DNA from: Candidatus Latescibacterota bacterium
GTDB taxonomy: Bacteria > JAAXHH01
Direction of reading: 5' to 3'
Length of the DNA stretch: 64,000 nucleotides
Assembly: GCA_022822725.1 (NCBI GenBank)
Contig: JAJEAN010000007.1
Location: 1,060,382 to 1,124,381, forward strand
Position numbers and translations under genes: made by a program. The notes below the pieces were generated by a model. The model was not told the origin of the DNA and did not search any database. It saw only the letters and a list, made by a program, of their open reading frames with translations. The number at the start of each line of letters is the position of its first letter. The stretch's first letter is position 1. This document shows, piece after piece, positions 1-64,000 of this stretch.

Positions 1-130
1 CCAGCAGGCGCGCGACGGCTTCCACCTGTTCGGGCCGGATTCCCAGTTCGCCGGATATCTTCGTGATGTGCGTGTCGTTGCTGACGTTGCTGACGTTGCT
101 GTCGTTGCTGTCGTTGCTGTCGTTACTCAT
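1..130 (-). CDS. tex: Tex-like RNA-binding protein, N-terminus only (partial)
   Basis: Only the first 43 codons are in the window; the gene continues past the left edge. After a Ser-Asn-Asp/Val repeat (about residues 2-18), the sequence reads KISGELGIRPEQVEAVARLL. This resembles the start of Tex-family transcription accessory proteins, which bind nucleic acid through helix-turn-helix, YqgF-like and S1 domains. The ATG at 130 is the only sensible start. The repeat (six 9-bp units) is unusual for Tex and is listed separately. Identification rests on about 20 residues, so it is moderate. Confidence 0.55.
   Translation of the reverse strand, partial: MSNDSNDSNDSNVSNVSNDTHITKISGELGIRPEQVEAVARLL
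74..127 (-). repeat. In-frame 9-bp tandem repeat (6 units) at the tex start
   Basis: Six contiguous 9-bp units (plus-strand form gtcgttgct, with gacgttgct variants) directly follow the start codon of the minus-strand gene and encode Ser-Asn-Asp/Val triplets. The unit length preserves frame, so copy-number changes would only lengthen or shorten the tail. Confidence 0.9.
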
Positions 131-164
131 AATAGTTTTTTTAGGTTTCAGCCTCATATACCGG

Positions 165-1370
165 TCACGCGCCCAGGATCTCCCTCAGCCTCAGCGCCAC
201 CCGTTCCGGCTCGCCCGCTTTCAGGCATACCGGACCGAAGAGCACGATCCCTTCCGAGACCCGCCCGGTATTGGCCTGGATGGGTGGATCGCCCCGCTGC
301 AGTTCGAGGACCACGTTCAGGGCGGTCCTGCCCGCCGCGGACTCGTCCAGCTTCAGTACGGCCATCGGCACCTCGCTGGGCCTGCTGTCCGTGTCAATTG
401 TGAACCGGCCACCGGGAATATCCCCGGCAGCGGCCACGAGTTCGTCCATGCGTTCCCGCCACGCCACGGTGCGCGCGTCCAGATGTTCACCGTCAAAGCG
501 CTCCAGTGCGGTCAGCAAACCCACGATCTGTTCCTTGCCGACCTTGCAGGGCCTCCCGATGCCGTGATGGGGCGCACCGGGCAGGACCGATTTGTCGATG
601 AGGGATTCCGGAGGATTCCACTGCGGCTTCAGTACGTCCATGTCCAGGTGCTGAAGCGCCACGCACATGATGAGGTCCCGGCGGCCGCAGAGGATGCCGG
701 ATCCCTGGGGACCGCCGATGGCCTTGCCACCGCTGAAGGCCACGAGGTCGGCCCCACTGGAAATGTAAGCGCGCAGGTTCGAACGTGGCGGCAACTGTCC
801 GGCGGCGTCGACGATCACCGGTACGCCGTGGGCGTGGGCGACTTCGACGACTTCTTCCAAGGGCGGCAGGGAGCGGGGATTGGCGACGTAGCACACGGCC
901 GCGGTCCGTTCTGTGATGGCGTCGGCGATCTCCCACGCTTCGGTGTCCCGCACGCCGGCTCCGCTGTACCGGTCCGCGATCCCGACTTCCACGAGCCTTA
1001 CGCCCACCGACCGGATCGCGTGGTCGTAGAAGTTCCGCTGGCTGCGGGACATGATGACTTCGTTCTTCATGCACTCCGTTTCCGGCAGCCGGTTCATCTT
1101 GCCGGGGTCCGGACCGGTGACGCAGGCGGCGGTACCCAGGAGGAGTCCCGCCGCCGCACCGGAGGTGACGTAGCCCGCCTCCGCCCCGGTGATCTCCGCG
1201 ATCACCTCGCTCGCGCGGGCCTGCAGTTCGGCGATGTCGACGCAGTACTGAGACGCCTCGCGCATGGCGTCGGCTACTTCGGGGTCCATGATACCGCCGC
1301 TAAGCCGGGTGGACGGACCCGAAGCGTTGATGATCGGCCGGACACCGATGCGTTCGTAAATGTTGGGCAT
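165..1370 (-). CDS. SelA/DgaE-like PLP-dependent enzyme
   Basis: This 401-residue fold-type I PLP enzyme resembles the L-seryl-tRNA(Sec) selenium transferase / D-glucosaminate-6-phosphate ammonia-lyase group, whose members act on amino acids or amino sugars; the substrate here is unknown. The N-terminus (YERIGVRPIINASGPSTRLSG) matches this family. The PLP-contacting Asp is in VIVDAAGQ (about D188) and the probable Schiff-base Lys in FSGGKAIGGPQGSG (about K216). The start is preceded by AGGGAA at a suitable distance. It diverges from the UbiD gene. No selenocysteine genes are nearby, so a role as true SelA is unlikely. Confidence 0.8.
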   Translation of the reverse strand: MPNIYERIGVRPIINASGPSTRLSGGIMDPEVADAMREASQYCVDIAELQARASEVIAEITGAEAGYVTSGAAAGLLLGTAACVTGPDPGKMNRLPETECMKNEVIMSRSQRNFYDHAIRSVGVRLVEVGIADRYSGAGVRDTEAWEIADAITERTAAVCYVANPRSLPPLEEVVEVAHAHGVPVIVDAAGQLPPRSNLRAYISSGADLVAFSGGKAIGGPQGSGILCGRRDLIMCVALQHLDMDVLKPQWNPPESLIDKSVLPGAPHHGIGRPCKVGKEQIVGLLTALERFDGEHLDARTVAWRERMDELVAAAGDIPGGRFTIDTDSRPSEVPMAVLKLDESAAGRTALNVVLELQRGDPPIQANTGRVSEGIVLFGPVCLKAGEPERVALRLREILGA

Positions 1371-1418
1371 GCAATTCCCTGGCGTTTTTCGAAGGATGGT
1401 GTTTCGAAAGCAGCACTA

Positions 1419-1447
1419 ATCCTATTACATCGGACCGTGGTTTGCAA
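1419..1447 (-). promoter_or_regulatory. Candidate promoter for the SelA-like gene
   Basis: On the minus strand, TTGCAA (1442-1447) is followed after 17 nt by TAGGAT (1419-1424), a reasonable sigma70-type pair about 50 nt upstream of the start codon. It lies in the divergent intergenic region. Confidence 0.4.
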
Positions 1448-1497
1448 CCTGTTTTTTCGTGGTGGCGGCCGGGGCGCTCCGATCTGCCAGTAATGAA

Positions 1498-1526
1498 TTG
1501 ACTTGCACCGTCGTTAAGGGTACTTT
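1498..1526 (+). promoter_or_regulatory. Candidate promoter for the menaquinone operon
   Basis: TTGACT (1498-1503), a 17-nt spacer and TACTTT (1521-1526) lie 75 nt upstream of the UbiD gene start. The -35 is good and the -10 weak. It faces away from the SelA-like promoter in the same intergenic region. Confidence 0.4.
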
Positions 1527-1600
1527 AATCGGGTGAAAACGCCATCGCGGCGTGGCGCGGAAACCCATGCCGATCCAGAACCCATTCAGATTATAAACCA

Positions 1601-3046
1601 ATGGCCCACAAAGACTTGAATTCGTTCGTCGATCTACTTCGGGAAGAAGGCGAATTAAAGGAAATCACCGAGGAGATCGATCCCGAGCTGGAAATCAGCG
1701 CCATCGCGGACCGCGTGGTAAAGGGGAACGGGCCGGCATTGCTCTTCACCAACGTAAAGGGCCATTCCGGTATACCCGTGCTCATCAACACCTTCGGGTC
1801 GAAGCGCCGCATGGAACTGGCACTGGGCACTGAGAACCTGGACGACATCGCGGCCGAAATCGCCGACCTGATCAATCCCCAGGTACCCGCCTCCCTCGCG
1901 GGAAAACTGCAGCTGTTGCCCCGGCTCGCGCGGTTGAAAGATACCCAGGCCAGGACCGTGCGCAACGGCCCCTGCCAGGAGTTAGTCGAGACCGACGCGG
2001 CGTCTCTCGAGAACATTCCGGTCATCAAGTGCTGGCCCGGCGACGGCGGCAGGTACATCACCTTTCCCCAGGTCATCACGAAACACCCCGTGAAGGGCAC
2101 GCGCAACGTGGGCATGTACCGTCTTCAGCAATTCGACGAGAAAACCCTGGGCCTTCACTGGCAGCGGCACAAGGGCGGCGCGCATCACTACCGCGTGGCG
2201 GAAGAGATGGGCGAGCGGCTCGAGGTCGCCATCGCGCTGGGCCCCGACCCGGAAACCATGTACGCCGCGACGGCGCCCCTGCCCGACGAGATCGATGAAT
2301 ACATGCTGGCCGGATTCCTTCGCAGGCAACCGGTCCAACTGGTGAAGTGCCACACGGTGGACCTGGAGGTGCCGGCCAACGCCCAGATCGTCCTGGAGGG
2401 CTATGCCGAACCGCATGAACGGCGTATGGAGGGGCCCTTCGGAGATCACCAGGGCTACTACTCGCTGCCCGACGAGTACCCCGTGTTCCACCTCACCGCC
2501 GTCACGCGTAGAAAAGACGCCATCTACCCGACGACGATCGTCGGGCCGCCGCCGCAGGAAGACGGGTGGCTCGGGAAGGCTACGGAACGCATTTTCCTGC
2601 CGCTGCTCAAGACCACGCTGCCGGAAATCGTGGACATCGACCTGCCCGTCGAAGGCATCTTCCACAACCTGGCCATCGTGTCCATCGACAAGCGCTATCC
2701 GGGCCACGCCCGGAAGGTGATGCACGCCCTGTGGGGCCTGGGCCAGATGATGTTCACCAAGGTGATAATCGTTGTGGACCGGGACGTGGACGTGCATAAT
2801 ATGCGGGAAGTGGCCTGGCGGGTCGGCGTTTCCATTGATCCGAAGCGAGACCTGATGATCAGCGAGGGGCCCTGCGACGTGCTGGATTTCGCCGCGCAGA
2901 CCGCGGACGTGAGCGGCAAGCTGGGCATCGACGCCACCGAGAAATGGCCGGACGAGGGATTCGACCGCGGGTGGCCGGAAATCCTGCGTATGCCCGAAGA
3001 AGTCGACCGGCGCGTCGACGAGATCTGGCCGAAACTGGGCCTTTAA
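1601..3046 (+). CDS. ubiD: UbiD-family prFMN-dependent decarboxylase (menaquinone pathway candidate)
   Basis: This 481-residue protein belongs to the UbiD decarboxylases, which use prenylated FMN to decarboxylate aromatic acids. The prFMN-binding region NVGMYR (about residue 168) with the downstream HWQRHKGGAHH, and the acidic catalytic stretch HERRMEGPFGDHQGYY (about 273-288), are present. It leads an operon with mqnE, mqnC and mqnA. The natural inference is that it decarboxylates the dihydroxynaphthoate intermediate late in the futalosine pathway, like the MqnL-type proteins of actinobacteria. That role is inferred from context; other UbiD substrates cannot be excluded. No UbiX-type prenyltransferase is in the window. 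No clear Shine-Dalgarno precedes the ATG. Confidence 0.85.
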   Translation: MAHKDLNSFVDLLREEGELKEITEEIDPELEISAIADRVVKGNGPALLFTNVKGHSGIPVLINTFGSKRRMELALGTENLDDIAAEIADLINPQVPASLAGKLQLLPRLARLKDTQARTVRNGPCQELVETDAASLENIPVIKCWPGDGGRYITFPQVITKHPVKGTRNVGMYRLQQFDEKTLGLHWQRHKGGAHHYRVAEEMGERLEVAIALGPDPETMYAATAPLPDEIDEYMLAGFLRRQPVQLVKCHTVDLEVPANAQIVLEGYAEPHERRMEGPFGDHQGYYSLPDEYPVFHLTAVTRRKDAIYPTTIVGPPPQEDGWLGKATERIFLPLLKTTLPEIVDIDLPVEGIFHNLAIVSIDKRYPGHARKVMHALWGLGQMMFTKVIIVVDRDVDVHNMREVAWRVGVSIDPKRDLMISEGPCDVLDFAAQTADVSGKLGIDATEKWPDEGFDRGWPEILRMPEEVDRRVDEIWPKLGL

Positions 3047-3076
3047 AGATCGAAACTTTACCTGTAGAGACGATAT

Positions 3077-3120
3077 CCGGACCTGTTTTGACCGGAAACC
3101 GGACCTGTTTTGACCGGAAA
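3077..3120 (+). repeat. 22-bp direct tandem repeat in the mqnE leader
   Basis: Two exact copies of ccggacctgttttgaccgga plus two further bases (3077-3098 and 3099-3120), followed by the start of a third, fill the 100-bp gap between the UbiD gene and mqnE. The unit length is not a multiple of three, as expected for non-coding DNA. Confidence 0.9.
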
Positions 3121-3146
3121 CCGGACTTGAAATACCGGAGACTGAC

Positions 3147-4313
3147 GTGTTTGAAGCACTGATCGCAGCAGCGGACCTGGAAGACATCCACGGGAAAGTC
3201 CTGGCGGGCGAACGGCTTTCGGCCGACGACGGGAGAAGGCTGTACCAGCACGACAACCTGCCGGCCATCGGCTACCTGGCGAACCTGGTGCGCGAGCGGA
3301 TGCACGGAGACCGTGTCTACTTCGTGCGCAACCAGCACCTGAACTACACCAATATCTGCAACAAGAGCTGCCTGTTCTGTTCCTTCTACGCTTTGCCGAA
3401 GGACCCTGAAGGCTATGTGCTGTCTCCGGACGACATTCGAGCCCGGATGGAGACCTACGCCGACATGCCCATTTCCGAAATCCACATGGTCGGGGGGGTG
3501 AACCCGAAGCTGCCCTACGCCTACTACCTGGACATCGTCCGGGCGATCAAGGAAGTACGACCGGGCGTTTCGCTCAAGGCCTTCACCATGATCGAACTCG
3601 AACAAATCCGCAGAATCGCGAAAAAGCCCATGGACGAGACGCTGATGGACCTGAAGGAAGCCGGAGTGGACGCGCTGCCCGGCGGCGGCGCCGAGGTTTT
3701 CAGCGAACGGGTGCACGAGGAGCTGTTCCAGGCCAAATCGGACTCGGACAAGTGGCTGGAGACCGCCCGGGTCGCCCACGAGGTGGGACTGCCATCCAAC
3801 GCCACCATGCTCTACGGCCACGTGGAACAGACGGAGGAGAAGGTCTACCACCTCATGAAGCTGCGGGAATTGCAGGACGAGACACAGGGGCTGCTGGCCT
3901 TCATACCCCTGTCGTGGCACCCGGAACGCACGGCCATCGACCACCTGCCCGGACCGACGGGACAGGCAGACTTGCGGGAAATCGCGGTCGCGCGGCTCAT
4001 GCTGGACAACGTCCCGCACATCAAGTCGTTCTGGATCATGAATACCCCGGCGGTGACGCAGGTGGGGCTCTGGTACGGCGCGGACGACATGGACGGCAGC
4101 GTCCTGGAGTACGAAATCACGCGAAACCCCGTCACGGACCGCGTGCAGGCCCTGACCCATACGCAGATGCTCGACATGATCAGCGAATCCGGGAGGCGGC
4201 CCGTCGAACGCGACGCGCTATACAACATCGTCGATCAGCCGGAGCCGGTACGGCCGGCCTACCTGGATGCGGTCGAGCGCGTGACCGAAGAAGCCGCTGC
4301 GAGCGCCGGATAG
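3147..4313 (+). CDS. mqnE: Aminodeoxyfutalosine synthase MqnE
   Basis: Radical-SAM enzyme of the futalosine menaquinone pathway. It joins 3-[(1-carboxyvinyl)oxy]benzoate to SAM-derived adenosine to give 6-amino-6-deoxyfutalosine. The 4Fe-4S triad C71-x3-C75-x2-C78 (CNKSCLFC) follows LNYTNI, the hallmark of the MqnE/MqnC pair. Later family regions such as HMVGGVNPKLPY and LPGGGAEV are intact, and 388 residues is normal length. Translation starts at GTG 3147, with GGAG six bases upstream. It lies between the UbiD gene and mqnC, and only 5 nt separate it from mqnC. Confidence 0.95.
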   Translation: MFEALIAAADLEDIHGKVLAGERLSADDGRRLYQHDNLPAIGYLANLVRERMHGDRVYFVRNQHLNYTNICNKSCLFCSFYALPKDPEGYVLSPDDIRARMETYADMPISEIHMVGGVNPKLPYAYYLDIVRAIKEVRPGVSLKAFTMIELEQIRRIAKKPMDETLMDLKEAGVDALPGGGAEVFSERVHEELFQAKSDSDKWLETARVAHEVGLPSNATMLYGHVEQTEEKVYHLMKLRELQDETQGLLAFIPLSWHPERTAIDHLPGPTGQADLREIAVARLMLDNVPHIKSFWIMNTPAVTQVGLWYGADDMDGSVLEYEITRNPVTDRVQALTHTQMLDMISESGRRPVERDALYNIVDQPEPVRPAYLDAVERVTEEAAASAG

Positions 4314-4318
4314 CCACC

Positions 4319-5431
4319 ATGATTGCAGATATCGCGGAAAAGGTCCTGGCCGGTACCCGGCTGAGCGCCGACGACGGGCGCAGACTGTTCCGGCACCCGA
4401 ACGTCACCGAACTGGGCATGCTCGCCGACCGCGTGCGGCGGACAAGACACCCCGATCCGGTGGTGACCTACAACATCGGGCGGAACATCAACTACACCAA
4501 CGTATGCTGGGTGCGCTGCAAGTTCTGCGCCTTCTATCGTCCCCCGGGTCACCAGGAAGGGTACACGCTGCCGGACGAGGAGATCTTCGCCAAAGTCGAG
4601 GAACTGATCGCCGTCGGCGGCGATACCCCGGAATCCTGCGAAATCCTCATGCAGGGCGGGCTGAATCCGAAGCTGAAGATTGACTACTACGAACGGCTTT
4701 TTTCGGAGATCACCCGGCGATACCCCGCGGCTTATCTCCATTCGCTTTCCGTGGCTGAAATCGTCTATCTCGCCCATATCTCCCGGATCACGGTCGAAGA
4801 AGCGTTGATTCGCCTGCGCGCGGCCGGCCTGAAATCCCTCCCCGGCGCCGGCGCCGAGATCCTGGACACCGAGGTGCGCGACGCCATCGCCTACCGGAAG
4901 GAAACGGTACAGGAATGGCTGGACGTGCACAGCCTGACCCACCGGCTGGGCATGAAATCGACGGCCACCATGATGTTCGGATCGGTTGAAACCGTCGAAC
5001 ACCGGCTGAACCACCTGCTCCGCGTTCGCGAAGTGCAGGATGCGTCCCTGGCCAGCCACGACGGGTATTTCACGGCGTTCATCGCGTGGAGCTTCCAGCC
5101 CGAGGGTACAGAGCTGCCCGATACGCGGAAGGCGACCGGATACGACTACCTGCGCACCGTGGCCGTCGCCCGGCTATTGCTGGACAACATCGACAACATC
5201 CAGGCCTCTTACGTGACGCAGGGGCCGAAGATCGCGCAGATCGCCCTGGGATACGGCGTGAACGATTTCGGCAGTACCATGATGGAAGAGAACGTCATCA
5301 GCGCGGGCGGCACGAGCTTCGTAATGCCCACCCCGGAGATCGAACGGCTGATCAGCGACGCGGGATTCGTTCCGCGGCGGCGCAACACGCGCTACGAGTT
5401 CGTGGGGAATGGTCAACAAAACCCGTCTTAA
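4319..5431 (+). CDS. mqnC: Cyclic dehypoxanthine futalosine synthase MqnC
   Basis: Second radical-SAM enzyme of the pathway, cyclising dehypoxanthine futalosine. C63-x3-C67-x2-C70 (CWVRCKFC) after INYTNV binds the iron-sulfur cluster. MQGGLNPKL and LPGAGAEIL are shared with MqnE, reflecting common ancestry. The reading frame stays open far upstream inside mqnE, but homology begins only at ATG 4319, giving 370 residues, the usual size. Its last 23 bp overlap mqnA, so the two are probably translationally coupled. Confidence 0.95.
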   Translation: MIADIAEKVLAGTRLSADDGRRLFRHPNVTELGMLADRVRRTRHPDPVVTYNIGRNINYTNVCWVRCKFCAFYRPPGHQEGYTLPDEEIFAKVEELIAVGGDTPESCEILMQGGLNPKLKIDYYERLFSEITRRYPAAYLHSLSVAEIVYLAHISRITVEEALIRLRAAGLKSLPGAGAEILDTEVRDAIAYRKETVQEWLDVHSLTHRLGMKSTATMMFGSVETVEHRLNHLLRVREVQDASLASHDGYFTAFIAWSFQPEGTELPDTRKATGYDYLRTVAVARLLLDNIDNIQASYVTQGPKIAQIALGYGVNDFGSTMMEENVISAGGTSFVMPTPEIERLISDAGFVPRRRNTRYEFVGNGQQNPS

Positions 5432-6224
5432 CGCGGTAAGTTACCTGAATACCAGGCCCCTGACCTATGGCCTGGAGCAGGGCGGCCTGGATCACGGATT
5501 CGAAATCCTCTACGATATCCCCTCCGTGTGCGCCAGGCAAGTGAGGACGGGCGAGGCCGCGGCGGGCGTCATTCCGAGCATCGAATACGCGCGCAGTGCG
5601 GTGCCTTACGCCATCGTGCCCGGGATTTCCATCGCGTCCGACGGGCCGGTCGGCAGCATTCTCCTGTTCCACCGGGTGCCGCTCCGCCGGATCCGGACCG
5701 TTGCGATGGACGTGAGTTCCCGGACTTCGGTCGCCCTGGCCCGGATCGTCCTGCGGGAAAGATACGGACTGGATTTCGATGCCTTCGACCATCCGCCGGA
5801 CGTACCCGCGATGCTGGAAAGAGCGGACGCGGCCCTGGTCATCGGCGACCCGGCCCTGGAATATGTGGAACGGCCGGAACCGCGGCTGGACCTGGGGGAA
5901 GCCTGGCGGGAACTGACCGGCCTGCCTTTCGTATATGCCTTCTGGGCGGGGAAGGAAGGCGGTCTCACGCCCGGTGAGGTCGAACGGCTGATCGCGTCGA
6001 AGGAACGGGGCGTGTCCGCCCTGGACGAGATCGCCGAACTGCACGCCGGGAACCGTTCCCGGCCCACGTCATTTTACGCGTCGTACCTGAAGGACTATCT
6101 GGCCTACGACCTGGGCGACCGCGAGCGACGCGGGCTCATGGAGTTTTACGGCCTGGCCCATAGCCGCGGCCTGGTCCCGGACGTACCTGAACTGCGGTTT
6201 TATTCGCGTCAAGGAAGGAGATGA
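5409..6224 (+). CDS. mqnA: Chorismate dehydratase MqnA
   Basis: First committed enzyme of the futalosine pathway, dehydrating chorismate to 3-enolpyruvylbenzoate. The periplasmic-binding-protein-like fold is recognisable from the N-terminus (LNAVSYLNTRPLTYGL) and the conserved GVIPSIEYA, SDGPVGSILLFH and SSRTSVALARI segments. The 271-residue length is typical. It overlaps mqnC by 23 bp, and its TGA shares bases with the first possible ATG of the next gene. Genes for MqnB (nucleosidase) and MqnD are not in this window. Confidence 0.95.
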   Translation: MVNKTRLNAVSYLNTRPLTYGLEQGGLDHGFEILYDIPSVCARQVRTGEAAAGVIPSIEYARSAVPYAIVPGISIASDGPVGSILLFHRVPLRRIRTVAMDVSSRTSVALARIVLRERYGLDFDAFDHPPDVPAMLERADAALVIGDPALEYVERPEPRLDLGEAWRELTGLPFVYAFWAGKEGGLTPGEVERLIASKERGVSALDEIAELHAGNRSRPTSFYASYLKDYLAYDLGDRERRGLMEFYGLAHSRGLVPDVPELRFYSRQGRR

Positions 6225-6226
6225 AC

Positions 6227-7186
6227 ATGGCCTCGACAACGACAGTAGGCATCGGAACGGGCAGCAACCGCCGCGAGAACGTGCGCGTCGCGGTGGAACG
6301 CACCGCCCCGCAGCTCGCCTCCCTCATGGGGGAGGAAGTCATGCTCAAGCCGAATTTCCTCTCCGGCACCAACCCGGTGGTCTGTACTCATCCCGACGCG
6401 GTCCGCGGCGTGCTGGACGTCATCATGACCCTGCCCCGCAAACCCGAACGGGTCCTGATCGCCGAAGGAGGCAATGAATCCGTGTCCGGAGAATGCTTCC
6501 GCCACATGGGCTACACCGACATTCCGGATGAATACGACATCCCCATCGAGCTCGTTGACCTAAACCGGGAAACACGCTGGCGCAACACCCGGGTTTACAT
6601 GGTCGACGGCTCATGGACCACGGTACGGATGCCGCGCACCGTGCTGGACTGTCCCTGCGTCATCTCCGTCGCCGTGGCCAAGACCCACGACGGCGCCATG
6701 GTCACCCTGGCGCTCAAGAACCTCATCATGGGTACGATATTGAAGAAAGACCGGATCAAGGTCCACGGATACACCACCCACCACGACCGGCACCATCCGC
6801 AGGAAGCACGGGCACTCAGCAGGAACCTGATCCGCCTCGCCCGCCATCTCTATCCTCACTACAGCGTGGTGGACGGCACGGTGGGCATTCAGGGCAACGG
6901 ACCGGGCGGTACCGATACGGTCCCCCTGGGACTGGCGGCGGCTGGAGAAGACACCATCGCCGTGGACGCCGTCATCTCGAAAGCCATGGGATTCGAGCCC
7001 CTGGAAGTGGGTACGGTATTCTACGGGGATGCCATCGGGCTGGGAGTGGGCGACCTCTCACACATCCGCGTCGCCGGCGGTAGGCTCGATGAACTCGCCC
7101 TGTCCTTCAGGGGCCACGATTCCATCGATCTGCAGCGACAGTGGGCTATTGAAGGGGCGTGGGAGACGGCAGCGGTCGGCGGTTGA
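6227..7186 (+). CDS. DUF362 domain protein
   Basis: A 319-residue DUF362 protein. The family is widespread and mostly uncharacterised. The conserved MLKPNFLSG, CPCVISVAVAKTHDGAMVTLALKN and later VDGTVGIQGNGPG are present. There is no attached ferredoxin domain, which many DUF362 proteins have. Two ATGs compete: 6221 overlaps the mqnA stop but has AAGGAAGGAG directly against it, whereas 6227 has the same site six bases upstream and is preferred. It is the last gene of the menaquinone operon; a link to quinone metabolism is suggested only by position. Confidence 0.85.
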   Translation: MASTTTVGIGTGSNRRENVRVAVERTAPQLASLMGEEVMLKPNFLSGTNPVVCTHPDAVRGVLDVIMTLPRKPERVLIAEGGNESVSGECFRHMGYTDIPDEYDIPIELVDLNRETRWRNTRVYMVDGSWTTVRMPRTVLDCPCVISVAVAKTHDGAMVTLALKNLIMGTILKKDRIKVHGYTTHHDRHHPQEARALSRNLIRLARHLYPHYSVVDGTVGIQGNGPGGTDTVPLGLAAAGEDTIAVDAVISKAMGFEPLEVGTVFYGDAIGLGVGDLSHIRVAGGRLDELALSFRGHDSIDLQRQWAIEGAWETAAVGG

Positions 7187-7248
7187 AGCGGCGGTCGGGT
7201 TGGTGCCGCGGCCTGACGGGCCGGGCGTCCATGACGCGGCTGAAGCGG

Positions 7249-8376
7249 TCAGTGCCCCGGAAGCGCGTCCACGACGCGAAGCACCTCTTCTTCGGTATTG
7301 TAGAAATGGGGAGAGATGCGAATGCCGCCTCCGCGGCGCGCGCCGATAATCCGATGGCTTCGCAGCGTGCGATGCAGGGCTTCAGTCCCGTGTACCGGAC
7401 TGTCGAACGTCACGATGCCCGACCATTCGGATTCGCCCCGGGGACTCAGGACGCGGTAGCCCGCGGCGCGCAGTGCGTCGACCAGGCGGTCGGTCAGCAT
7501 GCGCAGCCTCCCCTGTACGATCTCGATACCCACCTCCAGCAGCAGGTCCAGGGAAGCGCCCAGCGCGTGTATGCCCAGCGTATTGTGGGAGCCGCATTCG
7601 AAACGACGCGCCGTCGGCGCCGGCGTCGGATCCAAGACGTCGTAGTTGCCCGCGTCGGCTACCGAATTCCAGCCCACTTCGTAGAGCTTAAGTCGATCCG
7701 TCATTTGCGGCGCGCAGTAGAAGATGCCGATCCCCTCGGGACTCAGCAGCCACTTGTGACCGTCGGCCGTGAGGAGGTCGATGGCCATCTCCTCCACGTC
7801 CATGGGCGTCTGGCCGAGGGACTGAATGGCGTCGACGACGAAGACGACGTCCTTCTCCCGGCAAAGCGCGCCGATCGCCTTGAGGTCGTTGCGGAATCCG
7901 TTCCCGAACTCGACGTGACTGATGGAAACGGCGCGCGTCCGGGCATCGATCCTGTCCGCGATCGAATCAACCGTGAGGCGGCCGTCCACGGATTCGACCA
8001 TCCGTGTTTCCACGCCGAGACGGGCAAGATTGAGCCAGGGATATACGTTCGAGGGGAATTCCAGGTCGTTCAGGACCACGTTGTCGCCCGGGCGCCAGTC
8101 GATTCCGTTGGCGGCGAAACAAAGGCCTTCGGTCGTGTTCTTGACGAAGGCGATCTGTTCGGGCGTGGCGTTGACCAGGCGGGCCGCCCGCGTCCGGGTC
8201 GTCTCGATGGCGGTTTCCCAGTCGCGATAGTTAGAGGCGGCGTGCTCGTTGAAGTCCTTTGCGTAAGCGCGTACGGCCTCGAGGGCGCGTGTGGGCAACG
8301 TGCCGACCGCCGCGTGGTTCAGATAGGTGCAGTGATGGACGACAGGGAATTCCTGACGGATGCGGTCCAGATTCAA
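7249..8376 (-). CDS. Class V aminotransferase-fold enzyme
   Basis: A 375-residue PLP enzyme of the class V group (cysteine desulfurase / isopenicillin-N-epimerase-like). YLNHAAVGTLP near the N-terminus, VVDAIQSLGQTP (PLP-ring Asp about D182) and TADGHKWLLSPEG (Schiff-base Lys about K208) define the family. No desulfurase-type catalytic Cys loop is obvious, so epimerase, lyase or transaminase chemistry is more likely. It lies 93 bp downstream of the STAS gene on the same strand and converges on the DUF362 gene. Confidence 0.85.
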   Translation of the reverse strand: MNLDRIRQEFPVVHHCTYLNHAAVGTLPTRALEAVRAYAKDFNEHAASNYRDWETAIETTRTRAARLVNATPEQIAFVKNTTEGLCFAANGIDWRPGDNVVLNDLEFPSNVYPWLNLARLGVETRMVESVDGRLTVDSIADRIDARTRAVSISHVEFGNGFRNDLKAIGALCREKDVVFVVDAIQSLGQTPMDVEEMAIDLLTADGHKWLLSPEGIGIFYCAPQMTDRLKLYEVGWNSVADAGNYDVLDPTPAPTARRFECGSHNTLGIHALGASLDLLLEVGIEIVQGRLRMLTDRLVDALRAAGYRVLSPRGESEWSGIVTFDSPVHGTEALHRTLRSHRIIGARRGGGIRISPHFYNTEEEVLRVVDALPGH

Positions 8377-8469
8377 TTCAGGCCGGTCCGGTTCGACGTG
8401 ACGGTACGCGGCACAGCAGGGACGGTTGCCGGAACGTGCAGTCCGGCAGCCTGATCGACGACGGTCCGA

Positions 8470-8802
8470 TCAGAAGCTTGCAGCGGCGTCCTCTGCCGAG
8501 TCGAAGATGCTGAAAACGGCATCCAGGCGGGTGACGACGACCAGCACGTTGTGCGTGCGTTCGCTCAGGTTGGCCAGCTTCAGATCGCCCCCGGCTTCGC
8601 GGAGGGTCTTGGCGCTGCCCACGAGCGCACCGACGCCCGAACTGCTGATGAGGTTCAACCTGCCGAGGTCGACGACGGCGCCGTTATTCCCCTCGGCCTT
8701 CAACGCTCTCACGCGGTCATGGAATGCGGACACTTCGGGATCGCCCAGGAAGCTGCCGACGAGTTCGATCACCGGTATACCGTTAATCCTGCTTTCGTTC
8801 AT
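8470..8802 (-). CDS. STAS-domain anti-sigma-factor antagonist-like protein
   Basis: A 110-residue single STAS domain resembling SpoIIAA/RsbV antagonists, which bind anti-sigma kinases and are switched by serine phosphorylation. The hallmark is VDLGRLNLISSSGVGALVG (about residues 44-62), with the phosphorylatable serine in the ISSSGVG cluster. The open frame extends upstream through proline-rich repeat-encoded residues, but the ATG at 8802 is preceded by GGAGG at ideal spacing and starts the domain (MNESRINGIPVIEL). No anti-sigma kinase or phosphatase is nearby, so its partner is encoded elsewhere. Confidence 0.88.
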   Translation of the reverse strand: MNESRINGIPVIELVGSFLGDPEVSAFHDRVRALKAEGNNGAVVDLGRLNLISSSGVGALVGSAKTLREAGGDLKLANLSERTHNVLVVVTRLDAVFSIFDSAEDAAASF

Positions 8803-8976
8803 TGCACGCCTCCGTCTATAAACTGTTAAAGCTGAATCCAGCCATTGGATGGTGTAACATAAAACACCGCGGACCCGGTTTCCGCAAGGATAAATTACGC
8901 GGGGCCCGGCGGTCCCGAACGCGGCTCGACCGGGGTTCCCGCATGCGGCTCGACCGGCGTAAAACACGATGCGGAC

Positions 8977-9096
8977 GACCGGCCGGACGGCCGGTTTTAC
9001 CATCGGCCGGACGGCCGGATTCACCATCGGCCGGACGGCCGGATTCACCATTGGCCGGACGGCCGGATTCGCCATTGGCCGGACGGTCAGGGATTC
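8977..9096. repeat. 24-bp tandem repeat array (5 units) at the 3' end of the IorA-like gene
   Basis: Five contiguous 24-bp units cover 120 bp, two of them (9001-9024, 9025-9048) identical. Each core contains ggccggacggcc, a perfect dyad (GGCCG-GA-CGGCC) able to form a small hairpin, although the outermost unit is degraded. The array begins at the stop codon of the IorA-like gene and lies upstream of the STAS gene. There are no spacers, so it is not a CRISPR array. Confidence 0.92.
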
Positions 9097-10781
9097 GACG
9101 CGAAAACGGCGGCCTCGGTGCCTTTGGCACTGTAGCCCGGGCAGTGCCCGTCCTCGATGTAGGGACAGGGACTCCGGGCGATGATCACGCGGATGCCCGA
9201 CTGGCGCAGGCCCCGCCCGATCACGTCGCGCGCCCGGGCATCGTCCCAGGGATCGATGGTCTCGTTCAGCGAGACCGGGCAGGCTTTCACGATGCCGTCG
9301 ATGCTGAGCGGTTTGGTCTCGCGGCCCGGTTCGGATCCCTCCAGATTGGGCGTGCCCTGGAATCCCGACAGGGCCGTCGTGGCGTTGTCCAGGATGAGGA
9401 CGAGCAGATCAGACCCCTGGTGGGCCACGTTGAAGAGCGCGTTGACGCTCAGGTGAAAGAAGTCGGAATCTCCCACGACGGCGATTACGGGGTCGGTCAC
9501 ACCGGACAGCACGAGACCCGATGCGATGCCGATGCTCGACCCCATGGAGTACTTCACGTCGAGCATCTCGAAGGGCGGGGTGGCGATCTTGATCGCACAA
9601 CCGGGATCTACCACATATACCGGCGACAGGCCGAATCGGCCGCTCAATTCGCGCAGGATCTCGAACACGGGCGTGTAGGGACAGTTTTCCGGCAGGCCCG
9701 CGTTACTGGACAGGACCCTGTGTTCCGCCTGCGGCGGGAAGTCGCGGACCGGCTGGAATCCAGGCACGAATCCGGCCAGGGCTTTCGCGATCTGCCCACG
9801 GAACAGTTCCCCTTCCCGTGGAACAGTCCCGTCGTGCTTGCCGCTGATCGGCGTTGTGAGCTTCGCGTCATAAGAAACCGATTTGATCAGCGTTTCGAGG
9901 AAAGGTTCGTTCTCTTCCAGGACCAGGGTCTTTTCGGTGGTGCGAAGAAAGCGGGTGATCTGACCGGCGGGCAGCGGCCACAGGGTGGACAGCTTGAGGA
10001 TGGACAGGCCGGAGATATCCACCCCTTGCAGCACGTCCATCAACTTGGTGTGGATCACGCCCGCCGCGATAATGCCGGTCTGCCCCGTACCGGTGACCTC
10101 GTTGAATCCCGATGATTCGAATTGGCGGGCGACCGTTTCAAGCCGTTCGTGCAGCCGCCGGTGCAGCTGGACGGCGTTTCCCGGCACCGATACCCACCGC
10201 ATGGGATGCCGGTCGAAGGCATGGGGCCGCACGCGGGCCGTTCGGGGGATTTCCGGGGGTTCCACTTCCTCTTCCAGCGCGCCGTAGGTCTTCGTGATAC
10301 GCACGATGACGGGCAGCTGCGTCTCGCGAGACAGCCTGAAGGCCTCCCGCGTCATCGTGATCCCCTCGGAAGGTGTCGCCGGTTCCAGCATGGGCAGTTC
10401 GCTTCCCCAGGCGATCGGCCGGGTATCCTGGTCGTTCTGGGTAGCCCAGGCGCCTGGATCGTCCCCGAGCAGGATGACGAGTCCGGCGCCTGCGTCCGTC
10501 AGGTTGGCCACCATGACGGTATCCAGGGCGACGTTGAACCCTACGCCCTTGCAGCCCATCAGGGCCGGGACGCCGCCGATGGAAGCACCCACCGCCGTTT
10601 CGAAGGCGACCTTCTCGTTGGTGGACCATTCCAGGTACAGTCCGTGACTCTCCGAGAAACGGCGCAGAAACTCGATGGTGCTGCTGCTCGGCGAACCAGG
10701 GTAGCTCGTCGCCACGGCGACGCCCGACTGCAGCGCGCCGTACGCGATGGCCTGGTCACCGGTGATACGCATTCCGGCCAT
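9087..10781 (-). CDS. IorA-like indolepyruvate:ferredoxin oxidoreductase alpha subunit lacking the ferredoxin domain
   Basis: This ThDP-dependent 2-oxoacid:ferredoxin oxidoreductase of the IorA type oxidatively decarboxylates aryl pyruvates. The N-terminal pyrimidine domain starts MRITGDQAIAYGALQSGVAVATSYPGSPS. The ThDP motif begins at GDSDFFH and continues to LDNATTALSG. The 564-residue protein ends soon after ARSPCPYIEDGHCPG. The C-terminal domain with two 4Fe-4S clusters found in canonical IorA is absent, and no iorB is adjacent. Start at ATG 10781 (GGGAG upstream); the open frame continues through leader repeats. A strong promoter candidate lies 110-140 nt upstream. Confidence 0.85.
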   Translation of the reverse strand: MAGMRITGDQAIAYGALQSGVAVATSYPGSPSSSTIEFLRRFSESHGLYLEWSTNEKVAFETAVGASIGGVPALMGCKGVGFNVALDTVMVANLTDAGAGLVILLGDDPGAWATQNDQDTRPIAWGSELPMLEPATPSEGITMTREAFRLSRETQLPVIVRITKTYGALEEEVEPPEIPRTARVRPHAFDRHPMRWVSVPGNAVQLHRRLHERLETVARQFESSGFNEVTGTGQTGIIAAGVIHTKLMDVLQGVDISGLSILKLSTLWPLPAGQITRFLRTTEKTLVLEENEPFLETLIKSVSYDAKLTTPISGKHDGTVPREGELFRGQIAKALAGFVPGFQPVRDFPPQAEHRVLSSNAGLPENCPYTPVFEILRELSGRFGLSPVYVVDPGCAIKIATPPFEMLDVKYSMGSSIGIASGLVLSGVTDPVIAVVGDSDFFHLSVNALFNVAHQGSDLLVLILDNATTALSGFQGTPNLEGSEPGRETKPLSIDGIVKACPVSLNETIDPWDDARARDVIGRGLRQSGIRVIIARSPCPYIEDGHCPGYSAKGTEAAVFASNP

Positions 10782-10789
10782 GTATCGCT

Positions 10790-10877
10790 CCCGCCAGGGC
10801 GGAACCACGCCCGCCAGGCCAGAACCATGCTTGCAAGGGTATAACCACGCTTGCTTGCAAGGGTATAACCACGCTTG
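10790..10877 (-). repeat. Leader tandem repeat upstream of the IorA-like gene
   Basis: Two exact 24-bp copies (10830-10853 and 10854-10877), each carrying cttgcaag and a cgtggtt-type core on the minus strand, are followed by two decayed units of about 20-22 bp running almost to the ribosome site. The array lies within the predicted 5' untranslated leader. Confidence 0.85.
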
Positions 10878-10889
10878 AATGATCGCGTG

Positions 10890-10919
10890 AATATAGGTTA
10901 AGCTGCCGCTTCCGGTCAA
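10890..10919 (-). promoter_or_regulatory. Candidate sigma70-type promoter for the IorA-like gene
   Basis: On the minus strand, TTGACC (10914-10919) and TATATT (10890-10895) are separated by 18 nt. The predicted transcript starts near 10883 and would carry the tandem repeats in its leader. Confidence 0.55.
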
Positions 10920-10954
10920 GCGATATCCATCGGGGAAAACCGGCCAGAAACCGC

Positions 10955-10983
10955 TTGCGACGGTTCCGCCGTCCGGCTATATT
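10955..10983 (+). promoter_or_regulatory. Candidate sigma70-type promoter for the class V aminotransferase
   Basis: TTGCGA (10955-10960), a 17-nt spacer and TATATT (10978-10983) lie about 160 nt upstream of the gene, back to back with the IorA promoter. Confidence 0.5.
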
Positions 10984-11146
10984 TGACGCGTTTCCCTTCA
11001 AGGTTCAGCACCGGGACGGCAGGATGCGGGGCGGCGCAATGCGGGGCCGCATGTACCGGGACCGCTTGACTCTGACATGGCCGCGCAGGTCCTTCGGTGC
11101 CACGCTTTTCGCTTCCAGGCGCCACACAGGCGACGGAGAAATGGAG

Positions 11147-12424
11147 ATGGCAAAACAGCGTCAGGGATCCGGACGGAAGAAGGCGGTGAAAGACGGCCGA
11201 TCCAGGCGGTCCGCCGGCATGGCGGACACCATCGAAGAACTGGACAGGATCCTGGACGGCGCCGGACCGGCCGAAGCGGACAACGAGACGTACTGGCAGG
11301 CCGTGAGGGCCCAGTTTCCGTATAATGGTTCCATGCACTACACCAACAACGGGACGATCGGCATCCTGCCCCACATGGTCCTCCAGGCCCAGATCGCGGT
11401 CCTGAAGGAAGCGGAGATCCAGGATGGGGATACAGGGGGCGCCGCCTACCCGGCTCCTCACGAGGCCCACGAGAAGCTGGCCGCCCTGATCAACGCGGAC
11501 CCCTCCGAGGTCGCCATCACGAGGAATTCGACCGAGAGCATGAACATCATCGCCCTCGGCCTCGACCTGAAACCGGAAGACGAGATCCTGACGACGACCC
11601 ACGAGCACTACGGCGGCTGGTCCTGCTGGCAGCACCGGCACGCCCTCTTCCGAAACCCGATCCGGAAGCTCGACTTATACGATCCGCCGGAAGACGAGGA
11701 CGAGATCGTCCGGCTGTTCGAGGAGGCCATTCGGCCGGAAACCCGCGTGCTCAGCTTCTGCCACGTCACCTGCACGACGGCCTGGCGCCTGCCCGTCCGC
11801 AAGATCTGCGCGATGGCCCGCGAGCGCGGGCTCATCACCGTCATCGACGGGGCGCAGTCTGTGGGCATGATCGCGGTCGACGTGAAGGACCTCGGCGGCG
11901 ACTTCTACGTGAGCAGCACGCACAAATGGCTGTTTACGCCAAAAGGCACGGGCCTTTTGTACGTGGATGACGCCGCACAGGACAAGATCGGACTGGGATA
12001 CTACACGGGCGGCGGCCGGCCGACGGCGAGACGGTTCGAGAACAACGCGTCCCAGAGTCATGCGCCGTTGGTGGGATTCGCCGTGGCCGTGGATTTCCAC
12101 AACGCCATCGGCACGAGCCTCGTCGAGGAACGCGGCGCGGCCATGGCGAAATGGCTCAAGACCCGTCTTTCCGATATACCCGGCGTTCGGGTCTGGACGC
12201 CGATGAGCCGCGCACTGTCGGCGTCCATGGTATCCTTTTCCATCGCCGGCATGACCTCCTCCGACGTGGGCACGCCGCTTCGGGAAAGGTACCGGATCCA
12301 CAGCCGTGGCCTCCACGAAGGGGGCTACCATGGCGCCCGCATCTCCTGCGCCATGCACAACAGCCATGAAGAAATGGAGCGAGTCGCCGAAGCCGTGCAA
12401 GAGATCGCGGCGAACCGGTGCTGA
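11147..12424 (+). CDS. Class V aminotransferase-fold enzyme (second in window)
   Basis: A 425-residue PLP enzyme of the class V group. MHYTNNGTIGILP is the substrate-entry segment, TVIDGAQSVGMIAVD carries the PLP-ring Asp, and STHKWLFTPKGTG holds the Schiff-base Lys (about K260). The frame is open further upstream. ATG 11147 is chosen because GGAGA lies seven bases before it; ATG 11141 is too close to that site. A basic, Lys/Arg-rich N-terminal tail of about 25 residues precedes the fold. It resembles isopenicillin-N-epimerase-like proteins; the substrate is unknown. Confidence 0.85.
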   Translation: MAKQRQGSGRKKAVKDGRSRRSAGMADTIEELDRILDGAGPAEADNETYWQAVRAQFPYNGSMHYTNNGTIGILPHMVLQAQIAVLKEAEIQDGDTGGAAYPAPHEAHEKLAALINADPSEVAITRNSTESMNIIALGLDLKPEDEILTTTHEHYGGWSCWQHRHALFRNPIRKLDLYDPPEDEDEIVRLFEEAIRPETRVLSFCHVTCTTAWRLPVRKICAMARERGLITVIDGAQSVGMIAVDVKDLGGDFYVSSTHKWLFTPKGTGLLYVDDAAQDKIGLGYYTGGGRPTARRFENNASQSHAPLVGFAVAVDFHNAIGTSLVEERGAAMAKWLKTRLSDIPGVRVWTPMSRALSASMVSFSIAGMTSSDVGTPLRERYRIHSRGLHEGGYHGARISCAMHNSHEEMERVAEAVQEIAANRC

Positions 12425-12493
12425 AGGTGCGGAAAGAAAGGGTTCATTCATGCGTACGTCAGACCAGGTGCATATAACGCGGGAGAACGAATC

Positions 12494-14176
12494 ATGTCCG
12501 AGACTGCACTGACCATACAGGCACTGAAGGATAAGTTGGGGGATGCGTTCGCGGAGAAAGTCGTCCTTCGCATCAAACGCGACGGCAAATACGTGGAATT
12601 CACGGGGGGAGACGCGGCCCGACGGGCGGACGCACTGGCCGGACTGCTCTCTTCCCTCGGCCTGCAGCGTGGCGACCGGGTCGCACTGCTGGCGGACAAC
12701 CAGCCCGAATGGGGCGTCGCCTACCTGGCCATCGTCGGGCACGGGATGACGGCCGTGCCCATCGACCGGCTGTTGAAACCCGGTGAATACCAGCGGATCC
12801 TCGAGGACTCAGGAACGCGGGCCATCGTCGTATCGGACGCCTTCCGCGACGACTTCCACTCCATCGCCGGCACGCTGCCCGACCTGAAGCATGTGCTGAG
12901 CCTGGAAGAAGTCATGGCCGGCGAGGCGGGCGCACCGGCGCCGGACAACCAGGTCGATCCGGACGATCTCGCCGTACTGATCTACACCTCGGGCACGACC
13001 GGGCAGCCCAAGGGCGTGATGCTTTCCCACCGGAACATCATGTCCAACGTGGTGGCCGCAAGCGAGGTCATTTCCGTAACTTCGGACGACAGTTTCGTAT
13101 CCGTGCTTCCCCTGCACCATACCTTTGAATGCACGGCGGGGTTCCTCGCGCCGGTCTACAACGGCGCCATGGTGTCCTACGTGGGCAGCCTCAAGTCGCG
13201 GGACATCGTCGATACGATGAAGGACTCCAGGGCGACGATCATGCTGGCGGTCCCGCTGCTTTACGAGAAGATGTACCAGGGCATCATGCGCAAGGTCGGC
13301 TCCCAGCCCGCGGTCACACGGACCGTGTTCAACCTCCTCATGGGTGTGGTGAAACTGGGTGAGAAGTTCAACAAACGCATGGGCACGGCCCTGTTCCGGA
13401 GCCTGCGCGACAAGGGCGGACTGGGGACCATCCGTTTCTTCGTGTCAGGCGCCGCCGCCCTTCCGCCCGAAGTAGCCGAGGGATTCGATCGCCTGGGGCT
13501 GCGCATCCTGCAGGGGTACGGGCTCACGGAGACATCTCCGGTCGTTTCCGTGCACCGCGTGGAACAACCGCCCAAACCCGATTCCGTCGGACCGCCCATA
13601 GGCGGCGTGGAGGTGGAAGTCGTGAACCCCGACGACACGGGCGTGGGTGAACTCGTCGTCCGTGGCGAGAACGTGATGCTGGGTTATTACAACAATCCCG
13701 AGGCCACGGCCGAGGTGCTCAAGGACGGCGCGCTGCACACCGGCGATTCGGGATGGATCGACGACGAAGGGCATATCCACATCGCGGGCCGGCTCAAGAA
13801 CGTGATCGTCACCCGGGCCGGCAAGAACATCTATCCGGAAGAAATCGAGGGTGAGCTCGTGCTCAGTCCCTACATCGCGGAAGCGCTCGTCTTCGGCGCC
13901 GAAGACGCGGATTCGGGAGAGGAATACGTCCGTGCGGTCGTGGTTCCCGACTTCGAAGTCCTGGAAGAGGAAGGCGTGACGGACGACGACGAGACCCTGA
14001 CCGCGCTCATGAAACACGAAGTGCGCGAACGGTGCGGGAACCTCGCGGACTACAAGCGCGTCAGGGAAGTGGAGCTGAGACGGGAAGAGTTCTCAAAGAC
14101 CTCCACACGCAAGATCAAGCGTTTTCTGTTCAAGACCGGACAGGAAAGCCCCGCGGAGGACACCGCCGGCCAGTGA
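12494..14176 (+). CDS. Long-chain acyl-CoA synthetase (AMP-binding)
   Basis: This 560-residue adenylate-forming enzyme activates fatty acids to acyl-CoA via acyl-AMP. The P-loop-like YTSGTTGQPKGV is at about residues 164-175, the adenine-binding GYGLTETSPV in the middle, and the hinge and core motif TGDSGWIDDEGHIHIAGRLKN before the mobile C-terminal domain. The catalytic lysine is probably in the STRKIKRF region near the end. Length and motifs fit FadD/FAA-type ligases. It follows the aminotransferase by 69 bp and may be cotranscribed with the next gene. Confidence 0.9.
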   Translation: MSETALTIQALKDKLGDAFAEKVVLRIKRDGKYVEFTGGDAARRADALAGLLSSLGLQRGDRVALLADNQPEWGVAYLAIVGHGMTAVPIDRLLKPGEYQRILEDSGTRAIVVSDAFRDDFHSIAGTLPDLKHVLSLEEVMAGEAGAPAPDNQVDPDDLAVLIYTSGTTGQPKGVMLSHRNIMSNVVAASEVISVTSDDSFVSVLPLHHTFECTAGFLAPVYNGAMVSYVGSLKSRDIVDTMKDSRATIMLAVPLLYEKMYQGIMRKVGSQPAVTRTVFNLLMGVVKLGEKFNKRMGTALFRSLRDKGGLGTIRFFVSGAAALPPEVAEGFDRLGLRILQGYGLTETSPVVSVHRVEQPPKPDSVGPPIGGVEVEVVNPDDTGVGELVVRGENVMLGYYNNPEATAEVLKDGALHTGDSGWIDDEGHIHIAGRLKNVIVTRAGKNIYPEEIEGELVLSPYIAEALVFGAEDADSGEEYVRAVVVPDFEVLEEEGVTDDDETLTALMKHEVRERCGNLADYKRVREVELRREEFSKTSTRKIKRFLFKTGQESPAEDTAGQ

Positions 14177-14215
14177 GGGAGATGCCGCGATCCCCGGAAG
14201 GCGGAATCACGATCC

Positions 14216-15214
14216 ATGAATAACAGGCTACACCCACCCGATTCGGATCCGGCGCCGCATTCCTCGAAGGATACGCTCCCGCGGGCCATGATGCCGGACG
14301 GCACCGGGCCGCAGCGCACGCCCTGGCGCCGCCCCGCCGTCCTGTTCGCCTGTACCTTCCTGACCACCCTGATCTCCGGCACGATCATGGAGCACCCCAC
14401 GGTCCCTCCGGTGGTGGTGATGTTCACCCTGGTGACCGTACCGTCCCTCCTCCTGGACGGACTGCCCTTTTCCCTGTCGGTGCTCGGTATCCTCATGGCC
14501 CACGAGATGGGCCATTATCTCTACGCCAGGTGGTACGGCGTCCACACCTCCCTTCCACACTTCATTCCCTCGCCCTTCTTCTTCATCACGCCGAACCCGG
14601 GTACCTTCGGTGCCGTCATCGTAACGAAGGCGCCTTATCCGAACCGGCAGTCCCTGATGGACATCGGTGCGGCCGGTCCCATCGCAGGCTTCATCGTGGC
14701 GGTCCCGATCATGGCGTACAGCCTGGTCGGCGCCCGGGTGGATCTCGTCCCCGGGGAGGGAGAGGGCCTTTACCTGGGCGAACCCCTGGTGTTTCAGGCG
14801 CTGGCGTACCTTATTCACGGTCCGCTGCCCGAGGACTACACCATTTACCTCGATTCCGTGGGCCTGGCGGCATGGTTCGGCTGCCTGGTCACCATGCTCA
14901 ACCTGCTGCCGGTGGGCCAGCTGGACGGCGGTCACATTCTGTATGCCTTCACGGGGGGCGCGGCCGCGGGCAGGCGCCTGCAGAAAAACCTCGCGATCGC
15001 CAGTTTCCTGGCGCTGGCCGTACTGGGATGGTATTCGCCGGGATGGTGGGTATTCGGGGTGCTGCTGCTGTTGATGGGCAGGTTCAGCGGTTTCCGTCAT
15101 CCCCCGCCGGTCGATGACGCGGCGCCGCTTCCCGGGCACAGCAAGTGGCTGGGCTGGCTCGCGGTCCTGGTCTTCATCCTGACCTGCATGCCGGTGCCGA
15201 TCTCGTTTACGTGA
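14216..15214 (+). CDS. Site-2 protease family (M50) membrane metalloprotease
   Basis: A 332-residue integral membrane zinc protease. HEMGH at residues 96-100 supplies two zinc ligands and the catalytic Glu, and LDGGH at 236-240 supplies the Asp ligand, both within hydrophobic helices. Several further membrane segments are visible (about 41-58, 63-82, 153-171, 214-232, 252-276, 304-330). There is no PDZ domain, unlike RseP. Family members cleave membrane-embedded regulators; the substrate here is unknown. A disordered N-terminal tail of about 38 residues precedes the first helix. Confidence 0.9.
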   Translation: MNNRLHPPDSDPAPHSSKDTLPRAMMPDGTGPQRTPWRRPAVLFACTFLTTLISGTIMEHPTVPPVVVMFTLVTVPSLLLDGLPFSLSVLGILMAHEMGHYLYARWYGVHTSLPHFIPSPFFFITPNPGTFGAVIVTKAPYPNRQSLMDIGAAGPIAGFIVAVPIMAYSLVGARVDLVPGEGEGLYLGEPLVFQALAYLIHGPLPEDYTIYLDSVGLAAWFGCLVTMLNLLPVGQLDGGHILYAFTGGAAAGRRLQKNLAIASFLALAVLGWYSPGWWVFGVLLLLMGRFSGFRHPPPVDDAAPLPGHSKWLGWLAVLVFILTCMPVPISFT

Positions 15215-15236
15215 CCTTAGTCAAGAATCCCGACGG

Positions 15237-15297
15237 GCGGTCCGGACAGGCGGTCCGGGCGGTCCCGGCGGCGTGCGGTCCGAGCGGTCCGGACGGG
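15237..15297. repeat. GC-rich gcggtccgg repeat cluster between convergent genes
   Basis: Imperfect copies of gcggtccgg (at least five, 9-16 bp apart) fill most of the 85-bp gap between the convergent M50 and TPR genes. Several contain or form TCCGGA-type dyads. A related short cluster occurs at 47533-47568. Confidence 0.75.
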
Positions 15298-15299
15298 GA

Positions 15300-16055
15300 T
15301 CAACTGATCAGCAGCCGTTCCAGCTTCTTGTGGATTCGTTCGTCGTCCCCGTCGATACGATGGGCCTTGAGCAACTCATCGATCGCCCGGGCGTTCTCGC
15401 CCATGATCTCGAAGATGGACCCCAGTGCGTAGTGGGCCGCGAAATTGGTGGCGTCGAGTACGAGCGCTTTCTGGTACTCTCCAACCGCCAGGTCCCATTT
15501 CTCCTGCCGGACGAAGATCTCCGCGAGACTCATGTGGATTTCCGAGGTGTCTCCGTCCCATCTCAGGGATTCCCGGTATGCGGCGACAGCCTCGTCGTAC
15601 ATGGTCCGCCGTTTGTACACCATGCCCAGGAGCTTGTAGGCCTCGCCGTTCCGGGGTGAACGGCGAATGACCTCGCGGAAGCAGTTGGTCGCCTTCTCGA
15701 ACTCGCCGAGATAGCAGTAGATCCGGCCCAGGTCCTGGAAGAGGGCGTCCGTCCGGTATCCGCCCTCGAGGGCGTTAAGCATGTAGCCGCGGGCTTCGCT
15801 GTAGCATTCCTGCTTCATGTAGATCAGGCCGATATCGTACTGTACCGCGACCTTTTTCGGAAACTCCCGCGCACACTTGCTGAGCCATTCGAAGGCTTCG
15901 CTCGTGCGACCGGTATACATGAGCCCGAGGCCCAGGCCCCTCAGGGTCCAGTAGTCGGTCTGGTTCCGCTCCACGCGTTCGAAGCAGAGGCGCACGATGG
16001 TCTCGTAGTCCTTCTTTACCAGGAGGAGCTTGAGCTTATGAGACCAGAACCACAT
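15300..16055 (-). CDS. Tetratricopeptide-repeat protein
   Basis: A 251-residue soluble TPR protein with about six tandem 34-residue helical hairpins covering most of its length. Typical TPR spacing is visible in EAFEWLSKCAREFPKKVAVQYDIG, NGEAYKLLGMVYKRRTMYDEAVAAYRESL and NFAAHYALGSIFEIMG, with no signal peptide or catalytic domain. Such proteins act as protein-protein scaffolds. It is transcribed alone, converging on the M50 gene; no partner can be named. Confidence 0.85.
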   Translation of the reverse strand: MWFWSHKLKLLLVKKDYETIVRLCFERVERNQTDYWTLRGLGLGLMYTGRTSEAFEWLSKCAREFPKKVAVQYDIGLIYMKQECYSEARGYMLNALEGGYRTDALFQDLGRIYCYLGEFEKATNCFREVIRRSPRNGEAYKLLGMVYKRRTMYDEAVAAYRESLRWDGDTSEIHMSLAEIFVRQEKWDLAVGEYQKALVLDATNFAAHYALGSIFEIMGENARAIDELLKAHRIDGDDERIHKKLERLLIS

Positions 16056-16266
16056 ATTGAGTACTCTTTTTACGAACGGACGGCACCATCTTCAGAAGGT
16101 TCGATTCCGGAGGAAAGGGACGCGCGGCGCCAACATCCCGATACACAGAATATACGGCGGGCCGGCAGGGGTGTCAAGCGGACACGGCCGGCCGGGCAGC
16201 AGGGCTTTACCCCTTGTTTCGGGAAGTGAAATCCGGGGTTGCAAGATGTAGAGGAGGATACGTTAA

Positions 16267-16869
16267 GTGGCTGCAAGGGAAGATGTTACGGGTATCATTC
16301 TCGCAGGCGGGAAGAGCAGCCGGTTCGGTTCGAACAAGGCACTCACCCGGTTCGAGGGAGACCGGTTGATCGAACGGCTCTGCCGGGCGGTCGGATCGGT
16401 GACCGGCCGGATGATGTTGATAACCAACACCCCGGCAGACTATGCCTTCCTGAAGCTGGCAAGCCGGAAGGACCTGGTCCCCCGCTGCGGACCCATCGGC
16501 GGCATCTATACCGCACTCAGGTCGGTGCAGACGCCGTTGTGCCTGTGCGTCGCCTGCGACATGCCCTTTATCCGGCCGGAATTCCTGGAATACATGATTG
16601 AGCGATCGCCCGGATACGACGCGGTCGTCCCCGTAAACGACGGACGTGTGGAACCGCTGTGCGCGGTCTACCGTGAGACCTGCGTCCCGGCGATCGAGGA
16701 CCGGATCCAGGCACGCAGATACAAGATCGCCGGATTCTTCGACGAGGTCCGCGTCCTGCAACTTCCACCGGAAGAGGGCGGTTTCCGCGATGCCGGCATG
16801 TTCTTCAACATCAACGACAGGGCGGACTACGACGAAGCGCTGAAGCGCATGACGGACCAGGCGCGCTAG
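16267..16869 (+). CDS. mobA: Molybdenum cofactor guanylyltransferase MobA
   Basis: Transfers GMP from GTP to molybdopterin-Mo to form the bis-MGD-type cofactor. The nucleotide-binding motif [16 protein letters not shown] (about 11-26), the middle [12 protein letters not shown] and the metal-binding Asp in CVACDMPFI are all present. The 200-residue length is typical. The start is GTG 16267, nine bases after a strong GAGGAGG. Its stop overlaps the rsmI stop by 4 bp from the opposite strand. Its presence implies molybdoenzymes elsewhere in the genome. Confidence 0.92.
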
Positions 16870-17534
16870 CCGGGCCGTCCCTCCACCAGCAGGATGAACT
16901 CCCCCCGCAGGCGGCGGTCCCGGGTCTCTTCGCACAGCAAGGACAGCGGACTCCGGTCGATTTTCTCGTGGAGTTTGGTCAGGTCGTTCGCCAGGGCCGC
17001 CCTGCGGTCCCCGAACGCCTCCAGGGCGTCGGCGATGAGCGCGTGCACCCGGTGGGGGCTTTCGAAATAGATGAGCGTGTCCGCACGGTCCGCGTCCGCT
17101 TCGAGAAAGCGGCGCCGGGCCGTGGGCTTGCGGGGCGGGAATCCGCAGAACGAAAACCGGTGGACCGGCAGGCCCGAAAGAACGAGCGCCATGATCGGCG
17201 CACTCGGACCGGGGGCCATGCTCACGGGGATTTCGGCCTGGATCGCCGCCTGGACGAGCCGGTAGCCTGGATCGGCGATACCGGGCGTGCCCGCGTCCGT
17301 GACCAGGGCGAGATCCCGACCCGCTTCCAGGGCGGCCAGGGCCCTCGGTACGGCCCGCTGTTCATTGTGTTCATGGTAGGACATCTGCCGGGCGCTGATC
17401 CTGAAATGCTTGAGCAGGCGGCCGGTCCGGCGCGTGTCTTCGCTGAGTACGATATCCACGCCGCGAAGGATCTCCAACGCCCTGAGGGTGATGTCGTCCA
17501 GATGGCCGATCGGCGTGGCTACCAGGTAAAGCAT
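16866..17534 (-). CDS. rsmI: 16S rRNA (cytidine1402-2'-O)-methyltransferase RsmI, short form
   Basis: SAM-dependent methyltransferase of the tetrapyrrole-methylase fold that 2'-O-methylates C1402 of 16S rRNA. Diagnostic segments are [44 protein letters not shown] and [16 protein letters not shown]. At 222 residues it lacks the roughly 60-residue C-terminal region of the E. coli protein (about 286 residues), ending after GEFILLVEG, where the catalytic domain ends. It lies 3 bp downstream of the Gfo/Idh/MocA gene and is probably cotranscribed with it. Confidence 0.93.
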
Positions 17535-17537
17535 GGA

Positions 17538-18584
17538 CTAGTTCGTCTGTTCGGGGAACGGCGCGCGTATGTCGTAGCGGCCGTGTATCTCCACGGGAAG
17601 CGCTCCCTCCTCTACCATCAGGTCCAGCGGATTGTCTCCCGTCTGCAGCGGCAGTTCGACCACGTCGCGAATGCGGGCCGATTCGTAGATCGCCATCATG
17701 AGTTCCATGGTGAGGCGGGCCGTATCGCCGTCGTTGCGATGTCCTTCGACGCTGCCGCCCAGCCAGGAAATGAATTCGTCGTACTGGTCGGTCTCCACCG
17801 GCGGGGGCGTGATGGTCTGCCATCCGCCGGCATGGCTGTTCAGCAAGACCAGGGTACCTTCGGGGCCGCGCTTTAGTATCCCCTCCGTCCCGTATATGAC
17901 GTCCCCCTGCAGACCGGGATCGGGCAGATCGCTCTCGTAGGTGCCCCTGATCCCGCCTTCGAAGGCGATAATGGCCGCGCAACGGTCCTCGCACCGCACA
18001 CGGCGCTCCCACCGGTCCGTCTTGCGGGTCACCTGGCCGATCACCCAGACCGGAACGGGGTCGCCCAGCATGTACATCATCTCGTCCAGTTCGTGGGTGC
18101 CCCGGTTGAGCAGGCCGTGGGCGTCCCGGCGAAGCATGGCCGTGGGCGTTCCGATCGCGCCTTCCATCACCAGGCGGCGCGCCTCCACGTTCTGAGGGGT
18201 AAACCTGCGCTGGTGGCCGATGGCGAGCTTGACGTCGTGCTGCGTACAGGATGCCAGCATGAGGTCGGCTTCGCGGAGGCTGGACGCCATCGGCTTTTCG
18301 CCCAAGATGCCCTTCGCGCCCGATTCCGCGGCTTTCACGGTGATTTCGGCGCGGACGTTCTGCCAGGTGGTGATGCTGACGATGTCACAGGCTTCTTCTT
18401 CCAGCATTTCCGCGTGATCCGTGTAGGGTTTCGCATCGAATTCGTCGGCCAGCTTTCGGGCGCTGCGCTCACTGACGTCGGCGACCGCCACCACGTCGGT
18501 CTGCGGCTTCTGCGTCCAATGCCGCGCGTGTGAACCGCCCATTCCTCCGCAGCCTATGATGCCGACCCGATATGATTCGGACAT
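17538..18584 (-). CDS. Gfo/Idh/MocA-family oxidoreductase
   Basis: A 348-residue NAD(P)-dependent dehydrogenase of the glucose-fructose oxidoreductase / inositol dehydrogenase family. The Rossmann motif VGIIGCGGMGGSHARHW is at the N-terminus and the family catalytic motif GEKPMA is at about residues 95-100. The open frame extends further, but ATG 18584 has AAGGAG five bases upstream and begins the fold. The family oxidises sugars or inositols; the substrate cannot be read from sequence. It is upstream of rsmI with a 3-bp gap and diverges from hemE. Confidence 0.9.
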   Translation of the reverse strand: MSESYRVGIIGCGGMGGSHARHWTQKPQTDVVAVADVSERSARKLADEFDAKPYTDHAEMLEEEACDIVSITTWQNVRAEITVKAAESGAKGILGEKPMASSLREADLMLASCTQHDVKLAIGHQRRFTPQNVEARRLVMEGAIGTPTAMLRRDAHGLLNRGTHELDEMMYMLGDPVPVWVIGQVTRKTDRWERRVRCEDRCAAIIAFEGGIRGTYESDLPDPGLQGDVIYGTEGILKRGPEGTLVLLNSHAGGWQTITPPPVETDQYDEFISWLGGSVEGHRNDGDTARLTMELMMAIYESARIRDVVELPLQTGDNPLDLMVEEGALPVEIHGRYDIRAPFPEQTN

Positions 18585-18725
18585 GTTAGCTCCTTGTATA
18601 CGTTTGCCTTCCTTCTGCCGCGGCCTCACTGCCCGCCGTTCCGCGCAATTTATCGCATTACCGGTGAACTCGCAACCTTTGAATAGACGGGCCGTCGGAC
18701 CGGCCTGCGCCCCATACTATATGTG

Positions 18726-18754
18726 TTGCTCCCCGTTTGCATCGGCTGTATGAT
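18726..18754 (+). promoter_or_regulatory. Candidate promoter for hemE-hemY
   Basis: TTGCTC (18726-18731), a 17-nt spacer and TATGAT (18749-18754, one mismatch from TATAAT) lie 30 nt before hemE. They are followed by a strong AGGGAGGAG ribosome site nine bases before the ATG. Confidence 0.5.
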
Positions 18755-18783
18755 AGAACAGGCAAAGGGAGGAGAGATTAGAT

Positions 18784-20289
18784 ATGGATTACAACGGCCT
18801 GCTGGTCGCGACGCTCGATGAAACGCTCGGGACCGCCATTGCCGAGTGCGGCGGAAAACCCGTCGTCGCCAGGGCGGACGACCCGGAAGGCGTGGAAGCC
18901 TTTCTGGATCGCCTGTCCAGGGAAGACATCGCCGTGTTGTTACTGACGGAACCCGGCCATGTCCGGGCGCTTTTCGAACGCGCGGCCGCAACCGGCCGGC
19001 TGGAGGTACTGCTGGATACCATCAGGCAGGTGGCCGTCGGCTCCGCTGGCCCCGCGTGCACGGACGCCTGGAGAAGCCATCATCTCTCGGTCGACTTCGA
19101 GCCCGACGGGACGGGAGGAGAATCGCTCGTGGCGGGCATGGCCCGGTTGGCCGGCTACCTGGTCAACAAGAAACGCACCGCCGTGGATGGAGGCGTAGAC
19201 ACCTCCTACTGGCAGCGAATCGACATGCGGTGGCATTTCGATAGCGATCCGTACGGTACCCGGGGGGAGTCCGCCTTTCTCAGGGCGTGCCGCCGTGAAC
19301 CGACGGAGTATACGCCTATATGGCTTCTGCGCCAGGCCGGCAGGTACCAGCGGGCCTACAGGGAGCTCAAGTCCGACCTGGATTTCCTGGACATGTGCAA
19401 GACTCCCGAACTCACCGCCGAGATTACCTTGATGGCCGTGGAACGCCTCGGCGTGGACGCCGCCATCCTCTTCGCGGACATCCTGCCCCTGCTGCAGCCG
19501 ATGGGACTTCACCTGGAGTACGTCGCCGGCCAGGGACCGGTCATCGGCAATCCGATTCGTTCGGCCGGGGCCGTGGATCAACTGGAAGAAGCGGGACCGG
19601 AGTCGCAGCACTTCGTCTACGAGGCCATCCGCCTGGCCCTGCCCGCGCTGCCGCCCCATATTCCGCTCATCGGCTTTTCAGGCGCCCCGTTCACACTGGC
19701 CGCCTATGCCATCGAGGGACGGAGTTCGAAGGACTTCAGGCATCTGAAGACGTTCATGTATTCCGATCCTGGGGCCTGGCACGCCTTCATGGAGAAGCTG
19801 GCCCGGGCCGTTACGGCCTACCTCAACGAACAAATCGAAGCAGGCGTCCATGCCGTGCAACTCTTCGACAGCTGGGTCGGCTGCCTGTCGCCCGACGATT
19901 ACCGGACCTACGTCCTGCCCCACACCGGGTACGTGTTTTCGCATCTGACCCCCGGTGTCCCCAAGATCCATTTCGGGGTCGCCACCGGCGCCCTGCTTGG
20001 CCTGATGCGTGAAACGGGCGGGGACGTCATCGGCCTGGACTGGCGCGTGGACCTGGCCGACGCGTGGCAGGGGCTTGAACACGACGTGGCCGTGCAGGGG
20101 AACCTCGACCCCCTGATCCTCTTCGCCTCGCCCGATGTGATCCGCGAACGCGCGGCGGCCGTCCTGCACAAGGCCGCGGGGCGGCCCGGACACATCTTCA
20201 ACCTCGGTCACGGTATACTGCCCGGTACGCCGGAAGACCACGTCATCGCCCTGGTGGACGCCGTGCACGAACTGGGCAGCGATCGATGA
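18784..20289 (+). CDS. hemE: HemD-like half domain fused to uroporphyrinogen decarboxylase HemE
   Basis: Residues about 163-500 are a complete HemE, which converts uroporphyrinogen III to coproporphyrinogen III: FLRACRREPTEYTPIWLLRQAGRYQRAYREL with the substrate-binding Arg residues, FADILPLLQPMGL, and FSGAPFTLAAYAIEG. The first 130 or so residues are extra. NGLLVATLDETLGTAIAECGGKPVVA, DIAVLLLTEPGHVRALF and QVAVGSAGPACTDAWRSHHLSVDFEP follow the order of conserved segments in one half of uroporphyrinogen-III synthase (HemD). The start is well set by AGGGAGGAG. The extension is therefore real coding sequence, but half a HemD may not be active. It overlaps hemY by 4 bp (ATGA). Confidence 0.9.
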   Translation: MDYNGLLVATLDETLGTAIAECGGKPVVARADDPEGVEAFLDRLSREDIAVLLLTEPGHVRALFERAAATGRLEVLLDTIRQVAVGSAGPACTDAWRSHHLSVDFEPDGTGGESLVAGMARLAGYLVNKKRTAVDGGVDTSYWQRIDMRWHFDSDPYGTRGESAFLRACRREPTEYTPIWLLRQAGRYQRAYRELKSDLDFLDMCKTPELTAEITLMAVERLGVDAAILFADILPLLQPMGLHLEYVAGQGPVIGNPIRSAGAVDQLEEAGPESQHFVYEAIRLALPALPPHIPLIGFSGAPFTLAAYAIEGRSSKDFRHLKTFMYSDPGAWHAFMEKLARAVTAYLNEQIEAGVHAVQLFDSWVGCLSPDDYRTYVLPHTGYVFSHLTPGVPKIHFGVATGALLGLMRETGGDVIGLDWRVDLADAWQGLEHDVAVQGNLDPLILFASPDVIRERAAAVLHKAAGRPGHIFNLGHGILPGTPEDHVIALVDAVHELGSDR

Positions 20290-21773
20290 AGGTCGTCGTG
20301 GTCGGCGGGGGCATCGCGGGATTGAGCGCGGCTTACCGGCTGATGGAAACGAAGCGTCCCGGCCTGGACGTGACGCTGCTCGAGGGATCGGATCGATTCG
20401 GCGGTACGATACGCACCATCGAGCTTGGCGGATGCCTGGTCGAGTTGGGACCGGATGCCTTTCTGTCCACCAAGCCCTGGCTATTTGATCTCGCCCGACG
20501 CCTGGGTGTGGCGGACCGGATCATCCCCACCGCGAGCGCCCATCGCGGTGCCCACGTGGTCCATCGCGGCAGACTCCATCCGCTGCCCGACGGGTTCCTG
20601 ATGATGGCGCCCACCCGCTTCGGCCCCATGGTAACCACATCCCTTTTTTCGTGGCCGGGCAAGGTCCGTTGCGCGCTGGACCTGGTACTGCCGCGCGGCC
20701 CGGCAAACGACGATGAGAGCCTGGGGGCCTTCGTGCGCAGGCGGTTCGGCGGCGAGGTGCTGGAACGCGTCGTACAACCCCTCATCGGAGGGATCTACGC
20801 GGGAGATCCGGACACCCTTAGTCTGAAGGCTACGATCCCGCGTTTCCTCGAGATGGAAAAGCGTTACCGCAGCGTCATCAGGGCCATGGTCGCACAGCGT
20901 CGCGCGGCCGCGAAAAAACAGGAGGGTGCGGCCGAGAAGCACCGGGAAGGTGAACCCGCGAAGCACCAGGAGAACGCGTCCACGGGTACCACGGGCACCA
21001 CGGGCACCACGGGCAGCGGCGCGCGGTACGGCGCACTGAACTCCTTCGACCGGGGCATGGAAACCATCGTGGAGGCATTGTTGCAGCACCTTCCTTCCGA
21101 CGCTGTGCACAGCCGTTCCGAAGTGACCAGCCTGACCCGTGAAGGGATCCGCTGGCGGCTGAGCTGCGATGACGGGCGGCAATTCGAGGCGGACGCGGTC
21201 ATACTCGCCCTGCCTTCTCGAAAGGCCGCGGCGCTGCTTCACGGTACCGCCGCGGACCTCGCCAGCGAACTGTCGGCCATTCCCCATGCATCGTCGGCCA
21301 TCCTGAACCTCGTGTACCGTCGATCGGACGTGCCGCATCCCTTGGACTGCTTCGGATTCGTGGTGCCTGCCGTAGAGGAACGAAAGATCATCGCTTGCAC
21401 CTTCAGCAGCGTCAAGTTTCCGAATCGCGCGCCTGAGGGCCGTGTCCTGTTGCGTGCGTTTTTCGGCGGGTCCCTTCAGCGGGAATTGCTGGAGGAGAGC
21501 GACGACGCGCTGCAGCAGATGGCAGGCGAAGAGTTGCGGGACCTTATGGGCATCGAAGCCGCTCCCCTTGACTCCGCGCTTGCCCGGTACCCGGACGCCA
21601 TGCCCCAGTACCTGGTCGGACATGTCGATCGCATGGAGCGGATCGATTCGCTGCTGGAACGTCACCCGGGGCTGGCGTTGGCAGGCAATGCCTATGTTGG
21701 CGTGGGCCTGCCCGATTGCGTGCATTCGGGCGAACTGGCGGCGGACCGGATTCTCACCGGACCAGCCTTCTGA
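20286..21773 (+). CDS. hemY: Protoporphyrinogen/coproporphyrinogen oxidase, HemY type
   Basis: FAD-dependent oxidase making protoporphyrin IX (or coproporphyrin III). The FAD-binding VVVVGGGIAGLSAAYRL is at the N-terminus, followed by GGTIRTIELGGCLVELGPDAFL. The C-terminal flavin-contacting segment LALAGNAYVGVGLPDCVHSG closes the fold. An insertion around residues 200-245 is rich in Lys, Glu, Thr and Gly and contains a 9-bp tandem repeat; HemY proteins normally have a shorter, ordered linker there. It is translationally coupled to hemE, and its 3' end overlaps the opposing aminotransferase gene by 20 bp. Confidence 0.92.
   Translation: MKVVVVGGGIAGLSAAYRLMETKRPGLDVTLLEGSDRFGGTIRTIELGGCLVELGPDAFLSTKPWLFDLARRLGVADRIIPTASAHRGAHVVHRGRLHPLPDGFLMMAPTRFGPMVTTSLFSWPGKVRCALDLVLPRGPANDDESLGAFVRRRFGGEVLERVVQPLIGGIYAGDPDTLSLKATIPRFLEMEKRYRSVIRAMVAQRRAAAKKQEGAAEKHREGEPAKHQENASTGTTGTTGTTGSGARYGALNSFDRGMETIVEALLQHLPSDAVHSRSEVTSLTREGIRWRLSCDDGRQFEADAVILALPSRKAAALLHGTAADLASELSAIPHASSAILNLVYRRSDVPHPLDCFGFVVPAVEERKIIACTFSSVKFPNRAPEGRVLLRAFFGGSLQRELLEESDDALQQMAGEELRDLMGIEAAPLDSALARYPDAMPQYLVGHVDRMERIDSLLERHPGLALAGNAYVGVGLPDCVHSGELAADRILTGPAF
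20982..21017 (+). repeat. In-frame 9-bp tandem repeat in hemY
   Basis: Four 9-bp units (acgggtacc, acgggcacc twice, acgggcagc) encode Thr-Gly-Thr triplets inside a low-complexity insert of hemY. Confidence 0.9.
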
Positions 21774-23091
21774 ACGGTTCCTTCTTCGGGTCGCATGCCA
21801 TCAGGTCCGTCAGGTTGCCGCGGTCCAGGCCGGACTTGATGAGCCCGAAGACTTCTGCCGCCGCCTCGCCCAGTTGCCGGACGTCTTCCTCCGTATGCGC
21901 CATGGTCACGCGGAAAGAGGTGGCGGTGAAAACGCCGCGGCGGGACATCTCCTGGACGAAAAGCGTTGAGACGATGGGCGTGAGTTCCGGATCGGGCAGA
22001 TCAAAGGAGAGACCGGGATTGTAGGAAAGGCCCACGCAGGCGCCGGGCAGTCCCGCACTCGCGAGGGCATCGTTGATCGTCTTCCTGACCAGCTCGCCCA
22101 TGGCATCGAAGAAGGGTACGGAGTCGCGTCGCTTCAGTTCACGTATCGTGGTGAGCGCGGCGGCCAGGCCCACGTTGTCGCTCCAGTAAGAACTGGAAAC
22201 GAACATCGAAGCGGCGGGTGCCATGGCTTCGCGGGACCCCACGACGGCGCCCATGGCATATCCGTTCGACATGGCCTTGGCCAGAGTGGTCAGGTCGGGC
22301 GTCACCCCGGTATACTCCTGGAACCCCCCGATGCGGAAACGCCAGCCGCAGGACACCTCGTCGAACACGAGCAGCGCACCGTGGTCGTGGGCCAACGATT
22401 TCACGGCTTCCAGGTAGCCCGGAGGCGGCAGTTCGGACCGTGCGGGCTCCATCATGACTGCTGCGACCTGTCCGTCATGCCGCTTGAGCAGGTCCGAGAG
22501 CATTTCGAGGTCCCCGTAGGCGAAGGGGATGGCCGTGCCTGCGAGGACGCGCGGCACACCGATCGGCTCGATGCCGGCGAAGGGGTACTCGCCGCTCTCC
22601 GGATCGACGAGATAGTTGGCGGACTGGTACCAGTCGTGCCAGCCATGGTAACCGCAGAAGAGGATGATGTCCCTGCCGGTGGTTCCCCGTGCGATCCGGG
22701 CGGCCAGAGCGCAGGTCTCTCCCCCGGCCTTTGCGTAACGCACCATTTCGGCGCTGGGGATGGTATCGACGAGTTCCTCGGCCAGTTCGATTTCCAGCGG
22801 TCCGTTCAGCGTGTAGATACTGCCCCGGTCGATCTGTTCCTTTACCGCACCGTCAACGACGTCGTTGGCGTGACCCAGGATGATGGCGCTGACCGCGTTC
22901 ATCATGTCCAGGTACTCGTTTCCGTCCACGTCCACGAAACGGGCGCCCTTGGCGCTCTGGGCGTAGACGGGGCTGACGCCGCTGGCGAACTGGCTCGCCC
23001 GCCGGCTGATCAACTGCGTCCAGCCGGGGATCAGTTCCCCGGCGCGTTGATACATCTTCATCGACCTTTCAACCGAACGGTTGACGGTCAT
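21754..23091 (-). CDS. Class III aminotransferase, glutamate-1-semialdehyde aminomutase-like
   Basis: A 445-residue PLP enzyme of aminotransferase class III. AKGARFVDVDGNEYLDMMNA, FCGYHGWHDW, LLVFDEVSCGWRF (PLP Asp) and TTLAKAMSNGYAMGAVVG (Schiff-base Lys) follow the family order. Similarity is to the HemL/aminomutase subgroup. It lies in a PhyH/peptidase operon and not with the haem genes, and the organism's true HemL may be elsewhere, so another amino-keto substrate is plausible. ATG 23091 is chosen for the AAAGGAA site upstream. It is last in a four-gene minus-strand run. Confidence 0.85.
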   Translation of the reverse strand: MTVNRSVERSMKMYQRAGELIPGWTQLISRRASQFASGVSPVYAQSAKGARFVDVDGNEYLDMMNAVSAIILGHANDVVDGAVKEQIDRGSIYTLNGPLEIELAEELVDTIPSAEMVRYAKAGGETCALAARIARGTTGRDIILFCGYHGWHDWYQSANYLVDPESGEYPFAGIEPIGVPRVLAGTAIPFAYGDLEMLSDLLKRHDGQVAAVMMEPARSELPPPGYLEAVKSLAHDHGALLVFDEVSCGWRFRIGGFQEYTGVTPDLTTLAKAMSNGYAMGAVVGSREAMAPAASMFVSSSYWSDNVGLAAALTTIRELKRRDSVPFFDAMGELVRKTINDALASAGLPGACVGLSYNPGLSFDLPDPELTPIVSTLFVQEMSRRGVFTATSFRVTMAHTEEDVRQLGEAAAEVFGLIKSGLDRGNLTDLMACDPKKEPFRRLVR

Positions 23092-23147
23092 GTCGTCATT
23101 CCTTTCTATTGCGCGGTATCTTGTCGCGCCGGAACAGCCGTGCCGGA

Positions 23148-23975
23148 TCAGTCGCGCGGCCTGTGCCACGGCTTGAACAGGGCGCGCCGGTCGTCGTCCC
23201 AGCGGGTGAAGGTGGATTCGGTTACATAGGGCAGTTCATCCATGGTCGCCTGGTTCTGCGACAGCATCCAGTAGGGCCCGTAGCCCACGTGGATGGTCTT
23301 TCGCACCTGGTCGGAACGGTTGGTAACGCCGCCGTGACGCAGGTTTTCAGTGAACAGGATGGCGTCGCCGGCCTTGACCTCCAGCGCGACCATGCCGGGT
23401 TCCTCGTCCGGGTCGCCGCCATAGGGGCAGGGCAGGTTCGTCTTGTGGGTTCCGGGGACGACGCTGAAGGCGCCCTGGTCCCGGGATACATCGTGTATGA
23501 AGTAGATCATGCGCACCATCATGCAGTCGATTCCATTGGCGTTGAAACCATACCGGTACTTCTGATTCTCGGGCCGCATGCCGCCGTGGGAGCCCGACTG
23601 GTTGCCGCGGTATCGAATCCGAATCTCCGAGTTGTTTATCGTGGCCCTGCCCTGGACGATCCCGCCGATGTAATCCATGGTCCGCGCGTCGTTCACCAGC
23701 ACGTCGAACCGCTCGTCGGCGTTCCAGAAGTCCTCGATGATGACCGTTCTGCCTTCGGCGTTCGACCCGTCGACGTGGTATCCCAGGTCGGGGTTCCGGT
23801 GGTAGTCCGGCCCCCAGGGGCTGACCTTGCGGGGCGGTTCTTCCAGGTGCTGCAACGCGTGCGCTTCCAGTTCGTCCACGGCCGCGGCAAGGGAGGACAC
23901 CGTTTCGGAATCCAGCATATTGTCGATTACGATATAGCCCTGGCGGTCGAATTCATAACGTTCGGTGTCGTTCAT
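23148..23975 (-). CDS. PhyH-family dioxygenase with H-x-G in place of H-x-D
   Basis: This 275-residue protein has the double-stranded beta-helix fold of phytanoyl-CoA dioxygenases, Fe(II)/2-oxoglutarate oxygenases. QGAFSVVPGTHKTN, VKAGDAILFTENLRHGG and TNRSDQVRKTIHVGY (distal His and 2-oxoglutarate-binding Arg) are typical. Where canonical members have His-x-Asp, this one reads SHGGMRP. The iron-binding carboxylate therefore seems absent, as in non-haem iron halogenases such as SyrB2; the site could also be degenerate. A GAGGAG site lies six bases before the ATG. It lies 9 nt after the PstS-like gene. Confidence 0.85.
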   Translation of the reverse strand: MNDTERYEFDRQGYIVIDNMLDSETVSSLAAAVDELEAHALQHLEEPPRKVSPWGPDYHRNPDLGYHVDGSNAEGRTVIIEDFWNADERFDVLVNDARTMDYIGGIVQGRATINNSEIRIRYRGNQSGSHGGMRPENQKYRYGFNANGIDCMMVRMIYFIHDVSRDQGAFSVVPGTHKTNLPCPYGGDPDEEPGMVALEVKAGDAILFTENLRHGGVTNRSDQVRKTIHVGYGPYWMLSQNQATMDELPYVTESTFTRWDDDRRALFKPWHRPRD

Positions 23976-23984
23976 TCAGGCTCC

Positions 23985-24818
23985 TCACCTGTCCGTTTCC
24001 CAAAGTGGGACATATCCAGCCCGTTCCACGACGGCCTGCCCCTCGTCACTGAGTATCCAGTCTACGAAGGACTTTATTGCGCCACGCGGCGAATGGGCAA
24101 TGTAAAAATACAGGTACCTGACCAGCGGATAGGTGCCGTCCCGCACAGTGGCCGCCGTCGGGTATATACCGTCGATCCTGCAGGGCAACGTGTCGCCTTC
24201 AAGGTCAATGCCGCCGTATCCGATCGCGTTCGGATTCCGCACCACGGTCTCGACCACCGCCCTGGACGTGGGCACGATCCTGGCGTTTGCACTGAAGACG
24301 GACTGCTGCAGCACGTTCTGGTCGAAATACACGCGCGTGCCTGAGTTCGGAGGACGGTTGACCACGAGGACAGGCGCTTCCCTTCCCCCGACCTGCCGCC
24401 AGTTTTCTATTTTCCCCGAGAAAATGGCCTGCACCTGTTCGATGGAGAGATCACGGACGGGGTTGTCCCGATGGACGTAGATACCCAGGGCGTCCCGCGC
24501 AGTCAGAATGCTCATGCCCAGCGAACCGCGTCTCTCCAGCAGCCGCTTGACTTCATCGGGGAGCATGGTCCGCGAGGCCGCGCCGATATCGGTCTTCCCC
24601 GCGATCAACATCTCGATGCCGTACCGGCTGCTTCCGCTTTCGGTTTCGATGAACACCCCGGGGTGGGTGTTCATGTATGCGACCGCCCACTGCTGCACCA
24701 GCCGGTTCATCGTGGTCGAACCGGTGATTTTGAATCGTTCGGGTCCATCGGTCACGGGCGTCGGGGGCGTCCCGCACGCCAACAGCACCAGACAGACTGT
24801 CGCAATGAGACGCATCAT
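23985..24818 (-). CDS. PstS-like phosphate-binding lipoprotein, orphan
   Basis: A 277-residue periplasmic phosphate-binding protein of the PstS/PBP-like family. The signal peptide ends in a lipobox, LLA-C15, so mature protein is probably lipid-anchored. Phosphate-binding loops are ITGSTTMNRLVQQW, ESGSSRYGIEML and PPNSGTRVYF. ATG 24818 begins the signal peptide; the longer open frame upstream overlaps the M28 gene and is spurious. There are no pstC, pstA or pstB genes nearby. It sits 20 nt after the M28 peptidase and 9 nt before PhyH, so it looks like a cotranscribed binding or sensing protein. Confidence 0.88.
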   Translation of the reverse strand: MMRLIATVCLVLLACGTPPTPVTDGPERFKITGSTTMNRLVQQWAVAYMNTHPGVFIETESGSSRYGIEMLIAGKTDIGAASRTMLPDEVKRLLERRGSLGMSILTARDALGIYVHRDNPVRDLSIEQVQAIFSGKIENWRQVGGREAPVLVVNRPPNSGTRVYFDQNVLQQSVFSANARIVPTSRAVVETVVRNPNAIGYGGIDLEGDTLPCRIDGIYPTAATVRDGTYPLVRYLYFYIAHSPRGAIKSFVDWILSDEGQAVVERAGYVPLWETDR

Positions 24819-24838
24819 GGTCGTTACCCAGATGAAGA

Positions 24839-26497
24839 CTAACGGCTTTCGACGATAGTGCGCAGGCGCTCCATGCTGTACCGGGACTGCGAAATCCACT
24901 GCGGCGGCCTGTAGGTATCCGCCAGGGCGCCGACATAGGCCAGTAATACCTGGACATGCTGCCGCACCGCGGCGCGATTGATCGGCTGGTCGAGATCGTC
25001 GAAAGGCGTATGGTACCGCGACCGTCCCCAGCTGACGAATACCTCTATGCCCACCTCGCTCGACAGGTTCCTGAACTGAATCCCCTCCATCAGGAGAATG
25101 CTGGGAATGCCCCCCTGGGCAAAGGCGATCTGGTCCGAAAGGGCAAAGGGATCCAGGCCCTGAAACACCATGGGAATCTGGGATACCGTCAAATCCAGCT
25201 CGGCGGCTACCGCGTCCAGCGACTCGCCCAACGTGGACAGGTTGGCACCGACGCCGATGATGTCGTTGAAGGTATCGACGATGGCAAGTCCATCCACGTT
25301 GACCGCCGCGATCGTCCGGTAGAGCGGGACGACCGGGTGGTCCAGGTAGTAGCGGCTGCCCAGTAATCCCTTCTCTTCTCCCGTAACGAAAAGAAAGACC
25401 AGCGATCTCCTCGGCGGCTCGGGCATGGCCGCGAACCCGCGTGCAATCTCCAGCACGCCGGCGCATCCCAGCGCATTGTCCGTCACGCCGTTGTAAACGG
25501 AATCGGCCCGTACGGGAGGTCCCACGCCAAGGTGGTCGTAGTGGGCCGAGACGATCACGTATTCGTCACGAAGCACGGGATCGCTACCTGGCAGCACGCC
25601 GATGACGTTGGACGAAAAGAACTCGCGCTCGCGGAATCGGCCGACAAATCGTATCTGCGCTTCGAGCGGGAAACTGCGCATTTCATAATTCAGGTCCATT
25701 TCGTACACGTCTCCCAGGCTGTAGGCGGCGCCTTCAAAAAACAATGCGGCCCGGGCCGGGTTCACCAGCATCGTCATGTTCGAGGGTTCGACGTATAGGA
25801 GCGTAACGTGCTCGAAGGCGAAGATGTCCCGCCATTCGCGCCAGGTACGGCCGCCGTGTTCCCGGTAGGAAGGGATCATGATACTGCCCGCCGCGCCCCT
25901 GGCCAGGGCGAGGCGCTGTTTCATACCGGGCAGGGAATGAACGGTGGGTTGCACACCCTCGAAATAGTCCGTTTCCTCAGAGTATGGCTCTCCCGACAGA
26001 AAAACCACGACCGCCCCTTCCACGTGGACGTCCTGGTAATCGTCGTAGTCATACTCCGGCGCTACGATGCCGTAGCCGACAAAGACAAGGGGCGCCGGCT
26101 GGGGAACAATGGTGTTGTCCCCGGTGTCGTAAAGAAGGTAATCGTCGAAAAGGTCGAGTTCATATATCGTGTCCGCCACACTGACCTGGAACAGGCATCC
26201 CGGAAGCGCGAGGCTGCCGTGAAGCGGCATGCGCTGCAAATACGTCTCATCCTTCGCGCCGGGCCGGAGTTTCAGTCGCCGAAGCTGCTCCGCCAGATAG
26301 TGCGCCGCGGAATCGGCCCCCGCGGTCCCCACGGCCCTGCCCATCAGCCGGTCACTGCCCAGGTACTCCGTGTGGGACCATATCCGCTCGATGGATACCT
26401 CTTCCATCGCAGTCCGTACCAGGGGCGACACGGCCTGCTGCGCAAAGCAGGGCATGGCGAGGAGCATTGGCAGCAGCATCAGTACAAAACGCGGCAT
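24839..26497 (-). CDS. Secreted M28-family zinc aminopeptidase
   Basis: A 552-residue exported metallopeptidase with signal peptide MPRFVLMLLPMLLAMPCFAQ. The M28 zinc site is complete: VSAHYDHLG (His and Asp), NALGCAGVLE region Asp, TGEEKGLLGS (catalytic Glu pair), NVDG (Asp) and RYHTPFDDL (His). A PA-like insert (about residues 100-215) precedes the catalytic domain, as in many bacterial M28 peptidases. It probably trims peptides in the periplasm. It is the first gene of the M28-PstS-PhyH-aminotransferase run. Confidence 0.9.
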   Translation of the reverse strand: MPRFVLMLLPMLLAMPCFAQQAVSPLVRTAMEEVSIERIWSHTEYLGSDRLMGRAVGTAGADSAAHYLAEQLRRLKLRPGAKDETYLQRMPLHGSLALPGCLFQVSVADTIYELDLFDDYLLYDTGDNTIVPQPAPLVFVGYGIVAPEYDYDDYQDVHVEGAVVVFLSGEPYSEETDYFEGVQPTVHSLPGMKQRLALARGAAGSIMIPSYREHGGRTWREWRDIFAFEHVTLLYVEPSNMTMLVNPARAALFFEGAAYSLGDVYEMDLNYEMRSFPLEAQIRFVGRFREREFFSSNVIGVLPGSDPVLRDEYVIVSAHYDHLGVGPPVRADSVYNGVTDNALGCAGVLEIARGFAAMPEPPRRSLVFLFVTGEEKGLLGSRYYLDHPVVPLYRTIAAVNVDGLAIVDTFNDIIGVGANLSTLGESLDAVAAELDLTVSQIPMVFQGLDPFALSDQIAFAQGGIPSILLMEGIQFRNLSSEVGIEVFVSWGRSRYHTPFDDLDQPINRAAVRQHVQVLLAYVGALADTYRPPQWISQSRYSMERLRTIVESR

Positions 26498-26815
26498 GTG
26501 CCCGGTTTCCCGAATGTGGCAACGGGTGGATTCCCGAAGCCGGACGGACCTTCGTTACCTGATCGATAGTGGCGCTTCCTTCCCCATCCTGTGATACTCC
26601 GGTATGGCATGCGCAGGCCGACGAGGGCAATCGCACGCCTTACAACCAAAATAACGCAAGGCTTAAGTCCTGACAATATGCCCGTGGTACATTCGATGTA
26701 TTTTGTTGAGTTAGTTGCAGACTTCAATCTGGTAGTTGACGCGTCTGGCGGGAATCTTTATATATAGAACTCGGCCGGCCTCGATTCCCCGAGCAGCTTC
26801 CATCCGGAGCAGTAA
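26498..26815. other. Divergent intergenic region between the M28 peptidase gene and pntAA (318 bp)
   Basis: The region is AT-richer than its surroundings, notably 26640-26765. It contains the pntAA promoter at 26736-26764. No small ORF with a ribosome site and no RNA-like fold was recognised. Confidence 0.5.
26736..26764 (+). promoter_or_regulatory. Sigma70-type promoter for the pnt operon
   Basis: TTGACG (26736-26741), a 17-nt spacer and TATATA (26759-26764) give one of the best promoter matches in the window. Transcription would start near 26771, 45 nt before pntAA, which has GGAG six bases from its ATG. Confidence 0.65.
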
Positions 26816-27973
26816 ATGACCATCGGCGTACCTACCGAAACCAGTCCGGGAGAACGGCGCGTATCCATCGTCCCGGCCGGTGTTGGCGCCCTGGTACGGG
26901 CCGGATGCGCCGTCCAGGTATCCGCGGGTGCGGGCCGTGAGGCGGGCATCGCGGACGCGTCCTACGAAGAAGCCGGCGCCCGGATAGTACCAGAGCGCGA
27001 ATCCGTGATTTCCGCATCGGACGTGATCGTGCAGGTAAGAGGGGGCGGCGCGAATCCGGACTCGGGCATGGCGGACGTGGAACTGCTTCGCGAGGACCAG
27101 GTGCTGGTCGGGTTCCTGGAACCGCTGTCCTCCGCCGCCGAAATCAGGGCGCTTGCGCACCGGCGCACGACCGCCTGCGCCATGGAACTGATCCCCAGGA
27201 CTTCCCGGGCGCAGAGCATGGACGCCCTTTCCTCCCAGGCCAACATCGGCGGGTACAAGGCCGCGTTGATGGCGGCCGAATACCTCCCGAAACTGTTCCC
27301 CATGATGATGACGGCGGCCGGGACCATCACGCCCGCCCATGTCTTCGTGGTCGGTGTGGGTGTGGCGGGCCTGCAGGCCATTGCGACCTGCAAGCGGCTG
27401 GGTGCCGTGATCCAGGCCTACGACGTACGGCCGGCCGTCAAGGAGCAGGTCCAGAGCGTCGGGGCGCGATTCGTGGAACTGGAGCTGGATACCGCCGAGT
27501 CCGAAGGATCGGGTGGTTACGCCCAGGCCATGGACGAGCAGTTCTACGCGAAACAGCGGGAGATGATGGCCCGGGTCGTGGCGGAAAACGACGTGGTGAT
27601 CACCACAGCCGCCGTACCCGGAAAACCGGCGCCCGTGCTGGTAACGGAAGACATGGTACGCAGCATGAATCCCGGCTCGGTCGTGATCGACCTGGCCGCG
27701 GAGCGAGGGGGAAACTGCGAAATCACGGAACCCGGCAGGACCGTGGTGAAGCATGGCGTGACCCTCGTGGGCGAATTGAACCTGCCGTCGACCGTGCCTT
27801 TTCACGCCAGCCAGATGTATTCCAACAACATCGTGAACTTCCTGAAGCTGATGATCAACGACGGCGCGCTGGACGCGTCTGTGGACGACGATATCGTGCA
27901 GGGCGCGACCGTAACGCGTAACGGCGAGATCGTCAACGAACTGGTCCGTTCCGTACTTGACGGTGCCGGTTGA
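26816..27973 (+). CDS. pntAA: NAD(P) transhydrogenase subunit alpha, part 1 (NAD-binding)
   Basis: Domain I of proton-translocating transhydrogenase, which couples proton import to hydride transfer from NADH to NADP+. The N-terminus (IGVPTETSPGERRVSIVP), the conserved SMDALSSQANIGGYKA and the Rossmann motif VVGVGVAGLQAIATCKRLGA identify it. The 385-residue length fits the three-polypeptide form, in which alpha is split into PntAA and PntAB. The membrane helices are in the next gene. First gene of pntAA-pntAB-pntB. Confidence 0.95.
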   Translation: MTIGVPTETSPGERRVSIVPAGVGALVRAGCAVQVSAGAGREAGIADASYEEAGARIVPERESVISASDVIVQVRGGGANPDSGMADVELLREDQVLVGFLEPLSSAAEIRALAHRRTTACAMELIPRTSRAQSMDALSSQANIGGYKAALMAAEYLPKLFPMMMTAAGTITPAHVFVVGVGVAGLQAIATCKRLGAVIQAYDVRPAVKEQVQSVGARFVELELDTAESEGSGGYAQAMDEQFYAKQREMMARVVAENDVVITTAAVPGKPAPVLVTEDMVRSMNPGSVVIDLAAERGGNCEITEPGRTVVKHGVTLVGELNLPSTVPFHASQMYSNNIVNFLKLMINDGALDASVDDDIVQGATVTRNGEIVNELVRSVLDGAG

Positions 27974-28022
27974 GCGGGCTTTTACCGGCGAACGTGTCGA
28001 GGAACGTATCGAGGAGTGCCCC

Positions 28023-28304
28023 ATGGGTGAAACCATTGCCATACTGACCATATTCGTCCTGGCGGTGTTCGTCGGATTCGAAGTCATCACCAAGGTCCCG
28101 CCCATTCTGCACACCCCGCTGATGTCCGGTTCGAACGCCATATCGGGGATCACGATCATCGGCGCCATCCTGTCGGCCGGGACCCAGTACTCGACGCTGA
28201 CCACGGTCCTCGGCACCGCCGCCGTGGTTTTCGCCACGATCAACGTGGTCGGCGGCTACCTCGTGACCAACCGCATGCTGGACATGTTCAAGAGGAAGGA
28301 GTAG
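28023..28304 (+). CDS. pntAB: NAD(P) transhydrogenase subunit alpha, part 2 (membrane)
   Basis: A 93-residue membrane protein with three hydrophobic helices (about 6-24, 37-54 and 59-82) supplying part of the proton channel. FEVITKVPPILHTPLMSGSNAISGI is the family signature. The frame is open upstream, but ATG 28023 is set by GAGGAG six bases before it. Its stop is 4 nt before pntB. Confidence 0.95.
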   Translation: MGETIAILTIFVLAVFVGFEVITKVPPILHTPLMSGSNAISGITIIGAILSAGTQYSTLTTVLGTAAVVFATINVVGGYLVTNRMLDMFKRKE

Positions 28305-28308
28305 GCGG

Positions 28309-29709
<1,401 letters not shown>

Positions 29710-29763
29710 CCGTGTTGTGTCGGAATGGATGGAATCAACAACGAACATGGCAAGGAAACCCCG

Positions 29764-30945
29764 ATGGCCGCGATAGGCACGCCGTTGTCCCCTTCGGCGA
29801 CCCGTGTGCTGATGTGCGGTTCGGGTGAACTCGGCAAGGAAGTGGTCATCGAGTTCCAGCGCCTCGGCGTCGAAGTGGTGGCCGTGGACCGCTATCCCAA
29901 CGCGCCGGCCATGCAGGTAGCCCACCGTTCCCACGTCGTGGACATGCTGGACCCGACCGCCCTGCGCGCGGTGATCGAGCGGGAAAACCCCGATTACGTC
30001 GTACCCGAAATAGAAGCCATCGCCACCGGCGCCCTTGTAGACCTGGAATCGGAAGGATATCACGTCGTTCCCACGGCACGGGCCGTCCACCTGACCATGA
30101 ACAGGGAAGGGATACGCCGGCTGGCCGCGGAAGAACTCGGTCTTCCCACGTCGCCCTATCGCTTCGCCGATACCCGAGAAGCCTGCGAACGCGCGGTGCG
30201 CGAGATCGGCCTGCCCTGCATCATCAAGCCCGTCATGAGCTCTTCCGGCAAAGGACAGAGCACGGTGCGTCACGCATCGGAGGCGGACGGCGCCTGGCAG
30301 CGTGCGCACGACGAGACCCGCGGAGGTGCGGGCAAAGTGATCGTAGAGGGATTCGTCGAATTCGACTACGAAATTACACTCCTGACGGTGCGCTACGCAG
30401 GTGGCACGGGTTTCTGCCTGCCTATCGGCCACGAACAAGTCGATGGGGACTACAGGTACTCCTGGCAGCCTCAGCCCATGAGCGAAAAGGCGTGGTCGGA
30501 AGCCAGGCGGATGGCGGAAGAAGTCACCACCGCGCTGGGTGGTCGCGGCGTATTCGGCGTCGAGCTGTTTGTCAGGGACGATGAAGTGATCTTCAGCGAA
30601 GTCTCGCCCCGCCCCCACGATACGGGCATGGTCACGCTCATCTCGCAGGATCTGTCCGAGTTCGCCCTGCACGCGCGGGCCGTACTGGGACTCCCGATCC
30701 CGGAGATCCGCCAGCACGGTCCTTCCGCTTCGGCGGCCCTCGTGGTGGAAGGCGAATCCGACCGGATGAAGTTCGGCAACCTGGCCGCCGCCCTCGCCGA
30801 GCCGGACACCGGCCTGTATCTTTTCGGCAAGCCCGAGGTCTCCGGTCACCGGCGCCTCGGCGTAGCCGTCGCCCGTGGTGCGGACCTCCAGACGGCTCGC
30901 GCGAAGGCGACCCGGGCCATGGAGGCCGTGCGCGTCGAACTGTAG
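29764..30945 (+). CDS. purT: Formate-dependent phosphoribosylglycinamide formyltransferase PurT
   Basis: This ATP-grasp enzyme makes formyl-GAR from formate, ATP and GAR in purine synthesis, independent of folate. [29 protein letters not shown] at the N-terminus, [12 protein letters not shown] (ATP loop), [28 protein letters not shown] (metal site) are diagnostic. ATG 29764 is preferred over 29725: AAGGAA lies about six bases upstream and the resulting 393 residues match E. coli PurT (392). It lies 54 bp after pntB and may share its transcript. Confidence 0.95.
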
Positions 30946-30990
30946 CCGAGAGTCGCCACCGGCGACGCCTGCATCACCGGTGAAGGAGGG

Positions 30991-31851
30991 ATGATGCACA
31001 GTCAAACGGAACAACGGGTCAATGTGGATGACCGGGACTGGGGCGCCCTCACCCGGGGCGAGCGTATCCGGATGATCGAGGAGGCAGGCTACCTGATTAT
31101 CCCGGACTGGATATCTCCCGAGTATCTGTCCGAACTGAAAGCGGAGTGCGAAAACCTCGAAACCGTCGGCCGGGACTACAGCGAAAAGCAGCGTGGCTGC
31201 AGGGATCCGCATTTAACCAGTCCCAAACTGGCCGAACTCATCGCCTACGAACCCACGGTGCGGTTTCTGGAGGCGTTGTTCGGAGACCGCCTGGTTTTCA
31301 TTCACTATACCTACGACCGGTCCGAGCCGGGTACGCCGGGGATCAGTCTCCATACGGACGGCCAGCCCTACGGCTCGAAGATATTCGGGTACGAGGGGAG
31401 TTGTCCCATCACCGTCCGGGTACTCTACTACCTCGACGACCTGACGCTGGACGTCTCGCCCTTCCGGGTCGTGCCCAGGTCCCACCTCTGCATGCACGCG
31501 GACGCCCACCCGTACAAGCGGTACGAACGCCACCCCGAAGAGGTGGTCGTCCCCTGCACGGCGGGATCGGCGTTGTTCCTGAACCACAGGACGTTCCACG
31601 GCACCCTGCCCAACCGGGGCAAGCGTTCGCGGGCCATGCTCGCGGTGGCCTATCGGCCGGCCTGGGCCGGACCGATCGTCGACGTGGCGCCGCGGGATCC
31701 GTCGGACCTGGAACGGATGCCCGATTCCGTCCGGCCCTTCCTGGGCGATCCCAGCACGCGCACCTACGAGTTCGGCGTCGGTAACAAGCCGGAGGACATG
31801 CCGTCCAGCGCGCCCGGCATGAACCCGAGCCGCTGGGAACGGCGGGCGTAA
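30991..31851 (+). CDS. PhyH-family Fe(II)/2-oxoglutarate dioxygenase (canonical site)
   Basis: A 286-residue oxygenase. The facial triad is intact: His-x-Asp in SLHTDGQPY, distal His in RTFHGTLPNRG, and the 2-oxoglutarate-binding Arg in the following KRSR. SPFRVVPRSHLCMH matches the usual PGSH-type strand. The substrate is unknown. GAAGGAGG abuts the first ATG (30991), so the adjacent ATG 30994 may be the true start. It lies 45 bp after purT. Unlike the proteins at 23148, 47710 and 48669, this one should bind iron normally. Confidence 0.88.
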   Translation: MMHSQTEQRVNVDDRDWGALTRGERIRMIEEAGYLIIPDWISPEYLSELKAECENLETVGRDYSEKQRGCRDPHLTSPKLAELIAYEPTVRFLEALFGDRLVFIHYTYDRSEPGTPGISLHTDGQPYGSKIFGYEGSCPITVRVLYYLDDLTLDVSPFRVVPRSHLCMHADAHPYKRYERHPEEVVVPCTAGSALFLNHRTFHGTLPNRGKRSRAMLAVAYRPAWAGPIVDVAPRDPSDLERMPDSVRPFLGDPSTRTYEFGVGNKPEDMPSSAPGMNPSRWERRA

Positions 31852-32017
31852 CGGGCGGGCGAAACGGGCGGATGGAACCGGCTTGGTGGGCCTGGCGGAC
31901 CGGTGGCCGGACCGAACCGGGCAGACCGGGCCGATTCCGCGAACCCTAAGAACACGAAACCACGGTTCCCTGATCCCTGAAGGGCAGTGAACGTATAGCA
32001 ACCATAGGAGCAACCTC
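31852..32017. other. GC-rich intergenic stretch downstream of PhyH
   Basis: Irregular gggcgg/ccgg-rich repeats (about 31855-31935) follow the PhyH stop; no promoter, terminator or ORF is convincing. Confidence 0.4.
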
Positions 32018-32662
32018 ATGCCGAAGGCCCTTTTCGTCTGGGGAGGCTGGGAAGGACACGAACCCAGGCAATCCCAGGACATCTTCATCCCGCTGCTCGA
32101 ATCGGAAGGTTACGAAATCACGCAGAGCGACACGCTCGATGCATACCTGGACGCGGAATCCATGCCCACGTACGATCTCATCGTGCAGACCGTGACCATG
32201 AGCACGATCACCGGCGCACAGGAAAAAGCGCTACTTGAGACGGTCTCCGCCGGGGCCGGTTTCGGCGGCTGGCACGGCGGCCAGGCGGACGCTTTCCGTA
32301 ACAACACCAACTACCAGTACATGGTGGGCGGGCAGTGGGTGTCCCATCCGGGCGGCATCATCGACTACGAAGTCAACATCATCGATCACGATGACCCCAT
32401 CACGGCCGGGTTGAACGACTTCGCCATGCACTCGGAACAGTATTACATGCACGTCGATCCGTCCAACCAGGTGCTCGCTACCACCACCTTCAGCGGGGAT
32501 CACGACCCGTGGATCGAAGGCACCGTCATGCCCGCCGCCTGGAAAAGGTCATGGGGAAAAGGCAAGGTCTTCCACTGCACGCTGGGTCACGTCGCGGCGG
32601 ATTTCGACGTGCCCGAGGCGCGGGAAATCGTTCGTCGCGGATTGATCTGGTGCACGCGCTGA
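32018..32662 (+). CDS. ThuA-domain protein
   Basis: A 214-residue ThuA-like protein with a class I glutamine-amidotransferase-like fold that usually lacks the catalytic Cys. [28 protein letters not shown] and [19 protein letters not shown] are family landmarks. ThuA was first linked to trehalose/disaccharide use in rhizobia, and homologues often occur with Gfo/Idh oxidoreductases. It stands alone here, between PhyH and the peroxiredoxin. Its biochemical role is unresolved. Confidence 0.88.
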
Positions 32663-32670
32663 TTTTATTC

Positions 32671-32699
32671 TTTACTTTGTTGACCTAAATAGGTATATT
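32671..32699 (+). promoter_or_regulatory. Candidate promoter for the peroxiredoxin gene
   Basis: TTTACT (32671-32676), a 17-nt spacer and TATATT (32694-32699) lie in an AT-rich stretch about 80 nt upstream of the gene, immediately after the ThuA stop. Confidence 0.5.
32683..32694. promoter_or_regulatory. Palindromic operator candidate in the peroxiredoxin promoter
   Basis: The perfect 12-bp dyad ACCTAAATAGGT sits between the -35 and -10 elements and touches the first base of the -10. Such a position would block RNA polymerase if a repressor bound. The regulator is unknown. Confidence 0.45.
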
Positions 32700-32776
32700 A
32701 TCGTGGCCGGAAGACGGATCAGGCCACTGATCACACCACCATATCTCTATAGCAAGCCCATTGCAGGAGGACAGTC

Positions 32777-33409
32777 ATGGCGTTACGTTTAATGGATGAA
32801 GCCCCGGATTTCACGGCTGAGACCACCGAGGGAACGATTCGTTTTCACGAATGGCTCGGTGACGGCTGGGGCATACTCTTCTCCCATCCCGCCGATTACA
32901 CGCCGGTCTGCACGACGGAACTGGGATACATGGCCAACATCGCCCATGAATTCGCTAAGCGGAATGTCAAGATCCTGGCCATCAGCGTGGATCCCCTCGA
33001 TTCCCACCGCGGCTGGATCAGCGATATCAACGAGACGCAGAACGCGAACGTGAGCTATCCGCTGATCGCGGACCCCGACCAGGAAGTCGCGCAGCTATAC
33101 GACATGATCCATCCGAATGCCAACGACAAGATGACCGTGCGGTCGGTCTTCGTCATCGGTCCGGACAAGAAGATCAAGCTGATGCTGACCTACCCCGCGT
33201 CCACGGGCCGGAATTTCGACGAGATCCTGCGCGTCGTGGATTCCCTGCAGTTGACGGCCCAACACAAGCTCGCCACACCGGTGAACTGGAACATCGGCGA
33301 AGACTGCATCATTGTGCCGGCAGTCACCGATGAAGAGGCGGATCAGACCTTCTCCGACATCCGCCGCGTGAAGCCATACCTGCGCTACGTGAAGCAGCCC
33401 CAGGGCTGA
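32777..33409 (+). CDS. 1-Cys peroxiredoxin (Prx6 type)
   Basis: A 210-residue thiol peroxidase reducing hydrogen peroxide and organic hydroperoxides. The active site HPADYTPVCTTE places the peroxidatic Cys at 45 with the conserved Pro and Thr before it. The C-terminal arm WNIGEDCIIVPAVTDEEA is characteristic of the Prx6 subfamily. The start follows GGAGGA at good spacing. It is a single-gene unit with its own promoter and a strong terminator. Confidence 0.95.
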   Translation: MALRLMDEAPDFTAETTEGTIRFHEWLGDGWGILFSHPADYTPVCTTELGYMANIAHEFAKRNVKILAISVDPLDSHRGWISDINETQNANVSYPLIADPDQEVAQLYDMIHPNANDKMTVRSVFVIGPDKKIKLMLTYPASTGRNFDEILRVVDSLQLTAQHKLATPVNWNIGEDCIIVPAVTDEEADQTFSDIRRVKPYLRYVKQPQG

Positions 33410-33487
33410 AAACGACCGCGAACGGCGGCCGCAACGCGAACGGCTGCCGCAATCAGTTCGGCTGCTACAGTAGCTAAAATGAACGAC

Positions 33488-33518
33488 AAAGGCGCCTCTC
33501 TAAAGGGGCGCCTTTTTT
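33488..33518 (+). terminator. Rho-independent terminator after the peroxiredoxin gene
   Basis: A 9-bp perfect stem (AAAGGCGCC / GGCGCCTTT) with a 10-nt loop runs into a six-T tract (33513-33518). It lies about 80 bp after the stop codon. Confidence 0.92.
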
Positions 33519-33546
33519 ATTTGGTCATAATTTCCAAAATATGTGC

Positions 33547-33576
33547 TTGACGGGTGTTCCGTTATCCTGTTAATTG
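33547..33576 (+). promoter_or_regulatory. Candidate promoter for the SPFH gene
   Basis: TTGACG (33547-33552) followed after 17-18 nt by TTAATT/TAATTG (33570-33576) lies in an AT-rich stretch 58 nt upstream of the gene. The -35 is strong and the -10 weak. Confidence 0.4.
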
Positions 33577-33591
33577 ATATCATAATGATAT
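33577..33591. promoter_or_regulatory. AT-rich dyad (Fur-box-like) next to the SPFH promoter
   Basis: ATATCATAATGATAT is a perfect 7-1-7 inverted repeat just after the putative -10. Its composition recalls Fur-family operators (GATAAT-type hexamers); the regulator is inferred only from this resemblance. Confidence 0.4.
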
Positions 33592-33633
33592 TATTTTGTT
33601 ATCCGTTCTACCAGTAATTCGAGGAGGAAAGTC

Positions 33634-34536
33634 ATGATAACGGAACGAAGCCCCATGAAATTCAGTGGCTGGAGGGCGTTGATCTTGCTGATCGTCCTGT
33701 TTCCTTTGACGTTTGTGGTCATGGACTGGGTCATTACGTTCAATCCACCCGTACTGGAGCAGGAAATGAGCGTCAGAGACGTGCTGCTGCTGGTGTTTTT
33801 CTTCTTGCCGGCCCTCGCCGCACTTGGATTCTGCTTCAAGGGATTCTTCACGCTGGAACCGAACGAAGCCAGTGTGCTTACGCTGTTCGGCAAGTACACC
33901 GGGACGGTAAGGGAGCAGGGATTCTGGTGGGTGAATCCCCTCAACAGCAAAGCGAAGATCTCCCTTCGAGCCAGGAATTTCGATAGCGAGCGGCTGAAGG
34001 TGAACGACAAAAACGGCAACCCGATCGAGATTTCAGCCGTCGTGGTCTGGCGCGTGGAAGATACCGCCCAGGCGAGTTTCGACGTGGACGATTTCATCGA
34101 ATACATACAAGTACAGTCCGAATCGGCCATCCGCCACCTGGCCACCAGCTACCCCTATGATCTGACCGAGGGAGAGACCGCCAGCCTGAGGTCGTCCATA
34201 GAAGAAGTTTCCGAAGCACTCGGAAACGAAATACGGGAACGGGTCGCCGCGGCCGGGGTTTCGGTATCGGAAGCGCGGATCAACCACCTGGCCTACGCCC
34301 CGGAAATCGCGCAGGTGATGCTGCAGCGGCAGCAGGCCGATGCCATCATCGCCGCCCGTCAGAAGATCGTGGACGGCGCGGTGGGCATGGTGGAGATGGC
34401 CCTTGAAAGACTGAAGGACCAGCATGTGGTCGATCTGGATGAAGAACGCAAGGCCGCCATGGTGAGCAATCTCCTCACCGTGCTCTGCAGCGAATCGTCC
34501 ACGCAGCCAATCGTCAATACCGGTTCGCTGTACTGA
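33634..34536 (+). CDS. SPFH/Band 7 (prohibitin/stomatin-like) membrane protein
   Basis: A 300-residue protein with two N-terminal hydrophobic segments (about 14-35 and 48-67) followed by an SPFH domain. [32 protein letters not shown] is the domain entry; the helical C-terminal part ([33 protein letters not shown]) supports oligomerisation. Such proteins form membrane microdomain scaffolds. The start follows CGAGGAGGAAAG. It is followed after 24 bp by a 55-residue Arc-like gene. Confidence 0.9.
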
Positions 34537-34560
34537 CGGGACCGGGGGATACTCGTAATC

Positions 34561-34728
34561 GTGACGGACAAGAAGAAATCCCTGCTGCTGCGCATCAACA
34601 CCGAGCTCTGGAATGACCTCAACACCTGGGCGAAGGATGAATTGCGTAGCGTGAACGCGCAGATCGAGTATATTCTGCGGGCGGAAGTGCACAAACGGAA
34701 GAAGCGGCAACGACGCGAGGAAAATTGA
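34561..34728 (+). CDS. Small Arc/MetJ-like ribbon-helix-helix protein
   Basis: Reading from GTG 34561 gives 55 residues: [20 protein letters not shown], then [19 protein letters not shown], ending in a very basic tail ([12 protein letters not shown]). The pattern of a short beta strand (SLLLRIN), helix, SVN turn and second helix matches Arc-type ribbon-helix-helix DNA-binding proteins. The [10 protein letters not shown] segment is typical. A GGGGG stretch lies upstream. No toxin gene follows. Pairing with the SPFH gene suggests regulation or a shared function. Confidence 0.72.
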
Positions 34729-34880
34729 AGGGATCGAAACGTGTGCAGGTACACATCTGCAGGTCATTTTGAAACGCGCGGTTCGGCCTGGTCCGGGAGC
34801 GCTGGCAAGGCCGGGCCGGCAGGACTGGGCGGGCAGGGGTAAGAAATCAGGGCATCGTACATGCCCCGGAGACTAGTGGC

Positions 34881-35741
34881 TTGGCGGTTGAGACGAATTC
34901 AGACCTGGATCGGTTCGAAACAACGGGTTTCGTGATCCTGAAGGCGTTCTATCCTGAAAAGGTGGTGGAGGCAGCCCGGAGCGCCGCCGGCGAACTCGTG
35001 GACCGGTTCGCGGATCGATTGATGGAGGCGGGAAAGATCCCGACCGGCCACGCCGATGCGCCCTTCGAGACGCGCCTGGCCCGGATTTGCGAGGACGCCC
35101 CGGACGATGCACCTCATATCTTCCGCAAAGAGCTCCACCTGGCGGGCATGTACGAGGTCTTCTTCCACCCGCCGCTGCTGGATATCGTGGAAACCCTACT
35201 GGGCGAAGAACTCAGGCTGTACCCAAACTACTCCATCCGCCCCAAGCTGCCCGATCACGCCCCGACGCTCGTCTTATGGCACCAGGACGGGGGCTATACC
35301 TATAAGGTCCACCGCGACGGCGATCACAGCGCTGAGACGGTGGATTCCCTGCGCATGATAAACGTATGGTCGCCGCTGGTTCCCGCCCGGGAGGACAACG
35401 GGTGCATGCAGTTCATCCCCGGCACGCACCGGATCGGCATGGCCCGGCACGAAGACCGCGAATTCTACCTCGAAATCACGCAGGAGGACCTGGCGCCCTA
35501 CGTGGACCAGGCCGTGTCCATCGAACTGGACCCGGGAGACATCGTCCTCTTTCATAACATGCTCTATCACCAGGGACTGCCCAATCGCTCTGACGAGGTC
35601 AGGTGGAGCATGGACTGGCGTTATCAGGATGCGCGGCAGCCGACGCTGCGCAGTACGACGGGGCACCTCGCCCGCAGCCGCCTTCATCCCGGGCAGGTGG
35701 TACGCAACGCCGGGGACTGGGCCTGCCGGTCTTTTCAGTAG
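34881..35741 (+). CDS. PhyH-family Fe(II)/2-oxoglutarate dioxygenase (canonical site)
   Basis: A 286-residue oxygenase with an intact His-x-Asp in LWHQDGGY, a distal His in MLYHQGLPNRSDEVRWS and Arg nearby for 2-oxoglutarate. NGCMQFIPGTHRIG is the usual conserved strand. It starts at TTG 34881, with GGAG nine bases upstream; no ATG fits. It is followed within 31 bp by an ABC permease gene. The substrate is unknown. Confidence 0.86.
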   Translation: MAVETNSDLDRFETTGFVILKAFYPEKVVEAARSAAGELVDRFADRLMEAGKIPTGHADAPFETRLARICEDAPDDAPHIFRKELHLAGMYEVFFHPPLLDIVETLLGEELRLYPNYSIRPKLPDHAPTLVLWHQDGGYTYKVHRDGDHSAETVDSLRMINVWSPLVPAREDNGCMQFIPGTHRIGMARHEDREFYLEITQEDLAPYVDQAVSIELDPGDIVLFHNMLYHQGLPNRSDEVRWSMDWRYQDARQPTLRSTTGHLARSRLHPGQVVRNAGDWACRSFQ

Positions 35742-35772
35742 CCGGTCCACGTCCCGCGAACAGGACACTGTA

Positions 35773-37140
35773 TTGCTCAATCTCACCGATACCGGTCTCG
35801 TCTTCCTCCGCGAACTCCGCGGCGCCCTGCGTGAACGCTCCATCGTCATCAACGTCGTCCTGGTCCCCCTGTTCATGTACCCGGTCCTCCTCTGGCTGGC
35901 CTACACGGGGCTCTCCTTCGTCATCGGCCAGACGGAGAACTTCACAGCCCGCGTGATGATCGCGGGCGACGTGGAGCAAGGCGCCGCCCTCGTCCGCGAG
36001 ATCGAAGCCGCGGACCGACTGGAACGCGTGGACCGTGCCGAACGCGTGGTCCGTGCCGAACGCGTGGACGGACTGGAACGCGTGGACAGCTCTGAACGTG
36101 TGGATCGCCCTGATGCAGGGACGTCCGCCGCCCTGGAAGCCGGCGAGGAAGCGATTCGCGACGGCCGGCTGGACCTCCTGGTCGAACTCGCCGCCCGCGA
36201 CGGCGGTTACGCGGAAGACATCGAAGTCCGGCTGACCGGCGACTCGTCGAAGGACCGGAGCCGTATGGCCATGAGCCGGGTCGAAGACGTCGTCAACCGC
36301 CACCGGACGGCCTACCTGGAAAGGGCGGGCAGGGAACGCGGTCTGTCCGGTCCGGCCTACCAGATGGTCTGGATAGAACGGGAGAACGTATCCACCAGCC
36401 GGGACATGGGACGCTTCATCCTGGGGATGGCGGTTCCCATACTCGTCATCATCATGCTGATCGTGGGCGGCATGTATCCCGCCCTGGACGCGACGGCCGG
36501 GGAACGGGAGCGATCCACCTGGGAGACCACCTTGACGGCGGCGACGGACCGCGTCAATGTCCTCGCGGGAAAGTACCTCTACGTGGCCGCCCTCTCGACC
36601 ACGGCCGGCATGCTGAACTTCCTGGCCATGAGCCTCTCCATGCGTACCCTCATGGCGCCGCTCCTGGGCGACCGGATCCAGGACATGAGCTTCACGATCC
36701 CGTGGTCCGCCGTTCCGCTGATCTTCGTGGTAACCGTGCTCCTCGCCCTGTTCGTTTCCGCCTTCCTCATGGTCGTGGCCAGCTTCGCCCGGACATTCAA
36801 GGACGCCCAGTCTCTGGCGGGTCCCTTCGTAACCGTCATGATCATGGTGCCGGCGATCTTCATGCAGTTCCCCGGCCTGGAACTCACGACCTGGCTGGCC
36901 TGCGTGCCCATCATAAATGTCTGCCTGGTCTTCCGGGAAGCCATCGGCGGCATCTATCACTGGCCCCAGATCGGCCTTACCCTGCTGATGGAAATGCTGT
37001 ACATCTGGATCATTCTGCGCATCGCCACGGCGATCACCCGCTATGAAGACATCATGACCGGCAGCTATGAAGGCGGGCTGGGCGGATTCCTGAAACAACG
37101 GCTTCTGCGCCGCAACCCCTCAGGAGGATGGCAACCGTGA
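35773..37140 (+). CDS. ABC-2-type permease (NatB-like)
   Basis: A 455-residue membrane subunit of an ABC exporter resembling NatB. An N-terminal helix (about 24-47) precedes a large extracytoplasmic domain, then five or six helices from about residue 215. GERERSTWETTLTAATDRVNVLAGKYLYVAAL is the cytoplasmic coupling segment typical of ABC-2 permeases. TTG 35773 is preferred, with AGGA seven bases upstream; the longer frame overlaps the PhyH gene. The extracytoplasmic domain contains a Glu-Arg-Val-Asp repeat encoded by 18-bp units. Its end overlaps the ATPase gene by 13 bp. Confidence 0.85.
   Translation: MLNLTDTGLVFLRELRGALRERSIVINVVLVPLFMYPVLLWLAYTGLSFVIGQTENFTARVMIAGDVEQGAALVREIEAADRLERVDRAERVVRAERVDGLERVDSSERVDRPDAGTSAALEAGEEAIRDGRLDLLVELAARDGGYAEDIEVRLTGDSSKDRSRMAMSRVEDVVNRHRTAYLERAGRERGLSGPAYQMVWIERENVSTSRDMGRFILGMAVPILVIIMLIVGGMYPALDATAGERERSTWETTLTAATDRVNVLAGKYLYVAALSTTAGMLNFLAMSLSMRTLMAPLLGDRIQDMSFTIPWSAVPLIFVVTVLLALFVSAFLMVVASFARTFKDAQSLAGPFVTVMIMVPAIFMQFPGLELTTWLACVPIINVCLVFREAIGGIYHWPQIGLTLLMEMLYIWIILRIATAITRYEDIMTGSYEGGLGGFLKQRLLRRNPSGGWQP
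36022..36111 (+). repeat. In-frame 18-bp tandem repeat in the NatB-like permease
   Basis: Five 18-bp units starting gaacgcgtgga encode ERVDRA-like hexapeptides within the extracytoplasmic domain. Confidence 0.92.
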
Positions 37141-37883
37141 ACGATCCCGTATTCGTGAAGGACCTGACCAAGACCTATTACGATGAATCCCGCGGTCCCG
37201 TGCACGCCGTACGGCAGATCGGCTTCACCTGCAGTCCCGGCGAAATCTTCGGGTTGCTGGGCGCGAACGGCGCCGGCAAGACCACGACACTGCGCATGCT
37301 GACGACGATTCTCAAACCCTCGGCCGGCACCGCGAAGATCATGGGATACGACGTGGCGGAGGAGCCCGTGGAAGTCCGCAGGCACGTCGGGTTCTATTCG
37401 GCCACCACCGCGCTGTACCCCCGCCTAACCGCGAGAGAAACCATCGAGTTTTTCGCACGGATCAACGGATACGACGCCGCGCGGACGCCCGCCAGGGTCG
37501 ATGAACTGGTCGAGCGTTTCGGTATCGAGGAATATGCCCGCGCCCGCATAGACAAGCTCTCCAGCGGGATGAAGCAGAAGGTGGCGATCGCGCGGACCCT
37601 GGCCCATGATCCGCCGATCCTGGTCTTCGACGAGCCTACCGTCGGTCTCGACGTGATCAACGCCCTGGAAATGCAGGCCATATTGTCCGAATTGAAAGCG
37701 CAGGGCAAGACCATCCTGTTCTCCACCCACATCATGAGCGAAGCGGAAAAACTGTGCGACCGGATCGCCATCATCCACGAGGGACGGATCCTGGCCTCCG
37801 GCACCCTTGACGCGCTCCGCGAGCGGACCGGGGCCCACTACCTCGAAGACATATTCGTCTCCTTCATCCAAGAGGCTGCATGA
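37128..37883 (+). CDS. ABC transporter ATP-binding protein (NatA-like)
   Basis: A 251-residue ATPase subunit. Walker A is GANGAGKTT (45-53), the signature is LSSGMKQK (144-151), Walker B is ILVFDEP (164-170) and the switch His lies in STHIMSEAEKL. The family drives export of ions, drugs or peptides. It overlaps the permease upstream by 13 bp and the fused permease downstream by 4 bp, so the three act as one exporter. Confidence 0.93.
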   Translation: MATVNDPVFVKDLTKTYYDESRGPVHAVRQIGFTCSPGEIFGLLGANGAGKTTTLRMLTTILKPSAGTAKIMGYDVAEEPVEVRRHVGFYSATTALYPRLTARETIEFFARINGYDAARTPARVDELVERFGIEEYARARIDKLSSGMKQKVAIARTLAHDPPILVFDEPTVGLDVINALEMQAILSELKAQGKTILFSTHIMSEAEKLCDRIAIIHEGRILASGTLDALRERTGAHYLEDIFVSFIQEAA

Positions 37884-40171
37884 ACCGCGCAAAGATCGGA
37901 TTGCTCTACAGGCACGAAATGCGCATGCTGCTGCGGGACCGCCGGACGGTGGTACTGAGCGTGCTGCTGCCGCTCCTCGTTCTGCCGGCTATCCTCTTCG
38001 GTTTCAAACTCATGAGCGAATGGCGCAGGGATCAGCAGGATACGACGACGTATCGCTACGCCGTGGTGGGCGCCCGCGCCGACTCCGTCCGGGCGCTCAT
38101 TGCAAGGGGCGCGTTGCTTGCGGCGGACGGTCCGGCCGAGACCGGGGATCCAGCCGAGGCAGTGGATCCGGCCGGGACTGGGGATAATGCCGAGACAGGG
38201 GATCCGGCCGAGGCAGCGGATCCGGCCGAGACCACGGATCCGGCCGAGGCAGCGGATGACGACCGGCGGCCGGCCTCTTTTCTGGAGGTAGAGGCCGCGA
38301 TGCCCGATTCGAGCCTGGAAGCCGGCGACATCGATTTCTACCTGGAAGCCCTGACCGGATCGGAAGCCGATTCGCTTGACCTGGCCCGCGCCGCGGCCGA
38401 CACCATGGAATCCGGGGATGAAGCCCGCGCCGCGGCCGACACCCCGGGCCCCGGGGATGAAGCCGGCGTTGCGTTGACCGTGTCGGACGAGCGGTATCCG
38501 GGCGTCCCCGTGGTCAGGGTCTACTACCGCGCCAACCGGGACGATTCCAGAAGGGGCAGCGGCCTGATGGTGGACCGCATGCTGGACGCGAGGGAACGGG
38601 ACCGCGCCGAAGCGCTTCTTGGCCGGGGTTTCGAGGCGGACCCCGACGAAGTTATCCGGCTTTCAAGGGTGGACGTTGCCACGCCGGAGCAGGCGGCGGG
38701 ATTCTACTTCGGACGACTGCTGCCGCTGCTGCTCGTTTTTCTCACGCTCACCGGCGCGTCGGTGGCGGCCATGGACAGCGTCGCGGGTGAGAAGGAGCGA
38801 GGATCGCTTGAAACCCTCCTGACCACGTCGGTACGCCGGATCGAGATCGTCGCCGCCAAGCAGTTGACGATCCTGTCCGTCGCGCTCTTCATCACCCTGG
38901 CGCAGGCGGGGAACCTCTTCGTGTACCTCGGTCTCGGGATTATCGAACTTCCCGCGGAAATGGACATTGAGGTGTCCCCCGTCGCCGTGCTGGTGTTGTT
39001 CGCCCTGTATATCCCCGTGGCCATCGTGGTATCGTCCCTCCTGCTGCTGATCTCGGCCTATGCGAAGACCTACAAGGAGACGCAGCTCTACCTCCTTCCG
39101 GTTTTTCTCGGACTCATGGTCCTGACGGCGGCGGGGTTGCTCCCGGCAGTATCCTTGCGCTCGCTGATCGCCGTCGTGCCCGTCGCGAACGTCAGCGTGG
39201 CCGTGCGTGAAATCATGGTCGGCCATTACGACATCCCCATGCTTCTGACGGCCTGCGTGTCCATGCTGCTTGCCGCCTTCCTGCTGCTCAGGTGGTCGTC
39301 CCGCATGCTGGACAAGGAAAGGCTCGTAACGGCGCAGGACCTGGATGAGGCGGACCTGGCAGGCGGCGCCGCGCTGTTTCCCCGGCGGGTGCTCCTGTGG
39401 TTCCTCGGCATGTGGGCCATCATCATCATCGCACCATCGAACGTGGACGCGTTGACCCGGCTCGAGGGACAGTGGGCCTTCAACATGTTCGGTATATTCT
39501 TTCTCGGCTCGCTGCTTATGATCCGGGTACACCGGCTCGACTGGCGCCAGGCCCTGGCGATCCGCCGGGTGCGGCCCCAGGTATGGCTGGCGGTGTTGCT
39601 CCTGGTACCGTCGACCCTGTTGACCGGGATCTTCGTCGTGGGGCTGTCCAGCGTATTCCTGCCCTTCCCGGAGGAGATGCTGGAGCAGTTCGCCAGCGAG
39701 CTCCTTCCGGAAGACTTTCCCCTTTGGCAGATTATGCTCATGATGGCGCTCACGCCCGGCATCGTGGAGGAGATGGCCTTTCGCGGCCTGTTGCTTCACG
39801 GGCTGCACCGCCGGCTGAGACCGGTCGTGCTCATCCTGGTGGTCGGCGTGATCTTCGGACTGTTCCACCAGGCGCTGTTCCGCATCATTCCGACGACCTA
39901 CCTGGGCGTGGTAATCACCACCGTGGCCGTCCTCACCGGCTCGATCTTCCCGTGCATGCTGCTTCACGCGGGCAACAATGCCTTCGCCTTCCTCCTCTAC
40001 CGTTATGGCGTCGAGGTCGAGACCTGGCCCCCGGAGTTGCTCCTGCTGAATCTGCCCGTGTTTGTCTTCGCGCTCTATCTGCTGTACCGGTACCGTACGC
40101 CCTACCCGGGCCTGCTGCCCTTCAGAAAAGGGGTACGCGGAGTTCCGGCGGACGAACGCTCGCGGCCATAA
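37880..40171 (+). CDS. ABC-2 permease fused to CPBP (CAAX-like) intramembrane protease
   Basis: A 763-residue membrane protein. The N-terminal helix (about 23-44) and the helices at about 275-480, with GEKERGSLETLLTTSVRRIEIVAAKQL, make an ABC-2 permease. The C-terminal 250 residues are a CPBP protease with motif 1 EEMAFRGLLLHG, motif 2 FGLFHQALFR and motif 3 LLHAGNNA, all catalytic residues present. The first extracytoplasmic domain holds two acidic, Ala-rich repeats (18-bp and 39-bp units). The fusion implies export coupled to membrane proteolysis, perhaps of the exported peptide. It overlaps the ATPase by 4 bp. Confidence 0.88.
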   Translation: MNRAKIGLLYRHEMRMLLRDRRTVVLSVLLPLLVLPAILFGFKLMSEWRRDQQDTTTYRYAVVGARADSVRALIARGALLAADGPAETGDPAEAVDPAGTGDNAETGDPAEAADPAETTDPAEAADDDRRPASFLEVEAAMPDSSLEAGDIDFYLEALTGSEADSLDLARAAADTMESGDEARAAADTPGPGDEAGVALTVSDERYPGVPVVRVYYRANRDDSRRGSGLMVDRMLDARERDRAEALLGRGFEADPDEVIRLSRVDVATPEQAAGFYFGRLLPLLLVFLTLTGASVAAMDSVAGEKERGSLETLLTTSVRRIEIVAAKQLTILSVALFITLAQAGNLFVYLGLGIIELPAEMDIEVSPVAVLVLFALYIPVAIVVSSLLLLISAYAKTYKETQLYLLPVFLGLMVLTAAGLLPAVSLRSLIAVVPVANVSVAVREIMVGHYDIPMLLTACVSMLLAAFLLLRWSSRMLDKERLVTAQDLDEADLAGGAALFPRRVLLWFLGMWAIIIIAPSNVDALTRLEGQWAFNMFGIFFLGSLLMIRVHRLDWRQALAIRRVRPQVWLAVLLLVPSTLLTGIFVVGLSSVFLPFPEEMLEQFASELLPEDFPLWQIMLMMALTPGIVEEMAFRGLLLHGLHRRLRPVVLILVVGVIFGLFHQALFRIIPTTYLGVVITTVAVLTGSIFPCMLLHAGNNAFAFLLYRYGVEVETWPPELLLLNLPVFVFALYLLYRYRTPYPGLLPFRKGVRGVPADERSRP
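38129..38254 (+). repeat. In-frame 18-bp tandem repeat (7 units) in the permease-CPBP gene
   Basis: Seven 18-bp units, consensus gatccggccgaggcagcg, encode DPAEAA-type hexapeptides in an acidic extracytoplasmic segment. Confidence 0.92.
38384..38461 (+). repeat. In-frame 39-bp duplication in the permease-CPBP gene
   Basis: Two 39-bp units (38384-38422 and 38423-38461) encode ARAAADTMESGDE and ARAAADTPGPGDE. Confidence 0.9.
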
Positions 40172-40180
40172 CGATAGATA

Positions 40181-40209
40181 TTGCCTCCCACGGCCCGCGA
40201 CCATATATT
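40181..40209 (+). promoter_or_regulatory. Candidate promoter for the methyltransferase gene
   Basis: TTGCCT (40181-40186), a 17-nt spacer and TATATT (40204-40209) lie just after the ABC operon. Transcription would start near 40216. Confidence 0.55.
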
Positions 40210-40234
40210 GGCTCCGGTCTATTGTGAAATCCGT

Positions 40235-40272
40235 GTTCCCGCCCAGATCTGGAGTTCCTGCCCAGACTTGGA
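40235..40272 (+). repeat. 19-bp tandem duplication in the methyltransferase leader
   Basis: Two near-identical 19-bp units, gttcccgcccagatctgga and gttcctgcccagacttgga, lie between the promoter and the start codon. Confidence 0.85.
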
Positions 40273-40296
40273 CTCCGGCTGCAATCCTGCCCGTAC

Positions 40297-40890
40297 ATGT
40301 CCCGATCCGCACAACATCCGTTTTTCCTGTTTCTCCGGGTCATGCTGAAGAGTCCGCTGCGTGTGTGCGCCCTGGCGCCCAGTTCGAGAATGCTCGCCCG
40401 GGAGATGGCCGGGGGGCTGGAAATCAGGCCCAACGAATCCGTCATGGAACTGGGCCCGGGAACGGGCGCGCTCACGGACCAGATCAGGCATATCCTCCCC
40501 GATGACGACGGATATATCGGTATCGAACTCGAACAGCGATTCGTTCACCTGCTGCGGGACCGGTTTCCCAACCTTCGCTTCGAACACGATACGGTCACCC
40601 GGGCGTTCCAGGTGCACGCGGACTCGGGCGTTCCACCGGTCAAGGCCGTCATCTCCGGACTGTCCGTCGCCACCATGCCGGCGCCGGTCATCGACGAACT
40701 CATCGGCAACCTGGACAGGCTCCTGGGACCCGGTTCCGTTTTCCGCATGTTTCAATACGTCCACGCCTACTGCCTGCCTTCGGCCGTACGGTTCCGCCGC
40801 CGCATGAGCCCGCTGTTTTCCGATTACCGGTGCGAATCACTCGTCGTGCGGAATCTGCCCCCGGCTTTTGTCCTGACCTGGACCCGCTAG
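40297..40890 (+). CDS. SAM-dependent methyltransferase (phospholipid N-methyltransferase-like)
   Basis: A 197-residue class I methyltransferase. The SAM-binding motif VMELGPGTGALTDQI (about 49-63) and acidic GIELEQRF fit the PmtA / rRNA-dimethylase-like group. The N-terminus FLRVMLKSPLRVCALAPSSRMLAREM matches bacterial phospholipid N-methyltransferases, and ISGLSVATMPAPVIDEL replaces the NPPF-type motif of DNA/rRNA enzymes. It may methylate phosphatidylethanolamine, but rRNA or other substrates are possible. It is a single-gene unit with a promoter and leader repeat. Confidence 0.78.
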   Translation: MSRSAQHPFFLFLRVMLKSPLRVCALAPSSRMLAREMAGGLEIRPNESVMELGPGTGALTDQIRHILPDDDGYIGIELEQRFVHLLRDRFPNLRFEHDTVTRAFQVHADSGVPPVKAVISGLSVATMPAPVIDELIGNLDRLLGPGSVFRMFQYVHAYCLPSAVRFRRRMSPLFSDYRCESLVVRNLPPAFVLTWTR

Positions 40891-41147
40891 CGATTCTCGG
40901 AATGCCGACCGATATTTTAAAGTTAAACCATGCATATTTGTAATATTAGGTGACTTCCGTCGTGACCATGGCGGTCAGTTTGGCTATGTCGCACCGTCGT
41001 GGCGGAAAATCGGCGGCGCAGAATGCCGGCGGTGCAGATACCGGCGACGCAGAAGGCCGGCGGCAGGATGTGGGCCAGACGGAAGACGCAGTCTACGGAG
41101 TGCTTTGGTTCGATCTTTACCACGCAAAGGAAGGGAACGCAGAAAGT
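40891..41147. other. Intergenic region upstream of the DUF5916 gene
   Basis: An AT-rich island (40911-40952, with ttaaag, tgcatatt and taatatt) probably carries the promoter, but no single pair is convincing. It is followed by gccggcggtgcaga-like imperfect repeats (about 41008-41065). Confidence 0.35.
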
Positions 41148-43847
41148 ATGCACTTGAAATCCCTTGTTCCGACGGTCTTCGCCCTGATGGTCCTTAGCAT
41201 GATGTCCCCCGACACCGTTGCCGCGCAAACGGACGCCGGCGGACTTTCCGTCCCTTCCTTGGAGGCGGCGGAACGCACCGGGCCCATCGCGCTCGACGGC
41301 CGGCTGGATGAAGCGGCCTGGTCGGCAGCCGTTCCCGCGACGCGGTTTGTCCAGCGGGAGCCGGTCGAGGGTACTGAGCCCGGCGAGGCCACCGAGGTGC
41401 GTGTGCTCTATGACGCCGACGCGATCTATATCGGCGCCCGGATGTACGACGATCATCCCGAGCAGATCGGACGGCAGCTCGTCCGGCGGGACGAACGGGG
41501 CGCTTTCGACCTGTTCTCCGTATCCCTCGATCCGAACAACGACAGGCTCACCGGATACCAGTTTCGCGTCAGCGCCGCGGGCGTTCAGCGCGACGCTTAC
41601 CTGTATGACGACGTGCGGCAGGACGACGCGTGGGACGCCGTGTGGGAATCGGCCGTGACGATCGACGACCTGGGCTGGGTCGCCGAGATGCGCATTCCCC
41701 TTTCCCAGATACGATACGAGACGACAGAATCCGCCCAGTCCTGGGGCGTGAACTTCATGCGAAGGTGCCTGGCTTCGAACGAGGTCATAGACTTTGCCCT
41801 GCAATCCCGGTTGCGGTACGGAAGAGTCAGCGTCCTGGGCCGCCTGAACGGACTGGTCCTTCCGTCGGAAGCCCGCCGCCTGGATGTTCGGCCCTACTTC
41901 CTCGGCGGCGCCCGTACCGCGAAAGCCGAACAGGGGAATCCCTTCTTCGACGGATCCGACTTCAATGCGCGGGCGGGTTTCGGCGCGCGGTACGGCATCG
42001 GATCATCTTACCATCTCGTCGCGACCATCAATCCCGACTTCGGGCAGGTGGAGGTGGACCCCGCTGTCGTCAACCTTTCGGCGTTCGAGACGTTTTTCCG
42101 TGAACAACGGCCTTTTTTCGTCCTGGATGCCCAGGTTTTCGAGTTCGGCCTTTCCGGTCGCGATGAGTTGTACTACAGCCGCCGGATCGGTCGCCAGCCC
42201 CGGGGAGGCATACCCGATGGCGCGGACTTCGCCGACATACCCACGGAGACCAACATCCTGGGCGCGGCCAAGATCACGGGCCGGTCACCGGGCGGCGTGT
42301 CCATCGGCGCCCTGGCTGCCGTAACCGGCAGGGAGACGGGGAAGGCCTATACGTTGGCCGACGGCAGAACCGAGGAATTCACGGTCGAACCCCGGGCCGA
42401 GTTCGGTGTCTTCCGGGTCCGGCGGGACTTCAGGAACGGCGCGAGTCAGTTCGGTGGCGTCGGCTCGCTGATGCACCGGGCCCTGCCTGGTGACGGCGCC
42501 TTCGACTACCTCACGTCAGAGGCTTTCTCCGGAGGGGTGGACTTCGAACACAACTGGGGGGGGACGCGCTCGCGGGACTGGGCCGTCTACGGTTACCTCG
42601 TCGGAAGCCGCGTCCAGGGCAGCACGGATGCGCTAATCCGCCTGCAACGGTCCAGCAATCACTACTTCCAGCGTCCCGACGCCACGAGCCTTTCCGTGGA
42701 CTCCACCGCCACGTCCATGAACGGGTACAACTGGCGATTACAGTTCGCGAAGCGCGACGGAAGCCCCTGGTCAGGAGCGGTCTGGTTCGCCGAGGTCTCG
42801 CCCGGTTTCGAGGTAAACGACCTTGGATTTTCCCGTTCGAGCGAGCGCCTGGACGGCGGCGCGCGGATCGAATACCAGAACATCACCCCGGGTCGCCTGT
42901 TTCGCAACTACGGACTGAATTTCTTTACCTTCTACAACTTCCGTCACGAAGCCCTCGACGAGCCGTGGTCCTGGTCGTCATGGCGGAACAACTACAAGAA
43001 CGGCCGGTTCTTCGGGGGGGCCTATTTCGAATTCAACAACTACTGGGATTTGTTCCTGGGCTCCAGTTACAGTCCCACTCAGTTCAGCGATTCGAGGACC
43101 CGGGGCGGACCGGTCATGGAGGACCCCGGCTCCTATTCCTTCGATATCGGGATCAGTTCGGACCGGCGGAAACGTTTCTCACTGGAGACGGAATTCGACT
43201 ACGAACGTTTCCAGCGGGGCGGTCACGAGTGGGAGACGGAGGTCGAAGCCACGATCCGTCCATCGCCAAACTGGGAGCTGAGGGTATCGCCGAATTTCAG
43301 CTGGGAGCGCAACGCGGCCCAGTACGTCACGCAGACTGATGTCCTGCCCTTCGCGCCTACGTACGGCAGCCGGTACGTTTTTTCGGACCTGCAGCGCCGG
43401 TCCTTTTCCCTCGAAACCCGGCTGAACGTCGCATTCTCGCCCTACCTGACACTGCAGATGTATGCACAACCCCTGCTGTCTTCGGGAGATTACCTCAACT
43501 ACAAGCAGTTGCTCCGAGGCAGCAGCTTCGACTTCGACGTGCTGGACGAGGGCACGCGTTCCTTCATCGATCCGGCCGACGGCTACCGCTACCTCGACTT
43601 CGACGGGGACGGGATGCCGGACATCAATTTCTCGGACCGGGATTTCAACATCCAGTCACTGCGCATGAACGTGGTGCTGCGCTGGGAGTACCGCCCCGGG
43701 TCCCGGGTGTTTCTCGTCTGGCAGCAGACCCGCAGCGAACAGGACGAAAACGGGGTACTGGACATCGGACGAGACTTCGGCAACCTGTTCGGTGGTGAAT
43801 CGGAGAACATATTCCTCGTCAAGTTCAACTACTGGTTCGGTGTGTGA
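41148..43847 (+). CDS. DUF5916 outer-membrane protein with CBM9-like domain
   Basis: An 899-residue exported protein. The signal peptide ends near MMSPDTVAAQ, and a carbohydrate-binding family 9-like domain (about 40-230) follows: GPIALDGRLDEAAWSAA, TEVRVLYDADAIYIGARMYDD. The rest matches DUF5916, with NPDFGQVEVDPAVVNLSAFETFFREQRPFF, and is rich in alternating aromatic strands ending FLVKFNYWFGV, as in an outer-membrane beta-barrel. Ligand and function are unknown. The longer frame upstream has no signal peptide, so ATG 41148 is chosen. Confidence 0.87.
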   Translation: MHLKSLVPTVFALMVLSMMSPDTVAAQTDAGGLSVPSLEAAERTGPIALDGRLDEAAWSAAVPATRFVQREPVEGTEPGEATEVRVLYDADAIYIGARMYDDHPEQIGRQLVRRDERGAFDLFSVSLDPNNDRLTGYQFRVSAAGVQRDAYLYDDVRQDDAWDAVWESAVTIDDLGWVAEMRIPLSQIRYETTESAQSWGVNFMRRCLASNEVIDFALQSRLRYGRVSVLGRLNGLVLPSEARRLDVRPYFLGGARTAKAEQGNPFFDGSDFNARAGFGARYGIGSSYHLVATINPDFGQVEVDPAVVNLSAFETFFREQRPFFVLDAQVFEFGLSGRDELYYSRRIGRQPRGGIPDGADFADIPTETNILGAAKITGRSPGGVSIGALAAVTGRETGKAYTLADGRTEEFTVEPRAEFGVFRVRRDFRNGASQFGGVGSLMHRALPGDGAFDYLTSEAFSGGVDFEHNWGGTRSRDWAVYGYLVGSRVQGSTDALIRLQRSSNHYFQRPDATSLSVDSTATSMNGYNWRLQFAKRDGSPWSGAVWFAEVSPGFEVNDLGFSRSSERLDGGARIEYQNITPGRLFRNYGLNFFTFYNFRHEALDEPWSWSSWRNNYKNGRFFGGAYFEFNNYWDLFLGSSYSPTQFSDSRTRGGPVMEDPGSYSFDIGISSDRRKRFSLETEFDYERFQRGGHEWETEVEATIRPSPNWELRVSPNFSWERNAAQYVTQTDVLPFAPTYGSRYVFSDLQRRSFSLETRLNVAFSPYLTLQMYAQPLLSSGDYLNYKQLLRGSSFDFDVLDEGTRSFIDPADGYRYLDFDGDGMPDINFSDRDFNIQSLRMNVVLRWEYRPGSRVFLVWQQTRSEQDENGVLDIGRDFGNLFGGESENIFLVKFNYWFGV

Positions 43848-43884
43848 CTGCGGACGGACAGCCGGACCCGCACCCCGATGCGGC

Positions 43885-43914
43885 TTGACAAGGGGACGTT
43901 TTTATAGCCATATT
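43885..43914 (+). promoter_or_regulatory. Candidate promoter for dsbD
   Basis: A perfect TTGACA (43885-43890) is followed after 18 nt by CATATT (43909-43914), 75 nt before dsbD. Confidence 0.5.
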
Positions 43915-43988
43915 GCGTCATTATACCTGATTCCGACATATGCGCGTCCTAACGGCCCTACCCGCGCGAACTGAAAAACGAACACGCC

Positions 43989-46229
43989 ATGAAATCGAAG
44001 CACACCACTTTATTTGCGCTTGCGATCCTGTTCGCCTTCGGCGCCGGCGCCTTCTCCGTCCACGGACAGGCGGTCCGAACCGATTACATGGAAACCGAAC
44101 TGGTCGTGGAGACGACGTCCGTCAAACCCGGGCAGCCGTTCTGGGCCGGCCTGCGGATGAAGATGGACGAGCACTGGCACACCTACTGGCGCAACCCGGC
44201 CGATTCGGGCCTCCCCACGCAGATACACTGGGCGCTGCCCGATGGATTCCAGGCCGGAGAGATCAACTGGCCCTATCCCCAGAAGATCGTACTCGACATC
44301 CTGGCCAGCTACGGGTACGAGGGCGAGACGATGCTGCTCGTGGAGATCACGCCCCCGGCCGACCTGGCGCCCGGCGGGACGGTCGACGTCGGGGCCTACG
44401 CCTCCTGGCTGGTCTGCGCGGAAATCTGCCTCCCGGGAGAATCCGGGTACCAGGTGACCCTGCCCGTATCCACGGACGCGCCCCAGGCCGATGAGAGATG
44501 GACCGATCTTTTTGCCCGCACCCGGGAGAACCTGCCGGTCGCGGTCCCCGGATGGCACGTCGAGGCCGCCATCACCGATTCCACCGTAGCGCTGCACGCC
44601 GCGCCGCCCGAGTGGTTCCCGGGCAACCTCACCAGCGTCGAGTTCTACCCTTACTATGAAGACCTGATCGACTACGTGTCTCCCCAGAAACTCGAGAAGA
44701 CGGAGACCGGCTACCTGTTGACGATGCGCCGGTCGGGCTTCTACACGGGCAGGCCGGAACAGATCGAGGGCGTGCTGGTATCCCCCGATGGATGGCGCGG
44801 CCCCGGTTCGGAGCGCGCACTTGATATCAAGGCCGTGTACGCGGACCTGCTGCCGGCGGCGGTTGCCGTAATCGGACCAGCGGGTTCCGGTGAAACGGCG
44901 GCGGGCACCGGCATTTCGGCCGTCTCCGGCCTTGCGGCCACGGCGGTTTCCGGCGATCTCGTGTCCGGGCTCTGGCAGGCCCTGCTCTTCGCGCTCATCG
45001 GCGGCATGATCCTCAACCTGATGCCCTGCGTCCTTCCCGTGCTGTCCATCAAGGTGCTCGGATTCATCCACCAGGCGGGCGACGACCCGGCAAAGGCACG
45101 CCGGCACGGCATGGTCTTTACCGCGGGCGTCCTGGTTTCCTTTCTCGCGCTGGCAGCCGTCCTGATCGGCCTGCGGGCCGGGGGCGAGCAGCTGGGCTGG
45201 GGATTCCAGCTCCAGTCGCCGGCCTTCATCGTCGTCCTGTCTGTCATCATTTTCATGTTCGGCCTGAGTCTCTTCGGTGTCTTCGAGATCGGCACGTCGC
45301 TGGTCGGACTCGGCGGAAGAATGGATTCGGGCAGCGGACTCGGCGGATCCTTCCTGAGCGGCGTCCTGGCCACGGTCGTGGCCACGCCGTGCACCGCGCC
45401 GTTCATGGGCGTGGCCCTGGGATACGCCCTGACGCAGTCGGCGGCGCAGTCCCTGGCGATCTTCGGGTTCCTCGGCCTGGGCATGGCCCTGCCCTACCTG
45501 ACCCTGTCTTCCGTTCCCGTCCTGCTGCGGTACGTGCCGAAGCCCGGCGCGTGGATGGAATCCTTCAAGCAGTTCATGGGGTTTCTCATGATGGCCACCG
45601 TGGTCTGGCTGCTCTGGGTGCTGAACCTCCAGACGGACCCCAACCTGGTCGCCCTCGTGATGGTCCTGCTGGTGCTGGTCGCCCTCGGAAGCTGGATACT
45701 CGGCCGCTGGGGAGGCATCGCAGCCGGCAGCCGCTCCAGGATGGCCGCGCGCGCCGCCGCCGCGGTGATTATCATTGCGAGCATGGTTACCGTGCTGAGC
45801 CAGGTTCCCGCCCCGGCCGGGGAGGAACGAACCGCCGCGGCCACGACGTACAGCGCGGGACTGGAATGGGAACCTTTCTCCCGGCAGCTGGTGCAGGACC
45901 TGCACACTTCGGGGAAGCCGGTTTTCGTCGACTTCACCGCAGCCTGGTGCCTGAGCTGCCAGGTCAACAAACGCGTGGCACTGAGCGACCGCCGCGTGGT
46001 GGAGCAGTTCGAGACCCTGGGCGTGGTCCCGGTCCAGGCCGACTGGACGTCCCGGGACCCCGAGATCACGCAGGCGCTGGCCGAATTCGGTCGCAACAGC
46101 GTCCCGTTGTACGTGCTGTATACGGGCGGTCCGGATGCCGAACCGGAGATCCTGCCGGAACTGCTCACGCCCGGCCTGGTGCTGGACGCATTGAAACATG
46201 TGGAAAGCGGGAGCGCGGCCAGCAGGTAG
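43989..46229 (+). CDS. dsbD: Thiol:disulfide interchange protein DsbD/ScsB-like
   Basis: A 746-residue electron carrier moving reducing power from cytoplasmic thioredoxin to the periplasm. After the signal peptide (about 1-27), the N-terminal domain carries C143-x3-C147 (CAEIC). The membrane domain has the paired cysteines in MPCVLPVLSIK (about 345) and ATPCTAPFMG (about 467), within about eight helices. The C-terminal thioredoxin-like domain has WCLSC (about 653-657). The long N-terminal domain resembles the ScsB group more than E. coli DsbD. The redoxin downstream may be one of its partners. Confidence 0.9.
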   Translation: MKSKHTTLFALAILFAFGAGAFSVHGQAVRTDYMETELVVETTSVKPGQPFWAGLRMKMDEHWHTYWRNPADSGLPTQIHWALPDGFQAGEINWPYPQKIVLDILASYGYEGETMLLVEITPPADLAPGGTVDVGAYASWLVCAEICLPGESGYQVTLPVSTDAPQADERWTDLFARTRENLPVAVPGWHVEAAITDSTVALHAAPPEWFPGNLTSVEFYPYYEDLIDYVSPQKLEKTETGYLLTMRRSGFYTGRPEQIEGVLVSPDGWRGPGSERALDIKAVYADLLPAAVAVIGPAGSGETAAGTGISAVSGLAATAVSGDLVSGLWQALLFALIGGMILNLMPCVLPVLSIKVLGFIHQAGDDPAKARRHGMVFTAGVLVSFLALAAVLIGLRAGGEQLGWGFQLQSPAFIVVLSVIIFMFGLSLFGVFEIGTSLVGLGGRMDSGSGLGGSFLSGVLATVVATPCTAPFMGVALGYALTQSAAQSLAIFGFLGLGMALPYLTLSSVPVLLRYVPKPGAWMESFKQFMGFLMMATVVWLLWVLNLQTDPNLVALVMVLLVLVALGSWILGRWGGIAAGSRSRMAARAAAAVIIIASMVTVLSQVPAPAGEERTAAATTYSAGLEWEPFSRQLVQDLHTSGKPVFVDFTAAWCLSCQVNKRVALSDRRVVEQFETLGVVPVQADWTSRDPEITQALAEFGRNSVPLYVLYTGGPDAEPEILPELLTPGLVLDALKHVESGSAASR

Positions 46230-46332
46230 TGTTGGCGCCGATCCGTATGATCCGAACGTTCCGAGTGATAATAGAGATCCATATGATCCTGTTTGAAGCA
46301 GTTTGATGTTACCATTCACAAGGAGGATTTTA

Positions 46333-46959
46333 ATGAAGAGGATTTTGATCCCGGCAGCCGTGGTGGCCTTTACCGCCGCGATCCTGCTGGTAAATTACGC
46401 CACGCCGATGGCCGCCGGGGATGCCAAGGTGGGGTACGCGGCCCCGGATTTCACGCTGACGGATACGAACGGCAACAGCGTGACGCTCTCGGACTACAGC
46501 GGCAAGTACGTGGTCCTGGAGTGGATCAACTACGACTGTCCCTTTGTAGCCAAGCACTACGAAGCCAAGAACATGCAGGGCCTGCAGGACAAGTACCGCG
46601 AGCAGGGCGTGGTCTGGCTGGCCGTCAACTCGTCGGCCGAAGGCAAGCAGGGCCAGTTCTCCAATGAAGAAATCCACAGCCGCCTGAAGAAGCACGCGTC
46701 GACCGTGGACGCCTACCTGCTCGATGGAAACGGAGACGTCGGCAGGGCGTACGGCGCCACACACACGCCCCACATGTACATCATCAACCCGGAAGGCACG
46801 CTGATCTACATGGGCGCCATCGACAGCATCAATTCAGCCAACATCGCCGACATTCCCAAGGCCGACAATTACGTGGTAATGGCCCTGGAAGCGGCTTTCG
46901 CCGGCAAGGAAGTGCCCGTAAATATGACCCGGGCCTACGGCTGTACGGTGAAGTACTAG
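46333..46959 (+). CDS. Exported thioredoxin-like/AhpC-TSA redoxin
   Basis: A 208-residue redoxin with an N-terminal signal peptide or anchor (residues 4-24). The thioredoxin fold begins VGYAAPDFTLTDTNGNSVTLSDY, and the active-site region NYDCPFVAKHY has one Cys where thioredoxins have CxxC. The C-terminus VNMTRAYGCTVKY is conserved in this family and supplies a possible second Cys. ATG 46333 is set by AGGAGG six bases upstream. It follows dsbD and ends in a strong hairpin; a periplasmic thiol reductase or peroxidase role reduced by DsbD is plausible. Confidence 0.85.
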   Translation: MKRILIPAAVVAFTAAILLVNYATPMAAGDAKVGYAAPDFTLTDTNGNSVTLSDYSGKYVVLEWINYDCPFVAKHYEAKNMQGLQDKYREQGVVWLAVNSSAEGKQGQFSNEEIHSRLKKHASTVDAYLLDGNGDVGRAYGATHTPHMYIINPEGTLIYMGAIDSINSANIADIPKADNYVVMALEAAFAGKEVPVNMTRAYGCTVKY

Positions 46960-47007
46960 AGGGATTCGGCGGGCCGAGTCATCGGCCTGTGGAAGTCGGA
47001 ACAAACG

Positions 47008-47049
47008 AAATTGCCGTTGTCACCGCACGTATGGCGACAACGGCAATTT
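47008..47049 (+). terminator. Hairpin terminator after the redoxin gene
   Basis: A perfect 14-bp stem (AAATTGCCGTTGTC / GACAACGGCAATTT) with a 14-nt loop starts about 50 bp after the stop and ends in a short T run. The stem is AT-flanked on both sides and could also work in the reverse direction. Confidence 0.85.
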
Positions 47050-47141
47050 TGTGTATTTATGAGTTCGGCACATGGACGTACGTGAAGACGATTGGAATCT
47101 ATCGATCGTTCACGAGGTTTTCCCGGTTTCTCTGACTATTC

Positions 47142-47147
47142 TATAAA
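47142..47147 (+). promoter_or_regulatory. Possible -10 element for the coiled-coil gene
   Basis: TATAAA within ttctataaagtatg is a good -10, but the -35 at the right distance (TTTCCC) is poor. Confidence 0.3.
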
Positions 47148-47208
47148 GTATGTCATTCGCTTCTGGCACCACCGCACCATAGGCACGAATGAGAGAGGAA
47201 CCGCGACC

Positions 47209-47529
47209 ATGGAACTTGCTCAACTGCTGTTAACGCCGGCCACCCTGTTGACGGCCTTCATCTTCTTCTGGAACCAGGCGAAGATCGGAAGGGACGAACT
47301 CAAGCGGGAACTCAACACGGATATAGGATCATTGAAGGAGGAGTTGAAGGCAGAAATAATGTCCGTTCGCCGAGAAGTCGCCGCCGTTCGTGACGAAATG
47401 AAGACTGAGATCAGGGAGGAAATCGCGCCTCTGCGAACGGAGATCACTGCCATCCGTACGGAAATGCACGACATGAACGGTCGCCTCGGACGTGTGGAGG
47501 GTCTGCTGAGGACTCCGGACGCCGGCTGA
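47209..47529 (+). CDS. Small membrane-anchored coiled-coil protein
   Basis: A 106-residue protein with one N-terminal hydrophobic segment (about 4-22, LLLTPATLLTAFIFFW), then a long amphipathic helix rich in Lys, Glu and Arg in heptads (RDELKRELNTDIGSLKEELK onward to about residue 98). No enzymatic motif is present. GAGAGG lies 10 bases before the ATG. It resembles small anchored coiled-coil proteins of unknown function. Confidence 0.65.
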   Translation: MELAQLLLTPATLLTAFIFFWNQAKIGRDELKRELNTDIGSLKEELKAEIMSVRREVAAVRDEMKTEIREEIAPLRTEITAIRTEMHDMNGRLGRVEGLLRTPDAG

Positions 47530-47532
47530 CTC

Positions 47533-47568
47533 GGCGGGCGGTCCGGGCGATCCGGGCGGTCCGGGTGT
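47533..47568. repeat. GC-rich ggcggtccgg repeat after the coiled-coil gene
   Basis: Three consecutive imperfect copies of cgggcggtc/cgggcgatc lie immediately past the stop codon; this is the same motif family as 15237-15297. Confidence 0.7.
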
Positions 47569-47581
47569 CGCATAGTTGTCT

Positions 47582-47609
47582 TTGACTACGCTCCCTCGTT
47601 TTCTATATT
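47582..47609 (+). promoter_or_regulatory. Candidate promoter for the PhyH-ThDP-M81 operon
   Basis: TTGACT (47582-47587), a 16-nt spacer and TATATT (47604-47609) lie 100 nt before the first PhyH gene. Confidence 0.58.
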
Positions 47610-47709
47610 CCTGAACAAGCGATATGAGTGTCCAATGACGCCGGAACGAACCATTTCCGTTCGTAGTGTCTGAATTCCTGTTTAAGCCCAAGCCGCCAGG
47701 AGTCCCGCC

Positions 47710-48594
47710 ATGGCCATGTTCGGCGACCCGGAGGACTTCGTCGTGATGAGCGAGCGCGAGAAGTACCTCTACGATCTCCAGGGGTTTCTCGTGGTGCGGG
47801 GCCTGTTGTCCGCCGATGAGGTTCAGGCGCTGAACGAAGCCCTGGACGCCAATCCGGACCGCACCACCGGACACGGCCCGGGCGGTGCCCTGGACGGCAC
47901 TCCGCTGGCGGGGCCTGAAACGCAGTACGTCCACTACGAAGGGATGCTGACCTGGGACCCGCCCTGGTGCCAGCCCTTCCGAGACCTGCTCGCCCACCCG
48001 AAGCTGATTCCCTATCTCAATACCATGATGGGCCGGGGCTGGAAACTGGACCACAACATCGATGTGCTCACGTCGATGCCGGGCGCCCAGGGCACCCCCT
48101 TTCACGGCAACAGCACGGGAATGTTCGCAGGTTCCACTTATTACATGTACGACGACGGCCGCATGCGGAGCGGACTGACCGTCTGCCAGTTCTACCTGAC
48201 CGACGTGAACCCGGGCGATGGCGGGTTGACCGTGATTCCTGGCAGCCACAAGGCCAATTTCCCCATGCCCGGATACGTCCGGCACTTCGAAGACCACCAG
48301 GAGATCTTCCATCATGTCGCCGTGAAAGCCGGCGACCTGGTGATCTTCAACGAGGCCACGACCCACGGCGCCCTGCCGTGGAGGGGAAAGGGCGAGCGTC
48401 GCTGCGTGCTTCACCGGTACATCCCGAAATACATGCACTACGAAGGCGGTGTATACGAAACCCACCTTCCCGAATGGACGAAAGACCTCACCGAAGCCCA
48501 GCGCGCGGTCCTGGAGCCCCCGTATATCTACAACCGGCCCCTGATCGAGGACGACGGTGAATCGATCGTGCGTCCCCGCAGGGAGGGGATCTGA
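47710..48594 (+). CDS. PhyH-family protein with H-x-N at the metal site (paralogue A)
   Basis: A 294-residue PhyH-fold protein. YLTDVNPGDGGLTVIPGSHKANFPMPG and NEATTHGALPWRGKGERRCVLHRY (distal His and Arg) are the family strands. At the position of the iron-binding His-x-Asp it reads TPFHGNSTGMF, so Asp is replaced by Asn. The AGGAG site seven bases before ATG 47710 is good. It is 75 bp upstream of a close paralogue sharing KYL(Y/F)DLQGF, ALNEALDAN, and C-terminal EPPY(I/V)YNRP, indicating tandem duplication. Confidence 0.86.
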   Translation: MAMFGDPEDFVVMSEREKYLYDLQGFLVVRGLLSADEVQALNEALDANPDRTTGHGPGGALDGTPLAGPETQYVHYEGMLTWDPPWCQPFRDLLAHPKLIPYLNTMMGRGWKLDHNIDVLTSMPGAQGTPFHGNSTGMFAGSTYYMYDDGRMRSGLTVCQFYLTDVNPGDGGLTVIPGSHKANFPMPGYVRHFEDHQEIFHHVAVKAGDLVIFNEATTHGALPWRGKGERRCVLHRYIPKYMHYEGGVYETHLPEWTKDLTEAQRAVLEPPYIYNRPLIEDDGESIVRPRREGI

Positions 48595-48668
48595 CTCCGC
48601 ACGCCGCAGGCGACCTCATCCCTATTCGTCGATTCGATTCTGTTGGAAAGGTACACAACCTGAGCGGC

Positions 48669-49538
48669 ATGGCTGAACCCACCTCCTCATACCTCACCAT
48701 GGAACCCCACGAGAAGTACCTCTTCGACCTGCAGGGGTTTATCGTGGTGCGCAACGCCCTCACGCCCGAACAGGTCAGCGCGCTGAACGAGGCCCTGGAC
48801 GCCAATCTCGACAAGCGGAAGGACGATACGGCCAGCAGCACAAGCGAGGCCCTGAAAGACGCGCAGCTCCGCGGCCTCTATGAAGGCATGCTTTCCTGGG
48901 ACCAGCCCTGGTGCCGTCCTTTCCGGGAAGTGCTGGCCAATCCGAGGATCATCCCCTACCTGAACACCCTGCTGGGCCGGGGTTGGAAGATGGACCACAG
49001 TCCCTTCATCTTCACGTCCGTGTCGGGCACCGAGGGACTGCGCCTCCACGGTTACGGACAGGCGGAGTTCAACGGATCTCGATTCTACCACTACCAGAAC
49101 GGCGTCATGCGTTGCGGGCTGATCAACTGCCAGTATCAACTGACCGACGTGAACCCCGGCGACGGCGGACTGTGCGTCATCCCGGGCAGCCACAAGGCGA
49201 ACTTCAGTCTGCCCGATGACATTTCCCGTTACGAAGCCGACCGGGAAATCGTGTACCACGTGCCCATGAAGGCCGGCGACCTGGTGATCTTCAACGAGGC
49301 CACGACCCACGGCACGCTGCCGTGGAATGGCGAAGGCGAGCGCCGCTCGCTGTTCTACCGGTACACCCCGAAGTACATGCATTACTCCGGCGGCGTGTAC
49401 GAAACCGGCCTGCCGGAATGGACGAAAGAACTCACGGACACCCAACGGGCCGTACTCGAACCGCCCTATGTCTATAACCGGCCGATGATTGACGACGACG
49501 GGCAAACGTTGTCGACTCCGCGCCGCGAAGGAGAGTAA
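48669..49538 (+). CDS. PhyH-family protein with H-x-Y at the metal site (paralogue B)
   Basis: A 289-residue tandem paralogue of the preceding gene. QLTDVNPGDGGLCVIPGSHKANFSLPD and NEATTHGTLPWNGEGERRSLFYRY match it closely. The metal-site motif is now LRLHGYGQAEF, so the acidic ligand is replaced by Tyr. Both copies keep the distal His and Arg. ATG 48669 has a weak ribosome site; an internal ATG at 48702 is an alternative. The ThDP enzyme starts 11 bp after its stop. Confidence 0.85.
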   Translation: MAEPTSSYLTMEPHEKYLFDLQGFIVVRNALTPEQVSALNEALDANLDKRKDDTASSTSEALKDAQLRGLYEGMLSWDQPWCRPFREVLANPRIIPYLNTLLGRGWKMDHSPFIFTSVSGTEGLRLHGYGQAEFNGSRFYHYQNGVMRCGLINCQYQLTDVNPGDGGLCVIPGSHKANFSLPDDISRYEADREIVYHVPMKAGDLVIFNEATTHGTLPWNGEGERRSLFYRYTPKYMHYSGGVYETGLPEWTKELTDTQRAVLEPPYVYNRPMIDDDGQTLSTPRREGE

Positions 49539-49549
49539 AGGAACCCCCC

Positions 49550-51184
49550 ATGACCGGAAACGAAGCCATTGCAAAGATCCTGAAGGCCGAGGGGCTGGAC
49601 TGGTTCAGCTGTTTTCCCCACCACCCCCTCATCGACGCCTGCGCGATCGAGGGCCTGCGTCCCATCCTCTGCCGGCAGGAACGGGCCGGCGTCAACATCG
49701 CCGATGGTTTCAGCCGGATACGGAACGGGAATACCGTCGGGGTCTTCATGATGCAGATGGGACCGGGCGCGGAGAACGCCTTCGGCGGGGTGGCACAGGC
49801 TTACGCGGATTCGGTACCCGTCCTGCTGCTGCCCGGTGGACCGCCGCGGTCCCGTGCGGGCGCCAACCTGGCCTTCGAATCGGTGGAAAACTACCGGGGC
49901 ATCACCAAGTGGGTCTCGAACATCAACTCGGCGGCCCGGATTCCGGAGATGATGGGACGGGCATACAGCCTGCTCAAGCAGGGCAAGCCCGGACCGGTCA
50001 TGCTGGAGATCCCGGGGGACGTGGGTGAAGAGGAGATCCCGGACGAGACATTCAGTTACACGCCGGTGAAGCCCTTCAGGAGTGGCGCTTCTCCCGAGGA
50101 CGTGCGGGACCTCGTGTCGGCTCTGCTCGCGTCGGACTGCCCGGTCATCAGCGCCGGCCAGGGCGTGCTGTATGCCGAGGCCACCGATGCGCTGATCGAA
50201 TTCGCCGAATGGACGAAGACCCCGGTCATGACCACGCTTGCCGGCAAGAGCGCCTTCCCCGAAACCCATCCCCTTTCCCTGGGCACGGGAGCGGCCTCCC
50301 ATTCCCTCATGGTGGCGGAATACCTGAAGAAAACCGATTTCTTCTTCGGCATCGGCACAAGCATGACTTCAGGATTCAAATCGGATGTGCCGGCGGGCGC
50401 GGCGCTCGCTCAATGCGTCGTCAGCCACGGGGACCTGAACAAGGAGCACCGTGTGGACTATGGCGCGGTGGGGGACGCAGAGGTTGTGCTGCGGCAGATG
50501 GTCGAGGAAGCGAAACGCCAGCTCGGTGGGCGGCCCCGGGACGATGTACGCGGCGACATGGAGGAGATCGCCCGGCTGAAACAAGCGTGGCTGGCCGAAT
50601 GGGAGCCGCGCTTCCGCTCCGACGAGGTGCCCCTGAGCCCGTACCGTGTGTTCCGCGAGATCGCCGGGGTGGTGGACGGCGCGCGCACGATCATCACCCA
50701 CGACTCCGGCTATCCGCGGGAGCAACTCGCGCCATTCTGGGAGACCGACACGCCGCGGGGATACATTGGCTGGGGCGCATCCACGCAGCTGGGCTACGGA
50801 CTGGGACTGGCAATCGGAGCGAAGATCGCCGAGCCGGAGAAGCAGGTCGTCAACGTCATGGGCGACGCCGCCTTCGGCATGGCCGGCCTGGATGTGGAGA
50901 CCGCCGTGCGGTCGGAGATCCCAATCATCACGGTGGTGCTGAACAACGGGGTCATGACTCACTACGACCACCACATGGCCTATGCATCCGAGCGCTGGGG
51001 CAGCAACCGGCTGGGCGGGGACTACGCGGCCGTAGGCGCCGGCCTGGGTGCTTACGCGGAGAAGGTGACGACGCCCGATCAGATCGCCCCGGCCATCCGT
51101 CGGGCCGTGGAGGCCAACCGCGAGGGCAGGCCGGCGGTCATCGAGACGATTACCAAGGTGGAAGAGCACACGTCGAGGTATTGA
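49550..51184 (+). CDS. ThDP-dependent acetolactate-synthase-like enzyme
   Basis: A 544-residue thiamine-diphosphate enzyme of the acetohydroxyacid synthase / 2-oxoacid decarboxylase superfamily. The N-terminal PYR domain has the catalytic Glu in CRQERAGVNIADGFSR (E44), followed by a central domain. The C-terminal PP domain has the ThDP/Mg motif GDAAFGMAGLDVETAV...VVLNN (about 437-465). The sequence is not a standard IlvB, so the substrate is unknown. AAAGGAA lies seven bases upstream. It follows PhyH B and is 5 nt before the M81 gene. Confidence 0.87.
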   Translation: MTGNEAIAKILKAEGLDWFSCFPHHPLIDACAIEGLRPILCRQERAGVNIADGFSRIRNGNTVGVFMMQMGPGAENAFGGVAQAYADSVPVLLLPGGPPRSRAGANLAFESVENYRGITKWVSNINSAARIPEMMGRAYSLLKQGKPGPVMLEIPGDVGEEEIPDETFSYTPVKPFRSGASPEDVRDLVSALLASDCPVISAGQGVLYAEATDALIEFAEWTKTPVMTTLAGKSAFPETHPLSLGTGAASHSLMVAEYLKKTDFFFGIGTSMTSGFKSDVPAGAALAQCVVSHGDLNKEHRVDYGAVGDAEVVLRQMVEEAKRQLGGRPRDDVRGDMEEIARLKQAWLAEWEPRFRSDEVPLSPYRVFREIAGVVDGARTIITHDSGYPREQLAPFWETDTPRGYIGWGASTQLGYGLGLAIGAKIAEPEKQVVNVMGDAAFGMAGLDVETAVRSEIPIITVVLNNGVMTHYDHHMAYASERWGSNRLGGDYAAVGAGLGAYAEKVTTPDQIAPAIRRAVEANREGRPAVIETITKVEEHTSRY

Positions 51185-51189
51185 GCGCC

Positions 51190-52692
51190 ATGCCCAGGAT
51201 CCTGATCGGCACCTTCTTCCAGGAGACCAACGATTTCCATCCCAATGATACGGTGTACGAGGATTTCCGTATCCTGCGCGGCCGAGAGATGCTGGCGAAA
51301 CCAGGCAGCCGGGAGGAACCGAACGGCCCGGGCGACCAGGACGACCAGGGCGGCCTGAGCGGCCTCGGTGGCGTGGTCGGCGGGGCCGTCGATACCCTCT
51401 CCGCTCGGGAAGACACTGAAATCGTGCCCACCTACAGCGCCGCCATGGGGGCGGGCGGCACGATCACGCAGGCGTGCTTCGAGCGGACCGCGTCGGAATT
51501 GCTCGACGCCATCGATCGGCACAGGACCGGCGCCGACGGCGTGTACCTGAACCTGCACGGCGCCATGACCGCGGAAACCGAAAAGGACCCCGAAGGGTAT
51601 GTCCTGCAGGAAGTGCGGCGGCTCGTCGGGCCAGATGTGCCCGTGGTCGCTTCCTTCGACATGCACGGCACGATCACCCGGCGCATGCTGGCCCACATGG
51701 ACGGCTGCGCCATCCTGCACACCTATCCCCATATCGACTGGTATGAAACCGGCGCACGGGCCGCCGGGGTACTGCTGCGCATACTCGACGGGGCCCGGCC
51801 CGTGATCGCCAGCGTGTATACGCCCACCATGGTCCGGGGCGACGAACTCAAGACCGCCACCGGCGTGCACGGCACGTTCATCCGGTACCTGGAGCGCCTG
51901 GAGGAGCGGGACGACGTACTCGCCGGGGGGATCATGCTGGGTCATCCGCCAACGGACTGCCCCGAACAGGGCTCCCGCATCGTCGTGATCACGGACGGCA
52001 ACCGGGACCTGGCAGCGCGGGAAGCCCTGCATGTCGGCCGGAGTTTCTGGAACATGCGGTCCCACATGCAATGCGTGCTGCATAGCGTCGAGGCGGGCAT
52101 CCGGATCGCCGCCATGGCAAAGGGAACGGTCGTTTTCGCCGATGCCGCCGACGCGACCAGCTCGGGTGCACCGGGCACGAGCAACACCATCCTGAAGGGC
52201 CTCCTCGGGAGCGACTACCGGGGCAGCGTGCTGTTCCCCATCCGCGACGATCTCGCTGTCGCGCGCGCCATGGAGGCGGGCGTCGGGCAGACCATCACCG
52301 TTCCTCTGGGCGGGACGCGGGACCCGCGCTTCACGCCGATCGAAGTCACCGCGACGGTCGAAGTGCTGGGCCGACGCGACAATGTCCCAATCGCTGTTCT
52401 CAGGTGCCGCAACATAACGATCTTCGTCGCGTCTTCCGGCCCCCTGCTGTGCGACCGGTGGATGTATCCCGCCTTCGGCCAGGACCCGGAACACTTCGAT
52501 GTCGTAGTCAAGAAGCTGCCCCATACGCCGGACGATTGGTACGACGACTGGGCGGAACGGACCATCACCATCGATTCGCCGGGGGCGGCGAGCCCCAACA
52601 TCCCCACGCTCGGTCACCGGTTCGTCACCCGTCCCATCTACCCGCTTGATCCCGATATGAGGTTCACGCCCGAAGTGGAGGTGTACGAATAA
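51190..52692 (+). CDS. M81-family metallopeptidase (MlrC-like)
   Basis: A 500-residue protein of the MlrC/M81 family, named from microcystin degradation. GTFFQETNDFHP at the N-terminus, YLNLHGAMTAETEKDPEG and SFDMHGTITRRM (metal-binding His and Asp) are diagnostic, and ADAADATSSGAPGTSN marks the C-terminal domain. Residues about 38-55 (REEPNGPGDQDDQGGLSGL) are a low-complexity insert. The open frame upstream, inside the ThDP gene, is not coding; ATG 51190 starts the homology. Substrates in most bacteria are unknown. Confidence 0.9.
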   Translation: MPRILIGTFFQETNDFHPNDTVYEDFRILRGREMLAKPGSREEPNGPGDQDDQGGLSGLGGVVGGAVDTLSAREDTEIVPTYSAAMGAGGTITQACFERTASELLDAIDRHRTGADGVYLNLHGAMTAETEKDPEGYVLQEVRRLVGPDVPVVASFDMHGTITRRMLAHMDGCAILHTYPHIDWYETGARAAGVLLRILDGARPVIASVYTPTMVRGDELKTATGVHGTFIRYLERLEERDDVLAGGIMLGHPPTDCPEQGSRIVVITDGNRDLAAREALHVGRSFWNMRSHMQCVLHSVEAGIRIAAMAKGTVVFADAADATSSGAPGTSNTILKGLLGSDYRGSVLFPIRDDLAVARAMEAGVGQTITVPLGGTRDPRFTPIEVTATVEVLGRRDNVPIAVLRCRNITIFVASSGPLLCDRWMYPAFGQDPEHFDVVVKKLPHTPDDWYDDWAERTITIDSPGAASPNIPTLGHRFVTRPIYPLDPDMRFTPEVEVYE

Positions 52693-52759
52693 CCCCGCGC
52701 GACGGCCGGATGACGCCGCAATGCCGCCCGTTCGTGCCGGTTCCCCCTGCGGGGAAGCC

Positions 52760-53692
52760 ATGAACCGGCACGTCACCAGCGGCCGCTGGGGCCTGGGCCT
52801 GGTCCTGAGCCTGTTCACGATCTTCGTGTGGGGCGGACTGCCCATCGTCCTGAAGATCATGCTGATCAGCCTGGACGCGTTTACGATGACCTGGTACCGT
52901 TTCGTCGTCGCGGCCGTTCTGATGGCGGTGATCGTGCATAAGCAGGGGCATTTCCCCCTGGTGCGCCAGTTGCGGGGCGGATACGCGCTGGTGTTCCTCG
53001 CGGCGGTCCTGGGCTTCAGCAGCGCGTACGTATTCTATCCCCAGAGCCTGCAGTACATCTCGCCCAGTGCCGCCCAGGTGGTCAACCAGATCTCGCTGCT
53101 GTTCCTCCTGCTGGGCGCCATGCTGCTCTTTCACGAACGGATGGCGCTCATACAGGTCTTCGGACTCGTGCTGCTCACGGGCGGCATCGTGCTCTTCTTC
53201 AACGAACAGTTGGAGGAGCTCTGGTCCGGGGACAGCGCCATGATCCCGGGCATCCTCTGGGTAACCGTCGCGGCGCTGGCGCTCTCCACGTACACGCTGA
53301 CCCAGAAGCAGCTGCTGCAGGTCCTGCCTACCTCCGTTATCCTGTTCCTGATCTACTCGGCCGGGGCGATCCTGATCCTGCCCTTCGTTCGGTTCGACGC
53401 GCTGCTGGTGCAGGACGCCGCTCAGATGATCCTGCTGAACGTATCGGCCGTGATCTCACTCGTGGCGTTCGTGACCCTGGTGGAATCGCTGAAACACCTC
53501 GAGGTTTTCCGGGTCAGCATGGTCCTGGCGGCCGCACCTCTGGTTACAGTCGTCGACATGATGATCGCCGCGCCGCTCCTGCCCGGCCTGCTTCAGCCGG
53601 AAAACCTCAACACCCTGAGCATATCGGGCGCCGTGCTCGTCGTCATCGGGTCCATACTCGGCAACCTTCGGAGAAACCCGAAGACCCGCTGA
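52760..53692 (+). CDS. EamA/DMT-superfamily transporter
   Basis: A 310-residue membrane protein with about ten hydrophobic helices in two EamA repeats. GGLPIVLKIMLISLDAFTMTWYRF and SAYVFYPQSLQYISPSAAQVV are typical of the first repeat, and LVESLKHLEVFRVSMVLAAAPLVTVV of the second. Such proteins export metabolites. ATG 52760 starts the first helix after GGGGAAG; an upstream ATG (52721) is less likely. Its place at the end of the PhyH-ThDP-M81 run suggests it exports or imports the pathway's small molecule. Confidence 0.85.
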   Translation: MNRHVTSGRWGLGLVLSLFTIFVWGGLPIVLKIMLISLDAFTMTWYRFVVAAVLMAVIVHKQGHFPLVRQLRGGYALVFLAAVLGFSSAYVFYPQSLQYISPSAAQVVNQISLLFLLLGAMLLFHERMALIQVFGLVLLTGGIVLFFNEQLEELWSGDSAMIPGILWVTVAALALSTYTLTQKQLLQVLPTSVILFLIYSAGAILILPFVRFDALLVQDAAQMILLNVSAVISLVAFVTLVESLKHLEVFRVSMVLAAAPLVTVVDMMIAAPLLPGLLQPENLNTLSISGAVLVVIGSILGNLRRNPKTR

Positions 53693-53767
53693 AGCCGGGC
53701 ATGGTCGTATCTACGCGGTAGGTGTGAGAACCTGCTCATAGACTGCAAACAGGGGAGTGCCGTCACC

Positions 53768-54277
53768 ATGAAACCTCTCGTGGTCATGGGTTTACGGACC
53801 CTCGCCCACCTGGACGCGAAAGAAACCATGTACGAACAGATCGACCGGAACGCCATACAGGCGGTGGGCAGGTTTTCCGGAGAGCACCTGGAGGCGATTT
53901 CATCGGGAGGATTCGCCCTGGGCGTCCTGTCCAGCCACAGTGTTTCGCGCATCGAGCGCGTGGTCGATCACCTGGGATGGCCCCACCTTTTTCCAACGGA
54001 TCATTTGATTTCGTCGGCGCCCCTGGACCGAAAAAACGCGGCGAACTGGGTAGCATGGCGGCGGGAATACGAAACGCGGGGGCTTGCGCTGCACACGGTG
54101 GTGGATATCGGCGAGGTACTGGTGCGGAACCTTGCCGGTTCGTCCGTCTTCGGGGATGTGGAAAAGTACAACGTCAGCGCGGAAACGGGCTTAACCATCG
54201 CGGGGGCGACCCGCATCACGGCCCTGGACCAGACGCGAGCATATCGGGAGGCGTCCCGGAACCGTAAGGACCGTTAA
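53768..54277 (+). CDS. Unrecognised 169-residue protein
   Basis: No family was recognised. It is soluble and compact, with no signal peptide or membrane segment. Segments that look conserved are DAKETMYEQID, SRIERVVDHLGWPHLFPTDHL, RREYETRGLALHTVVDIGEVL and VFGDVEKYNVSAETGLTIAGATRITALDQ. There are no cysteines and no obvious metal or nucleotide motif. GGGAG lies about ten bases before the ATG. It stands 75 bp after the DMT gene, possibly in its own unit, and converges on the M20 gene. Codon pattern and G/C-rich third positions support real coding. Confidence 0.6.
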   Translation: MKPLVVMGLRTLAHLDAKETMYEQIDRNAIQAVGRFSGEHLEAISSGGFALGVLSSHSVSRIERVVDHLGWPHLFPTDHLISSAPLDRKNAANWVAWRREYETRGLALHTVVDIGEVLVRNLAGSSVFGDVEKYNVSAETGLTIAGATRITALDQTRAYREASRNRKDR

Positions 54278-54310
54278 GACGCAGGCAACCGTTGGCACGC
54301 GGCCATTGGG

Positions 54311-54360
54311 CTGCCGGGTTAATACGCCTGCCGGGTTAACAGGCGGCCAGGTTAATGAGC
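54311..54360. repeat. 17-bp tandem repeat between convergent genes
   Basis: Two near-identical 17-bp units (ctgccgggttaatacgc, ctgccgggttaacaggc) and part of a third (ggccaggttaatgagc) lie between the unknown protein's stop and the M20 stop. The second unit has a small GCCTG/CAGGC stem. Confidence 0.8.
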
Positions 54361-55442
54361 TACGGGTTGGACCTCGGCGCCCTGGCGTTCAGGAACTCCA
54401 GCACCAGGTGGGTCATCACGCGCATGCCGACGGTCACGGATTCGCTGTCCGCCGTCATGGTCGGGGTGTGCAGGCCGCCTGAAGGCTGGCCGGGCCGGGT
54501 GGTACCGAGCCGGTAGAAGAACCCCGGTACGACATTGGCGAAATAGGCGAAGTCCTCGCCGCCCATGGTCGGGGGCAGTTCCAGCACCTGTTCGACGCCG
54601 GGTGCGCCAGCGAGGTAACCGGCCATTTCTCGGGACAGGGCCGGATCGTTGATCACCGATGGGGTGCCGCGGTCGTAGTCCAGTGCGAAAGTACCGTCAT
54701 AGGCCGCGGTAATGCCTTCCAGGATGGACGCCATCCGGCGCTCCACCGTATCCCGGACCTCGGGATTGTAGGTGCGCACCGTCCCCTCGAGATGGACTTC
54801 CCGGGGAATGATGTTGAAGCGTTCGCCGCCACGTACGATGCCCACCGTGACCACGCTGGGCTCGAGGGGCGACAGGGTGCGGGACCGGATCGTCTGCAGG
54901 GCGAGCACGATCTCGGAAGCCATGACGACCGGGTCGATGCCCTCTTCGGGACGGGCGCCGTGGGCCTGTTTGCCCCGGACTTTGATGGTGAAGTGGTCCA
55001 CGGCGGCGAAGGCCGGTCCGATGGTGTATCCGACGGTGCCCACCTCGAGGGAGGGCAGCGCGTCCATGTCCGCCCGGACGGCCACCACCGGACCCGGCCG
55101 CCCGCCCTCGAGCACACCCACCACGCCGGTATGGGCGACATCGGTGCGGATTTCGATACCCAGCGCGGTGAGATGATCCGCCACCAGCGCAGCCGTCTTG
55201 AACTCACGGTTGCTCAGTTCCGGATTCTGATGGATATGCTCGCGCATGCGGATGGCATCCGCACGGTACTTTGCCACCAGCGCGGCCACGTCATCCTGCC
55301 GGGCTGCCACGTCATCCTGCCGGGCGGCTACGGCATCCTGCCGGGCGGCCGCGTCATCCTGCCGGGCGGCCGCGTCCCGAGGCATGTTCGTGATAAACAA
55401 CATGCCGAGGATGAGCAGCGTTTCTGTACGTCTGATCTTCAT
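54360..55442 (-). CDS. M20D-family amidohydrolase with the catalytic core deleted
   Basis: A 360-residue protein with a signal peptide-like start (RRTETLLILGMLFITNM). The M20D N-terminal part is recognisable (RMREHIHQNPELSNREF, VAVRADMDALPS). It then jumps directly to LEVGTVGYTIGPAFAAVDHFTIKVRGKQAHGARPEEGIDPV. The roughly 100 residues normally between them, with the HACGHDxH and QPAEE motifs and the next His, are missing without loss of frame. Only the C-terminal metal His (GGLHTPTM) remains. It should not bind metal or hydrolyse, unless the join is an assembly error. A 21-bp repeat (ARQDDVA) follows the signal. Confidence 0.85.
   Translation of the reverse strand: MKIRRTETLLILGMLFITNMPRDAAARQDDAAARQDAVAARQDDVAARQDDVAALVAKYRADAIRMREHIHQNPELSNREFKTAALVADHLTALGIEIRTDVAHTGVVGVLEGGRPGPVVAVRADMDALPSLEVGTVGYTIGPAFAAVDHFTIKVRGKQAHGARPEEGIDPVVMASEIVLALQTIRSRTLSPLEPSVVTVGIVRGGERFNIIPREVHLEGTVRTYNPEVRDTVERRMASILEGITAAYDGTFALDYDRGTPSVINDPALSREMAGYLAGAPGVEQVLELPPTMGGEDFAYFANVVPGFFYRLGTTRPGQPSGGLHTPTMTADSESVTVGMRVMTHLVLEFLNARAPRSNP
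55285..55368 (-). repeat. In-frame 21-bp tandem repeat in the M20 gene
   Basis: Four 21-bp units plus a partial fifth encode the heptapeptide ARQDDVA just after the signal sequence. Confidence 0.92.
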
Positions 55443-55446
55443 TGGG

Positions 55447-57234
55447 TCAAACCTGCCTCTCCCAGGGAAAGTCGAAGGACGGACGGTTGGCGTAGCGGTC
55501 CATGGCCACGCGCAGCCGGCTGCCGCAGCCGGGTTCGAGCGTCACCGTAAAGCTGGCGCCGTCTACCGGGGTTGATCCGCTTTCGCCGCGTACTTCCAGG
55601 ATCTGATGTTCCCCGTAAGCACCGCCCTGGACGGTCACCGTGCGGGAGGAGACCTGGTTGGTGTTGACCAGCGTGACCACGGCGCTGTCATCGTGGAGTT
55701 CTTCCACGAGGGCGCCCACATCTTCCGGCATCCCGGGACGCAGGCGCTCGGGATCGAAGTACCGGAACCGGCAATGCAGGGGATGGCCCAGGTGCCCGGT
55801 GGGCATGCCACCGAGCATGAGCTGGATCAGGGCGTCCACCGCCGCGGGATTCGTACCGTTCATGTCGTCCGACATGCGCGTGTCCGGCGTGGTCAGGTCG
55901 TTGCGCATCCGCTCCATCTTCGACCGCACCGTCGAGATATCCTCCTGGAGCGCCGTCTCGGGATAGTCCGGGTTTTGCCCCTCCAGAAAGGCGATCCAGC
56001 CCTCCATGGGCAGCCGCTTCAGGTCGCGGCGGTCCATGGACCAGTAGTAGATCTGCTCGGCACCCACGTCGAAGGGCTCGGGCTGGAAGTCGTACCAGCC
56101 CTCGTCCCCGTGCATCCGGGGATAGAGCGTCCGGTCGTCCTCCACCTTGCCGTTCTCGTTGACCCCGTCGATGACGCCGCGCCAGGTGTCGACGTACTTC
56201 TGGTTGCCGGTCAGCAGCAGACCGTTTCCGAAGCTCCAGTGTACCCGGATCAGGAAGTAGGGTCGATGGGCGATCTCGCCGGTCTGCGGTACCGTGGTGG
56301 AGAACCCCCATCCGTAGGCGCCGCCATACCATCTGCCGCCGCACGCCCCGCCGATGGTCCCGTCCAGGCCGATGTTCGTGGGTATGATCCCGTTGTTCCG
56401 CTCGGTGCGCTCCACCCAGGCGTCGATGTAGTCCTTCGTCCAGTCGAAGTACCTTTCATCGCCATCGATCATAAAGGCGTTCAGGGTCATCGTGGTCACG
56501 CCCATGTTCAGCGGATGATCGCCGGCCACGTCGTTGTAGTCCTTGAAATGGGCGACCATCTCCTCGTAGTTGCGTTCCCCGTGCCCCGGCTTGAACCGGC
56601 CTTCGACCTCGATGGGATCGCCGGCCCAGTCGAGGCCCGTGGCCTTGCGCAGCATCGACCCCCGGCTGCCGTTGAACATGCTCTTGATCACGCGGTGCTT
56701 GGGGATCCAGTTGTCGGCGATGGGATCGTCGCCCATGTAGAAGCCGCAGAATCGCCGGGTGCGGTCCACGAACTTTTTGTCGCGGGGGTTGCACAGTCCT
56801 TCGAGGAAGAAGGCCGTAAAGCCCTCCCCGTTGTGCATCCAGTCGAACATCGTCGGGAACTCCTTGAAATACATCCCGTCCCGGGCGAATTCGACCTCGG
56901 TGGTCTTCGCCTCCGTGTACTGCAGCAGGTGGCCGTCCCATGCCTTCCTGTACAGGTCATATACGCGTTTCGAAGCACCGAGCGCGTAGAGCTCCGGCCA
57001 GTTCGCGAAGTTCTCCGCCGCGTCGTCCGGCCCGTCGTCACCACCCCAGCGGGGTACGCAGAGCAGGTAGCCGCGTTCGTCGAAGTACTGATCGTAAAAG
57101 GCTTCCACGGCCTCTTCCTGCTGCCGGATCAGGGCGCGTTCCAGCAAGGCCCACGAGGGGGGCGGCATGGGCGTGGCGATTCGCACGGTCCGCCCGGCCG
57201 GCACGGGGCGTCCCCCTGTTGAGGCGGCCGACAT
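55447..57234 (-). CDS. Six-hairpin (alpha/alpha)-barrel-like protein, function unknown
   Basis: A 595-residue protein with no signal peptide. Its alternating helical segments (residues about 30-430) rich in Trp, Tyr and Gly, such as FPTMFDWMHNGEGFTAFFLEGL, GIIPTNIGLDGTIGGACGGRWYGGAYGWGF and YFLIRVHWSFGNGLLLTGNQKYVDTW, suggest an (alpha/alpha)6 barrel like many glycosidases and polysaccharide lyases. A C-terminal beta-rich domain (about 500-580) follows, with VVTLVNTNQVSSRTVTVQGGAYGEHQI. No catalytic acids can be named. AAAGGACC precedes ATG 57234. It is 4 nt upstream of the M20 gene, probably in the same transcript. Confidence 0.7.
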   Translation of the reverse strand: MSAASTGGRPVPAGRTVRIATPMPPPSWALLERALIRQQEEAVEAFYDQYFDERGYLLCVPRWGGDDGPDDAAENFANWPELYALGASKRVYDLYRKAWDGHLLQYTEAKTTEVEFARDGMYFKEFPTMFDWMHNGEGFTAFFLEGLCNPRDKKFVDRTRRFCGFYMGDDPIADNWIPKHRVIKSMFNGSRGSMLRKATGLDWAGDPIEVEGRFKPGHGERNYEEMVAHFKDYNDVAGDHPLNMGVTTMTLNAFMIDGDERYFDWTKDYIDAWVERTERNNGIIPTNIGLDGTIGGACGGRWYGGAYGWGFSTTVPQTGEIAHRPYFLIRVHWSFGNGLLLTGNQKYVDTWRGVIDGVNENGKVEDDRTLYPRMHGDEGWYDFQPEPFDVGAEQIYYWSMDRRDLKRLPMEGWIAFLEGQNPDYPETALQEDISTVRSKMERMRNDLTTPDTRMSDDMNGTNPAAVDALIQLMLGGMPTGHLGHPLHCRFRYFDPERLRPGMPEDVGALVEELHDDSAVVTLVNTNQVSSRTVTVQGGAYGEHQILEVRGESGSTPVDGASFTVTLEPGCGSRLRVAMDRYANRPSFDFPWERQV

Positions 57235-57311
57235 GATACAGGTCCTTTCTTTTGATTACGGGAAAAGTGCGTAGTGCGGGTTCCGCGGTAACGCCGATGC
57301 GGGCTTGCCTG

Positions 57312-57365
57312 GCGGTCAGGAGGTCAGGCCGCGGCACCCACGCGGTCAGGAGGTCAGGCCGCGGC
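57312..57365. repeat. Direct repeat duplicating the 3' end of lpxA
   Basis: Two exact 24-bp copies (57312-57335, 57342-57365) start 30 bp apart. The right copy includes the last codons and the stop codon of lpxA, so the left copy is a duplicate of that end placed just downstream. Confidence 0.9.
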
Positions 57366-58158
57366 CGTAACGCTTGCTTCGCCGGGCGCTTTCCTCTATA
57401 AACGCGAGCAGGTACTTGATTTCGTCGGTTTGTTCCACTTCCGCCGTCACCGCTTTCACCGCCTGGGAGATATTGAGCGAGGACCGGTGGAGCAGGCGAT
57501 AGGCCTGCTTGAGCGTACGGATGGATTCGTCGGAGAAACCGCAGCGCTTCAGGCCGATGGTGTTGAGCGAAACGGGCTTGAGCGGATCATGGCCGTACTT
57601 GAAGTAAGGACAGACGTCCTTGGTCACCATGCCGCCCCCGCTGATAAAGGCGTTGCGGCCGATTCGGACGAACTGGTGGACCGCGACGAGTCCGCCGGTG
57701 ATGGCGAAATCCTCGATTTCCACGTGGCCGCCGAGCTGCGTGCCGTTGGCGAGGATCACCCGGTTGCCGATCACGCAGTCGTGGGCGACGTGCACATAGG
57801 CCATGACCAGGGTATCGCTGCCGATGACCGTCTTCCCCAGTGCGCTCGTCCCGCGATTCAGCGTGGTGAACTCCCGGATGGACGTCCGGTCTCCGATCTC
57901 CAGGACGGACTGCTCGCCGATGAATTTCTGATCCTGGGGGATCGAACCCACGACGGCCCCGTGATAGACCCTGCATTCGGCGCCGATACGGGTATGCGCG
58001 CCGATCAGCGCGCTGGATGCAATCTGGGTACCCGCTCCGATGGTAACGTTGGGTTCCACGATCGTGTATGGCCCGATGCTGCATCCGGCGCCCAGTTCCG
58101 CGTCGGGATGCACGATGGCCGTGGGATGTATCTGGACTTCGGCGGTTATGTCCGTCAC
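57346..58158 (-). CDS. lpxA: UDP-N-acetylglucosamine acyltransferase LpxA
   Basis: First enzyme of lipid A synthesis, transferring a 3-hydroxyacyl chain from ACP to UDP-GlcNAc in the cytoplasm. A left-handed beta-helix of hexapeptide repeats starts [22 protein letters not shown]. The catalytic His region is [15 protein letters not shown], and [24 protein letters not shown] matches the family. The C-terminal helical domain is intact and 270 residues is normal. Its ATG overlaps the lpxC-fabZ stop by 4 bp. Confidence 0.97.
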
Positions 58159-59633
58159 TGTGTGGTCTCCTGGTCCGCCTGGTCCGCACGGTCGGCACGG
58201 TCCGTGATCATGGCCATGAGGGTGGCTTCGGCGACCAGTTCATCGTTTACGTAAGCCTTGCCTTCCATCTTGCACGCGTGCATGCGCATCCGGATTGTTT
58301 CCAGTTCGAAACGCAGCTGGTCGCCGGGTTTTACCAGTCTCCTGAAACGGGCATGGTCGATGCCCATGAAATAAGCCATCTTGTTTTTCGGTTCATCGAT
58401 CGTATTGAGCAGCAGCAGGCCGCCCGCCTGCGCCATGGCCTCGACGATCATGACGCCCGGCATGACGGGATGGCCGGGGAAGTGGCCGGCGAAAAAGGGT
58501 TCGTTGATGGTCACGTTCTTCAGTGCGGTCACCCGTTTCCCCGGTTCCATGCGGGTCACCCGGTCGATGAGCAGGAAGGGATACCGGTGGGGGAGGATGC
58601 GCAGGATGTCCTCGATGTCCAGGACGGTTTCGGGCTCGGGTGCGGGCGGAGCCGGCGCGGAAGTCACTGGCGCGGAAGGCGGATCGGCATTCCCGGTATC
58701 CGGCTTCTTTTTTACGCACACGCCGCGTATCCTTCGCACGAGCTCGACGTTGGCGGCATGGGAGGACCGCGCGCCGAACACCTGCGCCTTGAGCGGCGCA
58801 CCGAGCAGGGCCAGGTCGCCGATCAGGTCGAGTGCCTTGTGCCGGCAGGGCTCGTTGTCGAACCGCAGCGGCTGGGTGCCCACGATCCCGTTCTCTCCGA
58901 TCACCACCCGGTCCTCCACACCGAACAGATCCTTCAACTCGTCCAGTTCCTCGTCGGACAGGTCCATGTCCGCGATGACCACTGCGCTTTCCAGGCTGCC
59001 CCCCTTGATCAGTCCCCTCTCGCGCAGGGCCTTCACGTCGCTCAGGAAGGTCCAGGTCCGCGCCGGTGCGAACTCGTTGACGAACTCGTCCTCCAGGGAA
59101 TAAAGCACCGTGTGCTGGCTCGCCAGGCTGGATTTCTGGTAGTCGACCATGTAGGTGAGATGGAAATCGTCGGAAGGCATGACGACGAGTTCCTTCAACA
59201 GGCCGTTCTCCCGCTCCGAGTACAGGACGGGGTTCTCCAGTTCCAGGTATTCCCTGGGAGCGTCCTGTTCGACGATGCCCGCTTCGATCAACGCGTTCAC
59301 GAAGGGAATTGCGCTGCCGTCGCAGATCGGCGGCTCGTCCCCGTCCAGTTCGATCCGGATATTGTCCAGGCCCAGGCCCGCGACGGAGGCCAGGACGTGT
59401 TCCACGGTGTGGATCCGGACGCCGTCCCGCGCCAGGTTCGTCCCCCTGGTCGTATCGATCACGTAGTCTATGTCCGCAGGGATTTCCAGCCGGTCGGGAT
59501 GGTCGACGCGCACGAAGCGGATCCCGTCGTTCACGTTACCGGGCTTGAATGTAAGCGTTGCCCGCCCACCGGTATGCAGGCCGATGCCGTCAATGGACGC
59601 CGGGGATTTAATGGTATGCTGTCGTTCGCGCAT
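58155..59633 (-). CDS. lpxC-fabZ: Fused LpxC deacetylase / FabZ dehydratase
   Basis: A bifunctional 492-residue enzyme. LpxC (about 1-305) removes acetate from UDP-3-O-acyl-GlcNAc; its zinc ligands are in [27 protein letters not shown]. After an Ala/Pro-rich linker (about 308-335), FabZ (about 340-475) dehydrates 3-hydroxyacyl-ACP, with [11 protein letters not shown] and [20 protein letters not shown] carrying the catalytic His and Glu. The fusion is typical of Bacteroidota and related groups. The C-terminal tail [11 protein letters not shown] comes from a 9-bp repeat. Confidence 0.97.
58171..58206 (-). repeat. In-frame 9-bp repeat in the lpxC-fabZ tail
   Basis: Four imperfect 9-bp units (tggtccgcc, tggtccgca, cggtcggca, cggtccgtg on the plus strand) encode Arg/Gln-Ala-Asp triplets near the C-terminus. 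Confidence 0.8.
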
Positions 59634-59639
59634 GTGCCG

Positions 59640-60698
59640 CTACTTTCTTCCTTCGTTGGACGGTGCGCCCTGTTCCTGGTCTTCAAGCGTCCTGATCCGC
59701 GTCTCCAGAGTCTGGATCTGCTGTAGCAGGTCCGGAAGGCGCTTGATGGCCGCCTCGATTCTCCTGGCCTGGTTGTGCGGGCGCGCGGGGTATCCCGAAA
59801 CCGTCGACCCGGCGGGAATGGACTTGGTCACGCCCGCCTGCCCGCCGATCCTGGAACCGGCGCCGACGCGGATGTGATCGGAGAGTCCGGCCTGCCCGCC
59901 GATGAGGGTCCCCGATTCAACCACCGTGCTGCCCGCGATGCCCACCTGGGCGCATATGGTGACGTGATCGCCGATCACGACGTTGTGGCCGATCTGGACC
60001 AGATTGTCGATCTTCGTGCCGCGGCCGATGCGGGTCATGCCCATGGTCGCACGGTCGATCGTCGAATTCGCGCCGATCTCCACCTCGTCGCCGATCTCGA
60101 CGCCGCCCACCTGCGGGATCTTCCTGGCCCCTTCGCTGCCCTGGAAATACCCGAAGCCATCGCTGCCGATCACGACGCCGCCGTGTACGATCACGCCTTC
60201 TCCCAGGGATACCCGGTCGTAGAGCGTCGCGTTGGCGAATATCCAGGTGCCGGCGCCGACCTCGCAATGGGCGCCGATCGCCACGTTCGCGCCGACGCAG
60301 GCGTTTCGCCCCACCGTGGTGTGCGGGCCGATCGAAACATGGGGTCCGATCGCCGCTTCTTCATCCACCTTCGCGGCAGGATCTATCCTGGCCGTCGGAT
60401 GGATACCGACTTCCGCGGGACGGTGCCCGGTAAAATAGGTCGTCAGCAGGGTCACGAGCGCGAGCTCGGGAGAAGCCACGCGAATGATGGGGACCGGAGC
60501 GTGATCGATTTCCCGGGAGACGATGACCGCCGCGGCCTCCGTCGATTCCAGGCGCCGGCTATGCCGTGCGTTGATCAGGACGGCGATCGAACCCTTGCCG
60601 GCCTCGTCCAGCGGCGCCACACTTTCGATGATGCATGAACCGTCGCCGATGAGTTCGCCCTCTACCTGCGTCGCGATATCTGCCAGCTTCTGTCGCAT
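59640..60698 (-). CDS. lpxD: UDP-3-O-acylglucosamine N-acyltransferase LpxD
   Basis: Third enzyme of lipid A synthesis. After the N-terminal uridine-binding domain (about 1-100), a long hexapeptide beta-helix follows: [14 protein letters not shown], the catalytic His in [18 protein letters not shown] and family motif [12 protein letters not shown]-terminal coiled coil ([21 protein letters not shown]) is present. The 352-residue length is normal. It lies 6 nt after ompH and 6 nt before lpxC-fabZ. Confidence 0.97.
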
Positions 60699-60704
60699 GG
60701 GTGG

Positions 60705-61235
60705 CTAGTTGGCTTCCTTCTGCAGTTCTTCCAGGACCTGACCCGTGAGGTCCTGCGCTCTCAACGGATCCACGTATATGAGCGACCCGGCATCGAAGAC
60801 ATAGGTGTAGTTCTCCGCCTTGGCCAGGGCCTGCACCACGTTGAATATGGATTCCTGCAAGGGCCTGGTCAATTCCACTTCCTGTTGCGCCAGCTGCATC
60901 TGCTGGGACTGGGCGAACTGCATGAGTTCCTGTTCCTTCTGCATGATGTTCTGCTCGTCCTGCTGCCGCCTGGCCGCGGTCAACATGGTCTTGCGGGCTT
61001 CATATTGCTGCTTCAGCATTTCGACTTCCTGCTGCCTGGACTGGACCTGTTCCTGCATGGCCGTCACCTGCTTCTGAAATGCCTGCTCGGCATCCCTGAA
61101 CCCCTGATACGACTGGCGCAGGCGATCCATGTCGAGATAGCCGATCTTGAGTTCCTGCCCCTGGGCCACGGCCGGCAGCAGCATGAAGGCGGCGAGCACG
61201 GCCGCGGTGCGAATCATCCCTTTCCCTGAAAACAT
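60705..61235 (-). CDS. skp: OmpH/Skp periplasmic chaperone
   Basis: A 176-residue exported chaperone. Signal peptide MFSGKGMIRTAAVLAAFMLLPAVAQGQ, then LKIGYLDMDRLRQSYQGF and a long Gln/Glu-rich helical hairpin (about 45-135) that forms the trimeric tentacles holding unfolded outer-membrane proteins. ENYTYVFDAGSLIYVDP closes the family pattern. GAGGAGGATATCA precedes the ATG. The bamA-skp-lpxD order is standard in diderms. Confidence 0.94.
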   Translation of the reverse strand: MFSGKGMIRTAAVLAAFMLLPAVAQGQELKIGYLDMDRLRQSYQGFRDAEQAFQKQVTAMQEQVQSRQQEVEMLKQQYEARKTMLTAARRQQDEQNIMQKEQELMQFAQSQQMQLAQQEVELTRPLQESIFNVVQALAKAENYTYVFDAGSLIYVDPLRAQDLTGQVLEELQKEAN

Positions 61236-61284
61236 TGATATCCTCCTCGAATGCCGGATCGCTCCGGTAACGTGGACCAGCGGG

Positions 61285-63687
61285 TCAAAACATCTGTCCG
61301 AGCTGAAAGTGCGTATGCCAACCGCTTCGCTTTTTCTGAAGGGCCTGGATCGGATCCGAGGGCTGGTCGAAGCCGTATCCGACGTCGAAGCCCAGCAGTC
61401 CCACCAGGGGCATGATCACCCGGATGCCGGCCCCCACGGATTTCTTCATGTTGCCGGGCAGCGGCGTGGCGTCGCCGAGTTTGGCCCAGGCATTGCCGGC
61501 CTCGACAAACGCCACGGCATAGACCGGCTGTTGGGAGCTGAGCTGGTCGATGATCGGGACCTGGTATTCCAGGGTAATGATGCTCATCGCACGGCCTCCG
61601 TCCCGACTGCTTGTCCCGTCGCCCAGCTCGGTATAGGGACCGATGGAATTGTTGCCGTACCCCCGGATCATGCCGTCGAAACTGACCCCTCCCGGAAAAA
61701 ACCGTTCGAAAAACGGGACCTCCCGGTCGTTGAAGGGGTTGACGGCCAGGGCATACCTGCCCCTCAAGGACAGGGACGTGCCCTTGAACAGGGGAACGTA
61801 GAAATCGGACTCCAGGGTCTGCTTGAGGAACTTCACGTCACCGCCTACGCCGGCGACATCGCTGCGGGAGGTCTGGCGCATGCCGCTCGTGGCGAACTGG
61901 GGGAAATCGCGGCTGTCGCGCGTAACGGAGAAGGACACCTGGCTCGTCAGTCCGCTGTTGGATTCGTAGGATATTCTCTGTCGTATATTCGAGTTGATGG
62001 CCGAGATCTGCGATTCCGTCAGGGTGGTGTCTTCCAGGGCCGAAGCGTAGTAACGCTCGCTGAAACCCGTGTACTCCAGATCGAAAAACCGGTAGGCCCC
62101 GTTGATGCGCCAGTACGTGCCGCGGAAGCGGCGCCCCAGGGACGTCCCGAAGCCCTTTTGTATGATATTGAATTCCCGGAACCACTGGCGGTTCGTACGG
62201 AAGATGTCGATGCCGGCACTGGTCGGTGTATCGAAGAGCCAGGGTTCCACGAAACTCGTTGAAATGGAATTGCGCCGCGCGCCGAATTCCCAGTTGAAAT
62301 TCACGTTCTGACCGTTGCCCAGGAAATTCGGGATGATCATGGAAATAGTACCCACGAGCCCGTCGAGACCACTGTAGCCGGCGCCGGCATTCGCCGTGCC
62401 CGTCGGTTTCTCCAGGACGGTAAAGGTGATGTCCACGTCTCCGTTGGGACGGGGCTGCAGGCCGGGCTGCACGTCCTGGAAGTAATTCAACTGGAACACG
62501 TCGCGCTGGCTTCTCAACAGCACCGAACGGCGAAAGAACTGTCCCGGCTTGATCAGCAGCTCGCGCCGGATGACCTTGTCCTTCGTCTTGGTATTGCCCA
62601 CGATGTCGATCCGGTGAACCTTGGCCGGTTCCCCCTCGTTGACGGCGAAGCGCAGGTCGATCGTGGAGTCGTTGGCCGCCGACTCCCGGGCGATGGGCGT
62701 GGCGTACAGGTAACCCAGCTCACCATACGCTTCGTAGATGGTCGACACGCTTTCCTGGTATTCTTCTTCGTTGAAAGGCGCGCCCGCGTCGATCTTGATG
62801 AGACCGGACAGTTGTTCGCCGGTGAACTTCGTGTTCCCCTCGAAGGCGACGTCTCCCAGGTAATACCGCCTGCCTTCATTGATATCTACCTTGATATACA
62901 TCCGCTTCCGGTCCTCGCTGAACCAGAGCGTGTCGCTTACGACTTCCGCGTCCCGGAATCCGTGCTTGCGGTATTCCTGGATGATTTTCTCGAACTGGTC
63001 CAGCAGGCGTTCCCGGCGCAGGTCGCCCTCTTTCCAGAAATGTTCCTCTTCCAGGTCCGATTTCTGCCGAAAGGCCTTCTGCAACTGCTTTTCCGGTACG
63101 GACACGTTGTTTTCGACAAAGACTTCACCCAGCTTAACCTTTTCGCCTTCATCGATTTCGATCCGCATGATCGCGTTGTTTCTTTCCACGAGGACGCGCT
63201 CATTCAGCGTGGCGAGCAGGTACCCCTTTTCGTAATAGGCGCTGGTGATGTTGTCCTTGACGCTCTTCCTGCGGAAGGGTGAGAGGGCCTGTCCCTGGAA
63301 GATACCCGAAATGCGTTCTAGCTCGTCGTCCTTGATCTTCTCGTTGCCCTCGAACTCCAGGCGGTCCAGCAACGGGTATTCCTTGACGTTTACGGTCACG
63401 ATCAGGCCCGCTGCGCCTGCGCTGACGTAGATGCGTATGTCCTCGAACAATCCCAGCCGGTACAGTTGCTTGATCGTGGTGGCGCCGTCGCGGGGATTGT
63501 ACGGGTTTCCCGCGTTCAGCACGGTCATCGACCGGATGAGGGGTTCATCGACGTTGGCGTGCCCCTCGATACGCACCTCGGCGATCAATGGCTGCTGCTG
63601 TTGTCCGAATACTTTGTGGGGACTCACGGACGCGAAGGCGAACAATCCGCCCGTCAGGATCAGTACCAGGAAGGTTTTAACGTACAT
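61285..63687 (-). CDS. bamA: Outer-membrane protein assembly factor BamA
   Basis: An 800-residue Omp85 protein that inserts beta-barrel proteins in the outer membrane. The signal peptide (MYVKTFLVLILTGGLFAFAS to about residue 29) is followed by five POTRA domains (about 33-390), starting IAEVRIEGHANVDEPLI, and a 16-strand barrel. GAGYSGLDGLVGTISM, VRGYG-type loop IRGYGNNSIGP and the aromatic C-terminus HFQLGQMF fit the family. Longer starts exist (up to 63813) but none has a better ribosome site, and only ATG 63687 puts the signal at the N-terminus. Confidence 0.95.
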   Translation of the reverse strand: MYVKTFLVLILTGGLFAFASVSPHKVFGQQQQPLIAEVRIEGHANVDEPLIRSMTVLNAGNPYNPRDGATTIKQLYRLGLFEDIRIYVSAGAAGLIVTVNVKEYPLLDRLEFEGNEKIKDDELERISGIFQGQALSPFRRKSVKDNITSAYYEKGYLLATLNERVLVERNNAIMRIEIDEGEKVKLGEVFVENNVSVPEKQLQKAFRQKSDLEEEHFWKEGDLRRERLLDQFEKIIQEYRKHGFRDAEVVSDTLWFSEDRKRMYIKVDINEGRRYYLGDVAFEGNTKFTGEQLSGLIKIDAGAPFNEEEYQESVSTIYEAYGELGYLYATPIARESAANDSTIDLRFAVNEGEPAKVHRIDIVGNTKTKDKVIRRELLIKPGQFFRRSVLLRSQRDVFQLNYFQDVQPGLQPRPNGDVDITFTVLEKPTGTANAGAGYSGLDGLVGTISMIIPNFLGNGQNVNFNWEFGARRNSISTSFVEPWLFDTPTSAGIDIFRTNRQWFREFNIIQKGFGTSLGRRFRGTYWRINGAYRFFDLEYTGFSERYYASALEDTTLTESQISAINSNIRQRISYESNSGLTSQVSFSVTRDSRDFPQFATSGMRQTSRSDVAGVGGDVKFLKQTLESDFYVPLFKGTSLSLRGRYALAVNPFNDREVPFFERFFPGGVSFDGMIRGYGNNSIGPYTELGDGTSSRDGGRAMSIITLEYQVPIIDQLSSQQPVYAVAFVEAGNAWAKLGDATPLPGNMKKSVGAGIRVIMPLVGLLGFDVGYGFDQPSDPIQALQKKRSGWHTHFQLGQMF

Positions 63688-63834
63688 GGATGACTTTGAA
63701 GACACAGAAACAACTTCCCCGTCCATGCGGATAATCGATCGGCGGAAGCCGGCTACCGACGTGAACGCGGCGCGTGCGAACCGGCTTTCGATTCTACGCG
63801 CATCCCTCATCACCGGTTCCCGCGGACCGCGCTT
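63688..63834. other. Gap between the ClpB-like gene and bamA
   Basis: 147 bp with no terminator seen; bamA may be read through from the upstream ClpB-like gene or have an unrecognised promoter. The bamA reading frame stays open through most of it. Confidence 0.4.
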
Positions 63835-64000
63835 TCAGGCTTCCGACTCGGTGAGGACGGGCGCTTTATCGGAATCAGCGGTCTCGGCCTTGTAGAACGT
63901 CAGGTTTTCTCCCTTCTTGCCGACTCTGATTTCATCGCCGTCGCCGAACTTGCCCCGGAGCAGTTCCTCCGCAAGCGGATCCTCGAGCATGCGCTGGATG
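63835..64000 (-). CDS. clpB: ClpB/ClpC-like AAA+ disaggregase, C-terminus only (partial)
   Basis: The last 54 codons of a gene that continues beyond the right edge. IQRMLEDPLAEELLRGKFGDGDEIRV is the characteristic end of the second AAA+ module (small domain D2) of ClpB/ClpC ATPases, followed by GKKGENLTFYKAE and an acidic tail. ClpB would solubilise aggregated proteins. Which of ClpB or ClpC it is cannot be decided from this piece. Confidence 0.72.
   Translation of the reverse strand, partial: IQRMLEDPLAEELLRGKFGDGDEIRVGKKGENLTFYKAETADSDKAPVLTESEA

Follow-up and report, generated by a model that had tools for sequence, protein, structure and literature searches.

A predicted single HemD-type lobe fused to uroporphyrinogen decarboxylase in Latescibacterota

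What is half of a uroporphyrinogen-III synthase (HemD) doing in front of a uroporphyrinogen decarboxylase (HemE)? The question is raised by an open reading frame of 501 amino acids (positions 18784-20289) in a stretch of Candidatus Latescibacterota DNA 64,000 nucleotides long, which we call the window. The initial annotation had described this frame as half of HemD fused to HemE and had offered two roles for the extension, the channelling of uroporphyrinogen III or a docking or regulatory remnant. The frame was confirmed at its position, and the motifs that had been quoted from the extension are present.

The C-terminal part of the protein was readily assigned. Residues 163-496 (19270..20271, plus strand) constitute the HemE domain, which matched PF01208 with an E-value of 1e-122. 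TIGR01464 matched the frame over the full length of the profile with 391.6 bits, above its cut-off of 302.95. All five HemE motifs were intact (RQAGR at 183, FADIL at 230, FTLAAYA at 303, FDSWVG at 361, and LGHGI at 474), and the core residues of the active-site motifs were invariant in the alignment. We take these positions to fill the catalytic Asp, Tyr, Ser, and His roles known from human UROD. Judged by its intact motifs and profile match, the window protein is probably an ordinary, active HemE. The gene that follows (20286..21773, plus strand) encodes an FAD-dependent protein of the amine-oxidase family (PF01593, E 2e-64), probably a protoporphyrinogen oxidase. The two genes overlap by four bases, the ATG of the second lying across the stop codon of hemE, and a comparable oxidase gene lies 3' of hemE in L016/L040 and in G012.

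To understand the extension, we considered where translation begins. A Shine-Dalgarno-like GGGAGG (18767..18772, plus strand) precedes the ATG at 18784, and other species of its genus carry GA-rich sites at the equivalent position upstream of the start. No ribosome site was found upstream of the internal Met148 in the window or in its congeners. Pairwise comparisons within the genus gave dN/dS values of 0.04-0.13 for HemE, 0-0.14 for residues 123-161, mostly 0.17-0.33 for residues 32-122 (low end 0.13; 0.53 in one near-identical pair), and 0.14-0.67 for residues 1-31. A start at Met148, which would leave the protein without an extension, was ruled out by the missing ribosome site, the GGGAGG before 18784, and the dN/dS of the extension, which was below 1. 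Thus, the ribosome sites at the 18784 start and the dN/dS values indicate that the extension is translated and is under constraint, which is strongest in the linker. This linker, together with the end of the last helix, spans residues 123-161 (NKKRTAVDGGVDTSYWQRIDMRW; 19150..19266, plus strand) and evolves as slowly as HemE. It contains the motif KKR..A...GVDT..W.R..M.W (residues 129-150, window 19168-19233), which is common to two fusions that retain a full-length HemD-like domain, L017 and L096, the latter from another family group (L096-L098).

The resemblance of the extension to HemD was evaluated with profiles. Direct comparison gave a weak match to PF02602 (E 7e-5; 22.5 bits, under the gathering cut-off of 27.5), and a phmmer search of the extension directly against the PDB returned no HemD match. 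A relative with the same half-lobe architecture (L040) passes the PF02602 gathering cut-off with 34.2 bits. When the C-terminal halves of fused HemD-like domains were made into a profile, it matched window residues 32-119 with 44 bits (i-E 1e-14). Residues 32-122 (18877..19149, plus strand) were assigned by this profile, by AlphaFold2, by structural matching, and by dN/dS as the C-terminal half of a HemD-like domain, completing one flavodoxin-like lobe. Chance similarity to HemD was ruled out by the 44-bit match together with the structural match. G352 had been a candidate for a further half fusion and was rejected, as reading its frame revealed a HemE extension without HemD-like motifs.

Structure prediction, another of the proposed checks, placed the extension among HemD lobes. 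The AlphaFold2 model of residues 1-140 had a pLDDT of 88.7 and a pTM of 0.83, with 8 sequences only in support and the other four models at 65-71; in the full-length model the HemE part was poor and unusable. Five Thermus synthase entries topped the PDB comparison of the predicted lobe (Z 16.4-17.1, 1.7-1.9 Å, 116-120 residues). The best of these was 1wcx, Thermus uroporphyrinogen-III synthase (Z 17.1, 1.7 Å, 119 residues), whose aligned chain range of 8-259 comprised both chain ends, i.e. lobe 1, with lobe 2 skipped. In the human and Thermus structures, the C-terminal half and the N-terminal segment of HemD together make up lobe 1. Next in the comparison, with Z-scores of 12.1-12.6, came HemD from human and Pseudomonas and an engineered half HemD, 6TH8 (12.4), and the best non-HemD fold reached 9.8. 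By prediction, the extension folds as a single, complete HemD-type lobe with a flavodoxin-like architecture, comparable to 6TH8. Sequence, profile, and predicted structure therefore agree that the annotated half of HemD is one whole lobe.

Residues 1-30 (18784..18873, plus strand) correspond to the first beta-alpha-beta of the lobe and are best explained, according to a composite profile, as a HemD-like N-terminal segment. Joining this segment to the C-terminal half raised the score to 54.5 bits, versus 44.2 for the C-terminal half alone. The mid segment, which is the homologue of this N-terminal segment in the second repeat, brought no gain when used instead (44.1 bits), and none of 200 shuffles of residues 2-30 reached 54.5 bits. 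The signal was decisive only within the window's genus and was weak or absent in the relatives L014 and L040. Within these bounds, residues 1-30 look like the very start of a HemD-like domain. Because residues 32-120 match the second half and residues 1-30 the domain start, excision has apparently removed lobe 2 together with the strand that bears the conserved tyrosine. The alignment shows this strand (VPVYRW or PYRH) in full-length domains, both fused and stand-alone, but not in the window, where the extension of about 130 residues forms a single predicted lobe in place of the two of HemD. We propose that the half-lobe Latescibacterota descend from a common ancestor in which the inserted lobe 2 was lost by internal deletion, so that the ~30 N-terminal residues came to adjoin the C-terminal half; lobe 1 would then have survived as a self-contained unit. 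A simple 5' truncation at mid-HemD appears less likely than internal deletion, given the 44.1 versus 54.5 bits in the genus.

The HemD superfamily includes both canonical synthases and paralogues, and we asked which of them donated the lobe. NF005568 was the best NCBIfam match for the full-length domains L017, L019, and L116, with its cut-off exceeded only by three frames of 408-428 aa; we take this family to represent the HemD-like domain of actinobacterial NnaR. In a tree of 51 full-length HemD domains, NnaR, Thermus, and fused domains split from canonical HemD with an SH-aLRT of 100, and the Thermus synthase was the nearest solved relative of the fused full-length domains. The tree was built from full-length domains, and the window's place in this family rests on the match of its lobe to the second half of the fused domains. 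On this sequence evidence, the lobe is derived from the HemD-like paralogue family (NnaR, Thermus U3S, and HemE-fused domains), not from canonical HemD. A canonical origin was ruled out by the tree and by the NCBIfam ranking of the full-length relatives. The winged-helix DNA-binding domain of NnaR type is absent, and the protein consists of the HemD-like lobe and HemE.

Other members of the family occurred in settings of their own. On two Deinococcus plasmids (L180 4992-5828 and L181 3992-4825), a stand-alone HemD-like gene lies directly 3' of nirB-nirD and overlaps nirD, an arrangement that ties the family to nitrite reductase, as in NnaR. A Thermus-like genome (G034; L052, L170) encodes a canonical-type HemD match together with a synthase of the solved-structure type, which raises the question of which HemD makes uroporphyrinogen III in Thermus.

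Could the lobe nonetheless act as a synthase? The separate full-length hemD that the initial annotation had suggested looking for is present in the window's genome as a 568-aa SUMT-HemD fusion (L001 1381-3087, minus strand). A hemC-like C-terminal frame lies just 5' of it. Canonical HemD was also found in G003, G005, G012, G013, and G015, and in all tested fusion genomes except G227, whose congeners G086 and G356 both have it, and G046, where the second HemD match was partial. In the window's genome, the canonical HemD fused to SUMT could supply uroporphyrinogen III. The lobe alone is unlikely to be a uroporphyrinogen-III synthase, since the HemD active site sits between two lobes and the tyrosine strand is gone.

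Direct transfer of uroporphyrinogen III from a fused HemD activity to HemE has precedents in its favor: consecutive tetrapyrrole enzymes are known as fusions (table passage of PMC4921024), and the full-length fusions retain both lobes and a VPVYRW-type tyrosine strand, such that channelling is plausible in those relatives. The window protein, however, lacks one lobe and the strand, and its genome encodes the canonical SUMT-HemD. Because the half-lobe genomes searched also carry canonical HemD, synthase activity and channelling by the lobe are unlikely. Moreover, the domain falls in the family of NnaR, and in Streptomyces the HemD domain of NnaR reportedly has no HemD activity (PMC6277429, PMC11162112). 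We consider channelling in the window protein scarcely credible; of the two roles first offered, a docking or regulatory remnant better fits a single lobe accompanied by a separate HemD.

Kinship to NnaR raises a regulatory alternative, in which the lobe would bind a tetrapyrrole intermediate and tune HemE; such a role has been suggested for the HemD domain of NnaR. NnaR has been proposed to sense hydroxymethylbilane or uroporphyrinogen III (PMC11162112). In the window, however, half of the ligand pocket is gone, and the tetrapyrrole-side loops of half-lobe proteins are no better conserved than the rest of the lobe (permutation p 0.64), which argues against a retained ligand site. By the same permutation, no selected ligand surface was seen on the lobe. 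We regard this regulatory role as very improbable. HemE is a homodimer in known structures. Its dimer could let two single lobes pair up and restore a two-lobed, HemD-like unit able to bind uroporphyrinogen, a possibility to which we assign a similarly slight chance. Were it true, lobe pairing would be a natural reversal of the gene duplication behind HemD. Catalysis by such a pair is further disfavored by the missing tyrosine strand and the ordinary conservation of the loops.

The history of the fusion was traced among relatives, which do share it, as the initial annotation had asked. Full-length HemD-like-HemE fusions were identified in 10 of 386 sampled genomes from six family groups, with the window's order as a seventh, for at least seven family-level lineages (L017, L019, and L091-L099). 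In L017, from the window's order, a full HemD domain lies 5' of HemE in proteins of 659-687 aa; in L019, from another phylum, it lies ahead of HemE in a protein of 640 aa. The half-lobe form was seen in Latescibacterota only, in the window's genus and two further genera (G013 and G015), representing two families altogether. Within the genus, all genomes had the extension except one whose contig begins inside hemE. A sister genus of the same family (G012) has a syntenic hemE, located between rsmI and the oxidase gene, without the extension. In the HemE tree, the full-length L017 was sister to the half-lobe clade (97/84), and G012 fell inside this clade with weak support. These two placements make an order from full-length to half to no extension likely. 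Since the sister genus does without the extension, the lobe is dispensable over the long term. A single origin of the whole fusion was not rejected (p-AU 0.114). In one lineage, which we guess to be planctomycete-like, the HemD-like gene is separate but adjoins hemE. In G287 (L145 / L116), a stand-alone HemD-like gene lies immediately 5' of hemE; the fusion may have arisen from such an arrangement or been split into it.

Our data favor, as the probable reading, an ordinary HemE that carries a single paralogue lobe left by internal deletion and retained in a structural or docking, non-catalytic role. Purifying selection on the core fold, and especially on the linker to HemE, would be consistent with such a role. 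Slow decay would likewise fit residues 1-31, which are weakly constrained (dN/dS as high as 0.67), and the origin of residues 1-30 is supported within the window's genus only. A functionless lobe in decay, retained since the start codon and ribosome site of hemE lie 5' of it, is thus the main competitor, and one that we judge possible but unlikely. It would account for the loose constraint on residues 1-31 (0.14-0.67), the tetrapyrrole-side loops without special conservation, and the series of full fusion, half lobe, and no extension inside one phylum. It sits poorly with a well-formed predicted fold, with dN/dS values of approximately 0.2-0.3, with a linker constrained like HemE, and with the persistence of the half lobe in two further genera and, within the genus, in all genomes whose contigs extend far enough to include it.

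No description of a HemD-HemE fusion was found in the literature searched, in keeping with the initial annotation, although domain databases may record the architecture. The table passage of a fusion survey (PMC4921024) lists SUMT-HemD and HemC-HemD and does not contain HemD-HemE. This widespread HemD-like-HemE fusion is apparently undescribed, and it bears on the role of HemD-like domains without synthase activity, such as that of NnaR.

Among known systems, the full-length fusions (L017, L019, L091-L099) share with the window protein their domain order, HemE, and a homologous second HemD half, and L017 and L096 also share the linker motif. Unlike the window, with its one lobe, they retain lobe 1, lobe 2, and the conserved tyrosine strand of VPVYRW type. 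SUMT-HemD and HemC-HemD resemble it in joining HemD to a neighboring tetrapyrrole enzyme. NnaR (Rv0260c, MSMEG_0432, SCO2958) belongs to the same HemD-like paralogue family but combines two lobes with a winged-helix DNA-binding domain and has no HemE. The synthase of Thermus thermophilus (1wcw, 1wd7, 3d8n) is the closest solved relative, and its lobe 1 superposes on the predicted lobe (Z 17, 1.7 Å), although the enzyme is two-lobed and free-standing. HemD is regarded as a two-lobed fold to which a flavodoxin-like ancestor gave rise through segment swap, duplication, and fusion, and a single lobe folds alone in the laboratory (6TH8; PMC8250049, PMC8416435). The window lineage looks like a natural case of this step in reverse, which would make the model of HemD-fold origin testable on a natural protein. 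The nearest counterpart is 6TH8 itself, the engineered half HemD of 'Reconstructing the Origins of the HemD-like fold' (Toledo-Patino et al. 2019), likewise a single flavodoxin-like lobe (Z 12.4); 6TH8 was made in the laboratory, whereas the window's lobe is natural and joined to HemE.
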